This document shows, one piece after another, positions 1 through 64,000 of a stretch of DNA of 64,000 nucleotides. The notes under the pieces are model-generated. The model was not told where the DNA came from, did no database searches, and was given only the letters and a program-made list of their open reading frames with translations. Source of the stretch: Pelosinus fermentans DSM 17108 (lineage in GTDB: Bacteria > Bacillota > Negativicutes > DSM-13327); NCBI RefSeq assembly GCF_000271485.2, contig NZ_AKVN02000001.1:3311501-3375500 (forward strand). The letters run 5' to 3'. Numbering within the stretch: the first letter of the stretch is position 1; every line of letters starts with the position of its first letter. Both the position numbers and the translations under genes were made by a program.

Positions 1-2
1 AC

Positions 3-50
3 CTGCTGTTTATCGAAAATGGGAGTCTTGAGCGACTTGTCATTGAATAA
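3..50 (+). CDS. C-terminal tail of an unidentified protein (partial)
   Basis: An open frame enters from the left edge and stops with TAA after about 15 codons; the tail reads LLFIENGSLERLVIE. The charged, beta-strand-like ending would suit many enzymes and the family cannot be named from so little. It converges on the nnr gene. It may be chance. Confidence 0.3.
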   Translation: MLFIENGSLERLVIE

Positions 51-92
51 CTCCACTATCATAAGTATGCATGAAACAAGAGAAATTTATGC

Positions 93-1646
93 CTAATCAT
101 TTTCTTGAATACCAAATATTGCTGCTGGCAATGCCTTAATGATATCACTTGCGATCATACCAATCATTCCATTTCTGGCGACAATATCTCCAGCTAAACC
201 GTGAATATACACACTAGCCAATGCTGCTTCGTGACTTGACAAGCCTTGGCCCACAAATCCTGCAATGATTCCAGTTAGCACATCACCAGCACCGCCAGTT
301 GCCATACCAGCATTACCACTACTATTAATATATACTTCACCATCTGGAAATGCGACTATTGTACGTGCTCCTTTTAAAATAATAATACTTCCCCACTCAA
401 TTGCCGCCTGACGGGCAATATATATGCGATCTTGATTGACCTCTTCGGCAGTTAAGCCGACAAGCCGCGCCATCTCTCCAGGGTGCGGCGTTAGTATCGG
501 TACAGACTTAGCCTCGGTTAATAAAGAGGTATGGTCAATCAGTGCATTTAAGGCATCTGCATCAATTATTAAAGGCCTTTCAACTGTCGTAATCACACGG
601 CGCACAAGTGACATGGTTTCTTCATGACGCCCTAGTCCAGGACCAATTACCACTACATCACTATGCAGGGAAAGTCTTTGAAGTTCAGGAAAAGACTCTT
701 CTCCTAAAACACCTGGACTCACCTCAGCTAACGGACTGGTCATGACTTCTGTTACTTTCATTTCCATGATATCATGCAAGCTTTCAGCAATACCTAAATT
801 TACTGTGCCTGCACCAGAGCGCATAGCAGCACTTGCCGACAGGGCAGCAGCACCTGTTAATCCTCTGGAACCTGCCACTATCAATACTTTGCCACAACTT
901 CCTTTATGGGCATCAGGCTGTCTTTTGCCAAGCATGTTTGTCACATCGCCGCTGGTAATAAGATTCTGCTGAATTGCAATATTTTGTACCAATAATCTAG
1001 GAACACCAATATCAGCCACGTACAGTTCACCAACATAAAGAGCACCCGGATATAACAAAAGTCCTTGCTTTGGCAGAGCAAACGTAATGGTATAATTTGC
1101 TTTTACCGCTACACTCTGAATCTGGCCTGTATCGCCGTCAACACCTGTTGGTACATCTACGGCAATAATAACCTTATTCATTTTATTCATACATTCTACA
1201 ACCTGGACCATGTGCTCCCTAAGTTTACCAGTAAAGCCTGTCCCTAGCAGCGCATCTACCAGACAGTCCGTAAAGGTCATAGCAATTTTTACTTTATCCC
1301 AGTCGTGCTGATTGATTACTTCTAAAATATCAATTCCCATATTGGTAATGATTTGTAAATTCGTTAATGCATCACCAACTACAGCCGTTTTGCTGCCAAT
1401 TAAAAAAACTTTGACTTTCGCCCCTTGGTTATGAAGATGCCTAGCAACTACATAACCATCACCGCCATTATTTCCAGTACCAGCAAATACAGAAATCTTT
1501 TTATTATGTAAATTTCCTAGTATACTCTCAATTTGCCCAGCTACTTCTACGCCGGCATTCTCCATGAGAACAATACCAGGAATACCATATTCTTCGATTG
1601 CTGCCCTTTCTATATCTTTCATTTCAGCAACGGTTATTACTTTCAT
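93..1646 (-). CDS. nnr: Bifunctional NAD(P)H-hydrate epimerase / ADP(ATP)-dependent NAD(P)HX dehydratase
   Basis: Repairs hydrated NADH and NADPH: the N-terminal YjeF_N half epimerises the hydrate and the C-terminal ribokinase-like half dehydrates it. Residues about 54-70 hold FAGTGNNGGDGYVVARHL, the epimerase nucleotide loop; the C-terminal half has the GNAGMATGGAGDVLTG motif of the dehydratase near residue 450. About 517 residues is the usual fused length. The frame is open further upstream, but the start MKVITVAEMKD follows a GGGAGGAAAAT ribosome site that lies inside the last codons of acpS, so the two are translated as a coupled pair with a one-base gap. This acpS-nnr order is common in Firmicutes. 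Confidence 0.96.
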   Translation of the reverse strand: MKVITVAEMKDIERAAIEEYGIPGIVLMENAGVEVAGQIESILGNLHNKKISVFAGTGNNGGDGYVVARHLHNQGAKVKVFLIGSKTAVVGDALTNLQIITNMGIDILEVINQHDWDKVKIAMTFTDCLVDALLGTGFTGKLREHMVQVVECMNKMNKVIIAVDVPTGVDGDTGQIQSVAVKANYTITFALPKQGLLLYPGALYVGELYVADIGVPRLLVQNIAIQQNLITSGDVTNMLGKRQPDAHKGSCGKVLIVAGSRGLTGAAALSASAAMRSGAGTVNLGIAESLHDIMEMKVTEVMTSPLAEVSPGVLGEESFPELQRLSLHSDVVVIGPGLGRHEETMSLVRRVITTVERPLIIDADALNALIDHTSLLTEAKSVPILTPHPGEMARLVGLTAEEVNQDRIYIARQAAIEWGSIIILKGARTIVAFPDGEVYINSSGNAGMATGGAGDVLTGIIAGFVGQGLSSHEAALASVYIHGLAGDIVARNGMIGMIASDIIKALPAAIFGIQEND

Positions 1647-1647
1647 A

Positions 1648-2034
1648 TTATTTTCCTCCCCATAAAATGACCTGGGCAGCCGCATATTCTCGCGCATGTG
1701 TCAATGATATATATGTCATACTAACCCCCATACTTTTAGCTAAAGCGCCAAATTGTCCGCTTAAATTTACATGCGGGCAACCTTTATCATCAAGAATAAT
1801 TTCAATATCCTTAAGTCTTCCACCTGCCATTCCTGTTCCAAAGGCTTTCATGACTGCTTCCTTACCAGCAAATCGTGCTGCATAAGAAGACGCTTTTTGC
1901 ATACCCCGACTTTCACAGTATTGCTGTTCCTGCAGGGTGAATACTTTGTCTATAAAAGATTGGCGCGTAATAGCATCTTTTATACGATTGATTTCAATAA
2001 TGTCAATTCCAGTACCAATAATCACAGATTTCAC
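1648..2034 (-). CDS. acpS: Holo-[acyl-carrier-protein] synthase
   Basis: Transfers 4'-phosphopantetheine from CoA to the acyl carrier protein serine. 128 residues is the normal AcpS length. The N-terminal IGTGIDIIEINRI carries the metal-binding Asp (D11), and RFAGKEAVMKAF supplies the second acidic ligand (E59). It is first of a two-gene operon with nnr; its final codons TGG-GGA-GGA-AAA double as the nnr ribosome site. Very confident from the two motifs. Confidence 0.96.
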   Translation of the reverse strand: MKSVIIGTGIDIIEINRIKDAITRQSFIDKVFTLQEQQYCESRGMQKASSYAARFAGKEAVMKAFGTGMAGGRLKDIEIILDDKGCPHVNLSGQFGALAKSMGVSMTYISLTHAREYAAAQVILWGGK

Positions 2035-2109
2035 TCCATATTACCTTTTACTATCATTCATTGTACCAGCATTAACTGTATTTTGCCAATAGATACGGGC
2101 AAAATACAA

Positions 2110-2171
2110 GAAATGAATATAGAAAAGAAAGACTTAGCCTAGGCTAAGTCTTTCTTTTCTATATTCATTTC
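2110..2171. terminator. 62 bp perfect palindrome, bidirectional terminator
   Basis: Bases 2110-2140 are the exact reverse complement of 2141-2171 with no loop (centre GCCT|AGGC). The stem begins with an A-rich arm and ends in a T-rich arm, so RNA from either strand folds into a hairpin. It contains the TGA stop codon of motB (2165-2167). It lies downstream of motB; acpS reads away from it. A perfect 31 bp stem is much longer than an ordinary intrinsic terminator. Confidence 0.8.
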
Positions 2172-2923
2172 CTAAAGTTTCTCATGATAAGTACTTCAAC
2201 TCGTCGATTTTTCGCTCGCCCATCAATTGTATCATTTGCCTCAAGGGGACGATATTGCCCATATCCAATAGCACTAAAGCGCTCAGGCTGTAAACTTTTT
2301 TCACTAGATAGGATAAATTTCATAAAGTTAATCGCTCGTTTGGAGCTAAGCTCCCAATTTGAAGGAAATTCAGAAGTATTGATCGGTATACTATCTGTAT
2401 GTCCTGAAATAACAATCTTCTGACTCAACGGAAGCAATACCTTAGCTATTTCCTCACCAACACGCAAAGATTCGGGACGTAAATCCGCACGTCCTGATGT
2501 AAATAAAGCAGAGTCTTTAATACGAATCATTAGCCCATCTTCCGTAAGTATTGTATTTAAATCACCAGTCAATTTATTCTCTTGAATATAATGGTCAATC
2601 TGTCTTTTTAATTCCGAAAGCTGCACAGTCTCTTGCAGCTGTTCCTGCCCCATAGTACCTTCAACGGCCTGCTGGTCAGGTATTGCAGTATTTAATTCAG
2701 GAGTAATTGCTCGATTATTATCGAAAATCGAAGGACTTCCACTAAAAGCAGTATTAAAAGCATAGGCCATATTATCAAATTTCTTTTGATCGACTTGCGC
2801 TGTGGCAAACAATACGATAAATAATGCCAGCAGTAAAGTTAATATATCAGCATAAGGAATGAGCCAAGATTCATCCATATGTTCTTCATGATGAGCTTCA
2901 TGATGTTTCTTCCTTCTAGACAT
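2165..2923 (-). CDS. motB: Flagellar stator protein MotB / OmpA-like peptidoglycan-binding
   Basis: Peptidoglycan-anchored stator subunit that forms the ion channel with MotA. The N-terminus is basic (RRKKHHEAHHEEH), followed by one membrane segment starting WLIPYADILTLLLALFIVLF whose Asp (D26) is the ion-carrying residue of MotB. Residues about 165-245 are an OmpA/MotB domain with ISGHTDSIPI and a SSKRAINFMKFIL helix and end in RAKNRRVEVLI. 252 residues is typical. Its ATG overlaps the motA stop (TAATG), indicating translational coupling. Histidines are unusually dense in the first 20 residues. Confidence 0.93.
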   Translation of the reverse strand: MSRRKKHHEAHHEEHMDESWLIPYADILTLLLALFIVLFATAQVDQKKFDNMAYAFNTAFSGSPSIFDNNRAITPELNTAIPDQQAVEGTMGQEQLQETVQLSELKRQIDHYIQENKLTGDLNTILTEDGLMIRIKDSALFTSGRADLRPESLRVGEEIAKVLLPLSQKIVISGHTDSIPINTSEFPSNWELSSKRAINFMKFILSSEKSLQPERFSAIGYGQYRPLEANDTIDGRAKNRRVEVLIMRNFRK

Positions 2924-3708
2924 TATGCTTCCTCCGTTTTAGCCTTCATCTGCTCCCTTTCTGTTTGGGAAATAAACACCTTCAGCTTGGCTTCAATCGC
3001 AGTAGGAGAATCTCCTGCCTGCAAGGACAGTATTCCTTCAACCATCATTTTTCTTACATCAACTTCTTTTTTTGACATGATCTTTAACTTATTTGCAAAC
3101 GGATTCCAGATTACATACCCTGTAAAGATCCCAAGCAAGGTAGCAACAAACGCAGCTGCAATAGAATGTCCCAGAGCATCGACGTCATTGAGATTTCCTA
3201 ATGCAGCAATCAAACCAACTACTGCACCAAGTACCCCCAGCGTCGGAGCATAGGAACCAGCCTGAGAAAAGATCAACGCGCCGACACGATGACGTTCTTC
3301 CATTCCTTGAATCTCAGCTTCTAACACATCACCCACGAAATCTGGGTCAAGTCCATCAATTACCATGCTCAAACCAGTTTTGAGAAAAACATCCGGCACT
3401 TCTTCCACACGACTTTCCAAAGCTAGAATACCTTCCCGTCTAGCTGTTTGTGATAATTCCACAAACATCTTTAACATGTCACTTTTTGACATAAATTCAG
3501 GTTGTTTAAATAACATTTTAACAAGCGTCGGAAAATTTTTAAGAACTTCCATAGGAAAGGCATTCAATAAGCAAGCTGCCGTACCAGCAATAATAATTAA
3601 AAATGCCGCTGGATTTATTAACACTGCTAAACTTGCACCTTTAAGCACCATCCCTACGCCAACAGCCACAAATCCGAGTCCAATACCAATTATTGTTGAT
3701 AATTCCAC
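2923..3708 (-). CDS. motA: Flagellar stator protein MotA
   Basis: Four-helix stator subunit that couples ion flow to flagellar rotation. The start is GTG (MELSTIIGIGLGFV) preceded by GGGGGATCTGAATT. Hydrophobic segments lie at about residues 5-22, 29-48, 150-172 and 180-203; the second pair contains the conserved PTLGVLGAVVGLIAALGN region and the loop between carries the charged cytoplasmic domain. 261 residues matches MotA of Bacillus type. Operon with motB. No other flagellar genes are in the window, so this is probably a dispersed stator operon. Confidence 0.93.
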   Translation of the reverse strand: MELSTIIGIGLGFVAVGVGMVLKGASLAVLINPAAFLIIIAGTAACLLNAFPMEVLKNFPTLVKMLFKQPEFMSKSDMLKMFVELSQTARREGILALESRVEEVPDVFLKTGLSMVIDGLDPDFVGDVLEAEIQGMEERHRVGALIFSQAGSYAPTLGVLGAVVGLIAALGNLNDVDALGHSIAAAFVATLLGIFTGYVIWNPFANKLKIMSKKEVDVRKMMVEGILSLQAGDSPTAIEAKLKVFISQTEREQMKAKTEEA

Positions 3709-3831
3709 AATTCAGATCCCCCTAAACCTAACGATCAGTATAGTTACTTCTAGTTAGCATATATACTTGTAAAAATAAATCCACAATCTGCCTCTTACAT
3801 ATTTCTTTTTTTTTCTGCATATTCCTGCAAA

Positions 3832-4878
3832 TTATTTGTTAATTTTTTGCTTTGGCCGAAAGCCAAATTCGGTAGAGATATGTCTGCCAATTCCTTGAAT
3901 TTTTCCCGTAATACAGCCTACGCAGTGTTTTGGAGTATCATTAACACAAATTTTACCTGGATATAACATATACATTTTTCGATATTCACCTTCGGTAACA
4001 TTAGGCATCACTACATTGGCGCCACTTTGAAGGGCAATAATACGTCCATTTTTATCTAATGTTTCCATAGCTGTAGTAGCTGGAATATTAGCATCAGGCA
4101 ATAACAGCCTAGTAATCGCCATCACTTTTATACTTGTGTTAAAAGTACCCCCTCTCTCTTGCGCCAGCGGTGTATCAGCGTTGGGAATAAAAGGCCCTAA
4201 CCCGATCATATCAGCATCTAATGATTTGAAAAACAAAATATCATCTGCTAAACATTCCATTGTTTGATTCGGAAGTCCTACTAAACAGCCTGTCCCCAGC
4301 TCATATCCAAGATCTTTTAAATCTCGTAAACATCGTAATCGATTTTCAAAACTCATGCCTGGATGCAATTCTTTATAGATCTTTGGATTCGTTGTTTCGA
4401 TTCTAAGTAAATATCGATCTGCGCCGGCTTCTTTATAGATTTGATATTCATCTCTGCTTTTTTCGCCGAGACTTAGAGTAATGGCTAATCCTAAAGCCTT
4501 TATACTCTTAATGATGTATTGCATATCAGCCACAGTATAAGACTGACTTTCACCAGATTGCAGTACAACCGTCTTATAATTATAGCTTTTAGCCTTATTA
4601 GCAAGATCAATAATCGTATCTGGGGTCAATTTATACCGCTTCACCTTGGTATTTTCTTTTCTTAACCCACAATAAAAGCAATTCTGTTGACATATGTTTG
4701 AGAATTCGATTAAACCACGCAAGTGCACTTGATCTCCCACATATTGGCTACGCACTCTATCAGCGGCTAGAAACAATTGTTGATCATATTCATCACATCG
4801 CAGCAAATCCACAATCTCTTCTTTCGTTAAAGAATGGATGGTCTCAGCCTTATTGATTATATCTACTATTTTTGCCAC
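3832..4878 (-). CDS. hydE: [FeFe]-hydrogenase H-cluster radical SAM maturase HydE
   Basis: Radical SAM enzyme in assembly of the diiron subcluster of [FeFe] hydrogenase. The cluster motif is NICQQNCFYCGLR (C63, C67, C70); the HydE signatures RGLIEFSNIC, VLQSGE and GLGPFIPNADTPL follow, and the C-terminus has CVNDTPKHCVGC, cysteines of the accessory cluster site seen in a subset of HydE. 348 residues is normal. GTG start with AGGAGG ahead. It stands alone: hydF, hydG and the [FeFe] hydrogenase are not in the window; the hydrogenase nearby at 7.8-10.4 kb is [NiFe] and does not need HydE. Confidence 0.95.
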   Translation of the reverse strand: MAKIVDIINKAETIHSLTKEEIVDLLRCDEYDQQLFLAADRVRSQYVGDQVHLRGLIEFSNICQQNCFYCGLRKENTKVKRYKLTPDTIIDLANKAKSYNYKTVVLQSGESQSYTVADMQYIIKSIKALGLAITLSLGEKSRDEYQIYKEAGADRYLLRIETTNPKIYKELHPGMSFENRLRCLRDLKDLGYELGTGCLVGLPNQTMECLADDILFFKSLDADMIGLGPFIPNADTPLAQERGGTFNTSIKVMAITRLLLPDANIPATTAMETLDKNGRIIALQSGANVVMPNVTEGEYRKMYMLYPGKICVNDTPKHCVGCITGKIQGIGRHISTEFGFRPKQKINK

Positions 4879-5240
4879 GCTTCTATCCTCCTTACTGTAA
4901 AGTTAGCATTTAGTTCTTCATTTCCCCTGGCAATCCCTTTTTCATTATAATATAGTAGATATTCATTCGACATAATGCTATTTAATTTTTATAAATTGCT
5001 GATGTATGAACCAATTACTACTAACTATAGAATATTCTACTAATAAATGCCTCTATCTAAAGATATAGATTCGATAAAAATACGCTTTTATTCAACAAAA
5101 AAAATGAAAATATGCATCTATTGCCTATGTAATACCTAAAAAAAATCGCCTATCGATTGTTAGACCACCAAGAATGATAGAATCATTATATTTTCCGGGA
5201 AATAAAATGTAAAGCAATCTTTGATTTGCCTTTATGTTAA
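4879..5240. other. Intergenic region between divergent hydE and xpt
   Basis: AT-rich spacer with no open frame of note. It must hold the hydE promoter on the minus strand, but I see no convincing -35/-10 pair. Poly-A stretches near 5098 and 5140. No purine riboswitch core is visible before xpt. Confidence 0.5.
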
Positions 5241-5269
5241 TTGACAATAATATTTTAGACTGCTAGAAT
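5241..5269 (+). promoter_or_regulatory. Sigma-A type promoter of xpt
   Basis: TTGACA at 5241-5246, a 17 bp spacer and TAGAAT at 5264-5269: a perfect -35 and a five-of-six -10. The transcript would start near 5276, giving a leader of about 54 nt up to the ATG, too short for a guanine riboswitch plus terminator. Confidence 0.75.
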
Positions 5270-5284
5270 AAATGCACACATTAA

Positions 5285-5899
<615 letters not shown>

Positions 5900-5919
5900 C
5901 GATTCATCGCATATTCACT

Positions 5920-5973
5920 AAAATAAGGTAGTCTATGAGCCTTGTATACAAGACTCATAGACTACCTTATTTT
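5920..5973. terminator. Bidirectional terminator between xpt and the FixX-like gene
   Basis: A 20 bp perfect stem (5920-5939 with 5954-5973) starting AAAATAAGG and ending CCTTATTTT; the loop itself is a 12 bp palindrome CTTGTATACAAG. A-rich and T-rich ends serve both convergent genes. Confidence 0.88.
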
Positions 5974-5978
5974 ACTCT

Positions 5979-6260
5979 TCACCCTTCTAAAAAAGTAACC
6001 CCATACCCGCCTTTCGGATAAGAGAAATCAATATTATCACAAATTAAACGGCATCCACCACATTCTACACATTGTTTATACAAAACCATAAGAGGCTGTT
6101 TGGCTTCTGTACTTTCTCTAAATACACCTGACGGACAAAAGGTCAAGCATTGCTTTGCCCTGCATTTCTGGCAAATGGCATCATCTAGAATCAGCACATG
6201 CTGCCACTCTTCATCAGGCTGAAAACGAATCACTGCTAGCTGCTCATCGAATTGATTCAT
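5979..6260 (-). CDS. FixX-like ferredoxin
   Basis: Small iron-sulfur protein that would pass electrons to or from the FixC-like flavoprotein encoded just upstream. Two cysteine groups are present: ICQKCRAKQCLTFCPSG and CVECGGCRLIC, the pattern of FixX/ETF-QO ferredoxin domains. The likely start is MNQFDEQLAV (about 93 residues); its ATG overlaps the fixC stop as ATGA, so the pair is translationally coupled. No fixA/fixB (ETF) genes are next to it, which is odd for a Fix complex; the partner may be the hydrogenase or quinone pool. Confidence 0.87.
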   Translation of the reverse strand: MNQFDEQLAVIRFQPDEEWQHVLILDDAICQKCRAKQCLTFCPSGVFRESTEAKQPLMVLYKQCVECGGCRLICDNIDFSYPKGGYGVTFLEG

Positions 6261-7627
6261 CCTCGAACCACCTTTATCACCTTCCAAATGTCACTCGCCA
6301 TTTTAAGCAAAGGCTGCATACTGGTTATTTTCTTAAAGATAAATATGCGTTTTGCTTTTTTGGGCATCGTATATACTTTGGAAACCTGAAATGCAGTTTC
6401 ATTTGCGATTTTACTATATAAATCAAATAAATACGGAAGATCCTGCTGTAATTTGGCAATCTTTGCATTCGCTTTTAGATCCTGCATGACAAAACTCTCA
6501 TCCAGCAATGTACGGTACAAAAATAGTTTTTTTGCTGAGAAATCTCTCTTTTTTTTACTCTCATAAGCCGCCTGGGCAGCAAAGAATCCTGACCACATTG
6601 CCAGATTGATACCATGAGTACCGTTCACAAGGGAAGCTGCATCACCAATGATCATTAAACCAGGATGGACAATTTCAGGAATGGCATAATAACCGCCCTC
6701 GGGAATTACGGATGCACCGTATTCTACTACTGTCCCCCCCACGAGAAGCGGCCGAATAAACGGATGATTCTTGATACGGCTTAAAAGCTCATAAGGACGA
6801 ATACCGGAAATGGAAAAATCAGAAATCGTCATTCCCACATTAATATTAATGCTATCTTGAAATGTATGTATAGAACTTGTGCCATTAAAGCCAGCAGTAG
6901 GATATCCTAGTAAACCAATTATACTGCCATAACCATAGGCTAGCTGAAATCGTTCTTCAATGACGTTGGCAGGTAAAACAATGGTTTCTTTCACATAAAG
7001 AGATATATTTTGAGGTGAGACTCTAGGGATTAGGTTTGATTTTTCAGCAACCATAGAATTGGCACCATCAGCTAAAACAATAATATCTGCAAAAAACTGT
7101 TTTTTTTGCGGTGGTGATATTTGTACTCCGATTGCCTGGCTGCCATCAAAGAGCACTTCTGAAACCTTATAGTTGCATTGAAAGGTTACACCGGCGGATA
7201 TGGCTTTATCCACAAGCCATTGATAAAGAACTCTGCGTTTTACTGTAAAACGGTTATAGGGGGCAGCTGTAAATTTCAAACTTTGAAAAGAAGTGGATAA
7301 TAAAGAATCCTCTGTCATAATCCAATATGCCTGCTGCATTACAATGCGCTCACATTGGCATTCATCCCAGAAATTTGGAAACAGCTTGTGAGTATGTTCA
7401 GCAATTAAAGAAGTTCCACCACAAATTTTTGCACCAGGAAATGGACCACGCTCGAGAAGCAGCACATCAAGACCTTGTTTCGCCATGAAGTAGGCAGCAC
7501 TAGCACCTGCTGGCCCCGCCCCTACTACAACAACGTCATATTTTTTCACATTGCTAGTATCAATCTCAATATTGCTTTTCTTTTCGCTTTCTACTATTTT
7601 TTTAGCTTGATACCAGTGTTTTAACAT
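6257..7627 (-). CDS. FixC-like FAD-dependent oxidoreductase (ETF-quinone oxidoreductase / geranylgeranyl reductase superfamily)
   Basis: Membrane-associated flavoprotein probably moving electrons between a carrier and quinone. After a roughly 28-residue N-terminal extension comes the dinucleotide fold YDVVVVGAGPAGASAAYFMA and the ERGPFPGAKICGG motif of the FixC family; the second FAD motif is LMIIGDAASLVNGTHGINLA. Length is about 456 residues. ATG at 7627 follows GGGTGAT; the frame extends further but the extension is AT-rich promoter sequence. Divergent from the hydrogenase operon with an 18 bp palindrome between them. Geranylgeranyl reductase is the alternative, but the ferredoxin partner favours FixC. 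Confidence 0.87.
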   Translation of the reverse strand: MLKHWYQAKKIVESEKKSNIEIDTSNVKKYDVVVVGAGPAGASAAYFMAKQGLDVLLLERGPFPGAKICGGTSLIAEHTHKLFPNFWDECQCERIVMQQAYWIMTEDSLLSTSFQSLKFTAAPYNRFTVKRRVLYQWLVDKAISAGVTFQCNYKVSEVLFDGSQAIGVQISPPQKKQFFADIIVLADGANSMVAEKSNLIPRVSPQNISLYVKETIVLPANVIEERFQLAYGYGSIIGLLGYPTAGFNGTSSIHTFQDSININVGMTISDFSISGIRPYELLSRIKNHPFIRPLLVGGTVVEYGASVIPEGGYYAIPEIVHPGLMIIGDAASLVNGTHGINLAMWSGFFAAQAAYESKKKRDFSAKKLFLYRTLLDESFVMQDLKANAKIAKLQQDLPYLFDLYSKIANETAFQVSKVYTMPKKAKRIFIFKKITSMQPLLKMASDIWKVIKVVRG

Positions 7628-7716
7628 GCAATCACCCTTGCTATAGTATCTCGCATCCTTATTGTTACTATTCTTGTAATACCAAAGGATTACATAGTAC
7701 TTTCTTCTCGGATAAA

Positions 7717-7734
7717 TTACCATAGATATGGTAA
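7717..7734. promoter_or_regulatory. Operator-like palindrome between FixC and hydrogenase genes
   Basis: TTACCATAGATATGGTAA: two perfect 8 bp arms with a 2 bp centre, in the 146 bp gap between divergent start codons. The position suits a dimeric regulator controlling both directions. The protein is unknown. Confidence 0.5.
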
Positions 7735-7773
7735 AACTAAGTGAATAGTACACAAAAAAGGAATGACTCGTAA

Positions 7774-9006
7774 ATGCTTTCAAGACGTGAATTTATTCAA
7801 CTGTGCATGTCAGCAACCGTTGGAATGAGCCTTACGGAGTACTTAATTCCTGTCATGCAGAGTGCATTTGCACAAAATAAAATTACAAAAGCACCTGTCA
7901 TTTGGTTAGAACTTGGATCCTGCACCGGTGAGTCTGTGTCTTTGCAAAATGCCATCAATCCTTCTCTTGAACAATTATTAGCAGAATCACTCGATATACG
8001 TTATCATTGGCTGATAAATGTCGCCAGCGGGGATGATGTTACTAAGATACTCGAAGATACACTGAAAGAAGAAGAAGGCAACTTTTGGCTCATTGTAGAA
8101 GGGTCTGTGATGACAGCAGAAAACGGTCGCTATAATGAAATTTTTATGCGAAATGGAAAAATGGTCACAGGATTGGAAGCCGTACAAGAGATTGCTGAAA
8201 AAGCCAAATACGTGATAGCAGTAGGAGACTGTGCTGCTTTTGGCGGACCGGCAGCAGCCTATCCCAATCCTGGAAAAGCTAAAGGAGTATGGGAAGTAGT
8301 AAATAAACAAGTTATTAATATTCCTGGATGTCCCACTCATCCAGACTGGATGAGTGGAACCTTTACTCACCTACTGCTCTATGGCATCCCACAACTGGAT
8401 AGTTATAATCGTCCACTCCTTTTCTTTAGTAAAACCATTCATGATCTATGTCAGCGCCGTCAGCAATTTGAAGACGGCATCTTCGCCGATTCCCCTGGCA
8501 GTACAGGATGTTTGTATAAAGTAGGCTGTAAAGGTCCAATCACTCATGCGGACTGCCCTCTGCGGCAGTGGAATCATTCCGTGAACTGGCCAGTGAAAGC
8601 TGGTGCTCCTTGCATTGGTTGTGCCAGTCCTCATTTTCCTGATGGAACATCGCCTTTTTATAAGCATTTGCCGGACACTCCAACCTCATTTGGCAGGTTG
8701 AACATCAAAAAAATCAGTGCCGGCCTAGTAGCTTTTGGCATTGGAGGCGTCGGTACCCACTTTGCCTTTGCAGTAGTAAAGAAACGAATTCATAAGCATT
8801 ACATAAAAGGAACAAAACCCCTTGAGACCATACCGCCTGAAACCTTAGAGCAGGCAAAGCAGGAATTAAAAGAATTAACAAAGCAAAATCAAGCTTTGCT
8901 TTCCATCACCACAAAATCCGATGCCAAACAAGCGCTGCAGCATCGTAAATGGTGGCGACGTAAATTAGCTGCATTTTTGCATCCCAAAAACAAAGATGGA
9001 GAATAA
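7774..9006 (+). CDS. [NiFe] hydrogenase small subunit (Tat-exported)
   Basis: Electron-transfer subunit with three iron-sulfur clusters. The first 34 residues are a twin-arginine signal (SRREFIQLCMSATVGMS, ending SAFAQ). Cluster ligands sit in LELGSCTGES (C50), VGDCAAFGG, IPGCPTHPDW, GCLYKVGCKGP, DCPLRQWN and GAPCIGCASPHFPD. After the cluster domain there is one membrane helix (about GLVAFGIGGVGTHFAFAVV) and a basic C-tail of about 75 residues, longer than usual for an anchor. First gene of a pair with the large subunit, 5 bp apart. Confidence 0.95.
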   Translation: MLSRREFIQLCMSATVGMSLTEYLIPVMQSAFAQNKITKAPVIWLELGSCTGESVSLQNAINPSLEQLLAESLDIRYHWLINVASGDDVTKILEDTLKEEEGNFWLIVEGSVMTAENGRYNEIFMRNGKMVTGLEAVQEIAEKAKYVIAVGDCAAFGGPAAAYPNPGKAKGVWEVVNKQVINIPGCPTHPDWMSGTFTHLLLYGIPQLDSYNRPLLFFSKTIHDLCQRRQQFEDGIFADSPGSTGCLYKVGCKGPITHADCPLRQWNHSVNWPVKAGAPCIGCASPHFPDGTSPFYKHLPDTPTSFGRLNIKKISAGLVAFGIGGVGTHFAFAVVKKRIHKHYIKGTKPLETIPPETLEQAKQELKELTKQNQALLSITTKSDAKQALQHRKWWRRKLAAFLHPKNKDGE

Positions 9007-9011
9007 TAACG

Positions 9012-10415
9012 ATGACAAAAAAAACAATCTTCCCAGTATCAAGAGTACATGAACCCCTTCGGGCAGATGTAGAAATAGAAAATGGTCAAGTAGTCGATGC
9101 AACGGTAGGAGCTACTTTATTTCGAGGATTTGAAAATATAATGATAGGAAGAGATCCCCGTGATGCAGCACTGCTCACTCAGCGCATTTGCGGAATTTGT
9201 TCAAGTGCTCATGCCATTGCTGCTGCACTTGCCCTGCAGGAGGCTTTTCATGTAGAGCCTACACCAAATGGACAGCATCTCATGAATTTAATTTTTGCAG
9301 CGGATATTATTCAAAATCACCTTCGTCATTTTTATATACTAGCGATTTATGACTATGTCAAAGGTCCTAACATGCCGCCCTACGCCCCCCGCCCAGAAGG
9401 TGATTATCGTCTCCCTCAAAAACGCAATGAAGAACTATTGGCACATAGCAAAGAAGGAATGTTAAAAGCAATGCGTGCCCATGAAATGTTAGCAATATTT
9501 GGTGCTAAGATCCCAATGCAGCAGACCATTCTAGTTACAGGCGTGACTGAAAGAGCAACTGTTGATCGCATTAGCGCTTACAGAAGCATCCTCCACGAGC
9601 TTATAGAGTGGGTAGAACAAGTTTATTTATACGATGTAGCTGTAGTAGCTGATTACTATAAGGATTACTATTCCATTGGCAGTACGACAGGCAATATGAT
9701 GTCCTACGGCATGTTTCCCCAGCCCATAACTGGAAAAAGAGAGTACGCTCCGGGCATTATCGTGGCAAAAGGCAAAACAGAGCCTTTTGACGTTGCTAAG
9801 ATAAGCGAAGATATTAAATACAGCTGGTATCAGACCGATATCATCCCTCGCAATCCGCAAGAAGGGACAACAACACCACATCGGGACAAAAAAGATGCCT
9901 ACTCCTGGATAAAAGCCCCACGGTATGCTGGAAAAGCCTTTGAAGGAGGTCCATTGGCAAGGTCCTGGATTAGCGGTGAATACCAGCGAGGTACAGGGGT
10001 TATGGACCGCATCATAACCCGTGCCCAGGAAACCTTAAGCATATGTAAACTGGCAGATGGCTGGCTATCCCAGCTTTCTCTCGATGGTCCGACTTTTTCC
10101 AACTACACACCGCCAATGCAAGGTGAAGGCATTGGATTGACAGATGCCATGCGAGGAGGCTTAGGTCACTGGCTGAACATAAAAGATGGTAAGATCGTCC
10201 ATTATCAAATCGTCACACCGACCACCTGGACCTTTTCCCCTCGGGATGAGCAAGGGCAGCGCGGCCCCGTAGAAGAAGCCCTTCTCGGAACAGCAGTAGA
10301 AAATACAGAAGACTTAATCGAAGTAGGGCGGATTATCCGATCCTTCGATCCCTGCTTTACCTGTGCTGTGCATATGATAGATGCCCCTGCAGGTACTCCT
10401 TCTATGATTATCTAA
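9012..10415 (+). CDS. [NiFe] hydrogenase large (catalytic) subunit
   Basis: Carries the NiFe active site for H2 uptake or evolution. The N-terminal ligand pair is RICGICSSAH (C60, C63) and the C-terminal pair is DPCFTCAVH (C448, C451); the 13 residues after that histidine (MIDAPAGTPSMII) are the peptide a maturation protease would remove. 467 residues is on the short side for membrane-bound uptake enzymes. The maturation genes hypA-F and the protease are not in the window. The stop codon overlaps the stop of the convergent cytochrome b gene. Confidence 0.95.
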   Translation: MTKKTIFPVSRVHEPLRADVEIENGQVVDATVGATLFRGFENIMIGRDPRDAALLTQRICGICSSAHAIAAALALQEAFHVEPTPNGQHLMNLIFAADIIQNHLRHFYILAIYDYVKGPNMPPYAPRPEGDYRLPQKRNEELLAHSKEGMLKAMRAHEMLAIFGAKIPMQQTILVTGVTERATVDRISAYRSILHELIEWVEQVYLYDVAVVADYYKDYYSIGSTTGNMMSYGMFPQPITGKREYAPGIIVAKGKTEPFDVAKISEDIKYSWYQTDIIPRNPQEGTTTPHRDKKDAYSWIKAPRYAGKAFEGGPLARSWISGEYQRGTGVMDRIITRAQETLSICKLADGWLSQLSLDGPTFSNYTPPMQGEGIGLTDAMRGGLGHWLNIKDGKIVHYQIVTPTTWTFSPRDEQGQRGPVEEALLGTAVENTEDLIEVGRIIRSFDPCFTCAVHMIDAPAGTPSMII

Positions 10416-11032
10416 GACAATAAGTCCTTTGGCTCATTTGTTTTAGCTTCGACTTCCATTTCTTTGTGAATATATCCTGTAAACATAGCCTGCAAGTTCG
10501 CTGGACTTTCTGTAAATACAAGGTATAAGTGCAGCGGAATAGACATCGCAAAAAAAATGGCTACACTATAATGAAGCATTCGAATGGCATTCAATCCCCC
10601 TAATTTCCACTGCAGCCACTGAGAACTTCCAGAATAAAGCATTGCGCTTCCAGTAATGGCGACTATGATTACTGCTAAAAACCATAAAGAAAATATTAGC
10701 TTTTGTCCTGGATTGTAACGTCCAAAATTAGGATGCCCTTCACTAATAAAGAAAACATAACGCATAAAACTAGGTACGTTCACCCAATCCCGGGGCAAAA
10801 TTAAAATCTCAGTAATTCTATTCGTATAAAGATAATAATAAAGATGACCTACCAGATTGACAATTAGGATCGAACTAAAAAGCGTATGAGTTTTACGCAC
10901 CGCTTCCATAGGAAGTTGCAGCCTACTCCAAGGATCATCCATATACAATCCCGTAAACAGCAATACGATTACTGCCGAAGACATGACCCAATGAAAAAGA
11001 CGTATGGGCAACGGATACAAAAGCAGCTTCAT
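10412..11032 (-). CDS. Cytochrome b561-type subunit, probable hydrogenase quinone-reducing anchor
   Basis: Integral membrane di-heme protein of the HyaC/Ni-hydrogenase cytochrome b family. Four membrane segments begin FHWVMSSAVIVLLFTGLYM, HTLFSSILIVNLVGHLYYYL, LIFSLWFLAVIIVAITG and MLHYSVAIFFAMSIPLHLYLV, with histidines at 14, about 47 and in the last helix suited as heme ligands. It would receive electrons from the small subunit and reduce menaquinone. Unusually it is not in the hydrogenase operon but on the opposite strand, with the two stop codons overlapping (CTAA). Confidence 0.9.
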   Translation of the reverse strand: MKLLLYPLPIRLFHWVMSSAVIVLLFTGLYMDDPWSRLQLPMEAVRKTHTLFSSILIVNLVGHLYYYLYTNRITEILILPRDWVNVPSFMRYVFFISEGHPNFGRYNPGQKLIFSLWFLAVIIVAITGSAMLYSGSSQWLQWKLGGLNAIRMLHYSVAIFFAMSIPLHLYLVFTESPANLQAMFTGYIHKEMEVEAKTNEPKDLLS

Positions 11033-11081
11033 TTTTACTACTCACTCCTAACGTTTTTTATTAAATTTTTCGCCTACTAAA

Positions 11082-11121
11082 AAAATAGTCTAAAAGCCTT
11101 ATTAAAGCTTTCGACTATTTT
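11082..11121 (-). terminator. Terminator of the spore-protein gene
   Basis: Stem AAAATAGTC / GACTATTTT with an inner TAAAAGC / GCTTT arm, just 9 bp past the stop of the SASP-like gene. Confidence 0.75.
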
Positions 11122-11129
11122 AGATACTG

Positions 11130-11327
11130 TTAATATGGCTGATGCGTCTTTCCATTTTGTATTGCTTCTTCGGTAATAGCCTGTTCTCCACGTTTTATTG
11201 CCTCACGCACCATAGAACCCACTTCACCCGTGGTTACGTCGCTCCAGTCCCCATCTTCTACTTTTTCACCGAAGCCAAGGTCATGGGCTAATTTATATTT
11301 TGCATCTTCTGACATTACTTTTCCCAT
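11130..11327 (-). CDS. Alpha/beta-type small acid-soluble spore protein (SASP)-like
   Basis: A 65-residue protein matching the DNA-binding SASP pattern: KYKLAHDLGFGE corresponds to the first conserved block (KYEIAxELG) and GEVGSMVREAIKRGEQAI to the second (GSVGGEMVKRMIEMAE). SASPs coat and protect DNA in dormant spores. The start MGKVMSEDAKY is chosen because a strong GGAGGTGG lies 7 bp ahead; the frame continues upstream without a site. Monocistronic with its own terminator. It is somewhat divergent (GDWSDVTT insert between blocks). Its presence argues for a spore former. Confidence 0.8.
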   Translation of the reverse strand: MGKVMSEDAKYKLAHDLGFGEKVEDGDWSDVTTGEVGSMVREAIKRGEQAITEEAIQNGKTHQPY

Positions 11328-11400
11328 ATACAACCACCTCCAGTAATTTTTTCGAGAACCAATTATAGTATTTGCAATACCATCAAAAGTCATTCAGTAA

Positions 11401-11446
11401 AAAAGTTATGTGCTAACTTCTCATAAATGCTTAGCACATAACTTTT
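11401..11446 (-). terminator. Terminator of the MFS gene
   Basis: Perfect 16 bp stem (AAAAGTTATGTGCTAA with its complement) around a 14 nt loop, T-run on the minus strand. Confidence 0.85.
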
Positions 11447-11545
11447 CAACACTGTTATTATTTTCTACCAGCTTTATCGTCTTTAATGAAAGACAGCTAG
11501 TAATTTAATCAAATGACGTATACTACGCTACTTACGGCCACTCCT

Positions 11546-12718
11546 TTAGGATTCAGCAACAACCCGTGAACTGGCTGCCACAACTAACAGCATTGCTGCG
11601 ACAACCAAAAAAGCAAAGGAAAGGCTCGTTGTATGAGCAATAGCACCAATGAGTGCCGGCCCCACCAGAATACCTGAATAACCAAGGGTTGTAACAGCTG
11701 ATACTGCCAAGTTTGCCGGCATTGCTTTCTGCCGGCCTAGTACAGAATACAGTACTGGCACAATGTTTGAGGACCCTAACCCGACTAGCCCAAAACCAAT
11801 AAGAGAAGCGATCCAAGTTGGAATGAATACAGCAATGGCAATTCCTGAGGCCGCACAGATTCCCCCGAATATCAGTATCTTTTTTCCTCCAAATTTTTGA
11901 ACAATACGATCCCCACTTAACCTCCCTATCATCATCGTAACGGAAAACAGGGAGTAGCCAAGTCCCGCTTGAGAAAAATCAACCCCTCGCAGAGAAGTCA
12001 AAAATATGGCACTCCAATCCAACATTGATCCTTCTGCAAGAAAGACTATGAAACATAGAAATCCTATGAAAAGGACAATTCCTTTAGGAAGAACAAACAA
12101 CGGTCCATCCTTATCTTCAGTTCCATAGGGCAGCAAATACTTTCCGAACGTTAATAAGAGCCCTATAATCACCACTACGACGCACACTACCGCCACTAGT
12201 GGTGATACCCCCATCCAAAGAAGACCACTAACACCACCTGCTCCAACAAAGCCACCAACACTCCACAGTCCATGAAATCCGGACATCATTGCTTTACCAC
12301 TGGCTTTTTCTACAATCACAGCCTGAATATTGACTACCACATCGACAGCACCAATAGCAGCACCAAAGATTAAGAGCACAATCACGAGTGCTGGAACGCT
12401 TGCAGCTATTGCAAGAAAAGGCAAAGAAGCACATATAAGTAACGTTGCAGCCCCAATCATTAACCGACAGCCAAAGCGCGCCGCAAGCGCACCAGCGATA
12501 GGCATAGTAATAATAGATCCCGCTCCCAGACACAGCAGAAGAAGTCCCAGGACACCCTCATCAAGACCAAGGCGATCCTTAGCATAGGGAATAAGAGGTG
12601 CCCATGCTGCAATCCCAAATCCAGCAATGAAAAATGCTATCCTAGTGGAAATCTGCTGCATCCGACCTGGTACCGCCAGGGCACGCTGAGCTAGAAAGCT
12701 CTCATTCATTTTATCCAT
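11546..12718 (-). CDS. Major facilitator superfamily transporter (YbjJ-like)
   Basis: A 390-residue, 12-segment permease. After STRIAFFIAGFGIAAWAPLIPYAKDRLG comes the glycine-rich loop between helices 2 and 3 (AGALAARFGCR). The AAWAPLIPY start resembles the E. coli YbjJ group, whose substrate is not settled. It lies 57 bp after a ROK repressor gene, same strand, so a sugar or sugar-derivative efflux or uptake role is plausible but not shown. ATG with AGGTAATGAA ahead. Confidence 0.85.
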   Translation of the reverse strand: MDKMNESFLAQRALAVPGRMQQISTRIAFFIAGFGIAAWAPLIPYAKDRLGLDEGVLGLLLLCLGAGSIITMPIAGALAARFGCRLMIGAATLLICASLPFLAIAASVPALVIVLLIFGAAIGAVDVVVNIQAVIVEKASGKAMMSGFHGLWSVGGFVGAGGVSGLLWMGVSPLVAVVCVVVVIIGLLLTFGKYLLPYGTEDKDGPLFVLPKGIVLFIGFLCFIVFLAEGSMLDWSAIFLTSLRGVDFSQAGLGYSLFSVTMMIGRLSGDRIVQKFGGKKILIFGGICAASGIAIAVFIPTWIASLIGFGLVGLGSSNIVPVLYSVLGRQKAMPANLAVSAVTTLGYSGILVGPALIGAIAHTTSLSFAFLVVAAMLLVVAASSRVVAES

Positions 12719-12775
12719 TTCATTACCTACCTATCATATGAATTAAAATACGTAAATCACATTGCGATAGAATCC

Positions 12776-13807
12776 TTACACTCGTTTTTCTATCAGTTGA
12801 ATATCACAAGTCAGGCTTTCCAACGTAATCGAAACCAAACCATGAATATAATCACTCTGCATATTCTCTTGTATAATAATCTGCGGCATGTGTGCATGAG
12901 GTATTAATGTTTCACAAGAATTAGAAATATCCATCATCATGTCCGCCCTGATTAATCCTCCTGTCACTACAATTGTTTCCGGATTAATCACTGCAATAAT
13001 GGATACAATTGTTTTCACTATTAAAGGAAAATAAACATCCGCATGATTGATCTGCATGATTTGCTCTTCTCGTAAATGATCAAAAGGCAGATAGGACACT
13101 TCACCTGCAAAGTTCGTATAACCTCTAATAATATGCCCATCGACAATGATACCTGCTCCGGAACAATTATCTTGGGGGAAAATTACAACTGCAATCGTCT
13201 TATCTTCATCATAATTCTGCCTTTTATAAAATCCATATGAGATTAGATTCATATCATTCTCAACTGTAACTTGCAGATCGTATTTAGCTTTTAACCTCGT
13301 GGCTAGCGGAATATCTACTAGTTCTTTAATATCACCCGGTCCAATTACACCTCTATGTATAACCCCTGGTATACCAATGCCAATCGCTTTGATATTCTCA
13401 TAGCTGCAAATCAGTTGCCCAATCAGACTATCAATAACCTCATAGTTAATTACTTCCACTTCTATGGAATTTTCCTCAATAATCTCACCTGCTAAATTTG
13501 TAACTACATGAATCGTTCTATAGATTCCGCCTTCATTACTCACATAAATACAAGCAATATAAGAGTAATTGGCATTATACATAAAGCGGCGTGCTGGTCT
13601 TCCACCATTAGGCTGTTCTAAATCAGCTTCTATAACCTCTCCACGTTCTAATAGTTCATTTAGAATGTTGCCACAAGTTGCTACACTTAACCCGGTTGCA
13701 TTTGCTATTGTTAATTTCGTTCCAAATGTCAAAGCCTTCAAAGCAGTTTTGACAAGCTCAACATTGACCTGTTTAACTCGCATTGTATTATTGATTATTG
13801 GAATCAT
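12776..13807 (-). CDS. ROK family transcriptional repressor (NagC/XylR type)
   Basis: N-terminal winged helix (ALTFGTKLTIANATGLSVATCGNILNELLERGEV, residues about 25-58) joined to a ROK sugar-kinase-like domain with IKAIGIGIPGVI and the glycine-rich VVTGGLIRADM stretch. The kinase zinc motif (GHxxxxxxGxxCxCGxxGCxE) is absent: the region after GYTNFAGEVSYLPFD lacks cysteines, so it is a degenerate sensor. Cognate transporter directly downstream. A 31 bp palindrome sits before its start codon and is a likely autoregulatory operator. Confidence 0.88.
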   Translation of the reverse strand: MIPIINNTMRVKQVNVELVKTALKALTFGTKLTIANATGLSVATCGNILNELLERGEVIEADLEQPNGGRPARRFMYNANYSYIACIYVSNEGGIYRTIHVVTNLAGEIIEENSIEVEVINYEVIDSLIGQLICSYENIKAIGIGIPGVIHRGVIGPGDIKELVDIPLATRLKAKYDLQVTVENDMNLISYGFYKRQNYDEDKTIAVVIFPQDNCSGAGIIVDGHIIRGYTNFAGEVSYLPFDHLREEQIMQINHADVYFPLIVKTIVSIIAVINPETIVVTGGLIRADMMMDISNSCETLIPHAHMPQIIIQENMQSDYIHGLVSITLESLTCDIQLIEKRV

Positions 13808-13819
13808 AATGCACCTCTC

Positions 13820-13850
13820 AATACTTTTTATAATACTTATAAAAAGTATT
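13820..13850. promoter_or_regulatory. Probable ROK operator palindrome
   Basis: AATACTTTTTATAA and its exact complement flank a 3 bp centre, 12 bp upstream of the ROK start codon. Position and symmetry fit repressor binding over the promoter/leader. Confidence 0.6.
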
Positions 13851-13938
13851 ATCTTTAATTAAGATATCACTTCCTCCTATTTTTTGTCAATCCTTAATAT
13901 CACAAATACATTCAAATTTTTGCAAGCAGCAAAATAAA

Positions 13939-13973
13939 AAAGAATCCATCCCATGATTTGAGATGGATTCTTT
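13939..13973 (-). terminator. Terminator of ferritin
   Basis: AAAGAATCCATC stem with complement, 11 nt loop, T-rich end; 9 bp past the ferritin stop. Confidence 0.85.
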
Positions 13974-13981
13974 CATTCTAT

Positions 13982-14470
13982 TTACGCGCGTTTGCCAAGC
14001 TCTTTATCAATATAAAGAAGGGAACCGCCTTTATCACCAACAAATTTCAATCTTTCTAAAATAGCAGAAGCAGTTGCTTCTTCTTCTACCTGCTCAGCAA
14101 TAAACCATTGCAGGAAGATTTGTGCAGCGTAATCTTTTTCTTCTAAGGCCACTTCATACAATTTATTAATTAAATTGCTGACATGTATTTCATGGGCCAA
14201 TACTTTTTCAAATAATTCTACTGGCGTACCATATTCAGCAGCTGGTGCGTCAATCGCTTGCAGTTTAACGCTGCCGCCTCGTTCTAATAAATAATCGATT
14301 AATTTAAAAGCATGACTGTTTTCTTCTTGGTATTGAGCTCTAAGCCAGCTGGCAAAACCACTAAGATTTTTAGCTTCACTTTCTACAGACATTGCTAAGT
14401 AAATATGTGCTGAATACATTTCAGCTTGAATTTGATTATTAAATACATCTTGAAGTTTTGTACTAATCAT
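13982..14470 (-). CDS. ftnA: Non-heme ferritin
   Basis: Iron-storage cage subunit that oxidises Fe(II) at a di-iron centre. Ferroxidase ligands E17, E50 and H53 are visible (QIQAEMYSAHIY and QYQEENSHAF), with further carboxylates in the second helix pair (HEIHVSNLINKLYEVALEEKD and WFIAEQVEEEATAS). 162 residues is standard for bacterial FtnA and it lacks a heme-binding methionine typical of bacterioferritin. Own ribosome site (AAAGGGGAA) and terminator; monocistronic. Confidence 0.95.
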   Translation of the reverse strand: MISTKLQDVFNNQIQAEMYSAHIYLAMSVESEAKNLSGFASWLRAQYQEENSHAFKLIDYLLERGGSVKLQAIDAPAAEYGTPVELFEKVLAHEIHVSNLINKLYEVALEEKDYAAQIFLQWFIAEQVEEEATASAILERLKFVGDKGGSLLYIDKELGKRA

Positions 14471-14575
14471 TGATGTTCCCCTTTCATTTCAAAACAATTA
14501 CATCTTTTATGAGGTTAATTTTAACATATTTCTCAACTCACATCAACAACTTTTTTTATTTATTGATAATAATTA

Positions 14576-16627
14576 TTAATTAAATTCTTTCCCTAATAGA
14601 TTACATAATTTTTCAGCATCAGTAATAGGTGGCTGACAAGCAAAATTTCTACAGATATAGGCAGTAGCTTTATGATCGATTTCCTTGTATTCAACATTTT
14701 CCTGAGAGTGTCGATCGTAAAATCGTATTGCAGAGGAAGGCAAGAAACAGCTGTTAATTACATCAAGCATAGCCTTCGTATCAGCAGCCTCTTTATCACC
14801 AGCAATAATAATTTTAGTATTATCAGCTACATAATAATCCACAGCCATCATAAAGTACGTATAACCCGCCGCATACCTACTGACTTCTCCAGCAAAAGAG
14901 CTTAGCAATCGCTCTGCTATATCGCTGAAACCTCTATCATCTGTTATATCCCCTAATTTTTGCAATGCTAAGGCTGCAACAGAATTGCCAGAGGGAATTG
15001 CACCATCATAGATTTCTTTTGGACGCACAATCAACTCTTCACCATCATTACCATAAAAATAAAAGCCGCCTTCAGTATTATCTCCAAATAATGCTTCCAT
15101 ATCCTTTGCTAATGTCACAGCTCGGTGCAAATACTGATTATTGCAGGTCGCCTCATATACTTCAATCAGAGCCATTAGCAAGAACGCATAATCATCAATA
15201 TAAGCCTGATGAGCTGCTTCTCCTTCTCGGTAACGTGCCAGCAAACGTCCATCTGCTTTCATGAGTTTTTCATAAATAAACGCTGCCCCTTGCTCCGCCA
15301 CATTAGCATACTTGCTTTGTTTCAGCACCTTTGCTGCTTTCGCAAATGCAGCAATCATCAATCCATTCCAAGCTGTAAGGATCTTATCATCCTTATGAGG
15401 ATGAATGCGTTTCTCGCGCACGTGATATAGTTTCTCGCGTCCTTGCTCTAGTAACGCTGATAAAGACTCTACTGTCCACTTAACCTTCCTGGCGTATTCC
15501 TCCAGATCCCTTCCAATACGATTTGGAATACTGGTTCCATGTTCAAAATTTCCCTGAGAAGATATCTGATAAAAATCAGCAAAGAGTGTTCCTTCTTCTT
15601 CCCCAAGGATCTCTAATACCTCCTTTCTGGTAAAAACATAGAATTTTCCTTCTACACCTTCTGAATCTGCATCTTCTGCCGAATAAAAGCCACCGCTTTT
15701 GTCCATCATATCCCGCATCACATAGGTCAAAATTTCTTCAGCAATCCTGGCAAATTCCCCGTTGCCAGTACATTGATATGCTTCTAGGTAACTCGTACAC
15801 AGTAACGCATTATCATATAACATCTTTTCAAAATGAGGCACTAACCATTTCTGATCTGTAGAATACCTGGCAAAACCATACCCTAAGTGGTCATAGATCC
15901 CCCCTTGCCACATAGACATAAGGGTTTTCTCCACCATGGCAAGTGCCTTTGGTTCTTTAAAATGCTGCCAATACCGAAGTAAAAAAGTTATCTTATGAGG
16001 CGTAGGAAATTTAGGTGCAGAACCAAAGCCACCACACTGAGAATCATAGCTATTTTCTAATTCCAAATATGCTTGCTTTAATAACTCCTCTCCGACCTGA
16101 CCTTCTTCACTGGCCGGCTTTGGTCTCTGAAGGATACTGACAATTTCATTACCAGCTTTTATGATTTCACTCCGATTATTTTCCCAATGCTGATGCAATG
16201 TTGTTAAAAGCTCCAATAATCCCATCCTGCCCATCTTTCGATGTTTTGGGAAATAAGTTCCTGCAAAGAATGGCTTTTTATTAGGAGCCATAATAATCGT
16301 CAGCGGCCAGCCACCTTGCCCCGTCAGTGCCTGACACACAGACATATAAATCCCATCGACATCCGGTCTTTCTTCCCGGTCAACTTTAATAGCAATAAAA
16401 TGCTGATTCAGTAAATCCGCAACTTCTTGATCTTCAAAACACTCTCTTTCCATTACGTGGCACCAATGGCAGCACGAATATCCACTACTGAAGAACACAG
16501 GCTTATCTTCTCGCTTCGCTTTTTCAAACGCTTCATCGCACCAAGGGTGCCAATCTACTGGATTGTAGGCATGTTGGAGCAAATACGGGCTTTTTTCCTT
16601 TATCAAACGATTAGGCTTTTTGTCCAC
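14576..16627 (-). CDS. DUF255 / thioredoxin-domain protein (YyaL, spermatogenesis-associated protein 20 family)
   Basis: Two-part protein: an N-terminal thioredoxin fold with the family hallmark [21 protein letters not shown] and the cysteine motif [12 protein letters not shown] (residues 49-60), then an all-helical (alpha/alpha)6-barrel region like N-acylglucosamine 2-epimerase or cellobiose epimerase. 683 residues is full length. The biochemical role is not established; a redox or glycan function has been suggested for the family. GTG start preceded by AGAGGTGATTTC. Two truncated copies of its 5' end exist at 46.4 and 50.1 kb, both broken at the CCHWC codons. Confidence 0.92.
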
Positions 16628-16685
16628 GAAATCACCTCTAAATATTAGTTACATTACATGCTACATTCATAGTTAGTATGTACAA

Positions 16686-16714
16686 AAAAGTATCAGCATT
16701 ACGCTAATACTTTT
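16686..16714 (-). terminator. Terminator of the DJ-1/PfpI gene
   Basis: AAAAGTAT-C-AGC with GCT-A-ATACTTTT. Very similar hairpins occur at 38335 and 50244. Confidence 0.75.
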
Positions 16715-16727
16715 GACAAGATATGAA

Positions 16728-17324
16728 TCAAATAATAATATCATACTCCATACGCTTTGCAGTCGTTTTCGCAACATCTTCACCCAATAGCCGCTTAATA
16801 ATGTGAAATGACATATTTATTCCAGCAGAAATTCCGCCTGAAGTAATAATTGAACCTTCATCAATAAATTTGCAATTACGCTCTACTTTCACATCAGGAA
16901 ATTCCCTTTCAAGACGGTCAATATCCATCCAATGGGTAGTAGCCCGTTTACCATCAATTAATCCTGCTTTTGCTAACAAAAATGCACCCGTACATACAGA
17001 AGTAATTAATTCAACTTTGTTACTTTGCTTTTTAATCCACTGTATTACTATTTCATTATTTATTTCTATTTCTTCTGCTCCATATCCACCAGGAACAATC
17101 ACAATATCGAAATCAGGTGCATTATCAAAACTAAAATGCGGTTGCACCATCAACCCATTTCGAGTCTTTATCATTTTTTCGTATTGTGATACTGTTTGAA
17201 CTAAAAATGGTTTGTCTGATTGTCCTGGAATAGAAACTATTGAAAATGCCTCAAACGGACCTGCAAAATCTAATACTTCAACCTCATTAAATAAAAATAT
17301 CCCTATACGCCAAATTTTCTTCAT
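16728..17324 (-). CDS. DJ-1/PfpI family protein (isonitrile hydratase-like)
   Basis: Class I glutamine amidotransferase-like fold of the DJ-1 superfamily. The start MKKIWRIGIFLFNEVEVLDFAGPFEAF and the nucleophile elbow ELITSVCTGAFLLAKAG (Cys about residue 106) followed by ATTHW match the InhA/isonitrile hydratase and ThiJ group; FDIVIVPGGYG is the conserved strand-loop. About 198 residues. Start chosen at the ATG after GGAGGGCATCCGA. No fused AraC domain, so it is the stand-alone enzyme type. Monocistronic. Confidence 0.87.
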   Translation of the reverse strand: MKKIWRIGIFLFNEVEVLDFAGPFEAFSIVSIPGQSDKPFLVQTVSQYEKMIKTRNGLMVQPHFSFDNAPDFDIVIVPGGYGAEEIEINNEIVIQWIKKQSNKVELITSVCTGAFLLAKAGLIDGKRATTHWMDIDRLEREFPDVKVERNCKFIDEGSIITSGGISAGINMSFHIIKRLLGEDVAKTTAKRMEYDIII

Positions 17325-17525
17325 TCGGATGCCCTCCATTCTCAGTATTCTCTAGATAACTATATTTAAATGCTGATTTAATCTTTTTGAATAATCCTTA
17401 ATCTGTTATTCATATTATATTTTTCAGTTCGGTAGTGCAAATAACTTTACAGTATTCATTTTGAATATATATATATATTGTTATATCAATTCAATTAATA
17501 CCTTATTTATCCTCTAAAAATTATA

Positions 17526-17549
17526 AAGCCAGCATACGAATGCTGGTTT
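17526..17549. terminator. Hairpin preceding element E copy 1
   Basis: AAGCCAGCAT / ATGCTGGTTT with a 4 nt loop, 30 bp ahead of the first repeat copy. Confidence 0.6.
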
Positions 17550-17578
17550 CATTAGAACTAAGTATATTAAAAAATCAG

Positions 17579-17884
17579 TTCCATGAGGAGACATGTCACC
17601 AAGGTCACTTAAAACACTGTTTATAAGTTTTGAAAAGACAGTAAAACCAAGCCCTATAAGGGTCTATTATCCGTTCCATGACGTGCCATTTCTTATTCCA
17701 TTACATGCCATTGAAAAAACAAAATCCTTTTAAGCGATGAGTCCATGAGCCATCTACTTTAGAGCCTCTTCCAATTCTCTTCTATAACATGTCATGGAAG
17801 GACAATCGTCTTGACTGGAGAAAGCTTCGATTCCATAAGTTAATTGGCTTTAAAGCAATTTACTTTCCTTCCATGACATGCCAC
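17579..17884 (+). repeat. Element E copy 1 (full length, variant left end)
   Basis: Starts at GAGGAGACATGTCACCAAGG instead of the usual GTTACTTTTATGGACATGG, then runs colinear with the consensus through all four ACATGYCA boxes and ends CCATGACATGCCAC. Confidence 0.85.
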
Positions 17885-17959
17885 GCAGTATAATAAAATC
17901 ATAATGTAAACATTAGTCCACCATTCATGTCAGTGCTTTGATTCGACGAGCCAGAGACA

Positions 17960-18170
17960 TTAATCTACTACAACAAGTATCCCTAATGTTGCAAAAACGA
18001 TTATTCCAGCAATTTGTCTTACATCTAAACGTTCTTTGAGCATTAAAAATGAGACACCACCATAAAGTCTGGTATCGTGCTAGTTATCATACCAGCCTCC
18101 ATTGCCTGTTTATGTTTTAGCCCTATCAATATAAAATTGAAAAATGAATTGTCCACAGAATGCCATTATA
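17960..18170 (-). pseudogene. C-terminal relic of an EamA/DMT-family transporter
   Basis: On the minus strand frame segments FCGQFIF, NFILIGLKHKQAMEAGMITSTIP and MLKERLDVRQIAGIIVFATLG-ILVVVD* line up with the last helices of an EamA permease but lie in different frames. At least two frameshifts and a missing N-terminus make it a pseudogene. An intact EamA gene is at 21.9 kb. Confidence 0.7.
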
Positions 18171-18221
18171 GAAAAAACAAGTCAATCTTTTCTTATAATT
18201 TTTCTTTATATAGAATAAGTT

Positions 18222-18887
18222 TCAAGTATAGACTTCCTGTCGTTCTACTTTGGCATCAGGAGATACTAATTTAGCATAGGAATATATGTCAGACAAATGC
18301 TTAAATATCACATCTTTGGAAATACCTGGTGGCGCATAAACTATAAAAGCAGCTTTTTGTGTTTCAGGTAAAAGTCGAGTACGTAAGTCAGGACCATGTA
18401 TAATACTTGAAATAATCCCTACTGTATCAGAAACCATCATATCTCCCGGTTTCACAACCTGATCTTTTCCATTAATTAAAATATATTTTTCATTACCTAC
18501 AGCTATGTCTAATTTTAAGGGAAGCTTCAATGCATCATAATCGTGCCCCGCAGTTAATAGACAATTTTTCAATTCTGCCATAAACATGGCCTCAACAAGT
18601 CCCGCAACATGAGGAATTTCTTTACCTTTAAAGATAATTGATTCCAGCTGCTGTAATACATGGTAAGTCTTTTTATACCGTTTGTAATAATCACTATAGA
18701 CCGTGATTGGAAAATGACCAGATAATTCTTGTTTACTTATAAACCTTGCCCGAAGATCAGTTTCCAATTGTTTCTTGTAATTCTTCAATCCTTCGCATGG
18801 CTCTAGATTAAGCACGTTTCCTATCATCATATAGCCTACACTAGCCCCCGGATGCGTTTTCTTCCATAAATCTGTAACATACAACAT
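18222..18887 (-). CDS. B3/B4 domain protein (PheRS beta-subunit B3/4-like)
   Basis: Stand-alone B3/4 domain, the fold used by phenylalanyl-tRNA synthetase beta for editing; free-standing versions are thought to act on aminoacyl-tRNA or amino acids, without a settled function. Hallmarks: VEAMFMAELKNCLLTAGHDYDAL, the MMVSDTVGIISSIIHGPDLRTRL segment, and the later FIVYAPPGI strand. About 221 residues. The start MLYVTD is preferred, 9 bp after AGAAGGAG. It follows an AraC regulator gene by 53 bp on the same strand, probably one operon. Confidence 0.8.
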   Translation of the reverse strand: MLYVTDLWKKTHPGASVGYMMIGNVLNLEPCEGLKNYKKQLETDLRARFISKQELSGHFPITVYSDYYKRYKKTYHVLQQLESIIFKGKEIPHVAGLVEAMFMAELKNCLLTAGHDYDALKLPLKLDIAVGNEKYILINGKDQVVKPGDMMVSDTVGIISSIIHGPDLRTRLLPETQKAAFIVYAPPGISKDVIFKHLSDIYSYAKLVSPDAKVERQEVYT

Positions 18888-18940
18888 ACTAAACATCTCC
18901 TTCTATAAGCATCAAATACAACCACAAAAATTTCAGACGG

Positions 18941-19804
18941 TTATTTCATTTTACTTCTTTTAGGAGAAAAGTCTTGTATAATATTGCTATATTTATTAGG
19001 TGTGATTCCAGTAATTTGCTTGAATTGTTTCGAAAAGTGACTTTGATCTGTAAATCCTATTTCATTAGCAATAAACGAAAGAGAAAATCCTTGTGCCAAA
19101 AGAATTCTTGCTCGCTTAATCCGGACTTGTTTAAGATAGGCATGTGGAGGGATTCCAGTAGACTCTTTAAAAACGCGTATTAAGTGAAAAGGACTAAGAT
19201 TGCAGAGATTAGATAAAAACTTAATAGAAATATTCTGGGTATAAGTATCCTCAATATATTCGCGAGCTAGCTTAACTGCTTGATTTTCTTTACCCACACC
19301 TCTTACTCTTAATCGTTCATCCCCATGACGATAAATAAATTCTGTAAGCATCGTTAAAAGATACGATTCCTGTTCCATTAACGGAATAGTCGAGTTCTCT
19401 AATAGGAAATGAAACTTCCTGATGAAGCCAGCTAATTTATCATCTTTGATTACGCCAGCTGTAAAAAACGGAGTTTGTTGTACTTTACCAGTTATCTCAT
19501 GCGCAGCCTGTTCCAACAGTTGCGACTTAAGATAAAACATTCGATATGTCCAGCCTTCATTTGATACGGCAGAACCATCATGAGCTTCCCCGGGAATTAC
19601 TAAATTGATGTGTCCTGAAGGAGCCACCACTTTTTCGCCTCGGTAAGAGAATTTTAGTGCTCCTTGCTCAATAACACCAATTGCAAAACAATCATGAATG
19701 TGTTTTGTAAAGGATTGATTGATGTAGGTTGCATGTAACAATTCAAGATTATTTAATTGCGGTATCATCCAAAAATTAATCTTTTCCGTTTTAGCAACAT
19801 CCAT
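18941..19804 (-). CDS. AraC family transcriptional regulator
   Basis: N-terminal cupin effector domain (HIHDCFAIGVIEQGALKFSYRGEKV) and C-terminal double helix-turn-helix: NISIKFLSNLCNLSPFHLIRVFKESTGIPPHAYLKQVRI and FSLSFIANEIGFTDQSHFSKQFKQITGITPNKY. About 287 residues. Start MDVAKTEK chosen after GGAGGGG. Likely controls the downstream B3/4 gene and itself. Confidence 0.9.
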   Translation of the reverse strand: MDVAKTEKINFWMIPQLNNLELLHATYINQSFTKHIHDCFAIGVIEQGALKFSYRGEKVVAPSGHINLVIPGEAHDGSAVSNEGWTYRMFYLKSQLLEQAAHEITGKVQQTPFFTAGVIKDDKLAGFIRKFHFLLENSTIPLMEQESYLLTMLTEFIYRHGDERLRVRGVGKENQAVKLAREYIEDTYTQNISIKFLSNLCNLSPFHLIRVFKESTGIPPHAYLKQVRIKRARILLAQGFSLSFIANEIGFTDQSHFSKQFKQITGITPNKYSNIIQDFSPKRSKMK

Positions 19805-19882
19805 GATCATCCCCTCCAAATAGCTACTTCCCCGCTACGTTAAATCAGTAAAGTTTTTTGATTGACTTCTTCTATCATAATG

Positions 19883-19920
19883 TAAAATCCTGCTAGTCCA
19901 AATTGGCTAGCAGGATTTTA
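19883..19920. terminator. Terminator hairpin before element E copy 2
   Basis: TAAAATCCTGCTAG stem with its exact complement; the same CCTGC/GCAGG hairpin type precedes copies 3, 7, 9 and 12. Confidence 0.8.
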
Positions 19921-19951
19921 TGTTACTTTCCTTAGCTTATGGTAAACGAAA

Positions 19952-20257
19952 ATGTTACTTTTATGAACATGGCACCAAAGTCACTTAAAACACTGTTTAC
20001 AAGTCTTGAAAAGCCAGTAAAATAACCACTGCAAGGCTTCACTGTATGTTGCATGACATGTCATTTCTCATTCCATTACATGCCATAAAAAAATAAGATA
20101 CAATTAAACGATGAGTCAACGAGTCATCTGCATTAGGGGCTCTTCCAATTCTCTTCTATAACATGTCACTGAAAGACAATCGCTCTTGATCGGAGAAGAT
20201 CTGAGTCCATGATTTGCTTAGCTTTACGCCGCTTTAATCACTTCCATGACATGCCAC
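19952..20257 (+). repeat. Element E copy 2 (full length)
   Basis: From ATGTTACTTTTATG to CATGACATGCCAC with four boxes. It is followed at about 20275-20316 by a degenerate TAGACATTAGTCAA / TTGACCAATG hairpin also seen after copies 5 and 7. Confidence 0.9.
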
Positions 20258-20400
20258 GGTTTAATCAAACGTCAAGGTAGACATTAGTCAATAATTTGAC
20301 CAATGTTATTTAAGGTGTAAATCAGAATTACCCAAACCTCCAATCTACACTTAATTCAATTAAGTGTAGATAAATACAATTCTATACTAACTTCTTATAT

Positions 20401-21801
20401 CTACAGATCCAATTCTCTTCTAAGTATAGTTAACCCCCTATCCATTTCTTTTTGAGTAAGCTGAGCATATCCCAAGATGATTTGAGCGATATGTTTCCCC
20501 TTAATAATGGAGTGGTTTTCAACAGGTACAATATAAACTCCTGCATTTAGTAGACGTTTCACTAATTCGTCCGTAAAAGCTACGCCTTCAAAATCAGCAA
20601 CAATATGCATACCAGCATCTCTGCCATATATTTTTACCTTTTCCGGAAAATAATTTTTTAGTAAATTCAGCAATTCATCGCGACGCTTATTGTATATTTT
20701 TTTCATCCGCATGATATGGTATTCTAATTCACCGCTTTCAATAAAACGCATTAACGCAAGCTGATAAATTGAATTTGAATGATGGTCTGCAAGACGCTTA
20801 CATTCACGAATTTGCTTCACAAGCGAAAATGGTACAACAAGATAGCCTAAACGTAAAGACGGAAACATGACTTTGCTGAATGTTCCAACATAAATAATAT
20901 GCTCTCTATCTAATTCAAACAAAGAATTAGCCGGAAAGCCGTCATATCGAAATTCGCTGTCATAGTCATCTTCCACTAGATAGCACCCTGTCTGTTTAGC
21001 AAATTGTACAAGTTCTATCCTTCTTTGAATGGATAAGATACCACCAATTGGAAATTGATGTGAAGGAGTTACAAAAATTATTGTTGGTTTTTTTAATGTT
21101 GGAAATTGTTTTGGCTGTATGCCTTCCTTATCAACTTCCACCGGCGTAATTTGATTTGTGTAATAGGAGAATATTTGCTTTACGTTATTATTTGATGGAT
21201 CTTCTAACCACACTTCACTCTTTGCATTTAATAAGCATTTTGCAACAAGTGATAACCCTTGCTTTGCTCCCGCTGTAACAATAATCTGGTTAGGATGACA
21301 AATTATGCCTCTTGTTTTCATCAAATAATTGCATAAAACTTTTCTTAATTCTGGCCTTCCCTGTGGATCATCGTATCCAAGTGCTGAAATTGGAGCTTCT
21401 TTAAATGCTTTTGATACAGTCCGACTCCATTTATTTCGTGGAAACAAATCCAAAGCAGGAATTCCGCTATCAAAATTAATTGTGGTTTGCAAAATACAAG
21501 TATCAGAAAGCGAAGCAATACTATAATTACTGATTTTCTCCGATAATTGTAAATCGGGAAAATTTAGATTAACGTATATACCAGAGCAGGGAGAGCTATA
21601 TGCAAATCCTTCTGCTACCAGCATATCATAGGCTGCTAAAACTGTATTTCTTGAGATGACCAGTTCTTTAGACAATTCCCTTGTGGATGGTAATTTTTCC
21701 CCTGCTTTCAATTCTCCACTCAGTACTTTAGTACGTATTTGACTATAAATTTGCTTCGCAATAGAACGCTTATGATCTCGTTCAAGTTCTATATATAGCA
21801 T
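20401..21801 (-). CDS. MocR/PdxR-type GntR regulator with aminotransferase domain
   Basis: N-terminal GntR winged helix (SIAKQIYSQIRTKVLSGELKAGEKLPSTRELSKELVISRNTVLAAYDMLVAEG) fused to a class I/II aminotransferase fold. PLP-fold residues are recognisable: YVGTFSKVMFPSLRLGYLVVP holds the lysine position, and LVEDDYDSEFRYDG the Asp strand. About 466 residues, normal for MocR. Start MLYIELERDH follows GGAGGCAAAAAGCATC. Divergent from an EamA transporter, the usual MocR arrangement, so that transporter is the likely target. Confidence 0.9.
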   Translation of the reverse strand: MLYIELERDHKRSIAKQIYSQIRTKVLSGELKAGEKLPSTRELSKELVISRNTVLAAYDMLVAEGFAYSSPCSGIYVNLNFPDLQLSEKISNYSIASLSDTCILQTTINFDSGIPALDLFPRNKWSRTVSKAFKEAPISALGYDDPQGRPELRKVLCNYLMKTRGIICHPNQIIVTAGAKQGLSLVAKCLLNAKSEVWLEDPSNNNVKQIFSYYTNQITPVEVDKEGIQPKQFPTLKKPTIIFVTPSHQFPIGGILSIQRRIELVQFAKQTGCYLVEDDYDSEFRYDGFPANSLFELDREHIIYVGTFSKVMFPSLRLGYLVVPFSLVKQIRECKRLADHHSNSIYQLALMRFIESGELEYHIMRMKKIYNKRRDELLNLLKNYFPEKVKIYGRDAGMHIVADFEGVAFTDELVKRLLNAGVYIVPVENHSIIKGKHIAQIILGYAQLTQKEMDRGLTILRRELDL

Positions 21802-21927
21802 GATGCTTTTTGCCTCCACATCTGGCTCAATAAAATATACTATTAATTGGATCTTTAATAAACCAGATTTTTGTGTTTTAATTATAACAAATATACATAA
21901 GTTTACAAACCAAAGCAGGTGAGTGAT

Positions 21928-22833
21928 TTGAAGATAAGAGATAGCTTTCATCCTTATGCAATGATTACAATTATTTTTTGGTCATTAGCCTATGTGTTAA
22001 CACGGCTAACTCTGCAATATTTCACAGCGTTTTCTTTAGGTTTTTTACGCTATTTTGCTGCGTCCTGTTCTTTGGCATTCATCGCAATCCTATTCAAAAT
22101 GAAACCACCGCGCAAAAATGATTTTCTATGGTTCTTATCCGCTGGCACATTTGGCTTTTTCTTTTACATGATTACGTTTAACAAAGGCATGGAAACAGTG
22201 ACGGCTTCCACCAGTAGCGTTATTATTGCGACTGTCCCAATAATAACAGCCTTGATAGCGCGCTTTATATATAAAGAAAAATTAAATAACATTCAATGGA
22301 TAGCTATTGTAATTGAATTTATAGGGGTAATTGCTTTAACGTTAATAAACGGAGTATTTTCAATTAATACGGGATTGTTTTGGTTATTACTTGCGGCATT
22401 GGCTTTGAGCATTTATAATCTACTACAACGTAAACTTACTAAAACCTATACTGCATTGCAGACTTCTGCTTTTAGCATTTTCTTCGGAACCATAATGCTA
22501 ACAATTTTTCTGCCAGTTTCAATAGACGAGGCAATGCATGCCCCCTCTATTCAATTATTCTACATTGCAATTCTGGGGATATTCTCAAGTGCAATTGCCT
22601 ATGTTGCATGGTCGCAAGCCTTTGCAAAAGCTAAACAAACGTCACTAGTCAGTAATTATATGTTCATTACTCCCTTTCTAACAAGCATTTTAGGATTTCT
22701 GATTGCCAATGAAATCCCTGATTTTGCAACACTTATTGGTGGAGGAATCATTATATTTGGTGTATTGGTTTTCAATTTTAGCGAAAAAATAAATGGAAGA
22801 CTAAATCATAAAAATGTAAATTTGAAAAATTAA
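21928..22833 (+). CDS. EamA/DMT family transporter
   Basis: Ten-helix drug/metabolite transporter of about 301 residues with two EamA repeats: FHPYAMITIIFWSLAYVLTR opens the first, NTGLFWLLLAALALSIYNLL the second. A GTG at 21919 is possible, but a TTG at 21928 is better spaced from AGGTGAG. It shares a 117 bp promoter region with the MocR regulator. Substrate unknown; MocR control suggests an amino acid, amine or vitamin B6-linked compound. Confidence 0.85.
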   Translation: MKIRDSFHPYAMITIIFWSLAYVLTRLTLQYFTAFSLGFLRYFAASCSLAFIAILFKMKPPRKNDFLWFLSAGTFGFFFYMITFNKGMETVTASTSSVIIATVPIITALIARFIYKEKLNNIQWIAIVIEFIGVIALTLINGVFSINTGLFWLLLAALALSIYNLLQRKLTKTYTALQTSAFSIFFGTIMLTIFLPVSIDEAMHAPSIQLFYIAILGIFSSAIAYVAWSQAFAKAKQTSLVSNYMFITPFLTSILGFLIANEIPDFATLIGGGIIIFGVLVFNFSEKINGRLNHKNVNLKN

Positions 22834-22924
22834 AGGTTGGCTCACTCAATTAACGTAGAAAATACTAAATGGTTATCTCTTAGGCTACTGATAAAACTAA
22901 AAAGTATAGCAAACAACTCAATAC

Positions 22925-22963
22925 AAAATCCTGCTAGCCTAAATATTACACTAGCAGGATTTT
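22925..22963. terminator. Terminator of the EamA gene
   Basis: AAAATCCTGCTAG with its complement and a T-run on the plus strand. Confidence 0.85.
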
Positions 22964-22994
22964 TCGTCGTTTTTTCAGATTACCGCAAACAAAA

Positions 22995-23033
22995 ATATTA
23001 CTTTTATGGACATGGCATCAAAGTCACTTAAAA
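22995..23033 (+). repeat. Element E copy 3 (left 39 bp only)
   Basis: The conserved left end through AAGTCACTTAAAA is cut off exactly where an IS21-type left end begins (TGAGTATTCCGG). The rest of the copy is missing. Confidence 0.8.
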
Positions 23034-23389
23034 TGAGTATTCCGGTCTCAAAGTCATCACCTGACCGGTGATTGGAAATCAGTATACCGACTAAATGGAA
23101 ATCAGCATACCGGCAAACAGAAATCAATAATTGCTTGTCCTATAATGAATTTATACATCGAATGATGTAAATTCATTATTAGGAGGGTCAAAATTATGAC
23201 CAAGTACAGAGAAATCCTTAGGCTGACAAGCCTAGGATTCTCACAACGTAATATCATGCAAAGTTGTGGTGTTGCTCAGAAAACTGTCGTAAAGATTCAA
23301 CGCCGTGCTAAAGAGCTAGGAATAACATGGCCTTTAGACGAATCAATGACCGACAAATCTTTGGAAAACTTGATGTTTCCAAAAGAACA
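23034..23389 (+). mobile_element. IS21-family remnant (left end and 5' of istA)
   Basis: Begins TGAGTATTCCGGTCTC, followed by repeated blocks GGAAATCAGTATACCG and GGAAATCAGCATACCG typical of the multiple terminal repeats of IS21 elements. Contains the first codons of istA (23196-23389), preceded by AGGAGG: MTKYREILRLTSLGFSQRNI with helix-turn-helix VAQKTVVKIQRRAKELGI, then IS66 interrupts. No IS21 sequence resumes after IS66, so the right part was deleted. Confidence 0.8.
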
Positions 23390-23505
23390 GTAAGCGTCAA
23401 ACAACCAAGTGGATAGTTTTCAAGCTAACTCCATGAGATAATATTTCCAAATTAGAGTTTTTCAAGTTTTTAGAGTTGCTTGAAAAACTCCAAGGAGGAG
23501 TTATC

Positions 23506-23883
23506 TTGGATACTCAAAAAATCAAGCAGACTTACCGATTAAATCAATGGACTGACATTGTCCGGCAATGCCGTAGTAGTGGGCAAACTGTTGCTGCTTT
23601 TTGTAAAGAACAGAATTTGAAGCCCCAAAGTTATTACTATTGGTTAAAACTTGTTCGTGAAGCTGCCTGCAAAGCACTTCCTGTCATTAGCAACGATACA
23701 AACATGATTGTTCCTCTTACGTTTAGAGAACCACCGACTTGCTCAAGTAAGTCGGTGGTAACTTCAAAAATCACACTGCATTATGGAGATTTCTCCTTAG
23801 ATTTGGAGGAAAATACTTCACCTCTTTTTATTGAAAATACAATTCGCACTTTGATGAGCCTTCAAGAAAAACAATCATGCTAG
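23506..23883 (+). CDS. tnpA: IS66 family accessory protein TnpA
   Basis: Helix-turn-helix protein needed for IS66 transposition; WTDIVRQCRSSGQTVAAFCKEQNLKPQSYYYWLKLVREA is the family core. TTG start after AAGGAGGAG. The last codons overlap the tnpB start (ATGCTAG), giving coupled translation. Confidence 0.88.
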   Translation: MDTQKIKQTYRLNQWTDIVRQCRSSGQTVAAFCKEQNLKPQSYYYWLKLVREAACKALPVISNDTNMIVPLTFREPPTCSSKSVVTSKITLHYGDFSLDLEENTSPLFIENTIRTLMSLQEKQSC

Positions 23884-24233
23884 GAGATATCTCAAAAGCT
23901 GAACAGATCTATATTGCCACTGGCTATACGGACATGCGCAAATCGATTGATGGTCTCTGCGCTATTGTGCAACAAAATTTTCAAATGAATCCATTTCAGA
24001 AAAACCTTTTTCTTTTCAGCGGCAGAAAACATGATCGTTTAAAAATTCTATACTGGGAAGGCGATGGATTTTTACTTTTATATAAAAGGCTAGAAGGCGG
24101 AAAATTTCAATGGCCCAAAGATGCGCAAGCAGCTCGCTCAATCTCAATACAAGAATTCCGCTGGCTCTTAGAAGGCCTCTCTATTGATCAACCCAAAGCT
24201 GTAAAGAAAGTAACCATAGCTAAAGTTATATAA
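23877..24233 (+). CDS. tnpB: IS66 Orf2-like protein TnpB
   Basis: The IYIATGYTDMRKSIDGLCAIV start and FLFSGRKHDRLKILYWEGDGFLLLYKRLE core identify IS66 Orf2. 118 residues, full length. Overlaps tnpA by 7 bp. Confidence 0.93.
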   Translation: MLGDISKAEQIYIATGYTDMRKSIDGLCAIVQQNFQMNPFQKNLFLFSGRKHDRLKILYWEGDGFLLLYKRLEGGKFQWPKDAQAARSISIQEFRWLLEGLSIDQPKAVKKVTIAKVI

Positions 24234-24236
24234 AAT

Positions 24237-24281
24237 AAAACGTCGATAAACCCTTGATTTTACTGGGATTATCGACGTTTT
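24237..24281. terminator. Hairpin inside IS66 between tnpB and tnpC
   Basis: AAAACGTCGATAA with its exact complement around a 19 nt loop, 3 bp after the tnpB stop. A TATAAT follows at about 24287, so tnpC may be separately expressed. Confidence 0.75.
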
Positions 24282-24327
24282 CATGGTATAATAAGGATAT
24301 AAGAAACGTGAAGGAATTATCATTATT

Positions 24328-25863
24328 ATGAGCATAACGATACCAGAATCACCATTAGAAAATCGCATAGCTCAATTAGAATTAGAGAACAAACGTCTGC
24401 ATGATACGGTTGCCTATTTGACACGCCAACTCTTCGGCAGAAGCTCTGAAAAAACAACGGCTTTATTTGATGGACAACTCTCTCTTTTTGATGAAGCAGA
24501 AATAGAGGCTAAGAAAAAAGCTCCTGAACCTGATCTAAAGGATGTCGAGAGTTACCGTCGTAAAACATTCAAAGGTCAGCGTGAAAAACTATTAGAAAAT
24601 CTTCCCCATACCAAACGCCTTTGTACACTAGTAGCCGAAGACCGTTTCTGCGAAATATGTGAGACACCATTGGTATCTATTGGTGAAGAATTTGTACGTA
24701 CTGAAATTGAATTCATTCCAGCAAAAGTTATTGTCATCGATTATTACCGTGAAACCTTTGAATGTAGAAAATGTCGTAAAGATGGCCGCGAATACATGGA
24801 AAAATCCCCGATGCCATCTCCTGTATTACAGCATTCCATGGCATCACCATCCACAATTGCTTGGGTTATGCATCAAAAGTTCGTCAATGCACTCCCACTT
24901 TATCGACAGGAAAAAGAATGGCTCTCGATGGGGGTCGCGCTCAGTCGTGCAACAATGGCAAACTGGATCATGGTTGCCTCGAGGGATTGGCTAATGCCAA
25001 TCCTGAATCGGATGCATCAAGAAATGATTCAACAAACTCATTTGCATGCAGATGAAACTACCGTTCAAGTCATGAACGAAAAAGACCGGAAGAATACCAC
25101 AGTTTCCTACATGTGGGTATATTCTACCGGCCAATATTGCAAGACGCCAATACGGATATTCGACTATCAACCAGGAAGACATGGGAAATATCCACAGAAA
25201 TTCCTGACAGGATTCAAAGGGTATCTCCATACGGATGCTTATTCTGGTTACAATAAAGTACCAGGTATTACACGATGTTTTTGCTGGACGCACCTACGTA
25301 GGAATTTTGTAGATGCTCTTCCTAGTGATATCCAAAGTCCGGAATCAACGATTCCACAGCAAGGCATTTTATATATCAATAAACTTTTTGAATTGGAAAA
25401 GGGACTTGAATCCTTTAACTCCGAAGAACGAAAAGCACAGCGTCTGAAGCAGGAAATACCTGTTTTAGAGGCCTTTTGGTTATGGATTGATTCTATCAAA
25501 GGTCAGATTCTGCCTAAATCAAAGTTAGGATCTGCAGTGAATTATGCCTTAAACCAAAAGGATGGGTTGATGAATTACCTTAAAGATGGTAACTGCTCTA
25601 TTTCTAACAATTTGGCTGAAAACAGTATTCGTCCCTTTACCATAGGACGCAAAAATTGGCTATTCAGTGGCAGCCCCAAAGGCGCAGCCGCTAGTGCTGC
25701 TGTTTACAGCATCATTGAAACTGCAAAAGCCAATGGATTAGATCCTTATAAATATTTGCACTTCATTTTAAAGAATCTTCCTGGAGCACAGTTCCATCGG
25801 TATCCTGAACTTCTAGAAGATTATTTACCGTGGAATCCAGAAGTTCAACAAATTTGTAAATAA
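24328..25863 (+). CDS. tnpC: IS66 transposase TnpC
   Basis: 511 residues. An N-terminal coiled-coil (LENRIAQLELENKRLHDTVAYLTRQLFG) and a zinc-binding region with CEICETPL and CRKCRKDG precede the catalytic core: LHADETTVQV, HTDAYSGYN and the NNLAENSIRPFTIGRKNWLFSG segment carry the DDE residues. Ends with the short IS66 C-terminal domain (LEDYLPWN). Intact. Confidence 0.95.
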   Translation: MSITIPESPLENRIAQLELENKRLHDTVAYLTRQLFGRSSEKTTALFDGQLSLFDEAEIEAKKKAPEPDLKDVESYRRKTFKGQREKLLENLPHTKRLCTLVAEDRFCEICETPLVSIGEEFVRTEIEFIPAKVIVIDYYRETFECRKCRKDGREYMEKSPMPSPVLQHSMASPSTIAWVMHQKFVNALPLYRQEKEWLSMGVALSRATMANWIMVASRDWLMPILNRMHQEMIQQTHLHADETTVQVMNEKDRKNTTVSYMWVYSTGQYCKTPIRIFDYQPGRHGKYPQKFLTGFKGYLHTDAYSGYNKVPGITRCFCWTHLRRNFVDALPSDIQSPESTIPQQGILYINKLFELEKGLESFNSEERKAQRLKQEIPVLEAFWLWIDSIKGQILPKSKLGSAVNYALNQKDGLMNYLKDGNCSISNNLAENSIRPFTIGRKNWLFSGSPKGAAASAAVYSIIETAKANGLDPYKYLHFILKNLPGAQFHRYPELLEDYLPWNPEVQQICK

Positions 25864-26135
25864 TGAAGCAACCACTAGAGTATATCTCAGTGGTTGCTAT
25901 TTTTCTACCCACCTAGTTGTTTTACGCTTACCTTTAAAGCAATGATAAGTAAACTTAAAAAGCAATAGATTAAAAATTTTACATAACTATATTTCTTTAG
26001 AATAAAAAGAGTCTATCCTTATATCCGTAGAAACTCAGCTCCTATTACTCTTTAAACCATTCCCTTTTGTAGGGGTTCCATTACTTATATGCTATTGATT
26101 TTTTCTCCTATAGTTTTTGAAATCTTCTGTAATTC

Positions 26136-27311
26136 TTATAACACTTCTTTCGTTGCTTGAAAGGGATAAAACTTAGAAGCAAAAAGTACAATAGCTTGTA
26201 TAACCAACATCTCTGAAAAAATATAGAATCCCAAGCTATAACTATTTTCTTCTATATAACTATTCAAAATCAGAGGACCCCAAAACATACCGATTCCCCA
26301 GAAAAGATAATATATTCCTGTAATGGCTCCTTTATTACCATCAGATACTTTTTCATTTAGAAACGCCATCGAAGCTAAGTAATAGGTTCCTAATCCGAAA
26401 CTAGAAAAACATAAAGCTGCAGTAAGTGCAAAATGATCAAAATATAAAGATATTGCTAATCCTCCCGCTGCTGCTAACATGCCAACTATCATAAAGACTT
26501 GACGTCCCAATCTATCAGATAAGCAGCCAATCACTATCTGTGCCATACTAATTGCAATATAAAATAGTGAGAAAAATATGTTAATGTATGATTGACTATA
26601 GCCTTTTACAAGAATGAGGAATGCTGGAATTATTGTCATAAATATACCAAATCCCGCTCCATATAAGGCAATACCCGAAAGCACAGCCAGAATTTGTGGA
26701 TTTCTCGTTAAAGCTAAGAGACTTTTTATTGTTATAGTTTCTGTAACTACATTTTGATTTTTTAGTTTATTTTTCATGCTGCAAGCAATAATAATAGCTC
26801 CTGCAACACACAATATAGCATAAAATAAAAAAATTTGGTTATCAGACCAAGTTTTGAATAATACCACTCGTAGAAATGGCCCTATGGTCATCCCTAAGTA
26901 AATTGAGGCATTATACACACCAATTGCCTTTCCTTTATTCTCCGGATATCGAAGTGATAACACAGCTGGAGCCAAACTTAGTATTGGTGCCTCACCAATA
27001 CCTTGTAATATCCTTCCACAAAATATCAAATTCACACTATTAGTAGAGTAGAATAACAGTCCAGCAATAACGCTTAATATATATCCCATCAATACAAAAA
27101 ATTTGAATCCCCACCGGTCTGCAAATACACCAATAGGAAGTTGTGATGCTACCTGTGCAAAAGCATATGTGGATGCCAAGTATCCAACTAATGAACTTGA
27201 ATTAGCCAACGTTATAACCGTTTGTGGCAATAACGCAAGAACCATTCCATCTCCCAACATAAGCAAAAAGGCAGCAACACTCAATACTAATAACTGACTA
27301 TGCTTAAACAC
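26136..27311 (-). CDS. MFS transporter (paralogue A)
   Basis: 391 residues, 12 membrane segments, starting FKHSQLLVLSVAAFLLMLGDGMVLALLPQTV; the helix 2-3 loop reads GVFADRWGFKFF and helix 8-9 loop GCLSDRLGRQVF. It is clearly paralogous to the gene at 28.7-29.9 kb (shared YLASTYAF/FLASTFAI, FWGIGMFWGP/FWGIGMFFGP). GTG start after GGGGGGATAAAA. Separated from its paralogue by an AraC regulator. Substrate not predictable. Confidence 0.86.
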   Translation of the reverse strand: MFKHSQLLVLSVAAFLLMLGDGMVLALLPQTVITLANSSSLVGYLASTYAFAQVASQLPIGVFADRWGFKFFVLMGYILSVIAGLLFYSTNSVNLIFCGRILQGIGEAPILSLAPAVLSLRYPENKGKAIGVYNASIYLGMTIGPFLRVVLFKTWSDNQIFLFYAILCVAGAIIIACSMKNKLKNQNVVTETITIKSLLALTRNPQILAVLSGIALYGAGFGIFMTIIPAFLILVKGYSQSYINIFFSLFYIAISMAQIVIGCLSDRLGRQVFMIVGMLAAAGGLAISLYFDHFALTAALCFSSFGLGTYYLASMAFLNEKVSDGNKGAITGIYYLFWGIGMFWGPLILNSYIEENSYSLGFYIFSEMLVIQAIVLFASKFYPFQATKEVL

Positions 27312-27419
27312 TTTTATCCCCCCTCAAATCTTTGTTAATAATAAAAAAAGCAAGGCATCAGCCTTACTTAATTATAATCACAATAAAAATTGTACATTTA
27401 ACCGCATATAAGATCATTT

Positions 27420-28136
27420 TTACTTATTTATGGAATTACTACGATAAACACTGGGGGTAATTCCTTCAAACTGCTTAAATATCCTTGTTAATGATGCTTG
27501 ATGTTCATACCCGACTTCTTGGGCAATCTCCAAAATGGTATAATTCGTTTCTCGTAGTAATTGTTTAGCGCCTTCTATCCTTAATTTTTGTAGATATATC
27601 TGCACACTAACTCCCATCTTTTTTTGAAACCACTGGCTGTAATAACCAACATGATAATGTTCTAATAGGGCTAAAGTTTCAAGCGAGATACCAGTATGAT
27701 AATTCTCATGAAGATAACGAATTGACGGATATTTGTGATTTTGCTGTATCAACTGAAAAGAATAATAAAGTAACTGATTAATCGCAGCCGTATTTGTCTG
27801 TTTGTTTTGGCATTCGCTCAGCATCAAAAAACGTAATGCACGCCAGCGTTCATCAAACTCTAAATGTTTCACTTCATCGACTCCATTATGTGAAAACATA
27901 TTGCGAGGGATAAAAAACACTAAAAATTCATTTCGTTCCTTAGCATAATAACTATGTTCACATGCAGGAGGCAACAACAGGATATGTTGCTGGTCAACGA
28001 TAATTGATTTCTGGCTCGCCTGTAAGTTTAATGTACCTCGAAGCGGCAGTATTAAATGCCCAAAAGCATGGATATGAGTATGTTTAATATCAATAAAACA
28101 TACTTTTTCTGCAAATGAAGAGTTAACTTGCCGCAC
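27420..28136 (-). CDS. AraC family transcriptional regulator
   Basis: 238 residues. The N-terminal half is a cupin with HTHIHAFGHLILPLRGTLNLQ; the C-terminal double helix-turn-helix is GISLETLALLEHYHVGYYSQWFQKKMGVSVQIYLQKLRI and YTILEIAQEVGYEHQASLTRIFKQFEGITPSVYR. Probable GTG start after GGAGGGGGAA. It lies between two paralogous MFS genes on the same strand and likely regulates one or both. Confidence 0.87.
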   Translation of the reverse strand: MRQVNSSFAEKVCFIDIKHTHIHAFGHLILPLRGTLNLQASQKSIIVDQQHILLLPPACEHSYYAKERNEFLVFFIPRNMFSHNGVDEVKHLEFDERWRALRFLMLSECQNKQTNTAAINQLLYYSFQLIQQNHKYPSIRYLHENYHTGISLETLALLEHYHVGYYSQWFQKKMGVSVQIYLQKLRIEGAKQLLRETNYTILEIAQEVGYEHQASLTRIFKQFEGITPSVYRSNSINK

Positions 28137-28680
28137 TGCACTAATTCCCCCTCCAATTAAACCGATTTTAAATATTCTTGTAACTCATTCAGATCCTCTT
28201 AAATATCAGAGTAAGCCTTTATCTATTACTAGACTTCTTGAATCATATTCTTTTAAACTGCTATTATAAACTTTCATCAATACGGATTACTGTCGATACA
28301 ATTCTTTCAAGAAACTTTTTATTAATTATTGGATTAGCTATATAATATTATTAAATATTGCAAATAACAAATTCCATTTTTATTATTTTTAGTAATATTA
28401 TGCCAGATAAAGTGGGAATATAATAAAATTGTCACTCTATGAAGCTTTCTTAGCATAATCCCTTTATTTTACATCGAATATTTTTATAATTAACAAATTG
28501 ATAATATTTTTTCCACTATCACTGGACATCTTTAACATTCTTCTAGACTAAATGGAGTTTGGTAATATTTGTTTTCTTATAACTATACTTAGTTTAGAAA
28601 ATTAATATTTTTAAACTAAGTGGAAAACGTCAATTTACATCCACAGTATCTTACCAAATTTATATAATTTTAAGTTTCCA
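28137..28680. other. AT-rich intergenic region upstream of the AraC gene
   Basis: About 540 bp, no credible gene. It holds a hairpin at 28587-28621 (ACTTAGTTTA with complement) that could end the upstream MFS transcript, and must hold the AraC promoter. Confidence 0.5.
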
Positions 28681-29865
28681 TTATTCTTTGACATAAGCTC
28701 TATTTGGTACACTTCTTTTAGAATTCATAATTATAGCCATTCCAGATGCAGTAATAATTAATATTACTGCATAAGCAACCAGTGCTAATTTAAAAGTAAT
28801 ATATTGAGCAATCATAGTTAAGACAGGAGGACCAAAGAACATACCGATTCCCCAAAATAAATAGTATGCTCCTGAAATTGTGCCTTTTAAAGATTCCGCC
28901 ACAGTTTCATTTAAAAATGCCATTGATGCAAGATAAAAAATACCTAAGCCAAGACTAGCAAAGGTTAGCATAATCAATATCCATGATGAATCTAGTAGAG
29001 GAACTGAAAATATTCCAACAGCTGCTAAAATTAGCCCTATTATCATAAATAAATTAGGACCAAATTTGTCTGATAAAGAACCTGTAACAACCTGCGAAAT
29101 ACTTATAGCAACATAAAATAATGAAAAGAATATTCCAATGTATACTGAACTAAAACCTTTATCCTGTAATAAAAACGTAGGGATTGACGTAAGAAAAATA
29201 CCATATCCTGCTCCATACAAAGTGATTCCTACTAGAGCTAATAATGCTTGCCTATCACTTATAAGCTTAAAAATATTATTAAAATCAACAGATTTATTTA
29301 ATTTAATATCTCGTTTATTAGCACTATCAACAAATAAATAGATTATGACTGCGCCTAATAAACATAATATAGCATAAACGAGAAAAACCTCATTTGCCTT
29401 CCACACTTTAGCTAATAATACTCCTAATATAGGGCCTATGGTGAGTCCAAGGTGAATTACTGCATTATACATTCCCATTACTTTTCCCTTTGCAAGAGGA
29501 AATTTCAATGATAACAAGGCAGGTGCTAAAGCCCATATTGGTGCTTCTCCAGCCCCTTGAAGAAACCTTGATAAAAAAATCATAATCGAACTACTTGAGA
29601 TATAAAAGAAGAAACCAGTGATAAAACATAGTAAATATCCAAGTATAAGAAAAGGCTTAAAACCTAACTTATCTGATAAAGTACCTATGGGTACTTGCAG
29701 TACAATGTAAGAAATTGCAAAGGTAGATGCTAAAAACCCTACTGACTGACCATTTCCATCCAAATCAATAATCCTTTGAGGCAATAATGCAACAATCATG
29801 CCTACTCCTACCATCATTAAAAAGACGGCAGATATTAATCCTAAGAGAGTTTTATCTCGAAACAT
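28681..29865 (-). CDS. MFS transporter (paralogue B)
   Basis: 394 residues, 12 membrane segments, starting FRDKTLLGLISAVFLMMVGVGMIVALLPQRI; loop GTLSDKLGFKPF after helix 2 and GSLSDKFGPNLF after helix 8. C-terminus MNSKRSVPNRAYVKE. Strong AAGGAGG site. Paralogous to the 26.1-27.3 kb gene; a relic of a third C-terminus (ERGVPNRANIKK) remains at 59.3 kb. Confidence 0.86.
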   Translation of the reverse strand: MFRDKTLLGLISAVFLMMVGVGMIVALLPQRIIDLDGNGQSVGFLASTFAISYIVLQVPIGTLSDKLGFKPFLILGYLLCFITGFFFYISSSSIMIFLSRFLQGAGEAPIWALAPALLSLKFPLAKGKVMGMYNAVIHLGLTIGPILGVLLAKVWKANEVFLVYAILCLLGAVIIYLFVDSANKRDIKLNKSVDFNNIFKLISDRQALLALVGITLYGAGYGIFLTSIPTFLLQDKGFSSVYIGIFFSLFYVAISISQVVTGSLSDKFGPNLFMIIGLILAAVGIFSVPLLDSSWILIMLTFASLGLGIFYLASMAFLNETVAESLKGTISGAYYLFWGIGMFFGPPVLTMIAQYITFKLALVAYAVILIITASGMAIIMNSKRSVPNRAYVKE

Positions 29866-29901
29866 GTAAATGTCCCTCCTTAGAAATAAAAAGTTATTAA
29901 T

Positions 29902-30277
29902 CTACATCATCACAGGTAATTCAGCATACTCTGATACAGAGCATATGAGAAGTTCAATTAATTCACTATCCATAAATTGATAGTCATCGGGAATATTAAG
30001 ACAGATAATCTTCTTATGGGTAAGACTATCTTTAAACCGTTCTTGCAGCCTTCTTACATGTTTCTTCTCCATTACAAAAATCAAATCTGCCCAACCAATA
30101 TGCCCACTTGTTATTTTTATACGAGCTTTATCTTCCGTACCTGCTGATCTAACATCATAACCATTAACACCGTGAAATATTTTCTCGGCGGTTAGACTCC
30201 GCCACTTATTCTTACTGCATACAAATAATAGTTTAATATTCTCTGCCCCCCTTAATTAGATTAACACTCCTATTCAT
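29902..30277 (-). pseudogene. Low-molecular-weight phosphatase, frameshifted copy
   Basis: Near-identical to the intact gene at 41.2-41.6 kb: it encodes the CSKNKWRSLTAEK phosphatase loop, GHIGWADLIFVMEKK and the LNIPDDYQFMDSELIEL general-acid region. The run of G after ATTAA has six bases here (30246-30251) and five in the other copy, shifting the frame between the ATG and the active site. No alternative start is visible in the correct frame, so it is probably dead. Confidence 0.75.
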
Positions 30278-30665
30278 CCACCTTAGAATTAGCAAGTATA
30301 TGAATACTCCCTTGGCTACACTATTTGACACTTGAGCCAATTAGCAATAAATAAGATTGTTTACCTGTAACATCATCAAAATTAGATAGATTAAATTTTA
30401 TTGAAAGATATCCTTCTCCTAAATCAAATATAGGTGATACATACATATTTTAAATACTTTTCCTTTAATTTTCTCTCACGATGACATAGTTCTTCAATTT
30501 TGCAATCAAATTCTACATGTTTCGGGCGAATTTATCCATAAGTCATGACGTGAGTCATTTTCAAAAAAATCTTCTACTATTTATTGCTACTTCTTCTAGA
30601 AGTTATAAAATCCTTTAAAAAAGTAGCAGCCTACTACAGGTTACCTTAAAGGACATTAACTGATC
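30270..30665 (-). pseudogene. Chimeric relic of the 41.6-42.8 kb genes
   Basis: 30270-30517 matches the gene at 41581-42099 with frameshifts; at about 30518 the sequence jumps into TTTCGGGCGAAT, matching the middle of the gene at 42173-42721; then from about 30575 it matches the intergenic 42765-42851. So a segment colinear with 41.2-42.85 kb was duplicated and then shortened by two internal deletions. Confidence 0.7.
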
Positions 30666-30826
30666 TCTTTTAGAGTTTTGTGCTTCGTTCTATTACATTT
30701 GCTAACACATGGAATTGTTAAAAATTCATACTTATTATATAATTTTGTTGAAAATAGTAAAGACGTTTAAAATCAGAACTACTGGTATAGAATGAACCAC
30801 TATACCATTGAAGTGAGGAAAGTGTG

Positions 30827-31666
30827 ATGCATATTAAAAGATTGATTACTTTATACCTTTTAGCAACCTTACTTATACTCTGTAGCATTTCGTACGCACA
30901 AGAAGCAAGTAACGGTCATAAATTAATTACGGACAGGGATACAGAAAACCTTCTAGGACCAGTAAAAAAGGTTACTAATTTTTTTGGTGAAAGTTCATCT
31001 ATTGCAAGCATATTTACATATAGAAGTAATGGATACCGCGAAAGTATGGAATTACCAAAATATAACTTGCTGATGACTTATGATGAAAAGGGCCGAATGC
31101 TCACAAGCGAAAAAATTACTCCTTCTGGGAGACAGGTGAGTATTAATACAGTTTACGATGATTCGAAGCATACATATACTGTTTATTCAAATTCAAGCAA
31201 TCCTCCGCAAGTATCTGGCGAACTAACAGAAACCGGATATAGCAAAGGAAGCAGTCACTATAGCCCCACAGGTGATTTCATCGGCTACGGAGTCTATGAG
31301 TATGACAAGAATGGATTACTTGTTGGCTGGACCAACTATAACATAAATAGTATTCCTGTTAAAAGAAATGAGTTTGTCCATGACACTAATGGACACATCA
31401 AAGAAATAAATATTTATGAAGCCTCCGGTAAAGATCATCCTCAACTAACTCTCTCATCAAAGGAATGTTTCGTCTTTGGTGTTGATGGACGTTTACTAGA
31501 GATACGTGATTATAGGGGATCTGATCAAGTATTGTGTAAAATCATCCTTTATAGTGATTATGATAAATATGAAAATTGGTTAAAGCGAACGGAATCATAT
31601 GTAGCTTATCCTGAAATACGCAGTATGTCTCCCATTCAGATAAGAAAAATTGAGTATCACGAATAA
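30827..31666 (+). CDS. Secreted protein of unknown function with YD/RHS-like beta repeats
   Basis: 279 residues, a clear signal peptide (KRLITLYLLATLLILCSISYA, cleavage before QEAS). The mature part has repeating tyrosine-aspartate strands: FTYRSNGYRESM, MTYDEKGRMLTSEKITPSG, YEYDKNGLLVGW, FVHDTNGHIKEINIYE, VFGVDGRLLEIRDYRG. Such YDxxGR patterns form beta-strips as in RHS/YD proteins, though no toxin core is attached. ATG chosen 8 bp after AGG; GTG 3 bp upstream is possible. It is one of few plus-strand genes in the accessory zone. Confidence 0.75.
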   Translation: MHIKRLITLYLLATLLILCSISYAQEASNGHKLITDRDTENLLGPVKKVTNFFGESSSIASIFTYRSNGYRESMELPKYNLLMTYDEKGRMLTSEKITPSGRQVSINTVYDDSKHTYTVYSNSSNPPQVSGELTETGYSKGSSHYSPTGDFIGYGVYEYDKNGLLVGWTNYNINSIPVKRNEFVHDTNGHIKEINIYEASGKDHPQLTLSSKECFVFGVDGRLLEIRDYRGSDQVLCKIILYSDYDKYENWLKRTESYVAYPEIRSMSPIQIRKIEYHE

Positions 31667-31699
31667 GTAATATTTCTAATTGAATGTATTTTAATCAAA

Positions 31700-32008
31700 A
31701 TATTACTTTTATGGACATGGCACCAAGGTCACTTAAAACACAGTTTACAAGTTTTGAAAAGCTAGTAAAACCAAGCCCTGTAAGGCTCTATTGTCTATTC
31801 CATGACATGTCATTTCTCATTCCATTACATGCCATAAAAAAAAACAATATCCTATTGAACGATGAGTCCTTAAGTTATCTACCTTTGTGCTTTTTCAATT
31901 CAATTCTATTACATGTCACTAGCAGATTTAGATCGAAAACTAATGAAGCTCTAAGTCCATAAATTATCTGGATTTGTGCCTCATAAAACTACTTCCATGA
32001 CATGTCAT
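31700..32008 (+). repeat. Element E copy 4 (full length)
   Basis: Starts ATTACTTTTATGGACATGG 34 bp after the stop of the secreted protein gene; ends CCATGACATGTCAT. Four boxes present. Confidence 0.9.
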
Positions 32009-32055
32009 GTTGCATAATTTTCTCATTTAGCCACATTCGCTTGAAACTTTTTTAG

Positions 32056-32337
32056 TTAAACCCGCTTTTTTAGTTCTTCATAGAAATTTTCTCGCGTTCC
32101 AATCTGCATAATTACTATGATAATTTCTTGCTCTTTTATTTGATATGCTATCCGATATTCAACACTTGCTATTTTCAAATGATAAGAATAAATCGCTGTC
32201 AAATTACCTTTTAACCGCTCCCCAACAAAAGGGTTCTCTGCTATCTTTTCGAGAATTATAATAATTTTATTTTTAATTGGCTTGTCAAGATTTCTAAGTT
32301 GCTTTGCTGCCGAATTCAGGATAACTACTTCATACAT
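32056..32337 (-). CDS. RelE/ParE superfamily toxin
   Basis: About 93 residues. YEVVILNSAAKQLRNLDKPIKNKI opens the RelE fold; GERLKGNLTAIYSYHLKIASVEYRIAYQI is the strand-rich core with the conserved YRI(A)Y, and the C-terminus is IGTRENFYEELKKRV. Such toxins cleave mRNA on the ribosome or poison gyrase. The second ATG is better spaced from GGAG and is taken as the start. Its gene overlaps the 3' end of the AbrB-type antitoxin gene, the usual type II order. Confidence 0.88.
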   Translation of the reverse strand: MYEVVILNSAAKQLRNLDKPIKNKIIIILEKIAENPFVGERLKGNLTAIYSYHLKIASVEYRIAYQIKEQEIIIVIMQIGTRENFYEELKKRV

Positions 32338-32668
32338 TTTCATTCTCCTGTTTCAACTTTGCCAAGGATATATATTCTTTTCTACTATATTCCTGCTCGG
32401 TTTCAGCAATCATTATATCGAATGCCTTATTTAGCTTTGTTTGATACTTTTGAATGATTTCTTTAGTTATATCTTCACCATTTTTTACAATATCAGCAAG
32501 AACTAAGTCTTCTAGTTCATCCGCTATGGTACGCGGTTTAAGAGTAATCGTTTCTCCATCTACAATGATTTTGACTTTACTACCTGCAGATAGTTTAAAT
32601 TTATCTCGTACTTCCTTAGGTAAAACAAATTGCCCTTTGCTGCTTATTGTTACATCATATTCTATCAT
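32330..32668 (-). CDS. AbrB/SpoVT-type antitoxin
   Basis: N-terminal swapped-hairpin DNA-binding domain: EYDVTISSKGQFVLPKEVRDKFKLSAGSKVKIIVDGETITLKP (residues 3-45). The remaining 65 charged, helical residues should wrap the RelE-like toxin. ATG after CGGAGGTGGCT. A 16 bp inverted repeat lies just upstream, likely bound by the complex for autoregulation. Confidence 0.88.
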   Translation of the reverse strand: MIEYDVTISSKGQFVLPKEVRDKFKLSAGSKVKIIVDGETITLKPRTIADELEDLVLADIVKNGEDITKEIIQKYQTKLNKAFDIMIAETEQEYSRKEYISLAKLKQENENV

Positions 32669-32684
32669 AGCCACCTCCGTAAGA

Positions 32685-32700
32685 AGTAAGATTTCTTACT
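32685..32700. promoter_or_regulatory. Antitoxin operator
   Basis: AGTAAGATTTCTTACT: 6 bp arms around 4 bp, 17 bp upstream of the antitoxin ATG. Confidence 0.5.
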
Positions 32701-32758
32701 ATAACTATATAACATCTGCGTCAATTTGTAAATAATTAGAGTTCTGCACATAAAAAAA

Positions 32759-33068
32759 ATATTACTTTTATGGACATGGCACCAAGGTCACTTAAAACAC
32801 TGTTTACAAGTTTAAAAAAGCCAGTAAACCAAACCTTATAAGGCTCTATTGTCTGTTCCATGACATGTCATTTCTTATTCCATTACACGCCATAAAAAAA
32901 ACAAGCTCCTTTTAAACGATGATTCCACAAGTTATCTGTCTTAGAACCTCCTTTTATATACTTCTATGACATGCCACTGAAGGAGAATCGTTCTTAATTC
33001 GAGGAAGCTCTGAGTCCATAAGTTATCTAGCTTTACACCTAATTTCTTTCCTTCCATGACACTTCACA
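32759..33068 (+). repeat. Element E copy 5 (full length)
   Basis: ATTACTTTTATGGACATGG to CCATGACACTTCAC; the fourth box is degenerate. It is followed by the GTTGCTTGATAAACC-type tail shared with copy 7. Confidence 0.9.
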
Positions 33069-33086
33069 TTGCTTGATAAACCTTAA

Positions 33087-33122
33087 AATAGACATTGGTC
33101 AATAATTTGACCAATGTCTATT
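33087..33122. terminator. Hairpin following element E copy 5
   Basis: AATAGACATTGGTCAA with its exact complement around TAAT. Related hairpins follow copies 2 and 7 (20275, 40208), so it may be part of a longer form of the element. Confidence 0.7.
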
Positions 33123-33490
33123 AAAGTGTGAACCAGAATCACCCATATCCCATAGAAGCACTTTGGATGGCAGTATCCATAAAAATTATATTATCCTATA
33201 ATTGATAGTCACCATACAACACATTCAATTTCCTGTCTACCATTTTACTTCTTTGCCAAAGCAGATAAACTTATATCCAGATATACTACTAATAATTTTT
33301 ATCATCCGATTAGAATTAATAGTCATCTCTATTTTTTAGCAATTTCTCAACAACCTAAATACATCAACGCTTCACCTATTAAGCCGAGTTTGTAAAACAC
33401 TTTACTCTTTTCATCAAACTTTAATTTTATTTTTTTGGTATGGATATTAGTATAGATTGAGGCATATTTATTAAATCCGTAACCACTTCT
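33123..33490. other. Intergenic region with a possible protein relic
   Basis: No complete gene. On the minus strand near 33350-33485 an open stretch reads GYGFNKYASIYTNIHTKKIK then FDEKSKVFYKLGLIGEALMY before a stop; it has no start or recognisable family and may be a fragment. Confidence 0.35.
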
Positions 33491-34117
33491 TCACTTTGCA
33501 CTATAAGGTCCTAATTGTTTCTTTGTGAAACTAAATTTTGATTGTTCATCTTTCATCCACATGTTGTCTTTAACAATCAGAATATAGGTTGCTACAGCAA
33601 AATACGTAATTCCTAACATCCAATCGATAGCAGTCACTAAACCATGCATGGTAATGTAGTTGATATACCAAGTTCCTATTGGGACATGGAGCAATAAAAC
33701 GGCGAGTAAACCAGGATTATAAATACCCTTTATTTTTATATTGGCAAACAGACCATGCCAGATCAATTGGAAGAAGCCCATAAGTACTGGTGCAAGACCT
33801 AGCCATATCTGATCTGTAAAAAAGATTGGGAGCAAATAGAAACCATAGGCAATCAAACCATTGATTACCATAGCCGATTGACCATTTAAAGGATACTTAT
33901 CTGGAATGGAACTTTTAAATATTACAATATTAAAAATCCCTGGAAAAAAGCCTGGCCAGCGGTACTCTTCAAATTGATGAACGAGGATTGCAACAAAGCT
34001 CAGCCATAGAATCACGTTAATTTCTTGCATATTCGGATGGAAAATGAGTAATCCAATGCACACCGCCAAGGCTACTATCCCACCGATATCCTGCCAGTAC
34101 TTTCTCAAATAATTCAT
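33491..34117 (-). CDS. HXXEE domain membrane protein
   Basis: 208 residues with about six membrane segments. The family motif is in VAILVHQFEEYRWPGFFPG (H-x-x-E-E, residues about 47-51), with a further histidine in QLIWHGLFANIKIKGIYNPG and HVPIGTWYI. The HXXEE family is uncharacterised; the motif suggests a membrane metal-binding enzyme. A palindrome identical in core to one in the marR promoter lies upstream, so MarR probably represses it. Confidence 0.82.
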   Translation of the reverse strand: MNYLRKYWQDIGGIVALAVCIGLLIFHPNMQEINVILWLSFVAILVHQFEEYRWPGFFPGIFNIVIFKSSIPDKYPLNGQSAMVINGLIAYGFYLLPIFFTDQIWLGLAPVLMGFFQLIWHGLFANIKIKGIYNPGLLAVLLLHVPIGTWYINYITMHGLVTAIDWMLGITYFAVATYILIVKDNMWMKDEQSKFSFTKKQLGPYSAK

Positions 34118-34228
34118 ATCCTACACCTTCTTCTTATATTTTTTAAAACTAATTATCCACTTATGTTTAAATACAATGCCCTTTTCTCATCATTTGAATA
34201 GAAAATGTGATATTTTTACAGTAGTCGC

Positions 34229-34263
34229 TACAGATATAATTGTCATTGACAATTATATCTGTA
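34229..34263. promoter_or_regulatory. Probable MarR operator upstream of the HXXEE gene
   Basis: A 35 bp perfect palindrome (1 bp centre) with core TTGTCATTGACAA and outer arms TACAGATATAA / TTATATCTGTA. The same 13 bp core occurs directly before the marR start. Confidence 0.7.
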
Positions 34264-34393
34264 AAAATAATTAGCTGATTTCATCCCAGCTAATTATTGC
34301 CATGTACTGGTATATATCCTCAAAAAAAGCTGTTGTATTACATCTAATTGCCAAGCAATGTTCTTAGCATTGTAAAGTCAGCCTTTTCTAGGC

Positions 34394-34828
34394 TTAGCTG
34401 TGGGATTGAATATTACCATACATTTTATGCAATAAACTTTTAAGTTTCTCTACTTCTTTCTCGTCCATATTTTCAACCAACCATTCATTAATTTCATCAG
34501 CAATTGGGATAATTTCTTTTTTTATTTCCGCACCTCGCTTAGTCAGATAAATTAACGAAGAACGTTTATCATTCTGACTTTCCTCCTTAAAAATAAGATC
34601 ATTTCCCTCTAATTTATCGATAAGCCGTGTAGTATAGGGTTTATCTCTAAGTGATACTAACGATAATTCTGTTGGTGAAATTCCTTCTTTTTCCGAAATT
34701 TTGGAAAGTAAAACCCATTGTTCAGGAGTAATACAATATTTTTTTAATTTTTTAAGGAATATGTTTTTCATTCTTGCGTATGTTCTACTGATTAAAAAAC
34801 TAATTGCATCGGTTAGAATATAATTCAT
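34394..34828 (-). CDS. MarR family transcriptional regulator
   Basis: 144 residues. Winged helix with KKYCITPEQWVLLSKISEKEGISPTELSLVSLRDKPYTTRLIDKLEGNDLIFKEESQNDKRSSLIYLTKRG; DKRSSLIYLT is the wing. Start MNYILTDAIS after GGAGGTGGAA. Its promoter has the TTGTCATTGACAA palindrome, so it is probably autoregulated and controls the next gene. Confidence 0.9.
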   Translation of the reverse strand: MNYILTDAISFLISRTYARMKNIFLKKLKKYCITPEQWVLLSKISEKEGISPTELSLVSLRDKPYTTRLIDKLEGNDLIFKEESQNDKRSSLIYLTKRGAEIKKEIIPIADEINEWLVENMDEKEVEKLKSLLHKMYGNIQSHS

Positions 34829-34844
34829 TTCCACCTCCATTTAA

Positions 34845-34857
34845 TTGTCATTGACAA
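34845..34857. promoter_or_regulatory. MarR operator in its own promoter
   Basis: TTGTCATTGACAA, 17 bp upstream of the marR start; identical core to 34240-34252. Confidence 0.65.
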
Positions 34858-35053
34858 CTTCTTTTTTAGTATATGTTAAATTATTCTAAAAGTCAACACC
34901 AAACGAGTGACATTAGTCTTATGTTATTTTTTATAATGCCACTATTGCAACTAGTCTAAAAAAATTTCAATGCGAAACATATTTATAAAAAACCTCACCA
35001 AACCATACTATTAGTTCTAAAAAACTTTTATAATCTATTTCCATGAGTCCAAA

Positions 35054-35272
35054 ATGTTACTTTTATGGACGTGGCACCAAGGTCACTTAAAACACTGTTT
35101 ACAAGTCTTAAAAGGCCAGCAAAGCCAATAAATTCAAGGCTTACCATATGTTCCATGACATGTCATTTAGCATTCCATTACATGCCACTGAAAAAGCAAA
35201 CTCTCTTGAACGATGAGTCCACAAGTTATCTGCCTTAAAGACTCTTCCAATTCTCTTCTATAACCTGTCATG
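35054..35272 (+). repeat. Element E copy 6 (ends after box 3)
   Basis: Begins ATGTTACTTTTATGG and ends in box 3 (CTATAACCTGTCATG), where it runs into the 3' end of the primase-helicase gene. The second 90 bp unit is missing. Confidence 0.88.
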
Positions 35273-38160
35273 CTCTTGCCCAAATTTCTCAATATTTCTC
35301 ATTAGTTCATTGGCGATATTACCGCTTTCAAGCCGCATTATGCTTTCCTCTGCATTTCCATAACTCAAAAGATTTATGCTTCCATACCATACTATTTTTT
35401 GATCAATAATCGCAAATTTCTGGTGTATATTGGACTTGAATAACATATTAATATCTACCCCTTTTAACATATCAAAAGTAGCGTGCAGAGTCTTTTGATC
35501 CTTTTCTTTAAAGTCTGCAGCAGGTCTAGTTATAACAGTTACTTTTACCTGTCTGCTTACTGTGGCAGCTAGATACTGAATCATCTGTACAATTCGCCTT
35601 TTGGTAACAAATGGACTGATAATGATAACCTCATTAACAGCATTCAAAATATCATTGCTATAAACTGGTAAGAAATTACTCTTGTCAAAAATTATTTCTG
35701 TGTGCTCTACTAAAGCACTTCCACTTTTCACTTTGTAACCAATTGCAGCATAGCCATTAAGCCTTCTATGATACATTTTTTCAAGCATTCTTACATGGAT
35801 ATCAACATAATCATATATTTGTACTTCATTCTTATTTTCGTATAATCGATGAAGCCTGCCTGCATACTGCTGCAATGTCCCTTTCCAAGAAATAGGCATC
35901 ACTAAAAATAAAGTATCAAGGCGTGGCTCGTCAAAACCCTCACCTATATATTTTCCAGTCGCAATGATAGTCAATTGTTTATCAGAAGGTGTCGCAGATA
36001 TTTCAGCTAGTCTTTCCCGCGTATCCTTAATTCCCATCCCCCTGTTAATACAATCACATCAGGAATTCTCTCACTCAATCTTTTTGCAAGCAATTCTACA
36101 TGAGCAGTTCTTTCCGTTAACACAATTGAATTTCTATCGTTTTCATAAGCTTTTATTATGTCATCAATTATAAGCTGGTTGCGCATTTCATTAGAAACTA
36201 CCTCAGCATAAATTTCTTGAATTGATATCTTTTTTTCATCTTTATCTATTGGGACTCTGAAACTGGTAAACCGCGGTATAACATAATGCTCAAAAGGTCT
36301 TTTTTCTGCTTGTTTTTTTGCATCAACTTGATACCTATTCGGTCCACAATGCATAAAAATAATCGGATGATGCCCATCCTTTCTTGTGGGCGTAGCAGTT
36401 AGTCCATATACATATTTGGCATTTACACTTTTAAGTATCTGTTCAAAACTAAACGCTGAAACGTGGTGACACTCATCAACAATGATCATTCCATAATTTT
36501 TAACGCATTCTTTTACTTCACCTCTGCTATTTAACGATTGCATAACTGCAACATCAATAATACCACTTAAATTATCCTTTCCTGCACCAATTTGACCGAT
36601 TACACTTTGACTCTTTTTTCTGCCCCGCTTTGTTTCCAATACTACTGGCAATTCTTCGTTGATATGTAAAAACTCCGTTAACCTGTCTTTCCACTGAGAT
36701 AATAACTGCTGCCTATGAACTAAAACAAGTGTATTTACCTTACGCTCAGCAATTAGATTTGCTGCAATAACCGTCTTGCCAAAAGCTGTCGTTGCTGAAA
36801 GCACACCGTTATCGCATTTGATCAGCTCATTTACTGCAAGTTGCTGTTCTTCTTTCAACTTTCCATCAAACTCAACATCAATATTCCTACCACAATTCGT
36901 TTTATCTACCCAATCTACATCAATTTTGGCTTCATTAAATAATTTGTTTACATCTGCTTCACAACCTCGTGGCAAACACAAATATTCCTCTGTTTCATCC
37001 GAACATGATATGATCCTTGGTTTGTTAAAAGTCGGCATACGCATAGCCTGAGCTTTATAAAATTCTGGATTTCTAAAAGCTGCCAACCTTTTTAAGTTAT
37101 TTAACGCTCTCTGTGAAAAATCCATCTTAAATATATACAGCATATTAGCTTTAACAACTGTGACTTTCTGAGGGAAATCATTTTTTCCCAATTTTGCTAA
37201 TACGATATTTGTTTCCCATGGTTTTGCCTTTTCTTCATCATCACTTTTCAATGGTCCCAATTCATTTCCTTGACATAAACTCGCAATCAAAGTTTCAATG
37301 ATATCTTCAGATAGCTTTTTTATATCGCTCAAAAATTCCCATTGATCAACATATGGTGTAAAATTGTCATCGATAAAAACGCTATTACCATCTTTCCTTG
37401 CTGCCATTTGCAGTGGAAGCGCAATTAAATTACCTAATCCTCCTTTGGGCATGGTATCTTGATTAGGAAAAAGACGATCATACGATTTAAATGTTATTTC
37501 ATGTCGTTGATTCATTGCATAGGTAAGTAAAGCTGTTCCAAATTTCCGTGCTAAAGTTGCAGATATTTGCTTTTCAAAGAAAAACCAGGCATGCGCGCCA
37601 CTTCCGGAACGTGAACGTTCAATTGCAACAGGAATATTATGCTCTTTACATACACCTCTTAGCACTGCAACGTCCTCTTCCCAGCCATCATCATCAAAAT
37701 CAATCGCTAAAAAATAACAAGTTTCATCAAGACACATCGGATAGATCCCCGCTACAATATTTCCCTTAAGATGTTGCTCAATAACTCTTTCATCTAGGCT
37801 CCCATAAGATTTATGAGAGCATTCTGAACATTTCACTTTTGGTTTACAGCATACGCCTGCTTTCCATTCATTCAAACAAACAGGAGTATACCCCGATTTC
37901 CCCTCTCTATTTTTCCATCTTTTAGCATAAACGTCATTCCTGCCTCTAAAGAGCGATCGATACAGTTCTATTTTTCGGTTAGCCTCGCTTCTTTGATTGA
38001 TTACAGATGCAAGCATAGCCTCGGATATTTTATCAGAAATAACAACCGCTGGCTGCTCTATAATACCAAGTTGTCCCTTCAGTTTTTTGTTTTCAGCCCT
38101 TAAAGCATTGATTTCAACGAGCAATGACTGATATTTTTTGAACAACTCATCATAATCCAT
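35258..38160 (-). pseudogene. TOTE-type conflict protein: primase (AEP)-SF2 helicase-phospholipase D, frameshifted at a G-run
   Basis: One gene in two frames. 36007-38160 encodes a coiled-coil start, a cysteine cluster (CCKPKVKCSEC, about 104-114), an archaeo-eukaryotic primase domain (YFLAIDFDDDGW, metal Asp at 154-158; ERSRSGSGAHAWFF 181-194) and an SF2 helicase (SATTAFGKT 455-463, VDECHH 561-566, GLTATPTR 586-593). 35258-36037 continues with helicase motif VI (YAGRLHR) and a PLD nuclease motif HQKFAIIDQKIVWYGSINLL. The join is at a run of five G (36038-36042) where six would restore VLTGGMGIKDTRERL. This AEP-helicase-PLD layout is that of TOTE-type conflict systems; the job is probably defence. 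The stop codon lies inside element E. Confidence 0.85.
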
Positions 38161-38334
38161 AGTTTTCTCCCTATTAGAGCATTATTATATACGCAACTAT
38201 TCCAAGTCCACGCATTAATAATTCTAATGCTTTTGATCGTATATTTCCTATTATAACCAATTTTTCTATAAATCCAATTCATATTTTAAATCGAGTATTT
38301 TTAATGGAAATGTTTATATTTCATATACAAAAAA

Positions 38335-38356
38335 AGTATCAGCATTGCGCTAATAC
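38335..38356 (-). terminator. Terminator after the HEPN gene
   Basis: GTATCAGC / GCGCTAATAC hairpin, almost the same sequence as that after the DJ-1 gene at 16.7 kb. Confidence 0.65.
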
Positions 38357-38366
38357 CTATTGCATT

Positions 38367-38774
38367 TTATTTTTTTGAAATTGATTGGTCTGAAAACAAT
38401 TTTTCTTGCAAGAAAGTTTGTACTCGCTCAGCGCTCGTTATCGCTAATAAAGCATCACTTTCGTTTAGCTCTAAATTAAATGGATATCTTGCATGAACAC
38501 CATAATCACTTAAGTTTAAGCAATCTTCTTCAATTACTAAAAAAGCGCTGTCATATTCGGAGCAACCTTTATTCAAATCAACCAGATCATGTGTTTTTCG
38601 AATGTTACCACCCTTTAGAGAAATAAATCCTTTTAAATATTTTTCAACACTTTGTTGACAATGGTAACAAATAATTTCAACAGGAATCGGCTGCATACCC
38701 TGCAAATAATTAGCTGAGGCTAAATCTTGCATAGCATAACGAAACCACTCACGAGCAATAGTCTCATTGTTCAT
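38367..38774 (-). CDS. HEPN domain protein (toxin of a HEPN/MNT pair)
   Basis: About 135 residues, all helical. EWFRYAMQDLASANYLQGM and ICYHCQQSVEKYLKGFISLKG form the first HEPN helices; KTHDLVDLNKGC and GVHARYPFNLEL follow, the H-x-R-x-P segment found in this Pfam HEPN group. HEPN proteins of such pairs are RNases or are inactivated by AMPylation. Start MNNETIARE, overlapping the nucleotidyltransferase gene by 11 bp. Confidence 0.88.
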   Translation of the reverse strand: MNNETIAREWFRYAMQDLASANYLQGMQPIPVEIICYHCQQSVEKYLKGFISLKGGNIRKTHDLVDLNKGCSEYDSAFLVIEEDCLNLSDYGVHARYPFNLELNESDALLAITSAERVQTFLQEKLFSDQSISKK

Positions 38775-39099
38775 ACAGGAGTACTCCTTCTTTGACAATC
38801 TTATGCTCCATAGTTGTCGTAAGTATCGATCGTTCATTAAAATCATCATCATCATATACCAGTAAATCGATAGGCATATTTACATCGTGTACCATCGCTT
38901 TTCTAATTTTACGTAAAATATCAATTTTACGTAAACCCCGTAAAGAAGTAACGATGCATAAGTCAAGATCGCTTTCATCCGTATATGTGTTATCTGCATA
39001 AGAACCAAACAAATATATTTTCTGCGGGTTTACGCTGTTTTGAATAGCAATGATAGCATTTTCCAATGCATCTTTAGCATTTACTTTCTCTTGTCTCAT
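38764..39099 (-). CDS. MNT-type minimal nucleotidyltransferase (antitoxin of a HEPN/MNT pair)
   Basis: 111 residues. The pol-beta nucleotidyltransferase motif is IYLFGSYADNTYTDESDLDLCIV (GSYA...D-x-D), with the third carboxylate in MPIDLLVYDDDDF. In characterised pairs such proteins AMPylate the HEPN toxin. ATG after AAGGGGGTG; the operon order MNT then HEPN is standard. Confidence 0.9.
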   Translation of the reverse strand: MRQEKVNAKDALENAIIAIQNSVNPQKIYLFGSYADNTYTDESDLDLCIVTSLRGLRKIDILRKIRKAMVHDVNMPIDLLVYDDDDFNERSILTTTMEHKIVKEGVLLYEQ

Positions 39100-39177
39100 A
39101 TCAGCACCCCCTTATACTTATATCTTATCACATTTCTAAGGTATTTTACAAAAACTGTGCCTTATGAATTGTTTTTA

Positions 39178-39716
39178 CTATTCTTCTTGCTCTTCAAAAT
39201 AAGAATAGTATATTTCGGTTAATTCCTTGAAAATCCCCAACCTATTCCGTCCCTTTCTTTCATAACCTTGCGGAATCGTACTTGAAATACGTCTTCTAAC
39301 GTTGCCTTTTACTACGTAAACGGCTGCACCTTCATACATTGTTAATATTTTATTATAAAAACGCTCATCGATATCTCTCATCGATATCTCCATAGGCATT
39401 CGTAAACTGAACACCAAACTCAACACACGAGATCATTAAATCCGCAATATGAGTTGTCGATTTTGAAATTTTTTTAAAACTATTAAGCGCCTTATTCATC
39501 TCAGAATACCTTAATTTACCGAATCCTCGTGCCGGAAAAAACTCATTTTCAATTATTTTCTTATATTTCTCTAAAGCTTCTTGTTCAAAATCAGGGACTA
39601 TATTTGCTGCATAATATTCTTTTACATTCGGAAATATTTTGCATAATTCTAATACTTCTTTAATCAATTCTGTTTGATTTTTACTCGATAAATATTTTTT
39701 TAAATCTCCTATTTTA
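39178..39716 (-). pseudogene. DUF6155-like protein, disrupted by a 13 bp tandem duplication
   Basis: Two frames join into one protein: IGDLKKYLSSKNQTELIKEVLELCKIFPNVKEYYA... FFPARGFGKLRYSEMNKALNSFKKI ... FTNAYGDIDE, then ERFYNKILTMYEG ... ELTEIYYSYFEEQEE. At 39366-39391 the unit AGATATCGATGAG is present twice in tandem, shifting the frame. The likely start ATG also appears one base out of frame. The family is of unknown function and often found in mobile regions. Confidence 0.75.
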
Positions 39717-39810
39717 ACTGCTGCATGTTAATTAATACCCCAATATAAATTTAATAAATGGCGACAAATTACTCCTATAGTAATATATTATACTTCTTCT
39801 TAAAAAAGTC

Positions 39811-39849
39811 AAAATCCTGCTAGTCAGAGTACTAAACTGGCAGGATTTT
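39811..39849. terminator. CCTGC/GCAGG hairpin before element E copy 7
   Basis: AAAATCCTGCTAGT with ACTGGCAGGATTTT. One of the set that precedes copies of E. Confidence 0.75.
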
Positions 39850-39880
39850 ATGTCATTTTGTCTGACTATCATAATCAAAA

Positions 39881-40190
39881 ATGTTACTTTCATGGACATG
39901 GCACCAAGGTCACTTAAAACACTGTTTACAAGTTTTGAAAAGCCAGTAAAACCAAGCCCTGCATGGCTCTGTAATCTGTTCCATGACATGTCATTTCGTA
40001 TTCCATTACATGCCATTGAAAAAACAATATTCTTTTAAACGATGAGTCCATGAGTCATCTGGCTTAGAACCTCTTTTTATATACTTCTATAACATGCCAC
40101 TGAAGGACAAGCGTTCTTAACCGGAGGAAGCTCTGAGTCTATTAGTTCTCTAGCTTTGCGTCTCATGTTATCACTTCCATGACATGCCAC
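39881..40190 (+). repeat. Element E copy 7 (full length, good reference copy)
   Basis: ATGTTACTTTCATGGACATGG to CCATGACATGCCAC. Boxes start near 39981, 40003, 40087 and 40177; the first two are 22 bp apart and the last two 90 bp apart. A TAGACATT hairpin tail follows at 40208-40244. Confidence 0.92.
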
Positions 40191-40207
40191 GTTGCTTGAT
40201 AAACCTT

Positions 40208-40244
40208 AAAATAGACATTATTCAATTTGACCAACGTCTATTTT
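40208..40244. terminator. Hairpin following element E copy 7
   Basis: Imperfect AAAATAGACATT... / ...AACGTCTATTTT stem, a diverged form of the hairpin at 33087. Confidence 0.55.
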
Positions 40245-40324
40245 CACATCATTCTATAATCAATCAGTATCTCTATCTTTTTGCAACCAACCTATGTGTT
40301 AATTGATAATCTCTGCAACAGCAT

Positions 40325-41094
40325 TCATATCAAGCTCTTCTTATCCAATATAATTTTTTCAATAGCATCATTAATATGCCGACAAGTTAATGAGTAATAT
40401 TCAACATTGTTTAATAGATTTGCCAAGTATGATACTGCAGCGAAGTCACCAATTTCTCCAATAATAAAGGTGGCACTAATCCAAGCATCTTTGTCGCTTA
40501 ATGCTTTTATAGCCAAATCATAGGCACTCTCCATAGATACTCTAAGGCATAGGCTTTTATAGAGAGGTCTCCAAATTCAGCTATTCTACGAATTTCCTCA
40601 ATATTATCATTTTCAAATTTCTTTAAGACCCAATCAAAATACCATCTTGCTTCAATTCTAGCTGGCAAGTCTATTTTACCTTCCAGTTTTTCAATTGAAA
40701 ATTTACTAAAAATTAAATCTAAAAAGCCATCTGCCAGTTGAATTCTAAGATGATAATGTTTTTTTCTTGTCCTTACAATAATCTGCCTAAGTTTTGCTGT
40801 ATCTTTAAATCTTCCATTGATGTATTCAGCAGGTTTACCAACATTATCACGTTGATATTCAATATGTCTACAATTCCCAAATATCAATGTATATTGGTAT
40901 TTCGTATCAAACATGTATCTTTTTCGTTCAGATTCCGGCCATTCCCGTTCACAAGACAACTCAATAGCTAAAGTTCTGCCGTTACTATATATATTTACAT
41001 TGTGAATAATGCTGTCATGAAAGTAATCATAAAAAATATATTGCTTCAAATATCTATCATTAATGATCTTGGTTTCATGCTCATAATTTAACAT
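40325..41094 (-). pseudogene. Immunity-like protein with HEAT-type C-terminus, apparently split by a frameshift
   Basis: 40507-41094 encodes 195 residues with an N-terminal FYDYFHDSIIHNVNIYSNG stretch and a C-terminal helical part IEEIRRIAEFGDLSIKAYALEYL. The next frame (40325-40534) continues at once with MESAYDLAIKALSDKDAWIS and IGEIGDFAAVSYLANLL, a second HEAT-like helix pair. One missing base near 40530 would explain the break; alternatively two overlapping genes (28 bp). The FHDS-type start resembles polymorphic-toxin immunity proteins. Function unknown. Confidence 0.55.
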
Positions 41095-41213
41095 TATTTT
41101 TTCTTCCTTTTTAGATAATCATAATACTCATTTGATTGCTATAGAGTTATGCTTCATTAGATATAACATCAATAGAACTACGCCAACAATCTACTATCCA
41201 GTTGGTTATTAAT

Positions 41214-41588
41214 CTAAATCATCATAGGTAATTCAATATGTTCTGATACGGAGGATATAAGAAGTTCAATTAATTCACTATCCATAAATTGATAGTCATC
41301 CGGAATATTAAGACAGATAATTTTCTTATGGGAAAGGCTATCTTTAAACCGTTCTTGCAGCCTTCTTACATGCTTCTTCTCCATTACAAAAATCAAATCT
41401 GCCCAACCAATATGCCCACCTGTTATTTTTACACGAGCTTTATCTTCCGTACCTGCTGACCTAACATCATAACCATTAACACCGTTAAATATTTTCTCGG
41501 CAGTTAGACTACGCCACTTATTCTTACTGCATACAAATAATAGTTTAATATTTTCTGCCCCCTTAATTAGATTAACAATCCTATTCAT
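41214..41588 (-). CDS. Low-molecular-weight protein tyrosine phosphatase-like protein
   Basis: About 124 residues. The catalytic loop is LLFVCSKNKWRSLTAEK (C-x5-R-S) and the general-acid loop LNIPDDYQFMDSELIELL. GHIGWADLIFVMEKKH matches the family's middle strand. Start MNRIVNLIKGA overlaps the stop of the upstream gene (GGATGAATAG), so the two are coupled. This is the intact copy of the pseudogene at 29.9 kb; the G-run is five bases here. Confidence 0.82.
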   Translation of the reverse strand: MNRIVNLIKGAENIKLLFVCSKNKWRSLTAEKIFNGVNGYDVRSAGTEDKARVKITGGHIGWADLIFVMEKKHVRRLQERFKDSLSHKKIICLNIPDDYQFMDSELIELLISSVSEHIELPMMI

Positions 41589-42099
41589 CCACCTTAGAAT
41601 TAGCAAGTATATGAATACTCCCTTGGCGACACTCATTTGTCAACCACTCTAAATTAACACTTGAACCAATTAGCAACAAATAAGCTTGTTTACCTGTAAC
41701 ATCATCGAAATTAGACAGATTAAATTTTATTGAAAGATATCCTTTTGCTAAATCAAAGATAGGGGATACATATCCTGGATACTTTTCGTTTAGTTTTCTC
41801 TCGCGAAGATATAATTCTTCAATTTTACAATCAAATTCTACGTCCAATATGTCTGAATGTCTATTGACCAAATCTGGAACATACCACTCAATATGACTTA
41901 GAAAATCGAATGTAATTTGTAGTTTACGCCACTGCCAATGAGAATTGCAATTCTCATTGTTTTCCCAATTATAATAGTCTATAAGCAAAATGCATTTCCG
42001 TTCGTTTCCATTACAAGTAACAACTTCGACTTTTCTAATTTCGCTATCATGAAAATTCAAATTCATTAGTTTGTCTTTTAAATTATTTTCAAGTTGCAT
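41581..42099 (-). CDS. Unknown protein, immunity-like (FHDSEI motif)
   Basis: 172 residues, not recognised. NLNFHDSEIRKVEVVTCNG at the start resembles the HDS-type motif of several immunity families, followed by beta-rich sequence (CILLIDYYNW, LQITFDFLSHIEWY) and GKQAYLLLIGSSVNLEW. ATG after GAGAGG. Coupled to the phosphatase gene. A decayed partial copy is at 30.3-30.5 kb. Confidence 0.6.
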   Translation of the reverse strand: MQLENNLKDKLMNLNFHDSEIRKVEVVTCNGNERKCILLIDYYNWENNENCNSHWQWRKLQITFDFLSHIEWYVPDLVNRHSDILDVEFDCKIEELYLRERKLNEKYPGYVSPIFDLAKGYLSIKFNLSNFDDVTGKQAYLLLIGSSVNLEWLTNECRQGSIHILANSKVDE

Positions 42100-42172
42100 A
42101 TATAACCTCTCACATCCGCATTTTACTCAAATTGGAAATTAGCCAATAACCATAAATATTGTTTGGCTATTG

Positions 42173-42721
42173 CTATTGCATGTCCTCATCTCGTAAAGAT
42201 GTTCTTTTCCATTCAAATTCATTGATGAGCTTAGATTCAAAGTTATCATACTGCGCATTATAGTTATGCACGTGAGGGGAGGGAATATTAATAGATCCTT
42301 TCTTTAAACCCATTTCTTCGATAATATGTATATGTCTCTCAGTAAAGCCATATAAGTAGATGCGATTATGTCGATCATATACGATTGTTGTATTTGTTTC
42401 GGGCGAATGTATCCATATGTCATGACGTGGGTCATTTTCAAAAAAGGCTTTGAACCGATTGAGAAGCGTACCGATTTCATCATAGGTAAGAGACGCGCTT
42501 TGGTATCTGCCTGGTTCATTATCGGTACGAGGAGTATGTAGAACGTATAGCATATAAAAAGGTTCGGAAAGCACTGACGTCAATTCTAAAACTGTATTAA
42601 TATGACCTTGCGCTAGTCCAATAATAATCCTTTCATAACTACTACTTTGCTCAATATTATATACATCAGAGTAATTATACTTCTCTAATTTGTTATTTTT
42701 GTGATATCCTAATTTAAACAT
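42173..42721 (-). CDS. Unknown protein, immunity-like
   Basis: 182 residues with beta strands and an acidic centre: SEPFYMLYVLHTPRTDNEPGRYQSASLTYDEI and DIWIHSPETNTTIVYDRHNRIYLYGF, then a helical, histidine-containing tail. The look of a cytosolic immunity protein; no family assigned. 73 bp from the next gene on the same strand. A 50 bp piece is embedded in the 30.5 kb relic. Confidence 0.6.
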   Translation of the reverse strand: MFKLGYHKNNKLEKYNYSDVYNIEQSSSYERIIIGLAQGHINTVLELTSVLSEPFYMLYVLHTPRTDNEPGRYQSASLTYDEIGTLLNRFKAFFENDPRHDIWIHSPETNTTIVYDRHNRIYLYGFTERHIHIIEEMGLKKGSINIPSPHVHNYNAQYDNFESKLINEFEWKRTSLRDEDMQ

Positions 42722-42818
42722 ACATTCACATCCTTATAAGATTCAAATACTAATTCTATATTTTCTACTATATATTGCTATTTTCTTCTTGAAGTTATAA
42801 AAACCTTTAAAAACAGCA

Positions 42819-42851
42819 GCAGCCTACTACCCTTTCAAGGTAGTAGGCTGC
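42819..42851. terminator. Terminator hairpin before element E copy 8
   Basis: GCAGCCTACTACC with its exact complement, 7 nt loop. Related sequence occurs at the end of the 30.6 kb relic. Confidence 0.8.
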
Positions 42852-42922
42852 ATTTATTTTATCTTTTTCTCGAATTGCTATATTTTAATGGTGTGAATTC
42901 TACCAGACTAAACAAACGAAAA

Positions 42923-43158
42923 ATGTTACTTTTATGGACATGTCACCAATGTCACTTTAAAAACTGTTTACGAATTCTGAGAAACCAACAAATCCAAGAC
43001 CTGTAAGGCTCTACTGTCTGTTCCATGACATGTCATTTAAAAGCCTGATGTTCCATTACATGCCATTGCTAAAGATATGAAATATTCTTTGGTATCAGTT
43101 CCAAGTCCATATATTACCTGACTTTCAAGCTCCTCAATTTACTTCCATAACATGACAC
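42923..43158 (+). repeat. Element E copy 8 (internal deletion)
   Basis: ATGTTACTTTTATGG to CCATAACATGACAC; the first 90 bp unit is largely missing, leaving three boxes. Confidence 0.88.
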
Positions 43159-43283
43159 GCTGTATAATCGAATATCAAAATCACTCACATCACCCCAAAT
43201 CATCTAGAAGAACTCGCAAAGTGTAACTAATAATATAGCCAGGATACTCCCACCAGACTCTTTAGATATATTAGTCCCTACTT

Positions 43284-44174
43284 TTAAATGATTTTACCGT
43301 AAATATAGGAATAGATGGAATTAGCACTCACAGTCCCCTCTCGACTAAAAAATTTAGAAGCCCCATTATAAGTTCGAAGTTCATCATATAAATGATCCAA
43401 CGTCAATCCAATACATTGAAACCCAATACCATGTTCCATCATCTCATGCAATTTATTATCATCAGCTGGATCAAGCTCAAAATTACCTCTCATCGGGTGA
43501 CGTTTTGCAATAAGTCTTTCAAAATTATCGACTAAAAAATATAACGAATCCTGTTCTGTAATCTTATATACACTTCCATTTTTAAAGAAGCTTCTTTCTA
43601 ACATAAGTGACTGGAAATTCGTTAATTGAAAACACTGTCCTAATAAACGGTCAAGGGTAGACTTCTGCTCTTCATCATAACTAGTCATATTGAGAGGAGG
43701 CGTATATGTGTAATATTCGCGCAAATATTTAAAATCCACAAAAGTTCTACTGATTTCCTTCTCTACGATACATAAGTTGTCCGAGCAAAAAGTATTCTCA
43801 AACACGTTACAAACTTAAGTATGATTGATATCCACTAAATCTTCAATATCTAGATTAGAATCTAAACATAGGCTAGATAGCATTCCATGAAACAAACTGT
43901 AATATAATAGCAAATAATATGCCGTTATACATTTTGAGCTAAGCGCTAGCTCTGCCTCTTTAAAACATATTGCCGATGCAAATACTTCTTTAATAGCCCT
44001 CCACTGTCTTATTTCCCATTCAACCATAGTCAATTTATTATCATCTTTAAATATCAATGAATATTTTTGCATCCAGTTCTGATAGTATTTTTCTTGATCT
44101 TTTTCATTACTTAAATTCTGATCGAGAAGATCAAACCGATTAATTATGTATTTAGAGTATTTATTAAAGCTCAT
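43284..44174 (-). pseudogene. HEPN-like protein interrupted by one in-frame TAA
   Basis: Two segments lie in the same frame, separated by a single TAA (43815-43817): ...SNLDIEDLVDINHT-stop-VCNVFENTFCSDNLCIVEKEIS... Reading through gives about 296 residues. The first part has LSSKCITAYYLLLYYSLFHGML, a HEPN-like helix; the join INHTxVCNVFENTF looks continuous, and an AAA to TAA change would explain it. The second part ends in a basic/acidic helical region. Function not known; GTG near 43805 could restart translation. Confidence 0.6.
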
Positions 44175-44304
44175 TTAATTACCGCCTTGTATGATTTATG
44201 GTTCTTGTTTAACATTTTATTAATTCAATATTGGAATAACCATGGAAATACACTATCTCATTATAACATTAATTATTATGAGACATGTTCTATGTTAAAA
44301 TAGA

Positions 44305-44339
44305 AATCCTGCTCTACTTATTATAAGTAATGCAGGATT
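44305..44339. terminator. CCTGC/GCAGG hairpin before element E copy 9
   Basis: AATCCTGC / GCAGGATT outer stem with an inner ACTTA / TAAGT arm. Confidence 0.7.
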
Positions 44340-44371
44340 ACGCTACTGTTAAAAGATTGGCATAAACAAAT

Positions 44372-44667
44372 TTGTTACTTTCATAGACATCACCACTGTC
44401 ATTTCAAAAACTGTTTACAAATTTTGAAATGACAGCAAATCCAAGCTCTGTAAGGCTCCATTGTCTGTTCCCTGACATGTCATTTCTTATTCCATGACAT
44501 GCCATTACAAAAACAAAACGATGAGTCCTTAATTTATCTACCTTTGCATTATATCAATTCACTTCTATTACATGTTATGGAATGGTAATCATCTTGATTG
44601 GATAAGGCTTTGAGTCCATAAGTTATCTGACTTTACACTAATTTTCTTTCCTTCCGTGACATGCCAC
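44372..44667 (+). repeat. Element E copy 9 (near full length)
   Basis: TTGTTACTTTCATAGACAT to CCGTGACATGCCAC; the left core is partly degraded (GACATCACCACTGTCA). Ends 10 bp before the stop codon of the acyltransferase-like gene. Confidence 0.88.
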
Positions 44668-44677
44668 ATTCATACTG

Positions 44678-46147
44678 CTAAGGTTTAGTCAGCAGTTCAT
44701 TAGGTTTTCTAAGCGACAGAAAAAAACATAGTATAATAAAAGTCCCTAGACATATCCATGCAAAACTATCACCCAATTTGCTATATATTGAGTTTCCTTT
44801 CCCAAGCCTTACTTCACCTACTAAAACAGATCCACCATCCTCTACATCACTAGATACCATTTCTATAATACGACCTCTACTATCACTTAAGGTTAATAAT
44901 CCCCACTGCCCAGCTCGTGCTACTGCGTAATTTCCTTCAACTCCCCGCATAATTGCAACACGCGCATGGCTCCAACCATCATCATGGAAATCCAGTGCAG
45001 GAACAAAGACAATATTTACTCCTTGCCTACTGTAATCCAGTGAAGGCTGTGTAAAATCCATATCTTTACAAATTCCAATGCCCCATTTATCTATGATTCC
45101 AAGATCAGTTCCTGGAGTATACCTACTTTCAAATGCAGATAGCAGATGTTTTTTATCATATTCTAAAAGCACTTCTCCTAACGGCGAAAAGACATAGGAG
45201 GAATTGTAAAGTTTCATTTTATCTTTTCTAGTTACTCCTACAATTAAATTTACTTTATTCTTTTGTGCTGCATTACTCAGGTGCTGAAAATTATCGTCAT
45301 GAGTCTCTATAGTAATAATCTTTTCTGGCAGCAAGACAACTTCGGCCCCTGACTGTGCAAGAAGATCAATCTTTTGAATATATCGTTGAATAGTGTCTGC
45401 AACTTGTTGTTTATCCCTGTTTGTTGCCACGACTAAGTATTGTTCTAAATTAGTAGAGATAGAAGCAATACCGATTTTTATATTGGCCCCCTCAACAGGC
45501 GTATGCAAGCGGTAAAATCCAAATAGAATCACAAATAAAAGTAGACTTAATGAAATTAGATTCGCTTTTATGCTTAATCTTCGATTTTGAGGATAATGAT
45601 AAGTTAAAGCAATACTTGAAGGGAGAAGAGCCATCAAAAAAGTAATTCCCCAGATACCTGTGATTGATGCAATTTGAATAAAAGATAAGTTAGATACTTG
45701 TGTATAAGCAATGCTATTCACAGCTCCATGAGGAGAATATAATGAAGCAATGAATTCGTAAGCAGTTAAACCGCTCGCAAAAACAAGGCTTGCATACCCA
45801 CCTCTCCATCTGACAGCAATATGACGGAAAATAGCAAGTACACTTGCAAATGCAGTTGCATTAATAACAAGCAAAGGCCAGTAAACAGCAAGGGGAAGCA
45901 CCGCATGAGGATTGCATGATCCAAATAAGTATGAAAAGAATCCCGTCAGAAATGTGGAAACTAATGATCCTTTCAATGCATATGTACAAAGAAGTAAAAG
46001 TGTAATCCAAGAAAAATACCAATACTCAGTAGACAAATAATATGAGACTGCACTGAGAAAAATTGTAAAAATACAATGTAGTAGGCTATAAAAATTACTC
46101 CACTTGTAACTATTTATAATATTTTTAAAGCTTTTTCCTAATTGCAT
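44678..46147 (-). CDS. Apolipoprotein N-acyltransferase-like nitrilase-superfamily membrane protein
   Basis: 489 residues: eight or so membrane segments in the first 210 residues, an extracytoplasmic carbon-nitrogen hydrolase domain, and a last membrane helix near 465-482. Catalytic triad positions are E in VVLLPEKIIT, K in LEYDKKHLLSAFESRYTPG and C in WGIGICKDMDFTQ. This is the Lnt layout (N-acylation of lipoproteins), but it is diverged from E. coli Lnt and lies in an accessory zone, so it may acylate something else. ATG after GAAGGAAATG. Intact. Confidence 0.82.
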   Translation of the reverse strand: MQLGKSFKNIINSYKWSNFYSLLHCIFTIFLSAVSYYLSTEYWYFSWITLLLLCTYALKGSLVSTFLTGFFSYLFGSCNPHAVLPLAVYWPLLVINATAFASVLAIFRHIAVRWRGGYASLVFASGLTAYEFIASLYSPHGAVNSIAYTQVSNLSFIQIASITGIWGITFLMALLPSSIALTYHYPQNRRLSIKANLISLSLLLFVILFGFYRLHTPVEGANIKIGIASISTNLEQYLVVATNRDKQQVADTIQRYIQKIDLLAQSGAEVVLLPEKIITIETHDDNFQHLSNAAQKNKVNLIVGVTRKDKMKLYNSSYVFSPLGEVLLEYDKKHLLSAFESRYTPGTDLGIIDKWGIGICKDMDFTQPSLDYSRQGVNIVFVPALDFHDDGWSHARVAIMRGVEGNYAVARAGQWGLLTLSDSRGRIIEMVSSDVEDGGSVLVGEVRLGKGNSIYSKLGDSFAWICLGTFIILCFFLSLRKPNELLTKP

Positions 46148-46237
46148 AAATCATTTCCTTCTTCCCAAAGCTTTTTTCGTGTTACCTCTGATTCATTAAT
46201 TCGAATTATATACCATATTTTCCCTGACAACAATAAA

Positions 46238-46260
46238 AACCAGCATATATAATACTGGTT
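46238..46260. terminator. Hairpin before element E copy 10
   Basis: AACCAG / CTGGTT with an AT-rich inner stem. Confidence 0.55.
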
Positions 46261-46309
46261 CATACCTGCTTATATTTGCTTTTTATGGATCTAATTTAAT
46301 ACTATCAAA

Positions 46310-46335
46310 GTGTTACTTTTATGGACATGGCACCA
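46310..46335 (+). repeat. Element E copy 10 (left end only), fused to a DUF255 relic
   Basis: GTGTTACTTTTATGGACATG then GCACCAATGG; on the minus strand this core also reads as codons C-H-W-C-H-V of DUF255. Confidence 0.75.
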
Positions 46336-46523
46336 ATGGCATGTGCATAATCGACACCACGTCAGCTATACCCAATAGATAAGAAGATAGGTTTATCTTC
46401 CGCTTTAGCCTGTTGGAAAGCCTCATCCCCCCACGAGTACCAGTTCACCGGATTATAAGCATGTTGCAGTAGGTATGGAGACTTTTCCTGAGCTAATCTA
46501 TTGGGTATCTTGTTGTTTGGCAT
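46336..46523 (-). pseudogene. DUF255 N-terminal relic, diverged copy
   Basis: From ATG at 46523 (GGGGAGGTGG ahead) it reads [21 protein letters not shown] ... [11 protein letters not shown], then a stop. A 23 bp insertion splits the CCHWC motif: the codons for CHWCHV reappear immediately after it and run straight into element E. It is more diverged from the 14.6 kb gene than the 50.1 kb copy, so it derives from a different parent. Confidence 0.75.
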
Positions 46524-46629
46524 ATGACCACCTCCCCTGTATATGTTATTAACTTGGTATGATTATAGTTTATTAACGCTAGCATCTGCAATATCAAAAT
46601 TTTGATTCACTATACACCTAGATAGGAAA

Positions 46630-46665
46630 AAACTTCTCAGAACAGCCTAGGCTAATGAGAAGTTT
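46630..46665 (-). terminator. Terminator after the 46.7 kb gene
   Basis: AAACTTCTCA / TGAGAAGTTT with a CCTAGG in the loop. Just beyond, 46672-46695 has a REP-like run ATGACAGGCACCGTCACC. Confidence 0.65.
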
Positions 46666-46695
46666 CTTTTCATGACAGGCACCGTCACCAGTCAC

Positions 46696-47001
46696 TTATA
46701 AATTATACGCAGGATAACTACTCTCTACCTTGTCGCCGTTGGGCAAATTCATCAGCCGAGTATACACCGTCCTCATAACTGGTGTATACCCGTTTAGTGC
46801 CTTATCCTCCTGGCTAACCTTATCCATTTTCTGTCCTATCATAGCACGTAAATCTTTAATAGCAGCCTCGTCCTTACTTCCAGTAACTGCCGCGCTAACG
46901 TTAGATAAAATTCCATCAAAAAGGGCATCAAAGAAATCTTGGTCTAATCGTCGCCCCACTTGTTCACAATTCTGTCCATCAGGATATTGACGAGTACACA
47001 A
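46696..47001 (-). CDS. Unknown protein, possibly a fragment
   Basis: 101 codons from a TTG with no good ribosome site: starts CTRQYPDGQNCEQVGRRLDQDF, then LFDGILSNVSAAVTGSKDEAAIKDLRAMIGQKMDKVS, ending NLPNGDKVESSYPAYNL. The even helical character and the weak start suggest the C-terminal part of a longer protein. Not recognised. Confidence 0.4.
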   Translation of the reverse strand: MCTRQYPDGQNCEQVGRRLDQDFFDALFDGILSNVSAAVTGSKDEAAIKDLRAMIGQKMDKVSQEDKALNGYTPVMRTVYTRLMNLPNGDKVESSYPAYNL

Positions 47002-47015
47002 TAAGGAGATTCACG

Positions 47016-47150
47016 ATGGGAAAAGCACTAAAAACATATTTCATATATAATGTTGTACAAGCTGACCTTGAACTGCTTTCCAGTCCAGTTTGGAAATTTA
47101 ATATTGTTTTGTCGCGCTCCTTTCGAGCTCAATGTCGAGTCTATCTATGA
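47016..47150 (+). CDS. Short ORF with good ribosome site, probably truncated
   Basis: 44 codons after AAGGAG: MGKALKTYFIYNVVQADLEL then LLSSPVWKFNIVLSR. It overlaps the 3' end of the MazG-like gene on the other strand. Likely the start of a gene whose remainder is lost, or spurious. Confidence 0.3.
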   Translation: MGKALKTYFIYNVVQADLELLSSPVWKFNIVLSRSFRAQCRVYL

Positions 47151-47463
47151 ATGACGTGAAAGCCTCGTTGACATCGATTCCAATGCGATCAGATAATACT
47201 AGAATCCACCAAAGACACTCCGCAAGCTTGCCTTTAAGCTCGGAATTCACATCTCCATTATATGCCCATCGCCCCTCAGAAGCCATAATCAGACGGCCGA
47301 GGACACCGACATCAGTAGAAAAAGCAAGCATGTCCTCTTCAGTTGTCCATACATTCTCATGGTATTGTTTTTCGAGTTGCTGGTAAAGCCTGCGCACACG
47401 CATAGCGCGTTCAGTGGCCTTAGTAAAATCAATTTCAATATGTCTTGGAAATTCTTTACTCAT
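47098..47463 (-). CDS. MazG-like nucleotide pyrophosphohydrolase family protein
   Basis: 121 residues, all helical. DVNSELKGKLAECLWWILVLSDRIGIDVNEAFTSFIDRLDIEL matches the MazG-like family (helix with E-C-x-W-W-x-L and D for metal). Such enzymes remove aberrant or alarmone nucleotides. ATG after GGAGGAGAG. Monocistronic. Confidence 0.75.
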   Translation of the reverse strand: MSKEFPRHIEIDFTKATERAMRVRRLYQQLEKQYHENVWTTEEDMLAFSTDVGVLGRLIMASEGRWAYNGDVNSELKGKLAECLWWILVLSDRIGIDVNEAFTSFIDRLDIELERSATKQY

Positions 47464-47808
47464 ATAATCTCTCCTCCATAATTAAACGTTATTGCACCCT
47501 ATAAAGTTCCTTTTTTGCGTTATTCTTCTCTGCTAGTGGATTTTTATGCGTTCAATACCCTCATGCGTTACTCCAGGTAACTTGCTATTCGCATTAAGTA
47601 TTGTTATATAAAAATAGGCTCAATTCATAAAAATTGTTGACGAAGTTCAAAAACAGAAGCCGCCTGAAATGGACGACTTATTAGTGAACATCAACCCATT
47701 CACTTGGACTTGCTAAGTCAGCGTGGTCAGGAACAAACGATTCAGGAGCTGTAGCGACAAAGCCTTCAAAAACGCTGATCATCGATGATGATCAGTCTTG
47801 GCTTAGGG
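47464..47808. other. Intergenic region with a C-terminal protein relic and a terminator
   Basis: On the minus strand 47681-47782 reads SVFEGFVATAPESFVPDHAD then LASPSEWVDVH and a stop, a protein-like tail of no recognised family. At 47776-47796 CTGATCATC / GATGATCAG forms a hairpin followed by CGTTTTT on the minus strand, a terminator for the reductase gene. Confidence 0.5.
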
Positions 47809-48801
47809 TCAACGGTCAATAATATGTGAATCAGGAATATCTCTCATGATATTTTCACCATAAGCGGAGCCTGCTGTTTGATACCCAGGCATTAAATCTC
47901 CATTTAAGATCCGGCAAGCAACTGCAACAACAGACAACGAAGTTAGTGTATACCCTGAAGGTAGGTCTGCAATTGAATAGGCAGAATCGCCATCGGTCCC
48001 AATCACTTCCACAGCTAATTTACTTCTTCCCCCAGCACGTTCTTCGGCTGTTGGCCCATCTGGAAGATTTTCAATATCTGTAGGATTAGTCGTCAGTACA
48101 GGTAATTGCAACTGAAAGTATTCTCTTATATTAGGAATTGATGTAGATTTATAGGACACGATAATCCCTCCTAGCGAGGTAGGAAAACACTCTTGCGGTC
48201 CTTCACCAAAATCAAAAACCTTTGCGCTAGCTTCGGTGATTTGTTTCAACTCTCCATTATCTCGAATCAGTAAGCCGAGGTCCACGATGTACTTAGAGCT
48301 TTTAACAGAGCCTTTCGAAAATCCGCCATAATGTCTAAATGCGACGAAAAGCTGCTGAGCACGTTTCACTCTTTTCGCTGTATGGACAACTAGGGCGTCG
48401 TAGGCAACAAACAGGCCCGCTCCGGAGATCATCATGATCCCAGCTTCCTTCGCTTGTTGATCCAGAGATTCAGCGAGTTGGTAAGTTGGCATTTCGGCGC
48501 TAATATCCAGATAATGAACTTTGCTTTGAAGGCAAGCATGCATTGCATTCTCGGCAGTAAGGGCAAAAGGTCCAGCCGCATTGATTAAGCATACCCCTCC
48601 CCTCAAAGCCTCTTGCCATGCCCCGAAATCACTGGTTTCAAACACGAAGTTGGGCACGTTTAATCGAGAGGACAACTCAGCTACTTTAGCTTTATCTCTC
48701 CCTGCAATAGCAAAATTGATATTAAGTTCCTTGAGCCTCAGACAAATTAGTTTACCAGTGTAACCAGTTGCTCCATAAACTAAGACTTTATGATTATCCA
48801 T
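47809..48801 (-). CDS. Saccharopine dehydrogenase-like NAD(P)-binding reductase
   Basis: About 330 residues. KVLVYGATGYTGKLICLRL (residues 4-22) is the Rossmann nucleotide loop, FAIAGRDKAKV the second strand, and CLINAAGPFALTAENAMHACLQSKVHYLDISAE the family core shared with trans-acting enoyl reductases. The exact substrate is unknown. Start MDNHKVLV after GGGGGTGGCACTG. A WYL-type regulator gene lies upstream and shares an operator sequence with this promoter. Confidence 0.85.
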   Translation of the reverse strand: MDNHKVLVYGATGYTGKLICLRLKELNINFAIAGRDKAKVAELSSRLNVPNFVFETSDFGAWQEALRGGVCLINAAGPFALTAENAMHACLQSKVHYLDISAEMPTYQLAESLDQQAKEAGIMMISGAGLFVAYDALVVHTAKRVKRAQQLFVAFRHYGGFSKGSVKSSKYIVDLGLLIRDNGELKQITEASAKVFDFGEGPQECFPTSLGGIIVSYKSTSIPNIREYFQLQLPVLTTNPTDIENLPDGPTAEERAGGRSKLAVEVIGTDGDSAYSIADLPSGYTLTSLSVVAVACRILNGDLMPGYQTAGSAYGENIMRDIPDSHIIDR

Positions 48802-48903
48802 CAGTGCCACCCCCACATAATTACGTTTGCTATACTTTTTGCTTATTTTACCTCCATATATTATGTTCCAAAACCATTTTCTTTATTGTACACAAGGTAA
48901 TAA

Positions 48904-48917
48904 GACAACAGTATGTC
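48904..48917. promoter_or_regulatory. Probable WYL-regulator operator before the reductase gene
   Basis: GACA-N6-TGTC followed by ATATT; the same GACAA-N4-ATGTCATATT occurs in the regulator's own promoter at 49884. It lies about 100 bp upstream of the reductase start. Confidence 0.55.
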
Positions 48918-48926
48918 ATATTATAA

Positions 48927-49850
48927 TCAGTTTTCATAAATTTTTAATGTTTCCCTTATTCGTCTGACGATTGTTTTTCTGATATGTTCCGGTTCTAGTA
49001 CCTCCACGAAATTACCAAATGACATAATATAGCTATAGAGCCATTCTCCCTCTGGAAGCAGCGCCACCAGTGTTATACTTCCATCCTCATTCTGGCAGAG
49101 AAGTGAATCATCAAAATATTCATAGATACGGTTTAGAACCTTCGTCTGAAAGCGGAGGTTTAATGAAATTAGCGGCTGCGAAGACTCATTTGTCTCTTTA
49201 GTTTTCTCTTTAGTTTTCTCTTTAGACGAACTTTTGCGTTCAAACGTTTCAGCCATTACTTCCAAATTTTTCAGACGTGATATCTTAAAAGTCCTCTGCA
49301 CTTGCCGCTGCCGACAGTAGGACGCTAAATACCAGGCATTACTTTTGAAAATAAGTTTTTGTGGCTCTACCAGTCGATTGCTTTTCTGTCCTTCTCCATT
49401 TATATAGTCAAAGCGAATGACATTTCGCCGCAACATGGCCTGTTTAATGTTATCAAACTTGTTTTTTTCGTTCGAGGCACTTCCCCATGGAGAAAAGTCG
49501 ACTTCCACCCAATCATGATTAGGTATATTTTTAAATAATGCTCCTAGTTTTTCCAATATTCTATCCAATTCTGGATAGTTTATTACCTGCAAAGTTTTAA
49601 TCGCCATTAGCAAACTTTCACTTTCCTGCTCAGAGATAAGCGTTCTATTTATTGCATAGTTCTCCAGCAAATGAATGCCACCACCTTTGCCCTTGTTCAT
49701 ATATACAGGCACACCAGCCGACGAAAGCACATCAATATCTCGATAGATTGTCCGAGTCGAGACGCTAAAACGATCAGCTAATTCTTGGGCAGTAGCCGTC
49801 CCTTTATTAAGCAAAATAGTTACTATCTCAAATAATCGATTCATTTTCAT
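48927..49850 (-). CDS. WYL-domain HTH regulator (YafY family)
   Basis: About 307 residues. Winged helix MNRLFEIVTILLNKGTATAQELADRFSVSTRTIYRDIDVLSSAGVPVYMNKG (residues 3-54), then a WYL domain (VIRFDYINGEGQ, SNAWYLASYCRQRQVQRTFKISRL) and a WCX tail (LPEGEWLYSYIMSFGNFVEVLEP). A 12 bp tandem repeat (about 2.5 units, near 49198-49226) encodes KEKTKEKTKE between the two parts. Start after GGGTGAT. Confidence 0.88.
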   Translation of the reverse strand: MKMNRLFEIVTILLNKGTATAQELADRFSVSTRTIYRDIDVLSSAGVPVYMNKGKGGGIHLLENYAINRTLISEQESESLLMAIKTLQVINYPELDRILEKLGALFKNIPNHDWVEVDFSPWGSASNEKNKFDNIKQAMLRRNVIRFDYINGEGQKSNRLVEPQKLIFKSNAWYLASYCRQRQVQRTFKISRLKNLEVMAETFERKSSSKEKTKEKTKETNESSQPLISLNLRFQTKVLNRIYEYFDDSLLCQNEDGSITLVALLPEGEWLYSYIMSFGNFVEVLEPEHIRKTIVRRIRETLKIYEN

Positions 49851-49870
49851 GTTATCACCCAAATTAATTA

Positions 49871-49910
49871 TAGCACTAAATACGACAATGCAATGTCATA
49901 TTTAGTGCTA
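49871..49910. promoter_or_regulatory. Palindromic operator upstream of the WYL regulator
   Basis: TAGCACTAAATA and its exact complement flank GACAATGCAATGTC; the inner GACA-N6-TGTC matches 48904-48917. Confidence 0.6.
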
Positions 49911-50013
49911 TATTTTCTGGTGCATTAGCGATTATATTATTGAGTATAATCCAGCACCCAAACTACTTATCGTCAATAAGAAGGCATTCACTACTCGGTG
50001 TCGATTACGAACA

Positions 50014-50183
50014 TGCCATCAATGGCAGCACGAATATCCACTACTGAAGAATACTGGCTTATCTTCTCGCTTTGCCTTTTCAAACGCTTCATCGCCCCAA
50101 GGGTGCCAATCTACTGGATTGTAGGCGTGTTGGAGCAGATAAGGACTCTTCTCATTTATTAACCGATTTGAGCTTTTGTCCAC
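50014..50183 (-). pseudogene. DUF255 N-terminal relic, close copy of the 14.6 kb gene
   Basis: GTG at 50183, then [21 protein letters not shown] ... [14 protein letters not shown] and stop: nearly identical to the intact gene up to the second cysteine, then unrelated (ATGGCATGTTCGTAATCGACACC). The match continues upstream through the hairpin at 50244, so the duplicated block is about 260 bp and includes the intergenic DNA. Confidence 0.85.
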
Positions 50184-50243
50184 AAAATCACCCCTATTTT
50201 TCAGTTCCATTACATAACATATTCTTATTTATTATGTACAAAA

Positions 50244-50271
50244 AAAGTATCAGTAATATCCCTGATACTTT
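50244..50271 (-). terminator. Terminator of the AhpD-like gene
   Basis: AAAGTATCAG / CTGATACTTT, same type as 16686 and 38335. Confidence 0.75.
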
Positions 50272-50290
50272 GGTTATTTTCTCTATTTAG

Positions 50291-50623
50291 TTATGCCATT
50301 AATTCTTGTAATTTATCAAAAGCAAATCTAGCGTTCGGATAAGTAATAGAACCTCCAGCAATTACACCAATTTTAATAGCTTCAACAATTTCGCTGAAAT
50401 TTGCTTTTGCATTTAAACAACCTTCTAAATGGTATAAAATACATTCATTACATCTAGTTGCAAGTGAAATGGCCAAACCCATAAGTTCTTTATGCTTCTT
50501 ACTAATTGCTCCATCTGCATACACTTTATCATCCAGCTTACCAAATTCAGCAAAGAAAGAATCTGCTTCAACCATCACTTTATTATATTGCAGTCGATAT
50601 TCTTTCATTTCTTCTACCGTCAA
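50291..50623 (-). CDS. Carboxymuconolactone decarboxylase / AhpD-like protein
   Basis: 110 residues, helical. DGAISKKHKELMGLAISLATRCNECILYHLEGCLNAKA has the C-x-x-C-x-x-x-H motif of AhpD-like peroxidase-coupled enzymes. TTG start (MTVEEMKEYR) after GGGGGGATTATA. Monocistronic. Confidence 0.87.
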   Translation of the reverse strand: MTVEEMKEYRLQYNKVMVEADSFFAEFGKLDDKVYADGAISKKHKELMGLAISLATRCNECILYHLEGCLNAKANFSEIVEAIKIGVIAGGSITYPNARFAFDKLQELMA

Positions 50624-50934
50624 TATAATCCCCCCAAAAACCAATAATTCATTTATTATATTACTTATTATTCCACATACGTAACTATATCCCTCTTTTA
50701 ATGCCATTTAAACTATTGGCTATGTTTAGATAATGTGACAATTTTAATGGAAGCCAAGATTAATTCCATTAATTTACATTTAATGAAGATTGTTTATTGA
50801 ATCTATTCGCTTATAATGAAAATTGGCGAGGGGTTTAATAGTGTTGATTATGTTGTAGTAACAATATAGGTAAGACATCCATCAAACCCGTATTTACAGG
50901 AATATCGTGAATTTCCTCTCAATTTCGTGATTTT
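50624..50934. other. Intergenic region
   Basis: About 310 bp of AT-rich sequence between the AhpD-like and VOC genes. I see no gene or repeat in it; it must contain the AhpD-like promoter. Confidence 0.4.
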
Positions 50935-51360
50935 CTATAACAACGCAAAATGGGCACTCTCGATAATTGATTTCATTTGACATAAGCAAAAAGGGTGTCC
51001 GACGGGGTCAAGCATAACTCTCCAATTATTAGAAAATTGCTCATCTGCGATTGTTGCTCCACAATGGATTGCATATTGAACTGCTTTTTCTAAATCATTA
51101 ACGGCGAAGTCTATATGTGCCATTTGCTGTTGAGCTTCAGGCTCTTCTGGCCACACAGGCGGTTTATACTCAGGATTCCGTTGAAACAATATACAAGGAT
51201 ATGTTCCCTGATTGGTTCCTGGAGCGTATACACATGCCCATTCTTCATCGATAAACATTATTTCCCACTTGAGCAACGCCGCATAAAATTTTGCTAATTC
51301 ATGCGGTTCTTTGCAATCCACCGTAAATGAGTACATTTTGATTTTCAATTCATCATCCAT
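50935..51360 (-). CDS. VOC superfamily (glyoxalase-like) protein
   Basis: 141 residues with two beta-alpha-beta-beta-beta modules: YSFTVDCKEPHELAKFYAALLKWEIMFID and MAHIDFAVNDLEKAVQYAIHCGATIADEQ, then RVMLDPVGHPFCLCQ. H and E positions for metal are only partly kept. Strong AGGAGG before the ATG. Substrate unknown; related proteins include bleomycin-resistance types. Confidence 0.87.
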   Translation of the reverse strand: MDDELKIKMYSFTVDCKEPHELAKFYAALLKWEIMFIDEEWACVYAPGTNQGTYPCILFQRNPEYKPPVWPEEPEAQQQMAHIDFAVNDLEKAVQYAIHCGATIADEQFSNNWRVMLDPVGHPFCLCQMKSIIESAHFALL

Positions 51361-51578
51361 AACGCTAATACCTCCTAATATAAATAATCTGCTCTACAAA
51401 TTCCTATTTATCGCTCACAATTTTCTACTATTGTGTCTGTATTTAATTATACAACATAGTAGAGTAAATTTCATATTCATAACCCAATATAAATCAAGAG
51501 TCCTAATGACTAAAAAAAGGACTTCACCCCTAAAATTGCATCCCTCTAATTTATACGCCAGAGCAGGGTTATTCATCC

Positions 51579-51746
51579 TTATCCCCATTCCAACACAATT
51601 GTTCGCTTTAATTGACGTTTTACCATTAAAAGTGATTCACTACTTGTTGGCCTAAAGCATAAGCCAGAACAATCATCATCCTGAGAAGAATAAAGCTTTT
51701 TGCATATACCACATCTAGGAGTGACTGGCTTTACTTTCTGTTTCAC
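51579..51746 (-). CDS. Small cysteine-rich protein of unknown function
   Basis: 55 codons from a GTG after GAAGGTGAT: KPVTPRCGICKKLYSSQDDD then CSGLCFRPTSSE. Two C-x-x-C pairs suggest a zinc-ribbon knuckle. No family recognised. Confidence 0.4.
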   Translation of the reverse strand: MKQKVKPVTPRCGICKKLYSSQDDDCSGLCFRPTSSESLLMVKRQLKRTIVLEWG

Positions 51747-51790
51747 ACTATCACCTTCTAACATTATGTAAACTTCCCTATATTAATCGT

Positions 51791-51830
51791 ATCCTCTTAC
51801 TCACCCTGCGTAAATGGCTCTAGCGCATTT
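51791..51830. repeat. 40 bp repeat C, copy 1
   Basis: ATCCTCTTACTCACCCTGCG... nearly identical (two mismatches) to 59401-59440. No gene is apparent. Confidence 0.7.
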
Positions 51831-51843
51831 TTATAGAAAAAAA

Positions 51844-51910
51844 TAACCTCCGTCAATCCATTGACAAAGGTTCAATACTGGTTCCTTATTTAATATTCAT
51901 CCGGTAACAA
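51844..51910. repeat. ~68 bp repeat B, copy 1 (contains a hairpin)
   Basis: AACCTCCGTCAATCCATTG... to ATTCATCCGGTAACA; similar to 60602-60671. The first 30 bp fold as AACCTCCGTCAAT / ATTGACAAAGGTT, terminator-like. Confidence 0.65.
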
Positions 51911-51915
51911 CCTCT

Positions 51916-52133
51916 TTACCGACTGTGAATATCACAATGAAGTACATCAACCTCTAAACCATCAGCAATAGCAAAAAGAACATCAGTGAGTACGCCTTAG
52001 TAGAATTAGGTGCTTCAATTTTACTAAGATAACTTTTGCTAATTGCAATCTTATCAGCTAGTTCATCCTGAGACAGTCCTCGTTTCATACGGTAGTAAGC
52101 AATTTTTTTAGCAATCTGTCGATAACGAAACAT
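51916..52133 (-). pseudogene. XRE-family helix-turn-helix regulator, frameshifted
   Basis: IAYYRMKRGLSQDELADKIA then ISKSYLSKIEAPNSTKAYSL is a Cro/CI-type helix-turn-helix. After SL the frame shifts (one base missing); the other frame continues DVLFAIADGLEVDVLHCDIHSR. Either a 58-codon stump or a dead gene. It ends 4 bp from the nitroreductase stop. Confidence 0.7.
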
Positions 52134-52136
52134 GCA

Positions 52137-52937
52137 TTAACTTAAAAATGTAACATCTAATGGATTTCTATCTACTAATCGCTTATAACTATACTTAGGA
52201 TATCCAACCATAACCGCAGCTGTTATCTTTTTTCCTTCTGGAATATTGAATAATTTAAGCATCGGTGAATTCTCAATAAATGCACAAAACTCAAAAATTC
52301 CAGCCCAACAGGATCCAAGTCCTAGTGAAGGAGCATATAATTCTAGATAAGTCAAATATGAAACAGAGTTATCTCTGGCACTTCGAAGATCTTTATCTGC
52401 AATAGTTATGATTAAGTTAGGAGCACCGCGGAAAATTGAATCAACTCCATCTTCCCTGTAACTTCTGATATCTTCTTCTACTAGATACCTTAATGGGGAA
52501 TTTTCCATCATCTGAATAGAAATTTCAGTAGCTTTTTCAATTAATTGTTTATTTTCAACTACCACAAAGGATATACCTTGACTATTTTCTGCAGTAGGAG
52601 CTAGCCTTGCAATATCAATTAATTTTGTTAATTTCTCTCTAGATACTGACTCGTCTTTATAATTTCTTATGGAACGACGCGACCTTAAAAAATGCTCTAC
52701 CTGCTGTGCATTTAACTTAGGAAAATCTTTTGTATCAACTTGTTGTATTAAAGGTGTTTTTTTATTATCTATAGCGGCATTAGGGCATATAGCAACACAA
52801 TGTCCGCAGGCAATACAAGTGGTGTTTGCTATTTCTTCTGGTCCCTTTTCTCCCATTTTTAGAACATATACTGGACATTCTTTAATACAAAGTTCGCATT
52901 TAATACATTTCTCTTCATTTACAGTTATAAGTTTCAT
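52137..52937 (-). CDS. Ferredoxin-fused nitroreductase family protein
   Basis: 266 residues. N-terminal 2[4Fe-4S] domain with CIKCELCIKECPVYVL and CIACGHCVAICPNAAI, then an FMN nitroreductase domain: SRRSIRNYKDESVSREKL, APTAENSQGISFVVV and YAPSLGLGSCWAGIFEFCA. Ferredoxin-linked nitroreductases are common in anaerobes; substrate unknown. Start MKLITVNEEK after AAAGGAA. Confidence 0.9.
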   Translation of the reverse strand: MKLITVNEEKCIKCELCIKECPVYVLKMGEKGPEEIANTTCIACGHCVAICPNAAIDNKKTPLIQQVDTKDFPKLNAQQVEHFLRSRRSIRNYKDESVSREKLTKLIDIARLAPTAENSQGISFVVVENKQLIEKATEISIQMMENSPLRYLVEEDIRSYREDGVDSIFRGAPNLIITIADKDLRSARDNSVSYLTYLELYAPSLGLGSCWAGIFEFCAFIENSPMLKLFNIPEGKKITAAVMVGYPKYSYKRLVDRNPLDVTFLS

Positions 52938-53116
52938 TTTAATCATTTCCTTTCAAAATAGTTTTTTAGCACTCATATGCTAAAATAAAAAGTGTTAATG
53001 CCTTTTTATTCAGTAAATTCAGTAATTTACCGCTGCGATTACTCCAGATATCTTTTTTACACATCATACAAATAATCTTTTGTGCTTTTCTCTGTCATAA
53101 CTACCTCCTTTAACTA

Positions 53117-53405
53117 CTAAATATTATTGCCCATCTCTTCTGCAAGGACAAGAGCTCTAGTAGATACTATATCTCCTTTACTGTTAACACCTGGAACAAC
53201 CAAATAACCTCTATCTGACCATTTTTGATAATAGGCAATCTGTTTATATGTGCTAATAATACCGCTAAATACAGATTCATCATCCTCTTCTCCACAAACC
53301 AGAAGCATACTTTCCTTTATATTTAGCTTCTTCTCTCCAATTATAAATGAATAAGTTTTGTCTATGACTGCCTTAAGCTGAGTCGGAAATGCATCCGCGT
53401 TACTA
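53117..53405 (-). pseudogene. C-terminal relic of an NADPH-dependent FMN reductase/flavodoxin-like protein
   Basis: Open frame NADAFPTQLKAVIDKTYSFI then LLVCGEEDDESVFSGIISTY ... QKWSDRGYLVVPGVNSKGDI. This is the second half of a flavodoxin-like NAD(P)H oxidoreductase; the N-terminal flavin loop is gone and a TGA stops the frame upstream. Confidence 0.7.
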
Positions 53406-53452
53406 CTTCATTTTCTAATTAGTGCATTATTCATAATAACGATTTAAATTTT

Positions 53453-54151
53453 TCAGTTTTTTACATAAGATAAATATGCCATAATAAGAGGATGCGGAAT
53501 TTCATATGTAGAACTTAATTGCGGTTGGAATAATGTTGCAACAAAGAAATTATTTTGTTCTAGAACCATGATACGAGCTTCACCTTCCCCATCAGTACCT
53601 ATAACCTTGAAACCATTTTGGTCGAGTTTGGCTTGAAATTCTTTGTTCAATCCAAAATTGCAATTATATTTTTCTTCAATTTCTGTAGTACCATAGATAT
53701 CGTATATTTTAGAGTTTTTAGCGATAAAGATATGCCGTGTTTGTCCTATGAGAGAACACGATAGGGCATTAATGAACATATTGGGCGAATAAGGGTCAAA
53801 TTCAACATCTTGTATAGCTTTAATTTGCAATACATTCCTAGCATATTCGATGACTGCGTGCTGAAAACCGCCACAAGTCCCGATAAAAGGATAATTGTTT
53901 TCTCTTGCAAATCTAATAGCATTAATAGCACCAAGCATACTTTTATAAGGGCTTCCTGGTGCACACCATAATCCATCAAAACTATTTAATTTTTGTTCTA
54001 CTCCTCCTTCCAAAGACTTCGTAGACAACCATTTTGATTTAAGAGTTAATCCAAATTTGACAGCACAATGTTTTATAGCTTCATCGGTTGCTATATGCGA
54101 TGGACGTCCATCATAATCGCCAATTATACCTATTTTAATTACAGAACCCAT
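53453..54151 (-). CDS. CTP synthase C-terminal region-related glutamine amidotransferase
   Basis: 232 residues, a free-standing class I amidotransferase domain like the glutaminase half of CTP synthase. IKIGIIGDYDGRPSHIATDEAI, FDGLWCAPGSPYKSMLGA and the nucleophile elbow FIGTCGGFQHAVIEYARNV (Cys in G-T-C-G-G) are clear. Members of this family sometimes carry selenocysteine at the nucleophile; here it is TGT-type cysteine. No synthase partner is adjacent. ATG after AAGGAG. Confidence 0.88.
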   Translation of the reverse strand: MGSVIKIGIIGDYDGRPSHIATDEAIKHCAVKFGLTLKSKWLSTKSLEGGVEQKLNSFDGLWCAPGSPYKSMLGAINAIRFARENNYPFIGTCGGFQHAVIEYARNVLQIKAIQDVEFDPYSPNMFINALSCSLIGQTRHIFIAKNSKIYDIYGTTEIEEKYNCNFGLNKEFQAKLDQNGFKVIGTDGEGEARIMVLEQNNFFVATLFQPQLSSTYEIPHPLIMAYLSYVKN

Positions 54152-54521
54152 TTCTCTTATCTCCTTAAAAAATTTATGTCAAAATCTCAACTACACAAAT
54201 TATAAATTGAACGAAACATCTTGAAATAAGACTATATAAAGTTATTAAAATTCATCTACCATCTACCATCTACCAAAATTTCACTAATTATATCATACGC
54301 GGTAAATAGAACACTGGATGTATATTCTATATAGCCTTCCGTGTAGGGAGAGATTGCTAGTGATTTATACTTTGCAATGAATGCTTCAAAATCAAATGAA
54401 AAGCCAGTAAAACCAAGCCCTATAAGGCTCTATTGTCTGTTCCATGACATGTCATTTCTTATTCCATTACATGCCATGGAAAACAAGATCCTTACACACC
54501 CTCCGTTTTTTTAATAGTCAT
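54152..54521. other. Intergenic region with a partial element E
   Basis: Contains a short direct repeat (ATCTACC three times near 54256) and element E copy 11. No gene seen. Confidence 0.5.
54397..54477 (+). repeat. Element E copy 11 (central part with boxes 1 and 2)
   Basis: From TGAAAAGCCAGTAAAACC to CCATTACATGCCAT. Both ends of the element are missing. Confidence 0.85.
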
Positions 54522-54941
54522 TTAATTAACTTCAAAATTTTCTGATTTAAAATTACTATAAAATCTTCCCTTTTGTGCTGTGAATTTTAAAACGCAATAA
54601 TCAGGGTCTGATACACCTAAAGGATAATACATTGTATCTCCCTCACGCCAAATCATTTTTTTAGAATCACTATCTTCAAGTACTTCTATCGTTCCCTTTA
54701 ACATCACCCCTCTGAAAAAGCGTTTATCACAAAAATATACACTTACGTTTGGGCATTCTTTATACTGCCTTACTCTCATAGACGAAGTGTTTGTAGTAAA
54801 ATAAATATCCCTTATTCCTTCTCTTTTTCTTGGCGGTAGCATAGCTTTCATATTTGGAAATCCTTCACTATCTATAGAGCCTATAAAAGAAACATCTACT
54901 TTATCAATTAAGTTACCTACCGTATTCTCTACATCTTTCAT
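54522..54941 (-). CDS. Pyridoxamine 5'-phosphate oxidase family (general stress FMN-binding) protein
   Basis: 139 residues, split beta-barrel. DVSFIGSIDSEGFPNMKAMLPPRKREGIRDIYFTTNTSS and KECPNVSVYFCDKRFFRGVMLKGTIEVLED are typical of the FMN-binding stress group. Start MKDVENTVGN after AGGAGGG. Monocistronic. A decayed relative is at 58.7-58.9 kb. Confidence 0.88.
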   Translation of the reverse strand: MKDVENTVGNLIDKVDVSFIGSIDSEGFPNMKAMLPPRKREGIRDIYFTTNTSSMRVRQYKECPNVSVYFCDKRFFRGVMLKGTIEVLEDSDSKKMIWREGDTMYYPLGVSDPDYCVLKFTAQKGRFYSNFKSENFEVN

Positions 54942-55050
54942 CTTAATACCCTCCTTGTGAATTTTACTGCTTTGCCATTTATTACTCATGGTAACATTTA
55001 ACAGATAGGTAGTAAATTACACACTTTTTTGTGGGTATTCTTACGCTTAA

Positions 55051-55410
55051 TTAATCAATAAATCCTTTCGCCTTTAACACATCTTCCATTCCATTTTCCC
55101 GCATAAGCTCAATCCCTATATGTTGCATAATGGTGATGGCTTCAATCATCTTCTCTCCACGTTGTGTTAAAAAATATTCAACCTTTAGAGGGTAACCTTC
55201 AAAAACATTTTTATTTATCATGCCACAATCCAAAAGTTCTTTTATATGTTCTATAAGCATTTTTTGATTAATACCTTGTATGTTTTTTTCAAGGCTTGCA
55301 AGTGATGTATTACCAAGCCTTAGCTGCCATAATATAATCGGCTTCCATTTGCCCTTGGTAATGTCATGTGTCAGTTCTAATGGACAAGTGTAATCTCCTC
55401 TTACTTTCAA
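55051..55410 (-). CDS. HxlR family transcriptional regulator
   Basis: 119 residues with the HxlR winged helix: CPLELTHDITKGKWKPIILWQLRLGNTSLASLEKNIQGINQKMLIEHIKELLDCGMI, preceded by a conserved Cys. The TTG at 55410 sits 5 bp from AGGGGTGA; a GTG three codons earlier is possible. Probably senses oxidative or aldehyde stress through Cys, as relatives do. Confidence 0.85.
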   Translation of the reverse strand: MKVRGDYTCPLELTHDITKGKWKPIILWQLRLGNTSLASLEKNIQGINQKMLIEHIKELLDCGMINKNVFEGYPLKVEYFLTQRGEKMIEAITIMQHIGIELMRENGMEDVLKAKGFID

Positions 55411-55629
55411 TGTGTTCACCCCTAAAGAATAATAATTACTAAAAAGAGATTTATAACATAAATTACAATCCACTTCTTTATCAAACAAGAAAAGTCTTTG
55501 AAGAATGTACTTCAAAGCAATATTATAGAAACTTATAAACCTTTATCTTTTACCAAAATTCAATTCACCTCAAAATAAGCTCCTTCTGTTAATCGATAAT
55601 CGTTTTAGTTAGCTTCTGCTGCAGAAATA

Positions 55630-55668
55630 AAAATCCTGCATCACCTATTACAAGTAATGCAGGATTTT
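55630..55668. terminator. CCTGC/GCAGG hairpin before element E copy 12
   Basis: AAAATCCTGCA with TGCAGGATTTT and an inner ACTTG-like arm. Confidence 0.8.
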
Positions 55669-55700
55669 ACGTCATTTTCCTCAAACTATCGCAAATAAAA

Positions 55701-55728
55701 ATGTTACTTTTATGGACATGGCACCAAG
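55701..55728 (+). repeat. Element E copy 12 (left end only), fused to an ImmA relic
   Basis: ATGTTACTTTTATGGACATG then GCACCAAG, after which the sequence becomes GGGCATGTCC of a metalloprotease gene. Confidence 0.8.
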
Positions 55729-55887
55729 GGCATGTCCTTCTCCACAAAGGCTGGGGGCTACTACTTTATGATTAAACATACCTTCTTCTGTCCTGGGCGC
55801 TTTGAACGTGAGGCAAATGAGTTTGCATGGCAGCTGCTGTTTGATGAGGAGTGCTGTTCTTATAATAATTTTACTATTTTTCACTAA
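55728..55887 (+). pseudogene. ImmA/IrrE-type metallopeptidase C-terminal relic
   Basis: Plus strand begins GHVLLHKG, the second half of the HExxH zinc site, then with one frameshift GGYYFMIKHTFFCPGRFERE and ANEFAWQLLFDEE, the glutamate helix of ImmA/IrrE peptidases, ending in TAA at 55887. The N-terminal half is absent and replaced by element E. Its end overlaps the 3' end of the LysE gene. Confidence 0.72.
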
Positions 55888-56506
55888 ACGCGATTTTCAC
55901 TCCGATAAACGCAAATAAGGTTCCTTGTAAATGGCTAATCTTTTTAGATATTACTGGATTTTTGCGGAGATACGCCCCTAGTTGCCCTGCAAAAATATTC
56001 ATTAGACTAAAGATTAGTAAAGTTTGAAGAAAAAATAAAAAACCGTAAATAAGCATTTGTTCGGTAACATCGCTTGTCGAATTATCAACAAACTGTGGTA
56101 AAAAAGCTAGAAAGAATAATGAGACTTTTGGATTTAAGAGGTTCATAATTATTCCTCTTCTATATATCGATTTAAAACTAACCTCTATGACGCTCCTCTC
56201 TGTATTGTCATTGAGGTCTAAATCACCTTCGCGAAATGTTTTATATGCCAAAAATAATAGGTATGCGGCTCCAGCATATTTTATCAGTGTAAATGCCAGC
56301 GACGATTGATAAATTATTGCTGATATTCCAACGGTGGCAGCCGTAATATGAACAATAATACCTGTACACAGTCCAAGTAGCAAAGCCATACCTGCGTTTT
56401 TGCCTTTTGAAATACTTTGAGTTAGAACGCAAAGATTATCTGGTCCTGGCATTAGGGTAAGTAATATAGAAATACCCAGAAAAGACATAATCGAGTGTAT
56501 GTCCAC
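55874..56506 (-). CDS. LysE family amino-acid exporter
   Basis: 210 residues, six membrane segments. SILLTLMPGPDNLCVLTQSISKGKNAGMALLLGLCTG is the LysE/RhtB signature, and GIIMNLLNPKVSLFFLAFLPQFVD the second. GTG start after AGGAGGAATAAGAA. Exports homoserine/threonine/lysine-type compounds in characterised relatives. Confidence 0.92.
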   Translation of the reverse strand: MDIHSIMSFLGISILLTLMPGPDNLCVLTQSISKGKNAGMALLLGLCTGIIVHITAATVGISAIIYQSSLAFTLIKYAGAAYLLFLAYKTFREGDLDLNDNTERSVIEVSFKSIYRRGIIMNLLNPKVSLFFLAFLPQFVDNSTSDVTEQMLIYGFLFFLQTLLIFSLMNIFAGQLGAYLRKNPVISKKISHLQGTLFAFIGVKIAFSEK

Positions 56507-56935
56507 TTCTTATTCCTCCTTTCCTGCATTTTACAACATTATAGCATACAAAATTAAATCAATGTACTATGTTGAACATTGCCGCTTGGTGGCAGGAATG
56601 CCCTAGTTAATTGTCGAAGCAATATCGAATTACAAAATATTACCAAATAAACTATCGAAACTATGCATAAACCATACCTATCCTATTTACTCTTCTCATC
56701 ACTATATCTCTCATTACTCCCGTCCTAGCGTCCTCATCCGGCACCCTCCATCTCAGCTGAGGTTGCGGAAAAAATGTTAATTGACGGCAACAAGCGTTTC
56801 CTCTCCGAGAAGTACGCTGACCAATTTATAATAGTTTTTCTCGAAGCCTCGTCTTTATAGCAAGCATGACTTTTTCTCAGTCCAATTGTTTACAATACTT
56901 CAACGCTAATTTGAGAATCTCTGTAGCATATCTGC
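56507..56935. other. Intergenic region containing a carbonic anhydrase relic
   Basis: No intact gene. It holds the LysE promoter on the minus strand and a plus-strand relic at 56663-56860. Confidence 0.5.
56663..56860 (+). pseudogene. Beta-carbonic anhydrase N-terminal relic
   Basis: Plus strand: a signal-peptide-like start, an in-frame TAG, then ISAEVAEKMLIDGNKRFLSE with KYADQF, the opening helix of exported beta-carbonic anhydrases (typically ...ALxxLLEGNKRF...). It stops at 56860 before any zinc ligand. Confidence 0.55.
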
Positions 56936-57337
56936 CTATAAGTTCCCCATAACCATGCCAATCTTCATACCATCAAAGAAGCCCTTGTTATAGTGCATGT
57001 AGGTAGCCGTTACCATCATTAGAGTAACGGCTTCACTCACTTCCCCCGCCTGCCCTTCTAATAGTAGATCGACTTGCTCCATTAGCCTTGTATATTCACT
57101 TGAGAAGTTACTAAATTGCAACTTCTCCTCTGCTTTATCCTGACGCATCAGAATAAATTCCTGCCAATCACGCAGGGCATCCCCTTTATCCATCCATCGT
57201 CCGGTAAGCATACTTTTAATAGGTACAGTGATTTCTTCTTGCCCCTTTTGATCTGGGGGCAGAATCTCCTTCATTCTATCTGTCAATTTTCTTTGACAGC
57301 GCCGGCTTTTCCTCTTTCGCTTCGCTATTACTGACAT
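56936..57337 (-). CDS. Unknown helical protein
   Basis: 133 residues. A basic head (MSVIAKRKRKSRRCQRKLTDRM) is followed by acidic helices EEKLQFSNFSSEYTRLMEQVDLLLEG and EAVTLMMVTATYMHYNKGFFDGMKIGMVMG. Start taken after GGGGGGATATAAATTG. No family recognised; the C-terminal FFDGMKxG pattern recurs in small Firmicute hypothetical proteins. Confidence 0.6.
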   Translation of the reverse strand: MSVIAKRKRKSRRCQRKLTDRMKEILPPDQKGQEEITVPIKSMLTGRWMDKGDALRDWQEFILMRQDKAEEKLQFSNFSSEYTRLMEQVDLLLEGQAGEVSEAVTLMMVTATYMHYNKGFFDGMKIGMVMGNL

Positions 57338-57558
57338 CAATTTATATCCCCCCATATTCATACTGCATGGAGCTTCTTCTATTCCTCTAGCTACATATAG
57401 GAATAGAAGAAACCAACACACAGCTACTTAATGGGAGAAATTAAAAAGCCCATGCGAGGTTTTTTAAACCTACACATGCGCTTTGCTTCGTCTTGATTGC
57501 ATGCAGACGCTCAGCTTCTGCCAGAACTACAATCTTACTATCCCGAACATACCATCCC

Positions 57559-57587
57559 TTGTTTTAAAGGAACGTTCACGGTATAAT
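57559..57587 (+). promoter_or_regulatory. Promoter of the orphan structured RNA
   Basis: TTGTTT at 57559-57564, 17 bp spacer, TATAAT at 57582-57587. Confidence 0.65.
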
Positions 57588-57592
57588 AAATT

Positions 57593-57686
57593 GTCGTCGT
57601 AGACAGGTAACTGTTACGTGTAGGTGCTTATGCCACCTGCTCGTGCCTGAGAGTGCTCTAACACTCTTAGGACACGGCGACTTTTT
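57593..57686 (+). ncRNA. Candidate structured small RNA (~94 nt)
   Basis: A sigma-A promoter is followed by a compact branched fold. P1 pairs GTCGTCGT (57593-57600) with ACGGCGAC (57674-57681). P2 is ACAG-GTAA-CTGT (57603-57614) with a GNRA loop. P3 is GTAGGTG / CACCTGC (57620-57640) with a 7 nt loop. P4 is CGTGCCTGAGAGTG / CACTCTTAGG(A)CACG (57642-57676); its foot overlaps P1. TTTTT follows P1. No gene lies downstream on this strand. It does not match tRNA, and I cannot place it in a known class. Confidence 0.55.
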
Positions 57687-57832
57687 AATTTCCACCTATT
57701 TCTAATTATATTACTTTTCTTTGGGATTGCAAGCAAAAAGTACTGTGGAAAATCAGCTCTTACAGTAAGACTTAGGCTGCTACAACATGGAAACTAAAAA
57801 TCCGATATCGTACATTATCTTAATTAAAATAT

Positions 57833-57867
57833 AATCCTGCAAAGCCAAAGCTTTGCAGGATTTTTTT
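57833..57867. terminator. Strong intrinsic terminator
   Basis: AATCCTGCAAAGC with its complement and a T7 run on the plus strand; also able to end the DJ-1 gene at 57937 on the minus strand. Confidence 0.85.
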
Positions 57868-57936
57868 CAGGAACGTAAGTGACTTACGCCAATTATGCAA
57901 AATACTTGGCGACGTATTGATAACTCTCTAAAATTC

Positions 57937-58566
57937 CTATCCAAGAGATTGCATTAGTTTATAAAAATACTGGGTATCTTGTATTTTATGAAGCTGATAC
58001 CAACAATCTAAGGTCTCATCTGAAAATACATCAAGTCGCTTAAAAACTTGATACGCTAGCTCTATCGGCGCTGTACCACTTGCAGTAATGAGATCACCAT
58101 CGGTAACTGCACTTTGAAATTGAAAGTTCTCTTCCCCATGATAATTTGGACATTCCTTCTTGAGATATGCAAAATCATTACTAGTGTGCCGATATGTATC
58201 TAAAATTCCGGCTGATGCAAGTGCCATAGTAGCACCACAGATGGCGGCTACTGGAATACCTTTATCTAAACAATCTTTTGCCTTTCCTAATATCAAAGCA
58301 TGACATGAATCCATCCACGTTTCACCGCCAGGTAGTAGTAGCAGAGCACAATCCTGAGTATTAATTTCATCTATACTTCAATCCGGTATGATTCGCAACC
58401 CTCCCATGGTTGTAATCGGTTCCTTACTTAAACTGACAGTTTTAATCGTAAATCCTGGTATCCCTTTTTTAAAAAACCGTCCTGTTTTCAATTCAGCGGT
58501 TATATAGCCCCACTCCCAATCCGCCATTGTATTGAGAATATACATAAATATAGTGTTTTTACTCAT
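57937..58566 (-). pseudogene. DJ-1/PfpI family protein interrupted by one in-frame TGA
   Basis: Two halves lie in the same frame: ...ITTMGGLRIIPD-TGA-SIDEINTQDCALLLLPGGETWMDSC... with the nucleophile region AAICGATMALASAGILDTYRHTSNDF. Reading through 58378-58380 gives about 209 residues, normal for the family; a TGG (Trp) to TGA change would explain it (PDWSIDE). Translation could restart at MDSC but would lack the first strands. Confidence 0.75.
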
Positions 58567-58681
58567 TGAATTGCCGCCCATAACGACCACTCCACTCTTA
58601 TTGTATTTTTTCGTTTCATTATGTCCATATTATCAATTATCATACTGCTCCCCATGATAATATTCTCTGACTGCTCTATGC

Positions 58682-58926
58682 TCATCTACATATACATAAT
58701 CCCGACACGGCGTTATGGAAACACATCGCTATATTGGGATTTATAAGATCTGTTTATACTTATCCAACAACGTTTCTGTCTGAAAATAAACATTTAATCC
58801 ATCATTCACTATGCTCATAGAGCGCGCTGTTACCCGGTTATCTGCTGAGGTTGCCAATACCCAGTACTTATTGCTCCCTAATACATCCAAGATTTCTTGT
58901 TCCAACTGCTCATAATTAAGATCCAT
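58682..58926 (-). pseudogene. Truncated pyridoxamine 5'-phosphate oxidase family protein
   Basis: ATG after AGAAGGAGG; MDLNYEQLEQEILDVLGSNK then YWVLATSADNRVTARSMSIV and a stop after KYKQIL. A one-base shift lets NPNIAMCFHN continue, the next conserved strand. The remainder is lost. Confidence 0.7.
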
Positions 58927-59023
58927 AAACTTCCTCCTTCTAGCATGGCTTTACATACATATAAGAACATTTGTTCTGAATACTGTATCAAAAATATAAA
59001 TTATAGTCAACACTGACAACAAA

Positions 59024-59113
59024 ATGTTACTTTTAAGGACATGCCCCCAATGTCATTAAAACACTGTTTACAAGTTCCAAGCCCATCAAGGCTCTATTGT
59101 CTGTTCCATGCCA
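59024..59113 (+). repeat. Element E copy 13 (internal deletion)
   Basis: ATGTTACTTTTAAGGACATG, then CACTGTTTACAAG joined to CCAAGCCC..., ending in box 1 (CCATGCCA). Confidence 0.82.
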
Positions 59114-59145
59114 ATATATTTATTCTTCCTATATATTGAAATATA

Positions 59146-59184
59146 AAATCCACCTAGTTTTACAAGTGTAAATTAGGTGGATTT
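59146..59184. terminator. Terminator-like hairpin
   Basis: AAATCCACCTA with TAGGTGGATTT. Confidence 0.7.
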
Positions 59185-59308
59185 ATTACGTTATCTTTTC
59201 AGAAAAATAACATTTAATAGCTGAAAATTGTCAAACTACAACCACATATCTATGATCGACTTCATACAACATTTTTTTATATTAACCTTGGTAATTTAAA
59301 AGCATCCC

Positions 59309-59353
59309 TTATTTTTTGATATTTGCTCTATTAGGTACACCTCTTTCAGAAAA
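59309..59353 (-). pseudogene. C-terminal relic of an MFS transporter
   Basis: Minus strand: FSERGVPNRANIKK and TAA, matching the end (RSVPNRAYVKE) of the MFS gene at 28.7 kb. Confidence 0.5.
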
Positions 59354-59400
59354 TTTTTCTTCACTAAAGAAATTATATTTTTCGATCTACAAACAATGAT

Positions 59401-59440
59401 ATCCTCTTGCTCACCCTGCGTAAACGGCTCTAGCGCATTT
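59401..59440. repeat. 40 bp repeat C, copy 2
   Basis: Second copy of 51791-51830 with two mismatches. Confidence 0.7.
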
Positions 59441-59524
59441 ATATATATTTATTTGTGTATCACTTATTTCCCAAAATAAGGTTATAATGTTAGTCAAAGA
59501 TAACTTTTAAATGGGGGAGTTAAT

Positions 59525-59986
59525 TTGAAATTTGAATATCTAGTTGAAGACCAAAAATATATACCTTTAATAGCTACTTGGCTACACAAAGAATTTGTAG
59601 AAAACTTTAAGCCTGGCATATCATTAGAAAATGTAGTTCAGAAACTTTATAGTCACAAAAAATTAGAATTTCCTATAACTATTATTGCTAAAGAAGGAGA
59701 TCAGTGCATTGGTACTGTATCGCTATTTGAAAATGACTTTAAAGGAATGAAAGTAAAACCATGGCTTGCTTCACTTATTGTTGACAAGCAACATAGAGGA
59801 ACTGGTATAGGTAAAGGATTGATTAACGAGATAACAAATGTAGCTCTAAACATGGGCTATAAAAAATTATATTTAAGAACTGAGCATGCAGCAGAATATT
59901 ATAAAAAACTAGGTTGGCTTTTTATAGATAAAAGAACCGATGACTCTGGGATTGAAACAGAACTTTTTTCAAAAGAAATCAACTAG
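59525..59986 (+). CDS. GNAT family N-acetyltransferase
   Basis: 153 residues. KPWLASLIVDKQHRGTGIGKGLINEITNVA holds the acetyl-CoA loop (RGTGIG), followed by MGYKKLYLRTEHAAEYYKKLGWLFIDKR. TTG start after GGGGGAG. Acceptor unknown; the chain resembles aminoglycoside- or polyamine-type GNATs only in fold. Confidence 0.9.
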   Translation: MKFEYLVEDQKYIPLIATWLHKEFVENFKPGISLENVVQKLYSHKKLEFPITIIAKEGDQCIGTVSLFENDFKGMKVKPWLASLIVDKQHRGTGIGKGLINEITNVALNMGYKKLYLRTEHAAEYYKKLGWLFIDKRTDDSGIETELFSKEIN

Positions 59987-60072
59987 ATTATGTGTCCAAT
60001 AAAATTTCATGAATAGACATTTCTTCTTTAAAACTAATTTTTAAAATATCATTATAGGAAGGGATTGATGAT

Positions 60073-60537
60073 ATGAAAATCATAATAGTTCCAGCCACTC
60101 TAAGTCATATAAATGAATGTAAAAACGCGATTATGGATTCAGAGTTAGGAAATCGATATGCTACAAATAATGAACAATCTTCTATACTTTTTACTAAGGG
60201 TATAAATGATGAGGAAATTTATATTGCTACTGATATGAATGGTCAGTTCTTAGGTTATATCTGGATTGACTTAGATGGCGTCTTTTCAAATTTTCCATAT
60301 GTACGAAGTATTGCTGTAAGCAATAAATATCGTGGTCAAGGCATCGGAAGGAAGTTAATATCCCATTTCGAAGAACTAGGGTTCAAGCAAAGTTCTAAAT
60401 TATTCCTATTAGTTAGCGATTTTAATACACGCGCCAAAAAACTATATACCGAACTCGGTTATCAGGAAATGGCTATTATACCAGATCTATTTAAACCCGA
60501 AATAAGTGAGTTCTTAATGATGAAAGTAAAAATATAA
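60073..60537 (+). CDS. GNAT family N-acetyltransferase
   Basis: 154 residues. PYVRSIAVSNKYRGQGIGRKLISHFEELG carries the acetyl-CoA loop (RGQGIG), then LLVSDFNTRAKKLYTELGYQE. ATG after GGAAGGG. It follows the other GNAT gene by 86 bp on the plus strand, possibly co-transcribed, though the two are not close relatives. Confidence 0.9.
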   Translation: MKIIIVPATLSHINECKNAIMDSELGNRYATNNEQSSILFTKGINDEEIYIATDMNGQFLGYIWIDLDGVFSNFPYVRSIAVSNKYRGQGIGRKLISHFEELGFKQSSKLFLLVSDFNTRAKKLYTELGYQEMAIIPDLFKPEISEFLMMKVKI

Positions 60538-60601
60538 TTGCTTTAAATTTCCTTAAATTAGTACTAGTAGGTAAAGGCTCTTATATCTTTTTACACCAAA
60601 G

Positions 60602-60671
60602 AACCTCCGTCAAATGATTGACAAAGGTTCAATACTTATTCCTTATTTAGTATTAGTATTCATCCGGTAAC
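60602..60671. repeat. ~68 bp repeat B, copy 2
   Basis: Matches 51844-51910, including the AACCTCCGTCAA hairpin and ATTCATCCGGTAACA; a short ATTAGT duplication is inside. Confidence 0.65.
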
Positions 60672-60681
60672 AGCATCATAC

Positions 60682-60745
60682 ATGAGTCCACTAGCCATCT
60701 GCCTTAGACTCTTTCATTTCTCTTCTATAACATGCCACTGAATGG
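60682..60745 (+). repeat. Element E copy 14 (a single 90 bp-type unit)
   Basis: ATGAGTCCACTAGCCATCTG through CTATAACATGCCAC: one internal unit with its box, without the left half. It directly follows repeat B. Confidence 0.8.
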
Positions 60746-60817
60746 TTATTTCTGAATAACCTTTTTGCTAAAGGTGTCTACCAAATCATAACGCAAGTAT
60801 TGCCCCCAAAAAGTGCT

Positions 60818-61611
60818 CTATTTTTTTTTATGGCTGCCATAAATAATATGATATGTAGCAGGTATTTGCCCAAACTGCTCAAATGTATTTTTATAAAAAT
60901 CCATCATCGATAACATAAGCCGTCGATGAATTAATATATTCTCCCCTTTAGAAGAATTGTTAGCTCCTTTTTTTTTACTGACGTCAAAAACTCCCGAACA
61001 CCTTTGAACTTTTCTGTTATATTTTCCTCCTCAAGGTGAACTGAAAGCCCTAGACCACAAGTAATATCAGTTAATTTTCTCATAGAAATAAACTCAGGAC
61101 CATGGTGCACCCTTTTAATTTCTAAAGACCTATGCGCAGCTTGAAAGGACTGATTTAATTCATAAAAAGTTTGTTCACCAAAAGTAGCATAGATAAGACA
61201 CCCTCCAGGTAATAAATGACGCTCCATTTGCGTAAAAGCCTGCTGATAATCATTAAACCACTGAAACGCAGCATTAGAAACAATCAAATCAAACTTCTCA
61301 GACAACTTCAGATTTTCTCCATCTTCCAGCGCAAAACTTACATTCTCATATTGAGATAAGTTTTTAGTAGCCACAGTTAACATTTCTGACGAAATATCGC
61401 TCGCGGTAATTTTCGCCATAGGATACCTTTGTGCTAGAAGCGTTGTCAAAAATCCTGTACCGCAGCCAATTTCTAGGATATTCTGAAATACCCCGGCTTC
61501 TTTAACCAATTCCAATAAAGAATATCCCATGCTTTTTTGTACAACTGCATATTCATCATAAGCTTGAGACCTTCTGCCAAAATGACAGCTTACCTGGGTT
61601 TTGCTAATCAT
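60818..61611 (-). CDS. bioC: Malonyl-ACP O-methyltransferase BioC (interrupted at an A9 tract)
   Basis: Methylates malonyl-ACP to disguise it for pimelate synthesis in biotin formation. FGRRSQAYDEYAVVQKSMG and ILEIGCGTGFLTTLLAQRYP (SAM loop), then FDLIVSNAAFQWFND, match BioC. The frame stops at 60931 (KKKELTILLKGRIY), but the next frame continues GANNSSKGENILIHRRLMLS and YKNTFEQFGQIPATYHIIYG to a TAG at 60818-60820, the normal BioC C-terminus. The shift lies at A9 (60969-60977 on the plus strand as T9); A10 would fuse them. Start MISKTQVSCH after GGAGGGGG; overlaps bioH as ATGA. Confidence 0.85.
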
Positions 61612-62306
61612 GATACCCCCTCCATTACTAGATCTTTTACATACTTTTCTTGCGTTATAAAGGGAACATGCCCTGTGCCATGCAGCAATCTTAGCTCGGC
61701 CTGCGGTAAATGCTGCAACAAGTATTGAGCAGCACTTGGGGGGCAAATCTTATCTTCCATACCATGGATAATGAGACAGGGAAGATTAACTTTCGCCAGT
61801 TCCTGCCGTAAATCTTGTTCCATTAAATAAGTAAGCCCTGCTTGCAAACTACTAACATTAATGTTAGAAAAATGAGGCGCTATGTAAGTAATAAATTTTT
61901 GGTGCCATTCTTTTTCCATTGGGGAAAACATTAAATGATAAAATTCCATTTGCGTCTCCCACGAATTACGAGCAAGCTTACGGCTTAAGTTTTTTACTAC
62001 ACTTCCAGGTAATCCCCCCTCATAATTCTGGCACAAAGTAAATCGCGGTGTAGTTGATAGAAGAATCAGCTGCGCAATTTTCGCGGTATACTCAGTTGCT
62101 AATTGCAACGCTAACATTCCTCCTAAAGACCATCCCACCAGTGTAATTTTTTCCTCTTCCTGCTTGCATATCTCCAAAAAAGTTTTTGTCAAGTGTTGAT
62201 AATCAGGGTAGTTTGCACAATCATAGATATGCTTTTTCTTCCCTGTAAAGCTTTGCGGCCAAATGGCTTTATTAGTTGCCCAACCATGAATGAAAAGAAC
62301 TGACAT
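61608..62306 (-). CDS. bioH: Pimeloyl-ACP methyl ester esterase (BioH-like alpha/beta hydrolase)
   Basis: 232 residues. SVLFIHGWATNKAIW holds the oxyanion HGW, ITLVGWSLGGMLALQLA the nucleophile elbow (GWSLGG), and LLHGTGHVPFIT the catalytic His; CLIIHGMEDKICPP carries the Asp. This fits BioH, which removes the methyl group added by BioC; the two genes overlap and share a BirA box, supporting the assignment. ATG after AAAGGAGTG. Confidence 0.9.
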   Translation of the reverse strand: MSVLFIHGWATNKAIWPQSFTGKKKHIYDCANYPDYQHLTKTFLEICKQEEEKITLVGWSLGGMLALQLATEYTAKIAQLILLSTTPRFTLCQNYEGGLPGSVVKNLSRKLARNSWETQMEFYHLMFSPMEKEWHQKFITYIAPHFSNINVSSLQAGLTYLMEQDLRQELAKVNLPCLIIHGMEDKICPPSAAQYLLQHLPQAELRLLHGTGHVPFITQEKYVKDLVMEGVS

Positions 62307-62328
62307 CTAGACACTCCTTTATGCAGTA

Positions 62329-62360
62329 TTGTTAACCTTAAAATTCTTTTTGGTTAACAA
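62329..62360. promoter_or_regulatory. BirA operator
   Basis: TTGTTAACC, 14 bp, GGTTAACAA: the Firmicute BirA box. It begins 23 bp upstream of the bioH ATG and overlaps the start of transcription. Confidence 0.92.
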
Positions 62361-62364
62361 TACT

Positions 62365-62393
62365 ATTATAGTAATAATTGGAAAAATAATCAA
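62365..62393 (-). promoter_or_regulatory. Promoter of bioH-bioC
   Basis: On the minus strand TTGATT (62388-62393), 17 bp, TATAAT (62365-62370), immediately upstream of the BirA box. Confidence 0.8.
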
Positions 62394-62490
62394 GCTATTA
62401 ATTTCACACCTGATAATTCATTTTATTCCATAAAAAAAACCTCTCCCATTCTGGAAAAACGGGTATGCGCCACTCTATTCCACAAAAAAA

Positions 62491-62519
62491 AGAATCCATC
62501 CCAGCTACGGAATGGATTG
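62491..62519. terminator. Hairpin
   Basis: AATCCAT / ATGGATT after an A-run; similar in sequence to the ferritin terminator. Confidence 0.5.
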
Positions 62520-62628
62520 TTGACCTTATCATCTTGCATGATCTCCACTTTTGACTCACCTGTAAAATAAAGACAATTAAAAACGGATCGTTCTAAATTA
62601 TCTTTATTTATCAGTATGCCAACTAGAA

Positions 62629-62673
62629 GAGAAGCTACCCATAATAGCTAAGTTCTTATGGGTAGCTTCTCTT
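62629..62673. terminator. Terminator hairpin before element E copy 15
   Basis: AGAGAAGCTACCCATAA with its exact complement, 11 nt loop. Confidence 0.8.
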
Positions 62674-62718
62674 TATAAAGGCTAAATCCTTCTATATCTT
62701 CACATTATAAGTATAAAA

Positions 62719-62775
62719 ATGTTACTTTTATGGACATGACACCAAGGTCACTTTAAAACACTGTTTACAAGTTTT
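62719..62775 (+). repeat. Element E copy 15 (left 57 bp)
   Basis: ATGTTACTTTTATGGACATG to GTTTACAAGTTTT, then the 3' end of the radical SAM gene. Right half missing. Confidence 0.82.
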
Positions 62776-62786
62776 GTCAACACTCT

Positions 62787-63911
62787 CTAAAAAATCATCT
62801 CTCCTGGTTTATAGCCGTCAGGCAATTCTTCTTCACTTAAAAATTTGAAATTGTCATCACGCAGTATTGGTAAAAATACTTCGTATGGAATCCTGGAAAA
62901 CTCACCGGCATAATTACTGGCTCCGAACCACTTACCCTCTTTGCTGCTCAAATTTAAATCTCTAGCAAATTTTGTATTGTTTGAGCAATCATGTACTACT
63001 AAATCCCATTTATCTTCTTCGGCTATTTTCATGAATTTCATAGTTAATTCTCTACTCCAAATTGGAGATATATAGCCATGTCTGGAAATATACATATTTT
63101 CCCCATAATAATTGTCTATGTTATTCTCATTTAAATGTAATTCTGCACAGTTGATAAAATCGAGTTTTGTCTCTAAGATTGCTTGCTTTTTCTTAAAAAA
63201 AGCTTCAAAAAACTCAGGAGTCATTGGAGTTTCAATGCCTACATTTTCAATATATTTTTTCGCTATTCCTATATTTTCAATAACTTTGTCTGAACATCTG
63301 GCAGCACCCAAGTTGAAACGTATCTCATTAAGACCGGCTTCACCTAATGCTTTCAAGGTCTCTTCCGTAGCTAAAGTACCATTTGTATATAGATGTTGAT
63401 GAATCTGAGCATCACTAAATTTCTTTATCACCGAATAGTATTTTTCTATTTCCATGAACGGCTCCAAATAAACGTAGGAAATGCCAGTGGGTTTCTGGTG
63501 GATGGAAAGAAGTAAATCAATATCCTTCTCATAAAATTTTGTTCCTCCTATTTCCCACATACCTTCGCCAACTGGAGGAATATCTTCTAGTTCTCCATAA
63601 TTATAACAGAACTTGCACTCTATGTTACATTTGTTCGTTTTCCTAATTGCACTGAGTCCAGTGCCTAACAAACAAGAACGACAGCCTTTTGGGAATTTGT
63701 TTTCATTTCCCACAAAAAAAGTTCTATTCTCCAAAGTTTTTAAACTTCTAATTTCCGACATTAACGTATTATTTCTATGATCAATCGCTGCCTCAAGTTG
63801 CGCAAAAGTAGCGTAAATGATTTCTTGTTGTTTTATCATAAGTTCCTCTTCCTCAGGCAATATTGAAAAAAATTCAAACCATATCAATGCATCTTTCTTT
63901 GAAATTTTCAT
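62787..63911 (-). CDS. Radical SAM domain protein of unknown specificity
   Basis: 374 residues. KTNKCNIECKFCYNYGE is the CxxxCxxC cluster motif (about residue 95), preceded by another cysteine pair KGCRSCLLGTG. YLEPFMEIEKYYSV and HLYTNGTLATEETLKALGEAGLNEIRFNL follow the radical SAM barrel. An N-terminal helical part of about 75 residues is unusual. Neighbours give no clue to substrate. ATG after GAGGAGG. Confidence 0.85.
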   Translation of the reverse strand: MKISKKDALIWFEFFSILPEEEELMIKQQEIIYATFAQLEAAIDHRNNTLMSEIRSLKTLENRTFFVGNENKFPKGCRSCLLGTGLSAIRKTNKCNIECKFCYNYGELEDIPPVGEGMWEIGGTKFYEKDIDLLLSIHQKPTGISYVYLEPFMEIEKYYSVIKKFSDAQIHQHLYTNGTLATEETLKALGEAGLNEIRFNLGAARCSDKVIENIGIAKKYIENVGIETPMTPEFFEAFFKKKQAILETKLDFINCAELHLNENNIDNYYGENMYISRHGYISPIWSRELTMKFMKIAEEDKWDLVVHDCSNNTKFARDLNLSSKEGKWFGASNYAGEFSRIPYEVFLPILRDDNFKFLSEEELPDGYKPGEMIF

Positions 63912-64000
63912 AATGTATCCTCCTCTAATTAATCCGTTAGTTTAAAAATTTTTACACTGTTTTTTAGATTTTTCTTTATATATCAAAGGTTGCAGAGTTT

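What the first reader, a model, noticed from the sequence alone, without database searches (positions are those of the whole stretch)
57559..57690. Orphan promoter plus ~94 nt multi-branched RNA with its own terminator
TTGTTT-N17-TATAAT is followed by a four-stem fold closed by an 8 bp P1, including a GUAA tetraloop hairpin and a 7 bp stem with a 7 nt loop; the foot of P4 competes with P1 for CACG, a switch-like feature, and T5 follows. There is no downstream gene on that strand, so it may be a trans-acting RNA or an orphaned riboswitch.
Basis: partly seen in the sequence, partly recalled or inferred. Interest (0 to 1): 0.65.

Follow-up and report, generated by a model that had tools for sequence, protein, structure and literature searches.

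The report
Family of self-specific antisense RNA switches
The small RNA is one of a large, previously uncatalogued family of antisense RNAs, up to about 25 per genome, that appear to switch off a small protein gene on the opposite DNA strand by stopping its transcription early, each copy carrying its own rapidly changing recognition loops so that it should act only on its own gene.

Summary
In detail: promoter, about 94-nt four-stem RNA (fold z -7.4) and U-tract lie at 57559-57686 (+). It is neither an orphan nor a riboswitch. The opposite strand holds a conserved promoter (57732-57705) facing it. That transcript is complementary to the whole RNA, then meets an intrinsic terminator (57481-57443), then a small ORF (57337-56936). 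A 10-nt stretch inside the antisense-covered part (57616-57625) can pair with the terminator's 5' arm, the pre-emptor design of pT181/pIP501 plasmids. I collected 173 distinct copies from Sporomusaceae-type Negativicutes and Desulfitobacteriaceae, 1 to about 25 per genome, none in Rfam. Nearly all copies examined keep both promoters, the RNA fold, the terminator and the pre-emptor. The downstream gene varies: DUF6809-like, SymE-toxin, unknown small proteins, an ACT-PAS-sigma54 regulator. Two RNA loops differ about ten times faster than the rest of the unit, and no two copies in a genome share both (0 of 626 pairs). Best explanation: a dispersed chromosomal family of cis-antisense transcription attenuators with mutually specific loops. 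The anatomy is shown comparatively; transcription, termination and orthogonality are inferred, and the proteins' function is unknown.

The parts
57559..57587 (+). Promoter of the antisense RNA: TTGTTT (57559-57564), N17, TATAAT (57582-57587)
   Evidence: TATAAT present in 139 of 140 copies, usually with a TTG -35 at 17 bp and a variable spacer
57593..57686 (+). Structured antisense RNA: P1 57593-57600/57674-57681, P2 57602-57606/57611-57615 (GUAA loop), P3 57620-57626/57634-57640, P4 57646-57655/57662-57671, U-tract 57682-57686 (start is approximate)
   Evidence: Fold z -7.36; 53-sequence consensus with P4 covariation; homologues
57627..57633 (+). Hypervariable P3 loop
   Evidence: Loop differences per nt about ten times those of the leader; all copies within a genome differ in P3 and/or P4 loop
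57656..57661 (+). Hypervariable P4 loop
   Evidence: As for the P3 loop
57705..57732 (-). Promoter of the opposite-strand transcript: TTGCAA (57732-57727), N16, TATAAT (57710-57705)
   Evidence: CTTGCAAT-N16-TATAAT conserved with a variable spacer; exact TATAAT in 108 of 140 copies, most of the rest close variants with the same -35
57338..57698 (-). Untranslated leader of the opposite-strand gene; its first ~105 nt are the complement of the antisense RNA (start is approximate)
   Evidence: Sequence and leader modelling; leader length class varies (arm about 107 to 260 nt past the RNA)
57616..57625 (-). Pre-emptor ACCUACACGU, within the antisense-covered part of the leader
   Evidence: Pairs with AUGUGUAGGU of the terminator arm (57477-57468); 7-10 nt complementarity in 141 of 143 copies
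57443..57481 (-). Intrinsic terminator (attenuator): 5' arm 57481-57466, 3' arm 57462-57448, U-tract 57447-57443
   Evidence: 106 distinct homologous hairpins, median -23.3 kcal/mol, compensatory changes in the basal stem, invariant GTGTAGG in the 5' arm
57681..57693 (-). Leader 5' end GGAAAUUAAAAAG, able to pair with the terminator tail CUUUUUAAUUUC (57448-57437); possible second antiterminator helix
   Evidence: Present in the predicted leader fold; the two tails match better in cognate pairs than shuffled; suggestive only, because of relatedness
56936..57337 (-). Regulated small ORF, 133 aa, preceded by GGGGGA (57352-57347); a TTG at 57340 is an alternative start; distant resemblance to DUF6809 proteins
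   Evidence: Codon-position-3 excess in its cluster; hhalign to DUF6809-like copies P 5.5e-5, probability 66%; no Pfam or NCBIfam hit itself

Best explanation
The unit is a chromosomal antisense-RNA transcription attenuator. The opposite-strand promoter makes a leader RNA that reads through the complement of the small RNA toward a terminator in front of a small gene. Without antisense pairing, a pre-emptor inside the leader pairs with the 5' arm of the terminator as that arm emerges from the polymerase, so that transcription continues into the gene. The separately transcribed, highly folded + strand RNA first contacts the leader through its P3 and P4 loops and then pairs over the pre-emptor, so the terminator forms and the gene stays off. 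Because the loops are the recognition sites and change quickly, each of the many copies in a genome should silence only its own gene. Shown: both promoters, fold, terminator, pre-emptor complementarity, loop hypervariability and gene variety. Inferred: both transcripts, kissing-loop contact, termination and orthogonality. Unknown: what the proteins do and what lifts the repression.
For: Two face-to-face promoters conserved with variable spacers. Terminator with compensatory basal pairs and an invariant GTGTAGG whose 3' partners wobble, as expected if that arm must also pair elsewhere. Pre-emptor complement in 141 of 143 copies; predicted pairing in the nascent leader median 0.86, and up to 0.96 to 0.99 for the window copy; masking the antisense-covered part lets the terminator start forming earlier. 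Same design in Clostridia-class relatives. Loops: in the four within-genome pairs differing by under 3% elsewhere, 0.31 differences per nt in the loops against 0.003 in the rest of the RNA and 0.029 in the leader; 0 of 626 within-genome pairs share both loops. pT181 precedent described in PMC5703833.
Against: No transcript data. At equilibrium the full-length leader already favours the terminator without antisense (window P 0.69), so the switch must be kinetic. The antisense RNA's own terminator would be a long-range P1 next to the U-tract, which is unusual. The pre-emptor and arm show conservation rather than covariation. P1-P3 are too invariant to test by covariation.
Confidence: 0.8

Rival explanations
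1. The locus is a type I toxin-antitoxin system in which the antisense RNA blocks translation or destabilises a toxin mRNA, as SymR does for SymE.
For: 19 of 142 copies carry a SymE-like ORF cluster; two representatives score 42.9 and 33.8 bits against SymE_toxin (cut-off 29). Small ORFs and cis-antisense layout fit. A prophage-like contig carries one copy.
Against: Most copies encode other proteins, including an ACT-PAS-sigma54 regulator. The antisense region ends far upstream of the ribosome-binding site (about 250 nt in the window), while a conserved terminator lies between them. No toxicity evidence.
Confidence: 0.1
2. The + strand RNA is a trans-acting regulator or an RNA with a protein partner, and the opposite-strand gene is a bystander.
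For: The + strand fold is the stable one (G-U 219 against A-C 7 cells, tallied), and the RNA is far more conserved than the gene families.
Against: The opposite-strand promoter, terminator and pre-emptor are conserved with the RNA in nearly all copies, and hypervariable loops would be odd for a shared trans target.
Confidence: 0.05
3. The unit is a small mobile element (MITE-like or gene cassette) and its structures serve mobility.
For: Dispersed multicopy unit of about 0.8 kb with different flanks.
Against: No clear terminal repeats or target duplications at the ends compared; the window locus is partly syntenic across Pelosinus, with an interrupted orthologue and a deleted remnant; the conserved parts are expression signals.
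Confidence: 0.05

Closest known systems
Antisense attenuators of plasmids pT181 (RNAI / repC leader) and pIP501 (RNAIII / repR leader)
   Same: Structured antisense RNA of about 90 nt, countertranscribed leader, terminator before the gene, pre-emptor complementary to the terminator's 5' arm (pT181 and pIP501 described in PMC5703833)
   Different: Chromosomal, 1 to about 25 copies per genome, no replication gene, variable downstream genes, no match in Rfam or in the plasmid collection searched, naturally diversified loops
SymE/SymR type I toxin-antitoxin locus of E. coli
   Same: Some copies encode a SymE-family protein and all have a cis-antisense RNA
   Different: The RNA lies upstream of a terminator, not over the ribosome-binding site, and most copies encode other proteins
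Sib/Ibs repeated type I antisense RNAs of E. coli (own knowledge)
   Same: Several near-identical chromosomal loci whose antisense RNAs act on their cognate partner
   Different: Unrelated sequence; here the predicted control is transcription attenuation and the regulated genes are of several families
Engineered orthogonal pT181 attenuator sets (PMC3753616)
   Same: Specificity set by the loop and upper stem of one scaffold; the goal is many independent switches
   Different: This family appears to be a natural set, with up to about 25 members in one genome

Membership tests
pT181/pIP501-type antisense transcription attenuator | Antisense RNA complementary to an untranslated leader, each with its own promoter | tested here: met
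   Both promoters conserved; transcripts themselves not seen
pT181/pIP501-type antisense transcription attenuator | Intrinsic terminator in the leader before the gene | tested here: met
   106 distinct hairpins, -17.8 to -30.5 kcal/mol, followed by U-tracts
pT181/pIP501-type antisense transcription attenuator | Pre-emptor inside the antisense-covered region, complementary to the terminator's 5' arm | tested here: met
   7-10 nt in 141 of 143 copies
pT181/pIP501-type antisense transcription attenuator | Antisense binding causes premature termination | not testable with these tools
   Only folding predictions
pT181/pIP501-type antisense transcription attenuator | Controls a plasmid replication initiator | tested here: not met
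   Small ORFs or an ACT-PAS regulator downstream; no plasmid match. So it works like one but is not a member of the plasmid families
Type I toxin-antitoxin (SymE/SymR) | SymE-family protein | tested here: inconclusive
   Met for one cluster (19 copies; Pfam tested on two representatives), not for the window ORF
Type I toxin-antitoxin (SymE/SymR) | Antisense RNA overlaps the translation start | tested here: not met
   In the window the RNA region ends about 250 nt before the ORF start
Type I toxin-antitoxin (SymE/SymR) | Protein is toxic when unrepressed | not testable with these tools
   Needs expression tests
Known riboswitch or other Rfam class, including metal-sensing four-way junctions | Match to a curated covariance model | tested here: not met
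   No gathering-score hit in the window, no hit over the RNA up to E 5
DUF6809 (window ORF) | Pfam PF20648 match | tested here: inconclusive
   No direct hit; profile comparison P 5.5e-5, probability 66%; a copy in another genome (L183) scores 116.7 bits

The most novel reading that the evidence does not exclude
A natural, self-diversifying set of orthogonal RNA transcription switches: one conserved scaffold, up to about 25 copies in a genome, whose two recognition loops are under diversifying selection so that each copy silences only its own gene, with the controlled gene exchanged freely between copies.
Probability: 0.55. Interest if true: 0.88.

Novelty: new variant of a known kind. Interest (0 to 1): 0.77.

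Why it matters
Antisense attenuation with a pre-emptor is known mainly from plasmid copy-number control. Here the same logic appears as a widespread chromosomal gene-control module, absent from Rfam, shared between two classes of Bacillota and attached to several protein families of unknown role. The loops provide a natural experiment on how RNA-RNA specificity diversifies while the scaffold stays fixed, which makes the open question of how paralogous antisense RNAs avoid cross-talk directly testable. It also offers a ready-made library of candidate orthogonal RNA switches.

Tried and rejected
Rfam class or riboswitch: no hits. Mobile element: no terminal repeats or target duplications seen at the ends compared, partial synteny at the window locus. 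Plasmid or phage origin: no match in PLSDB or INPHARED, one prophage-like IMG/VR contig. Strict type I toxin-antitoxin: only a minority encode SymE-like proteins. Counting '0 of 626 pairs share both loops' as proof of avoidance: rejected, because independence alone predicts about 0.3 such pairs; the evidence is the rate contrast. My first leader-fold script handled only 26 copies because of a faulty start pattern and measured the finished leader, not the nascent one; replace it. Literature searches found nothing on this RNA and no paper naming DUF6809.

Full report
What was checked. The RNA folds far better than shuffled sequence (z -7.36). No Rfam family reaches its gathering score anywhere in the window, and none matches over the RNA itself up to E 5.

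Homologues. The window's own genome has five full copies, 87-100% identical over 171 bp. A covariance model built from 53 copies finds the RNA in 33 of 380 genomes sampled from the class and, in a sample of 398 from the phylum, in the window's own genome and two others. An exact-pattern scan of named genomes gives Pelosinus, Sporomusa, Propionispira, Propionispora, Anaerospora, Massilibacillus and two Desulfosporosinus; the last belong to another class, Clostridia. One Sporomusa-related genome (G316) holds 25 copies. After removing repeats I worked with 143 and later 173 distinct copies. A few of these come from records of the same organism held twice, which does not affect within-genome counts.

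The RNA strand. In the 53-copy alignment 98.9% of paired cells are standard. P4 covaries (40 cells with changes on both sides, 0 of 500 shuffles as high; sliding the partner strand gives at most 17), while P1-P3 scarcely vary. G-U pairs outnumber A-C 219 to 7 (my tally), including three nearly invariant wobbles, so the + strand is the one built to fold.

The other strand. A second promoter faces the RNA: CTTGCAAT-N16-TATAAT on the - strand, conserved with a variable spacer, as is the + strand promoter. The - strand transcript would run through the complement of the RNA, then through a hairpin followed by a U-tract, then into a small ORF. Of 137 copies, 131 are within two mismatches of GCGCATGTGTAGGT at the hairpin's 5' arm. 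Across 106 distinct hairpins the basal pairs change in compensating ways, but GTGTAGG was present unchanged in 141 of the 143 copies inspected (one exception lacks the arm; the other varies in the pre-emptor). The partners of GTGTAGG wobble (T1 pairs with G in 63 and A in 35; copies in that call were selected for the motif). This suggests a second constraint on that arm.

The pre-emptor. The leader's complement of P3 contains CCTACAC, which pairs with GTGTAGG for 7 to 10 nt in 141 of 143 copies. In nascent leaders ending just after the arm, the predicted pairing has a median probability of 0.86. For the window copy it reaches 0.96-0.99, and it gives way to the terminator only when the whole 3' arm is out; masking the antisense-covered part lets the terminator start forming earlier. 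At equilibrium the finished leader favours the terminator, so the decision would be kinetic. This is the arrangement described for pT181: antisense RNA, pre-emptor, terminator before the gene (PMC5703833).

Specificity. Two loops, in P3 and P4, are hypervariable. Among pairs of copies that differ by less than 3% elsewhere, loops differ by 0.31 per nt within genomes (four pairs) and 0.19 between genomes, against 0.003-0.009 in the rest of the RNA and 0.02-0.03 in the leader. In wider bands the loops stay at about 0.35-0.45 per nt. No two copies within a genome share both loops (0 of 626 pairs), although chance alone would give about 0.3. Predicted loop-loop energies favour the cognate partner for 148 of 148 RNAs by a median of 10 kcal/mol; the cognate is perfectly complementary by construction, so this measures the margin, not the mechanism. 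Fast loop change beyond the background suggests diversifying selection, but a local mutational cause is not excluded.

The genes. ORFs downstream of the terminator fall into unrelated-looking clusters: DUF6809-like proteins, SymE-toxin proteins, unknown small proteins, and in four copies an ACT-PAS-sigma54 regulator. Most clusters show an excess of changes at codon position 3 (44-56%; cluster 4 only 38%). The window's ORF has no Pfam hit but resembles the DUF6809 group in a profile comparison. What the proteins do, and what relieves repression, is unknown.

History. At the window locus the unit is partly syntenic in other Pelosinus: strain JBW45 has an orthologue interrupted by about 4.2 kb at the - strand promoter, and one genome (G002) retains only part of the gene. 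The inserts in JBW45 and in a Sporomusa silvacetica copy contain group II intron RNA. No plasmid or phage record matched; one prophage-like contig carries a copy.

Verdict. The feature is real and its setting was misread. It works like a pT181/pIP501 attenuator but is not a member of those plasmid families; it appears to be a new, dispersed chromosomal family with diversified specificity loops.

Noticed in passing
L040 5711-7515, L042 5546-7350, L143 2735-2808: Group II introns inserted beside the RNA, inside the - strand promoter region, in two copies of Pelosinus JBW45 and one of Sporomusa silvacetica; the terminator-like RNA may be a preferred intron target.
   Followed up: partly
L064, L088, L181, L228: In these copies the attenuator precedes a gene for an ACT-PAS-sigma54 (TyrR-like) transcription regulator instead of a small protein.
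   Followed up: partly
L305 (piece of IMG/VR contig IMGVR_UViG_2585428088_000002): A copy of the unit with a SymE-like ORF lies between lysis-type genes and two serine-recombinase-like genes of a prophage (gene names from reading the translations).
   Followed up: partly
window 57937-58590 (-): Two ORFs in a row that look like one DJ-1/PfpI-like protein broken near 58378; not tested.
   Followed up: no
window 57829-57866: A strong hairpin with a T-run (AATCCTGCAAAGC...GCTTTGCAGGATTTTTTT), probably a separate terminator.
   Followed up: no
window 57494-57506 (-): A conserved TGCATGCAGACGC-type motif in the leader between the RNA and the terminator, of unknown role.
   Followed up: no
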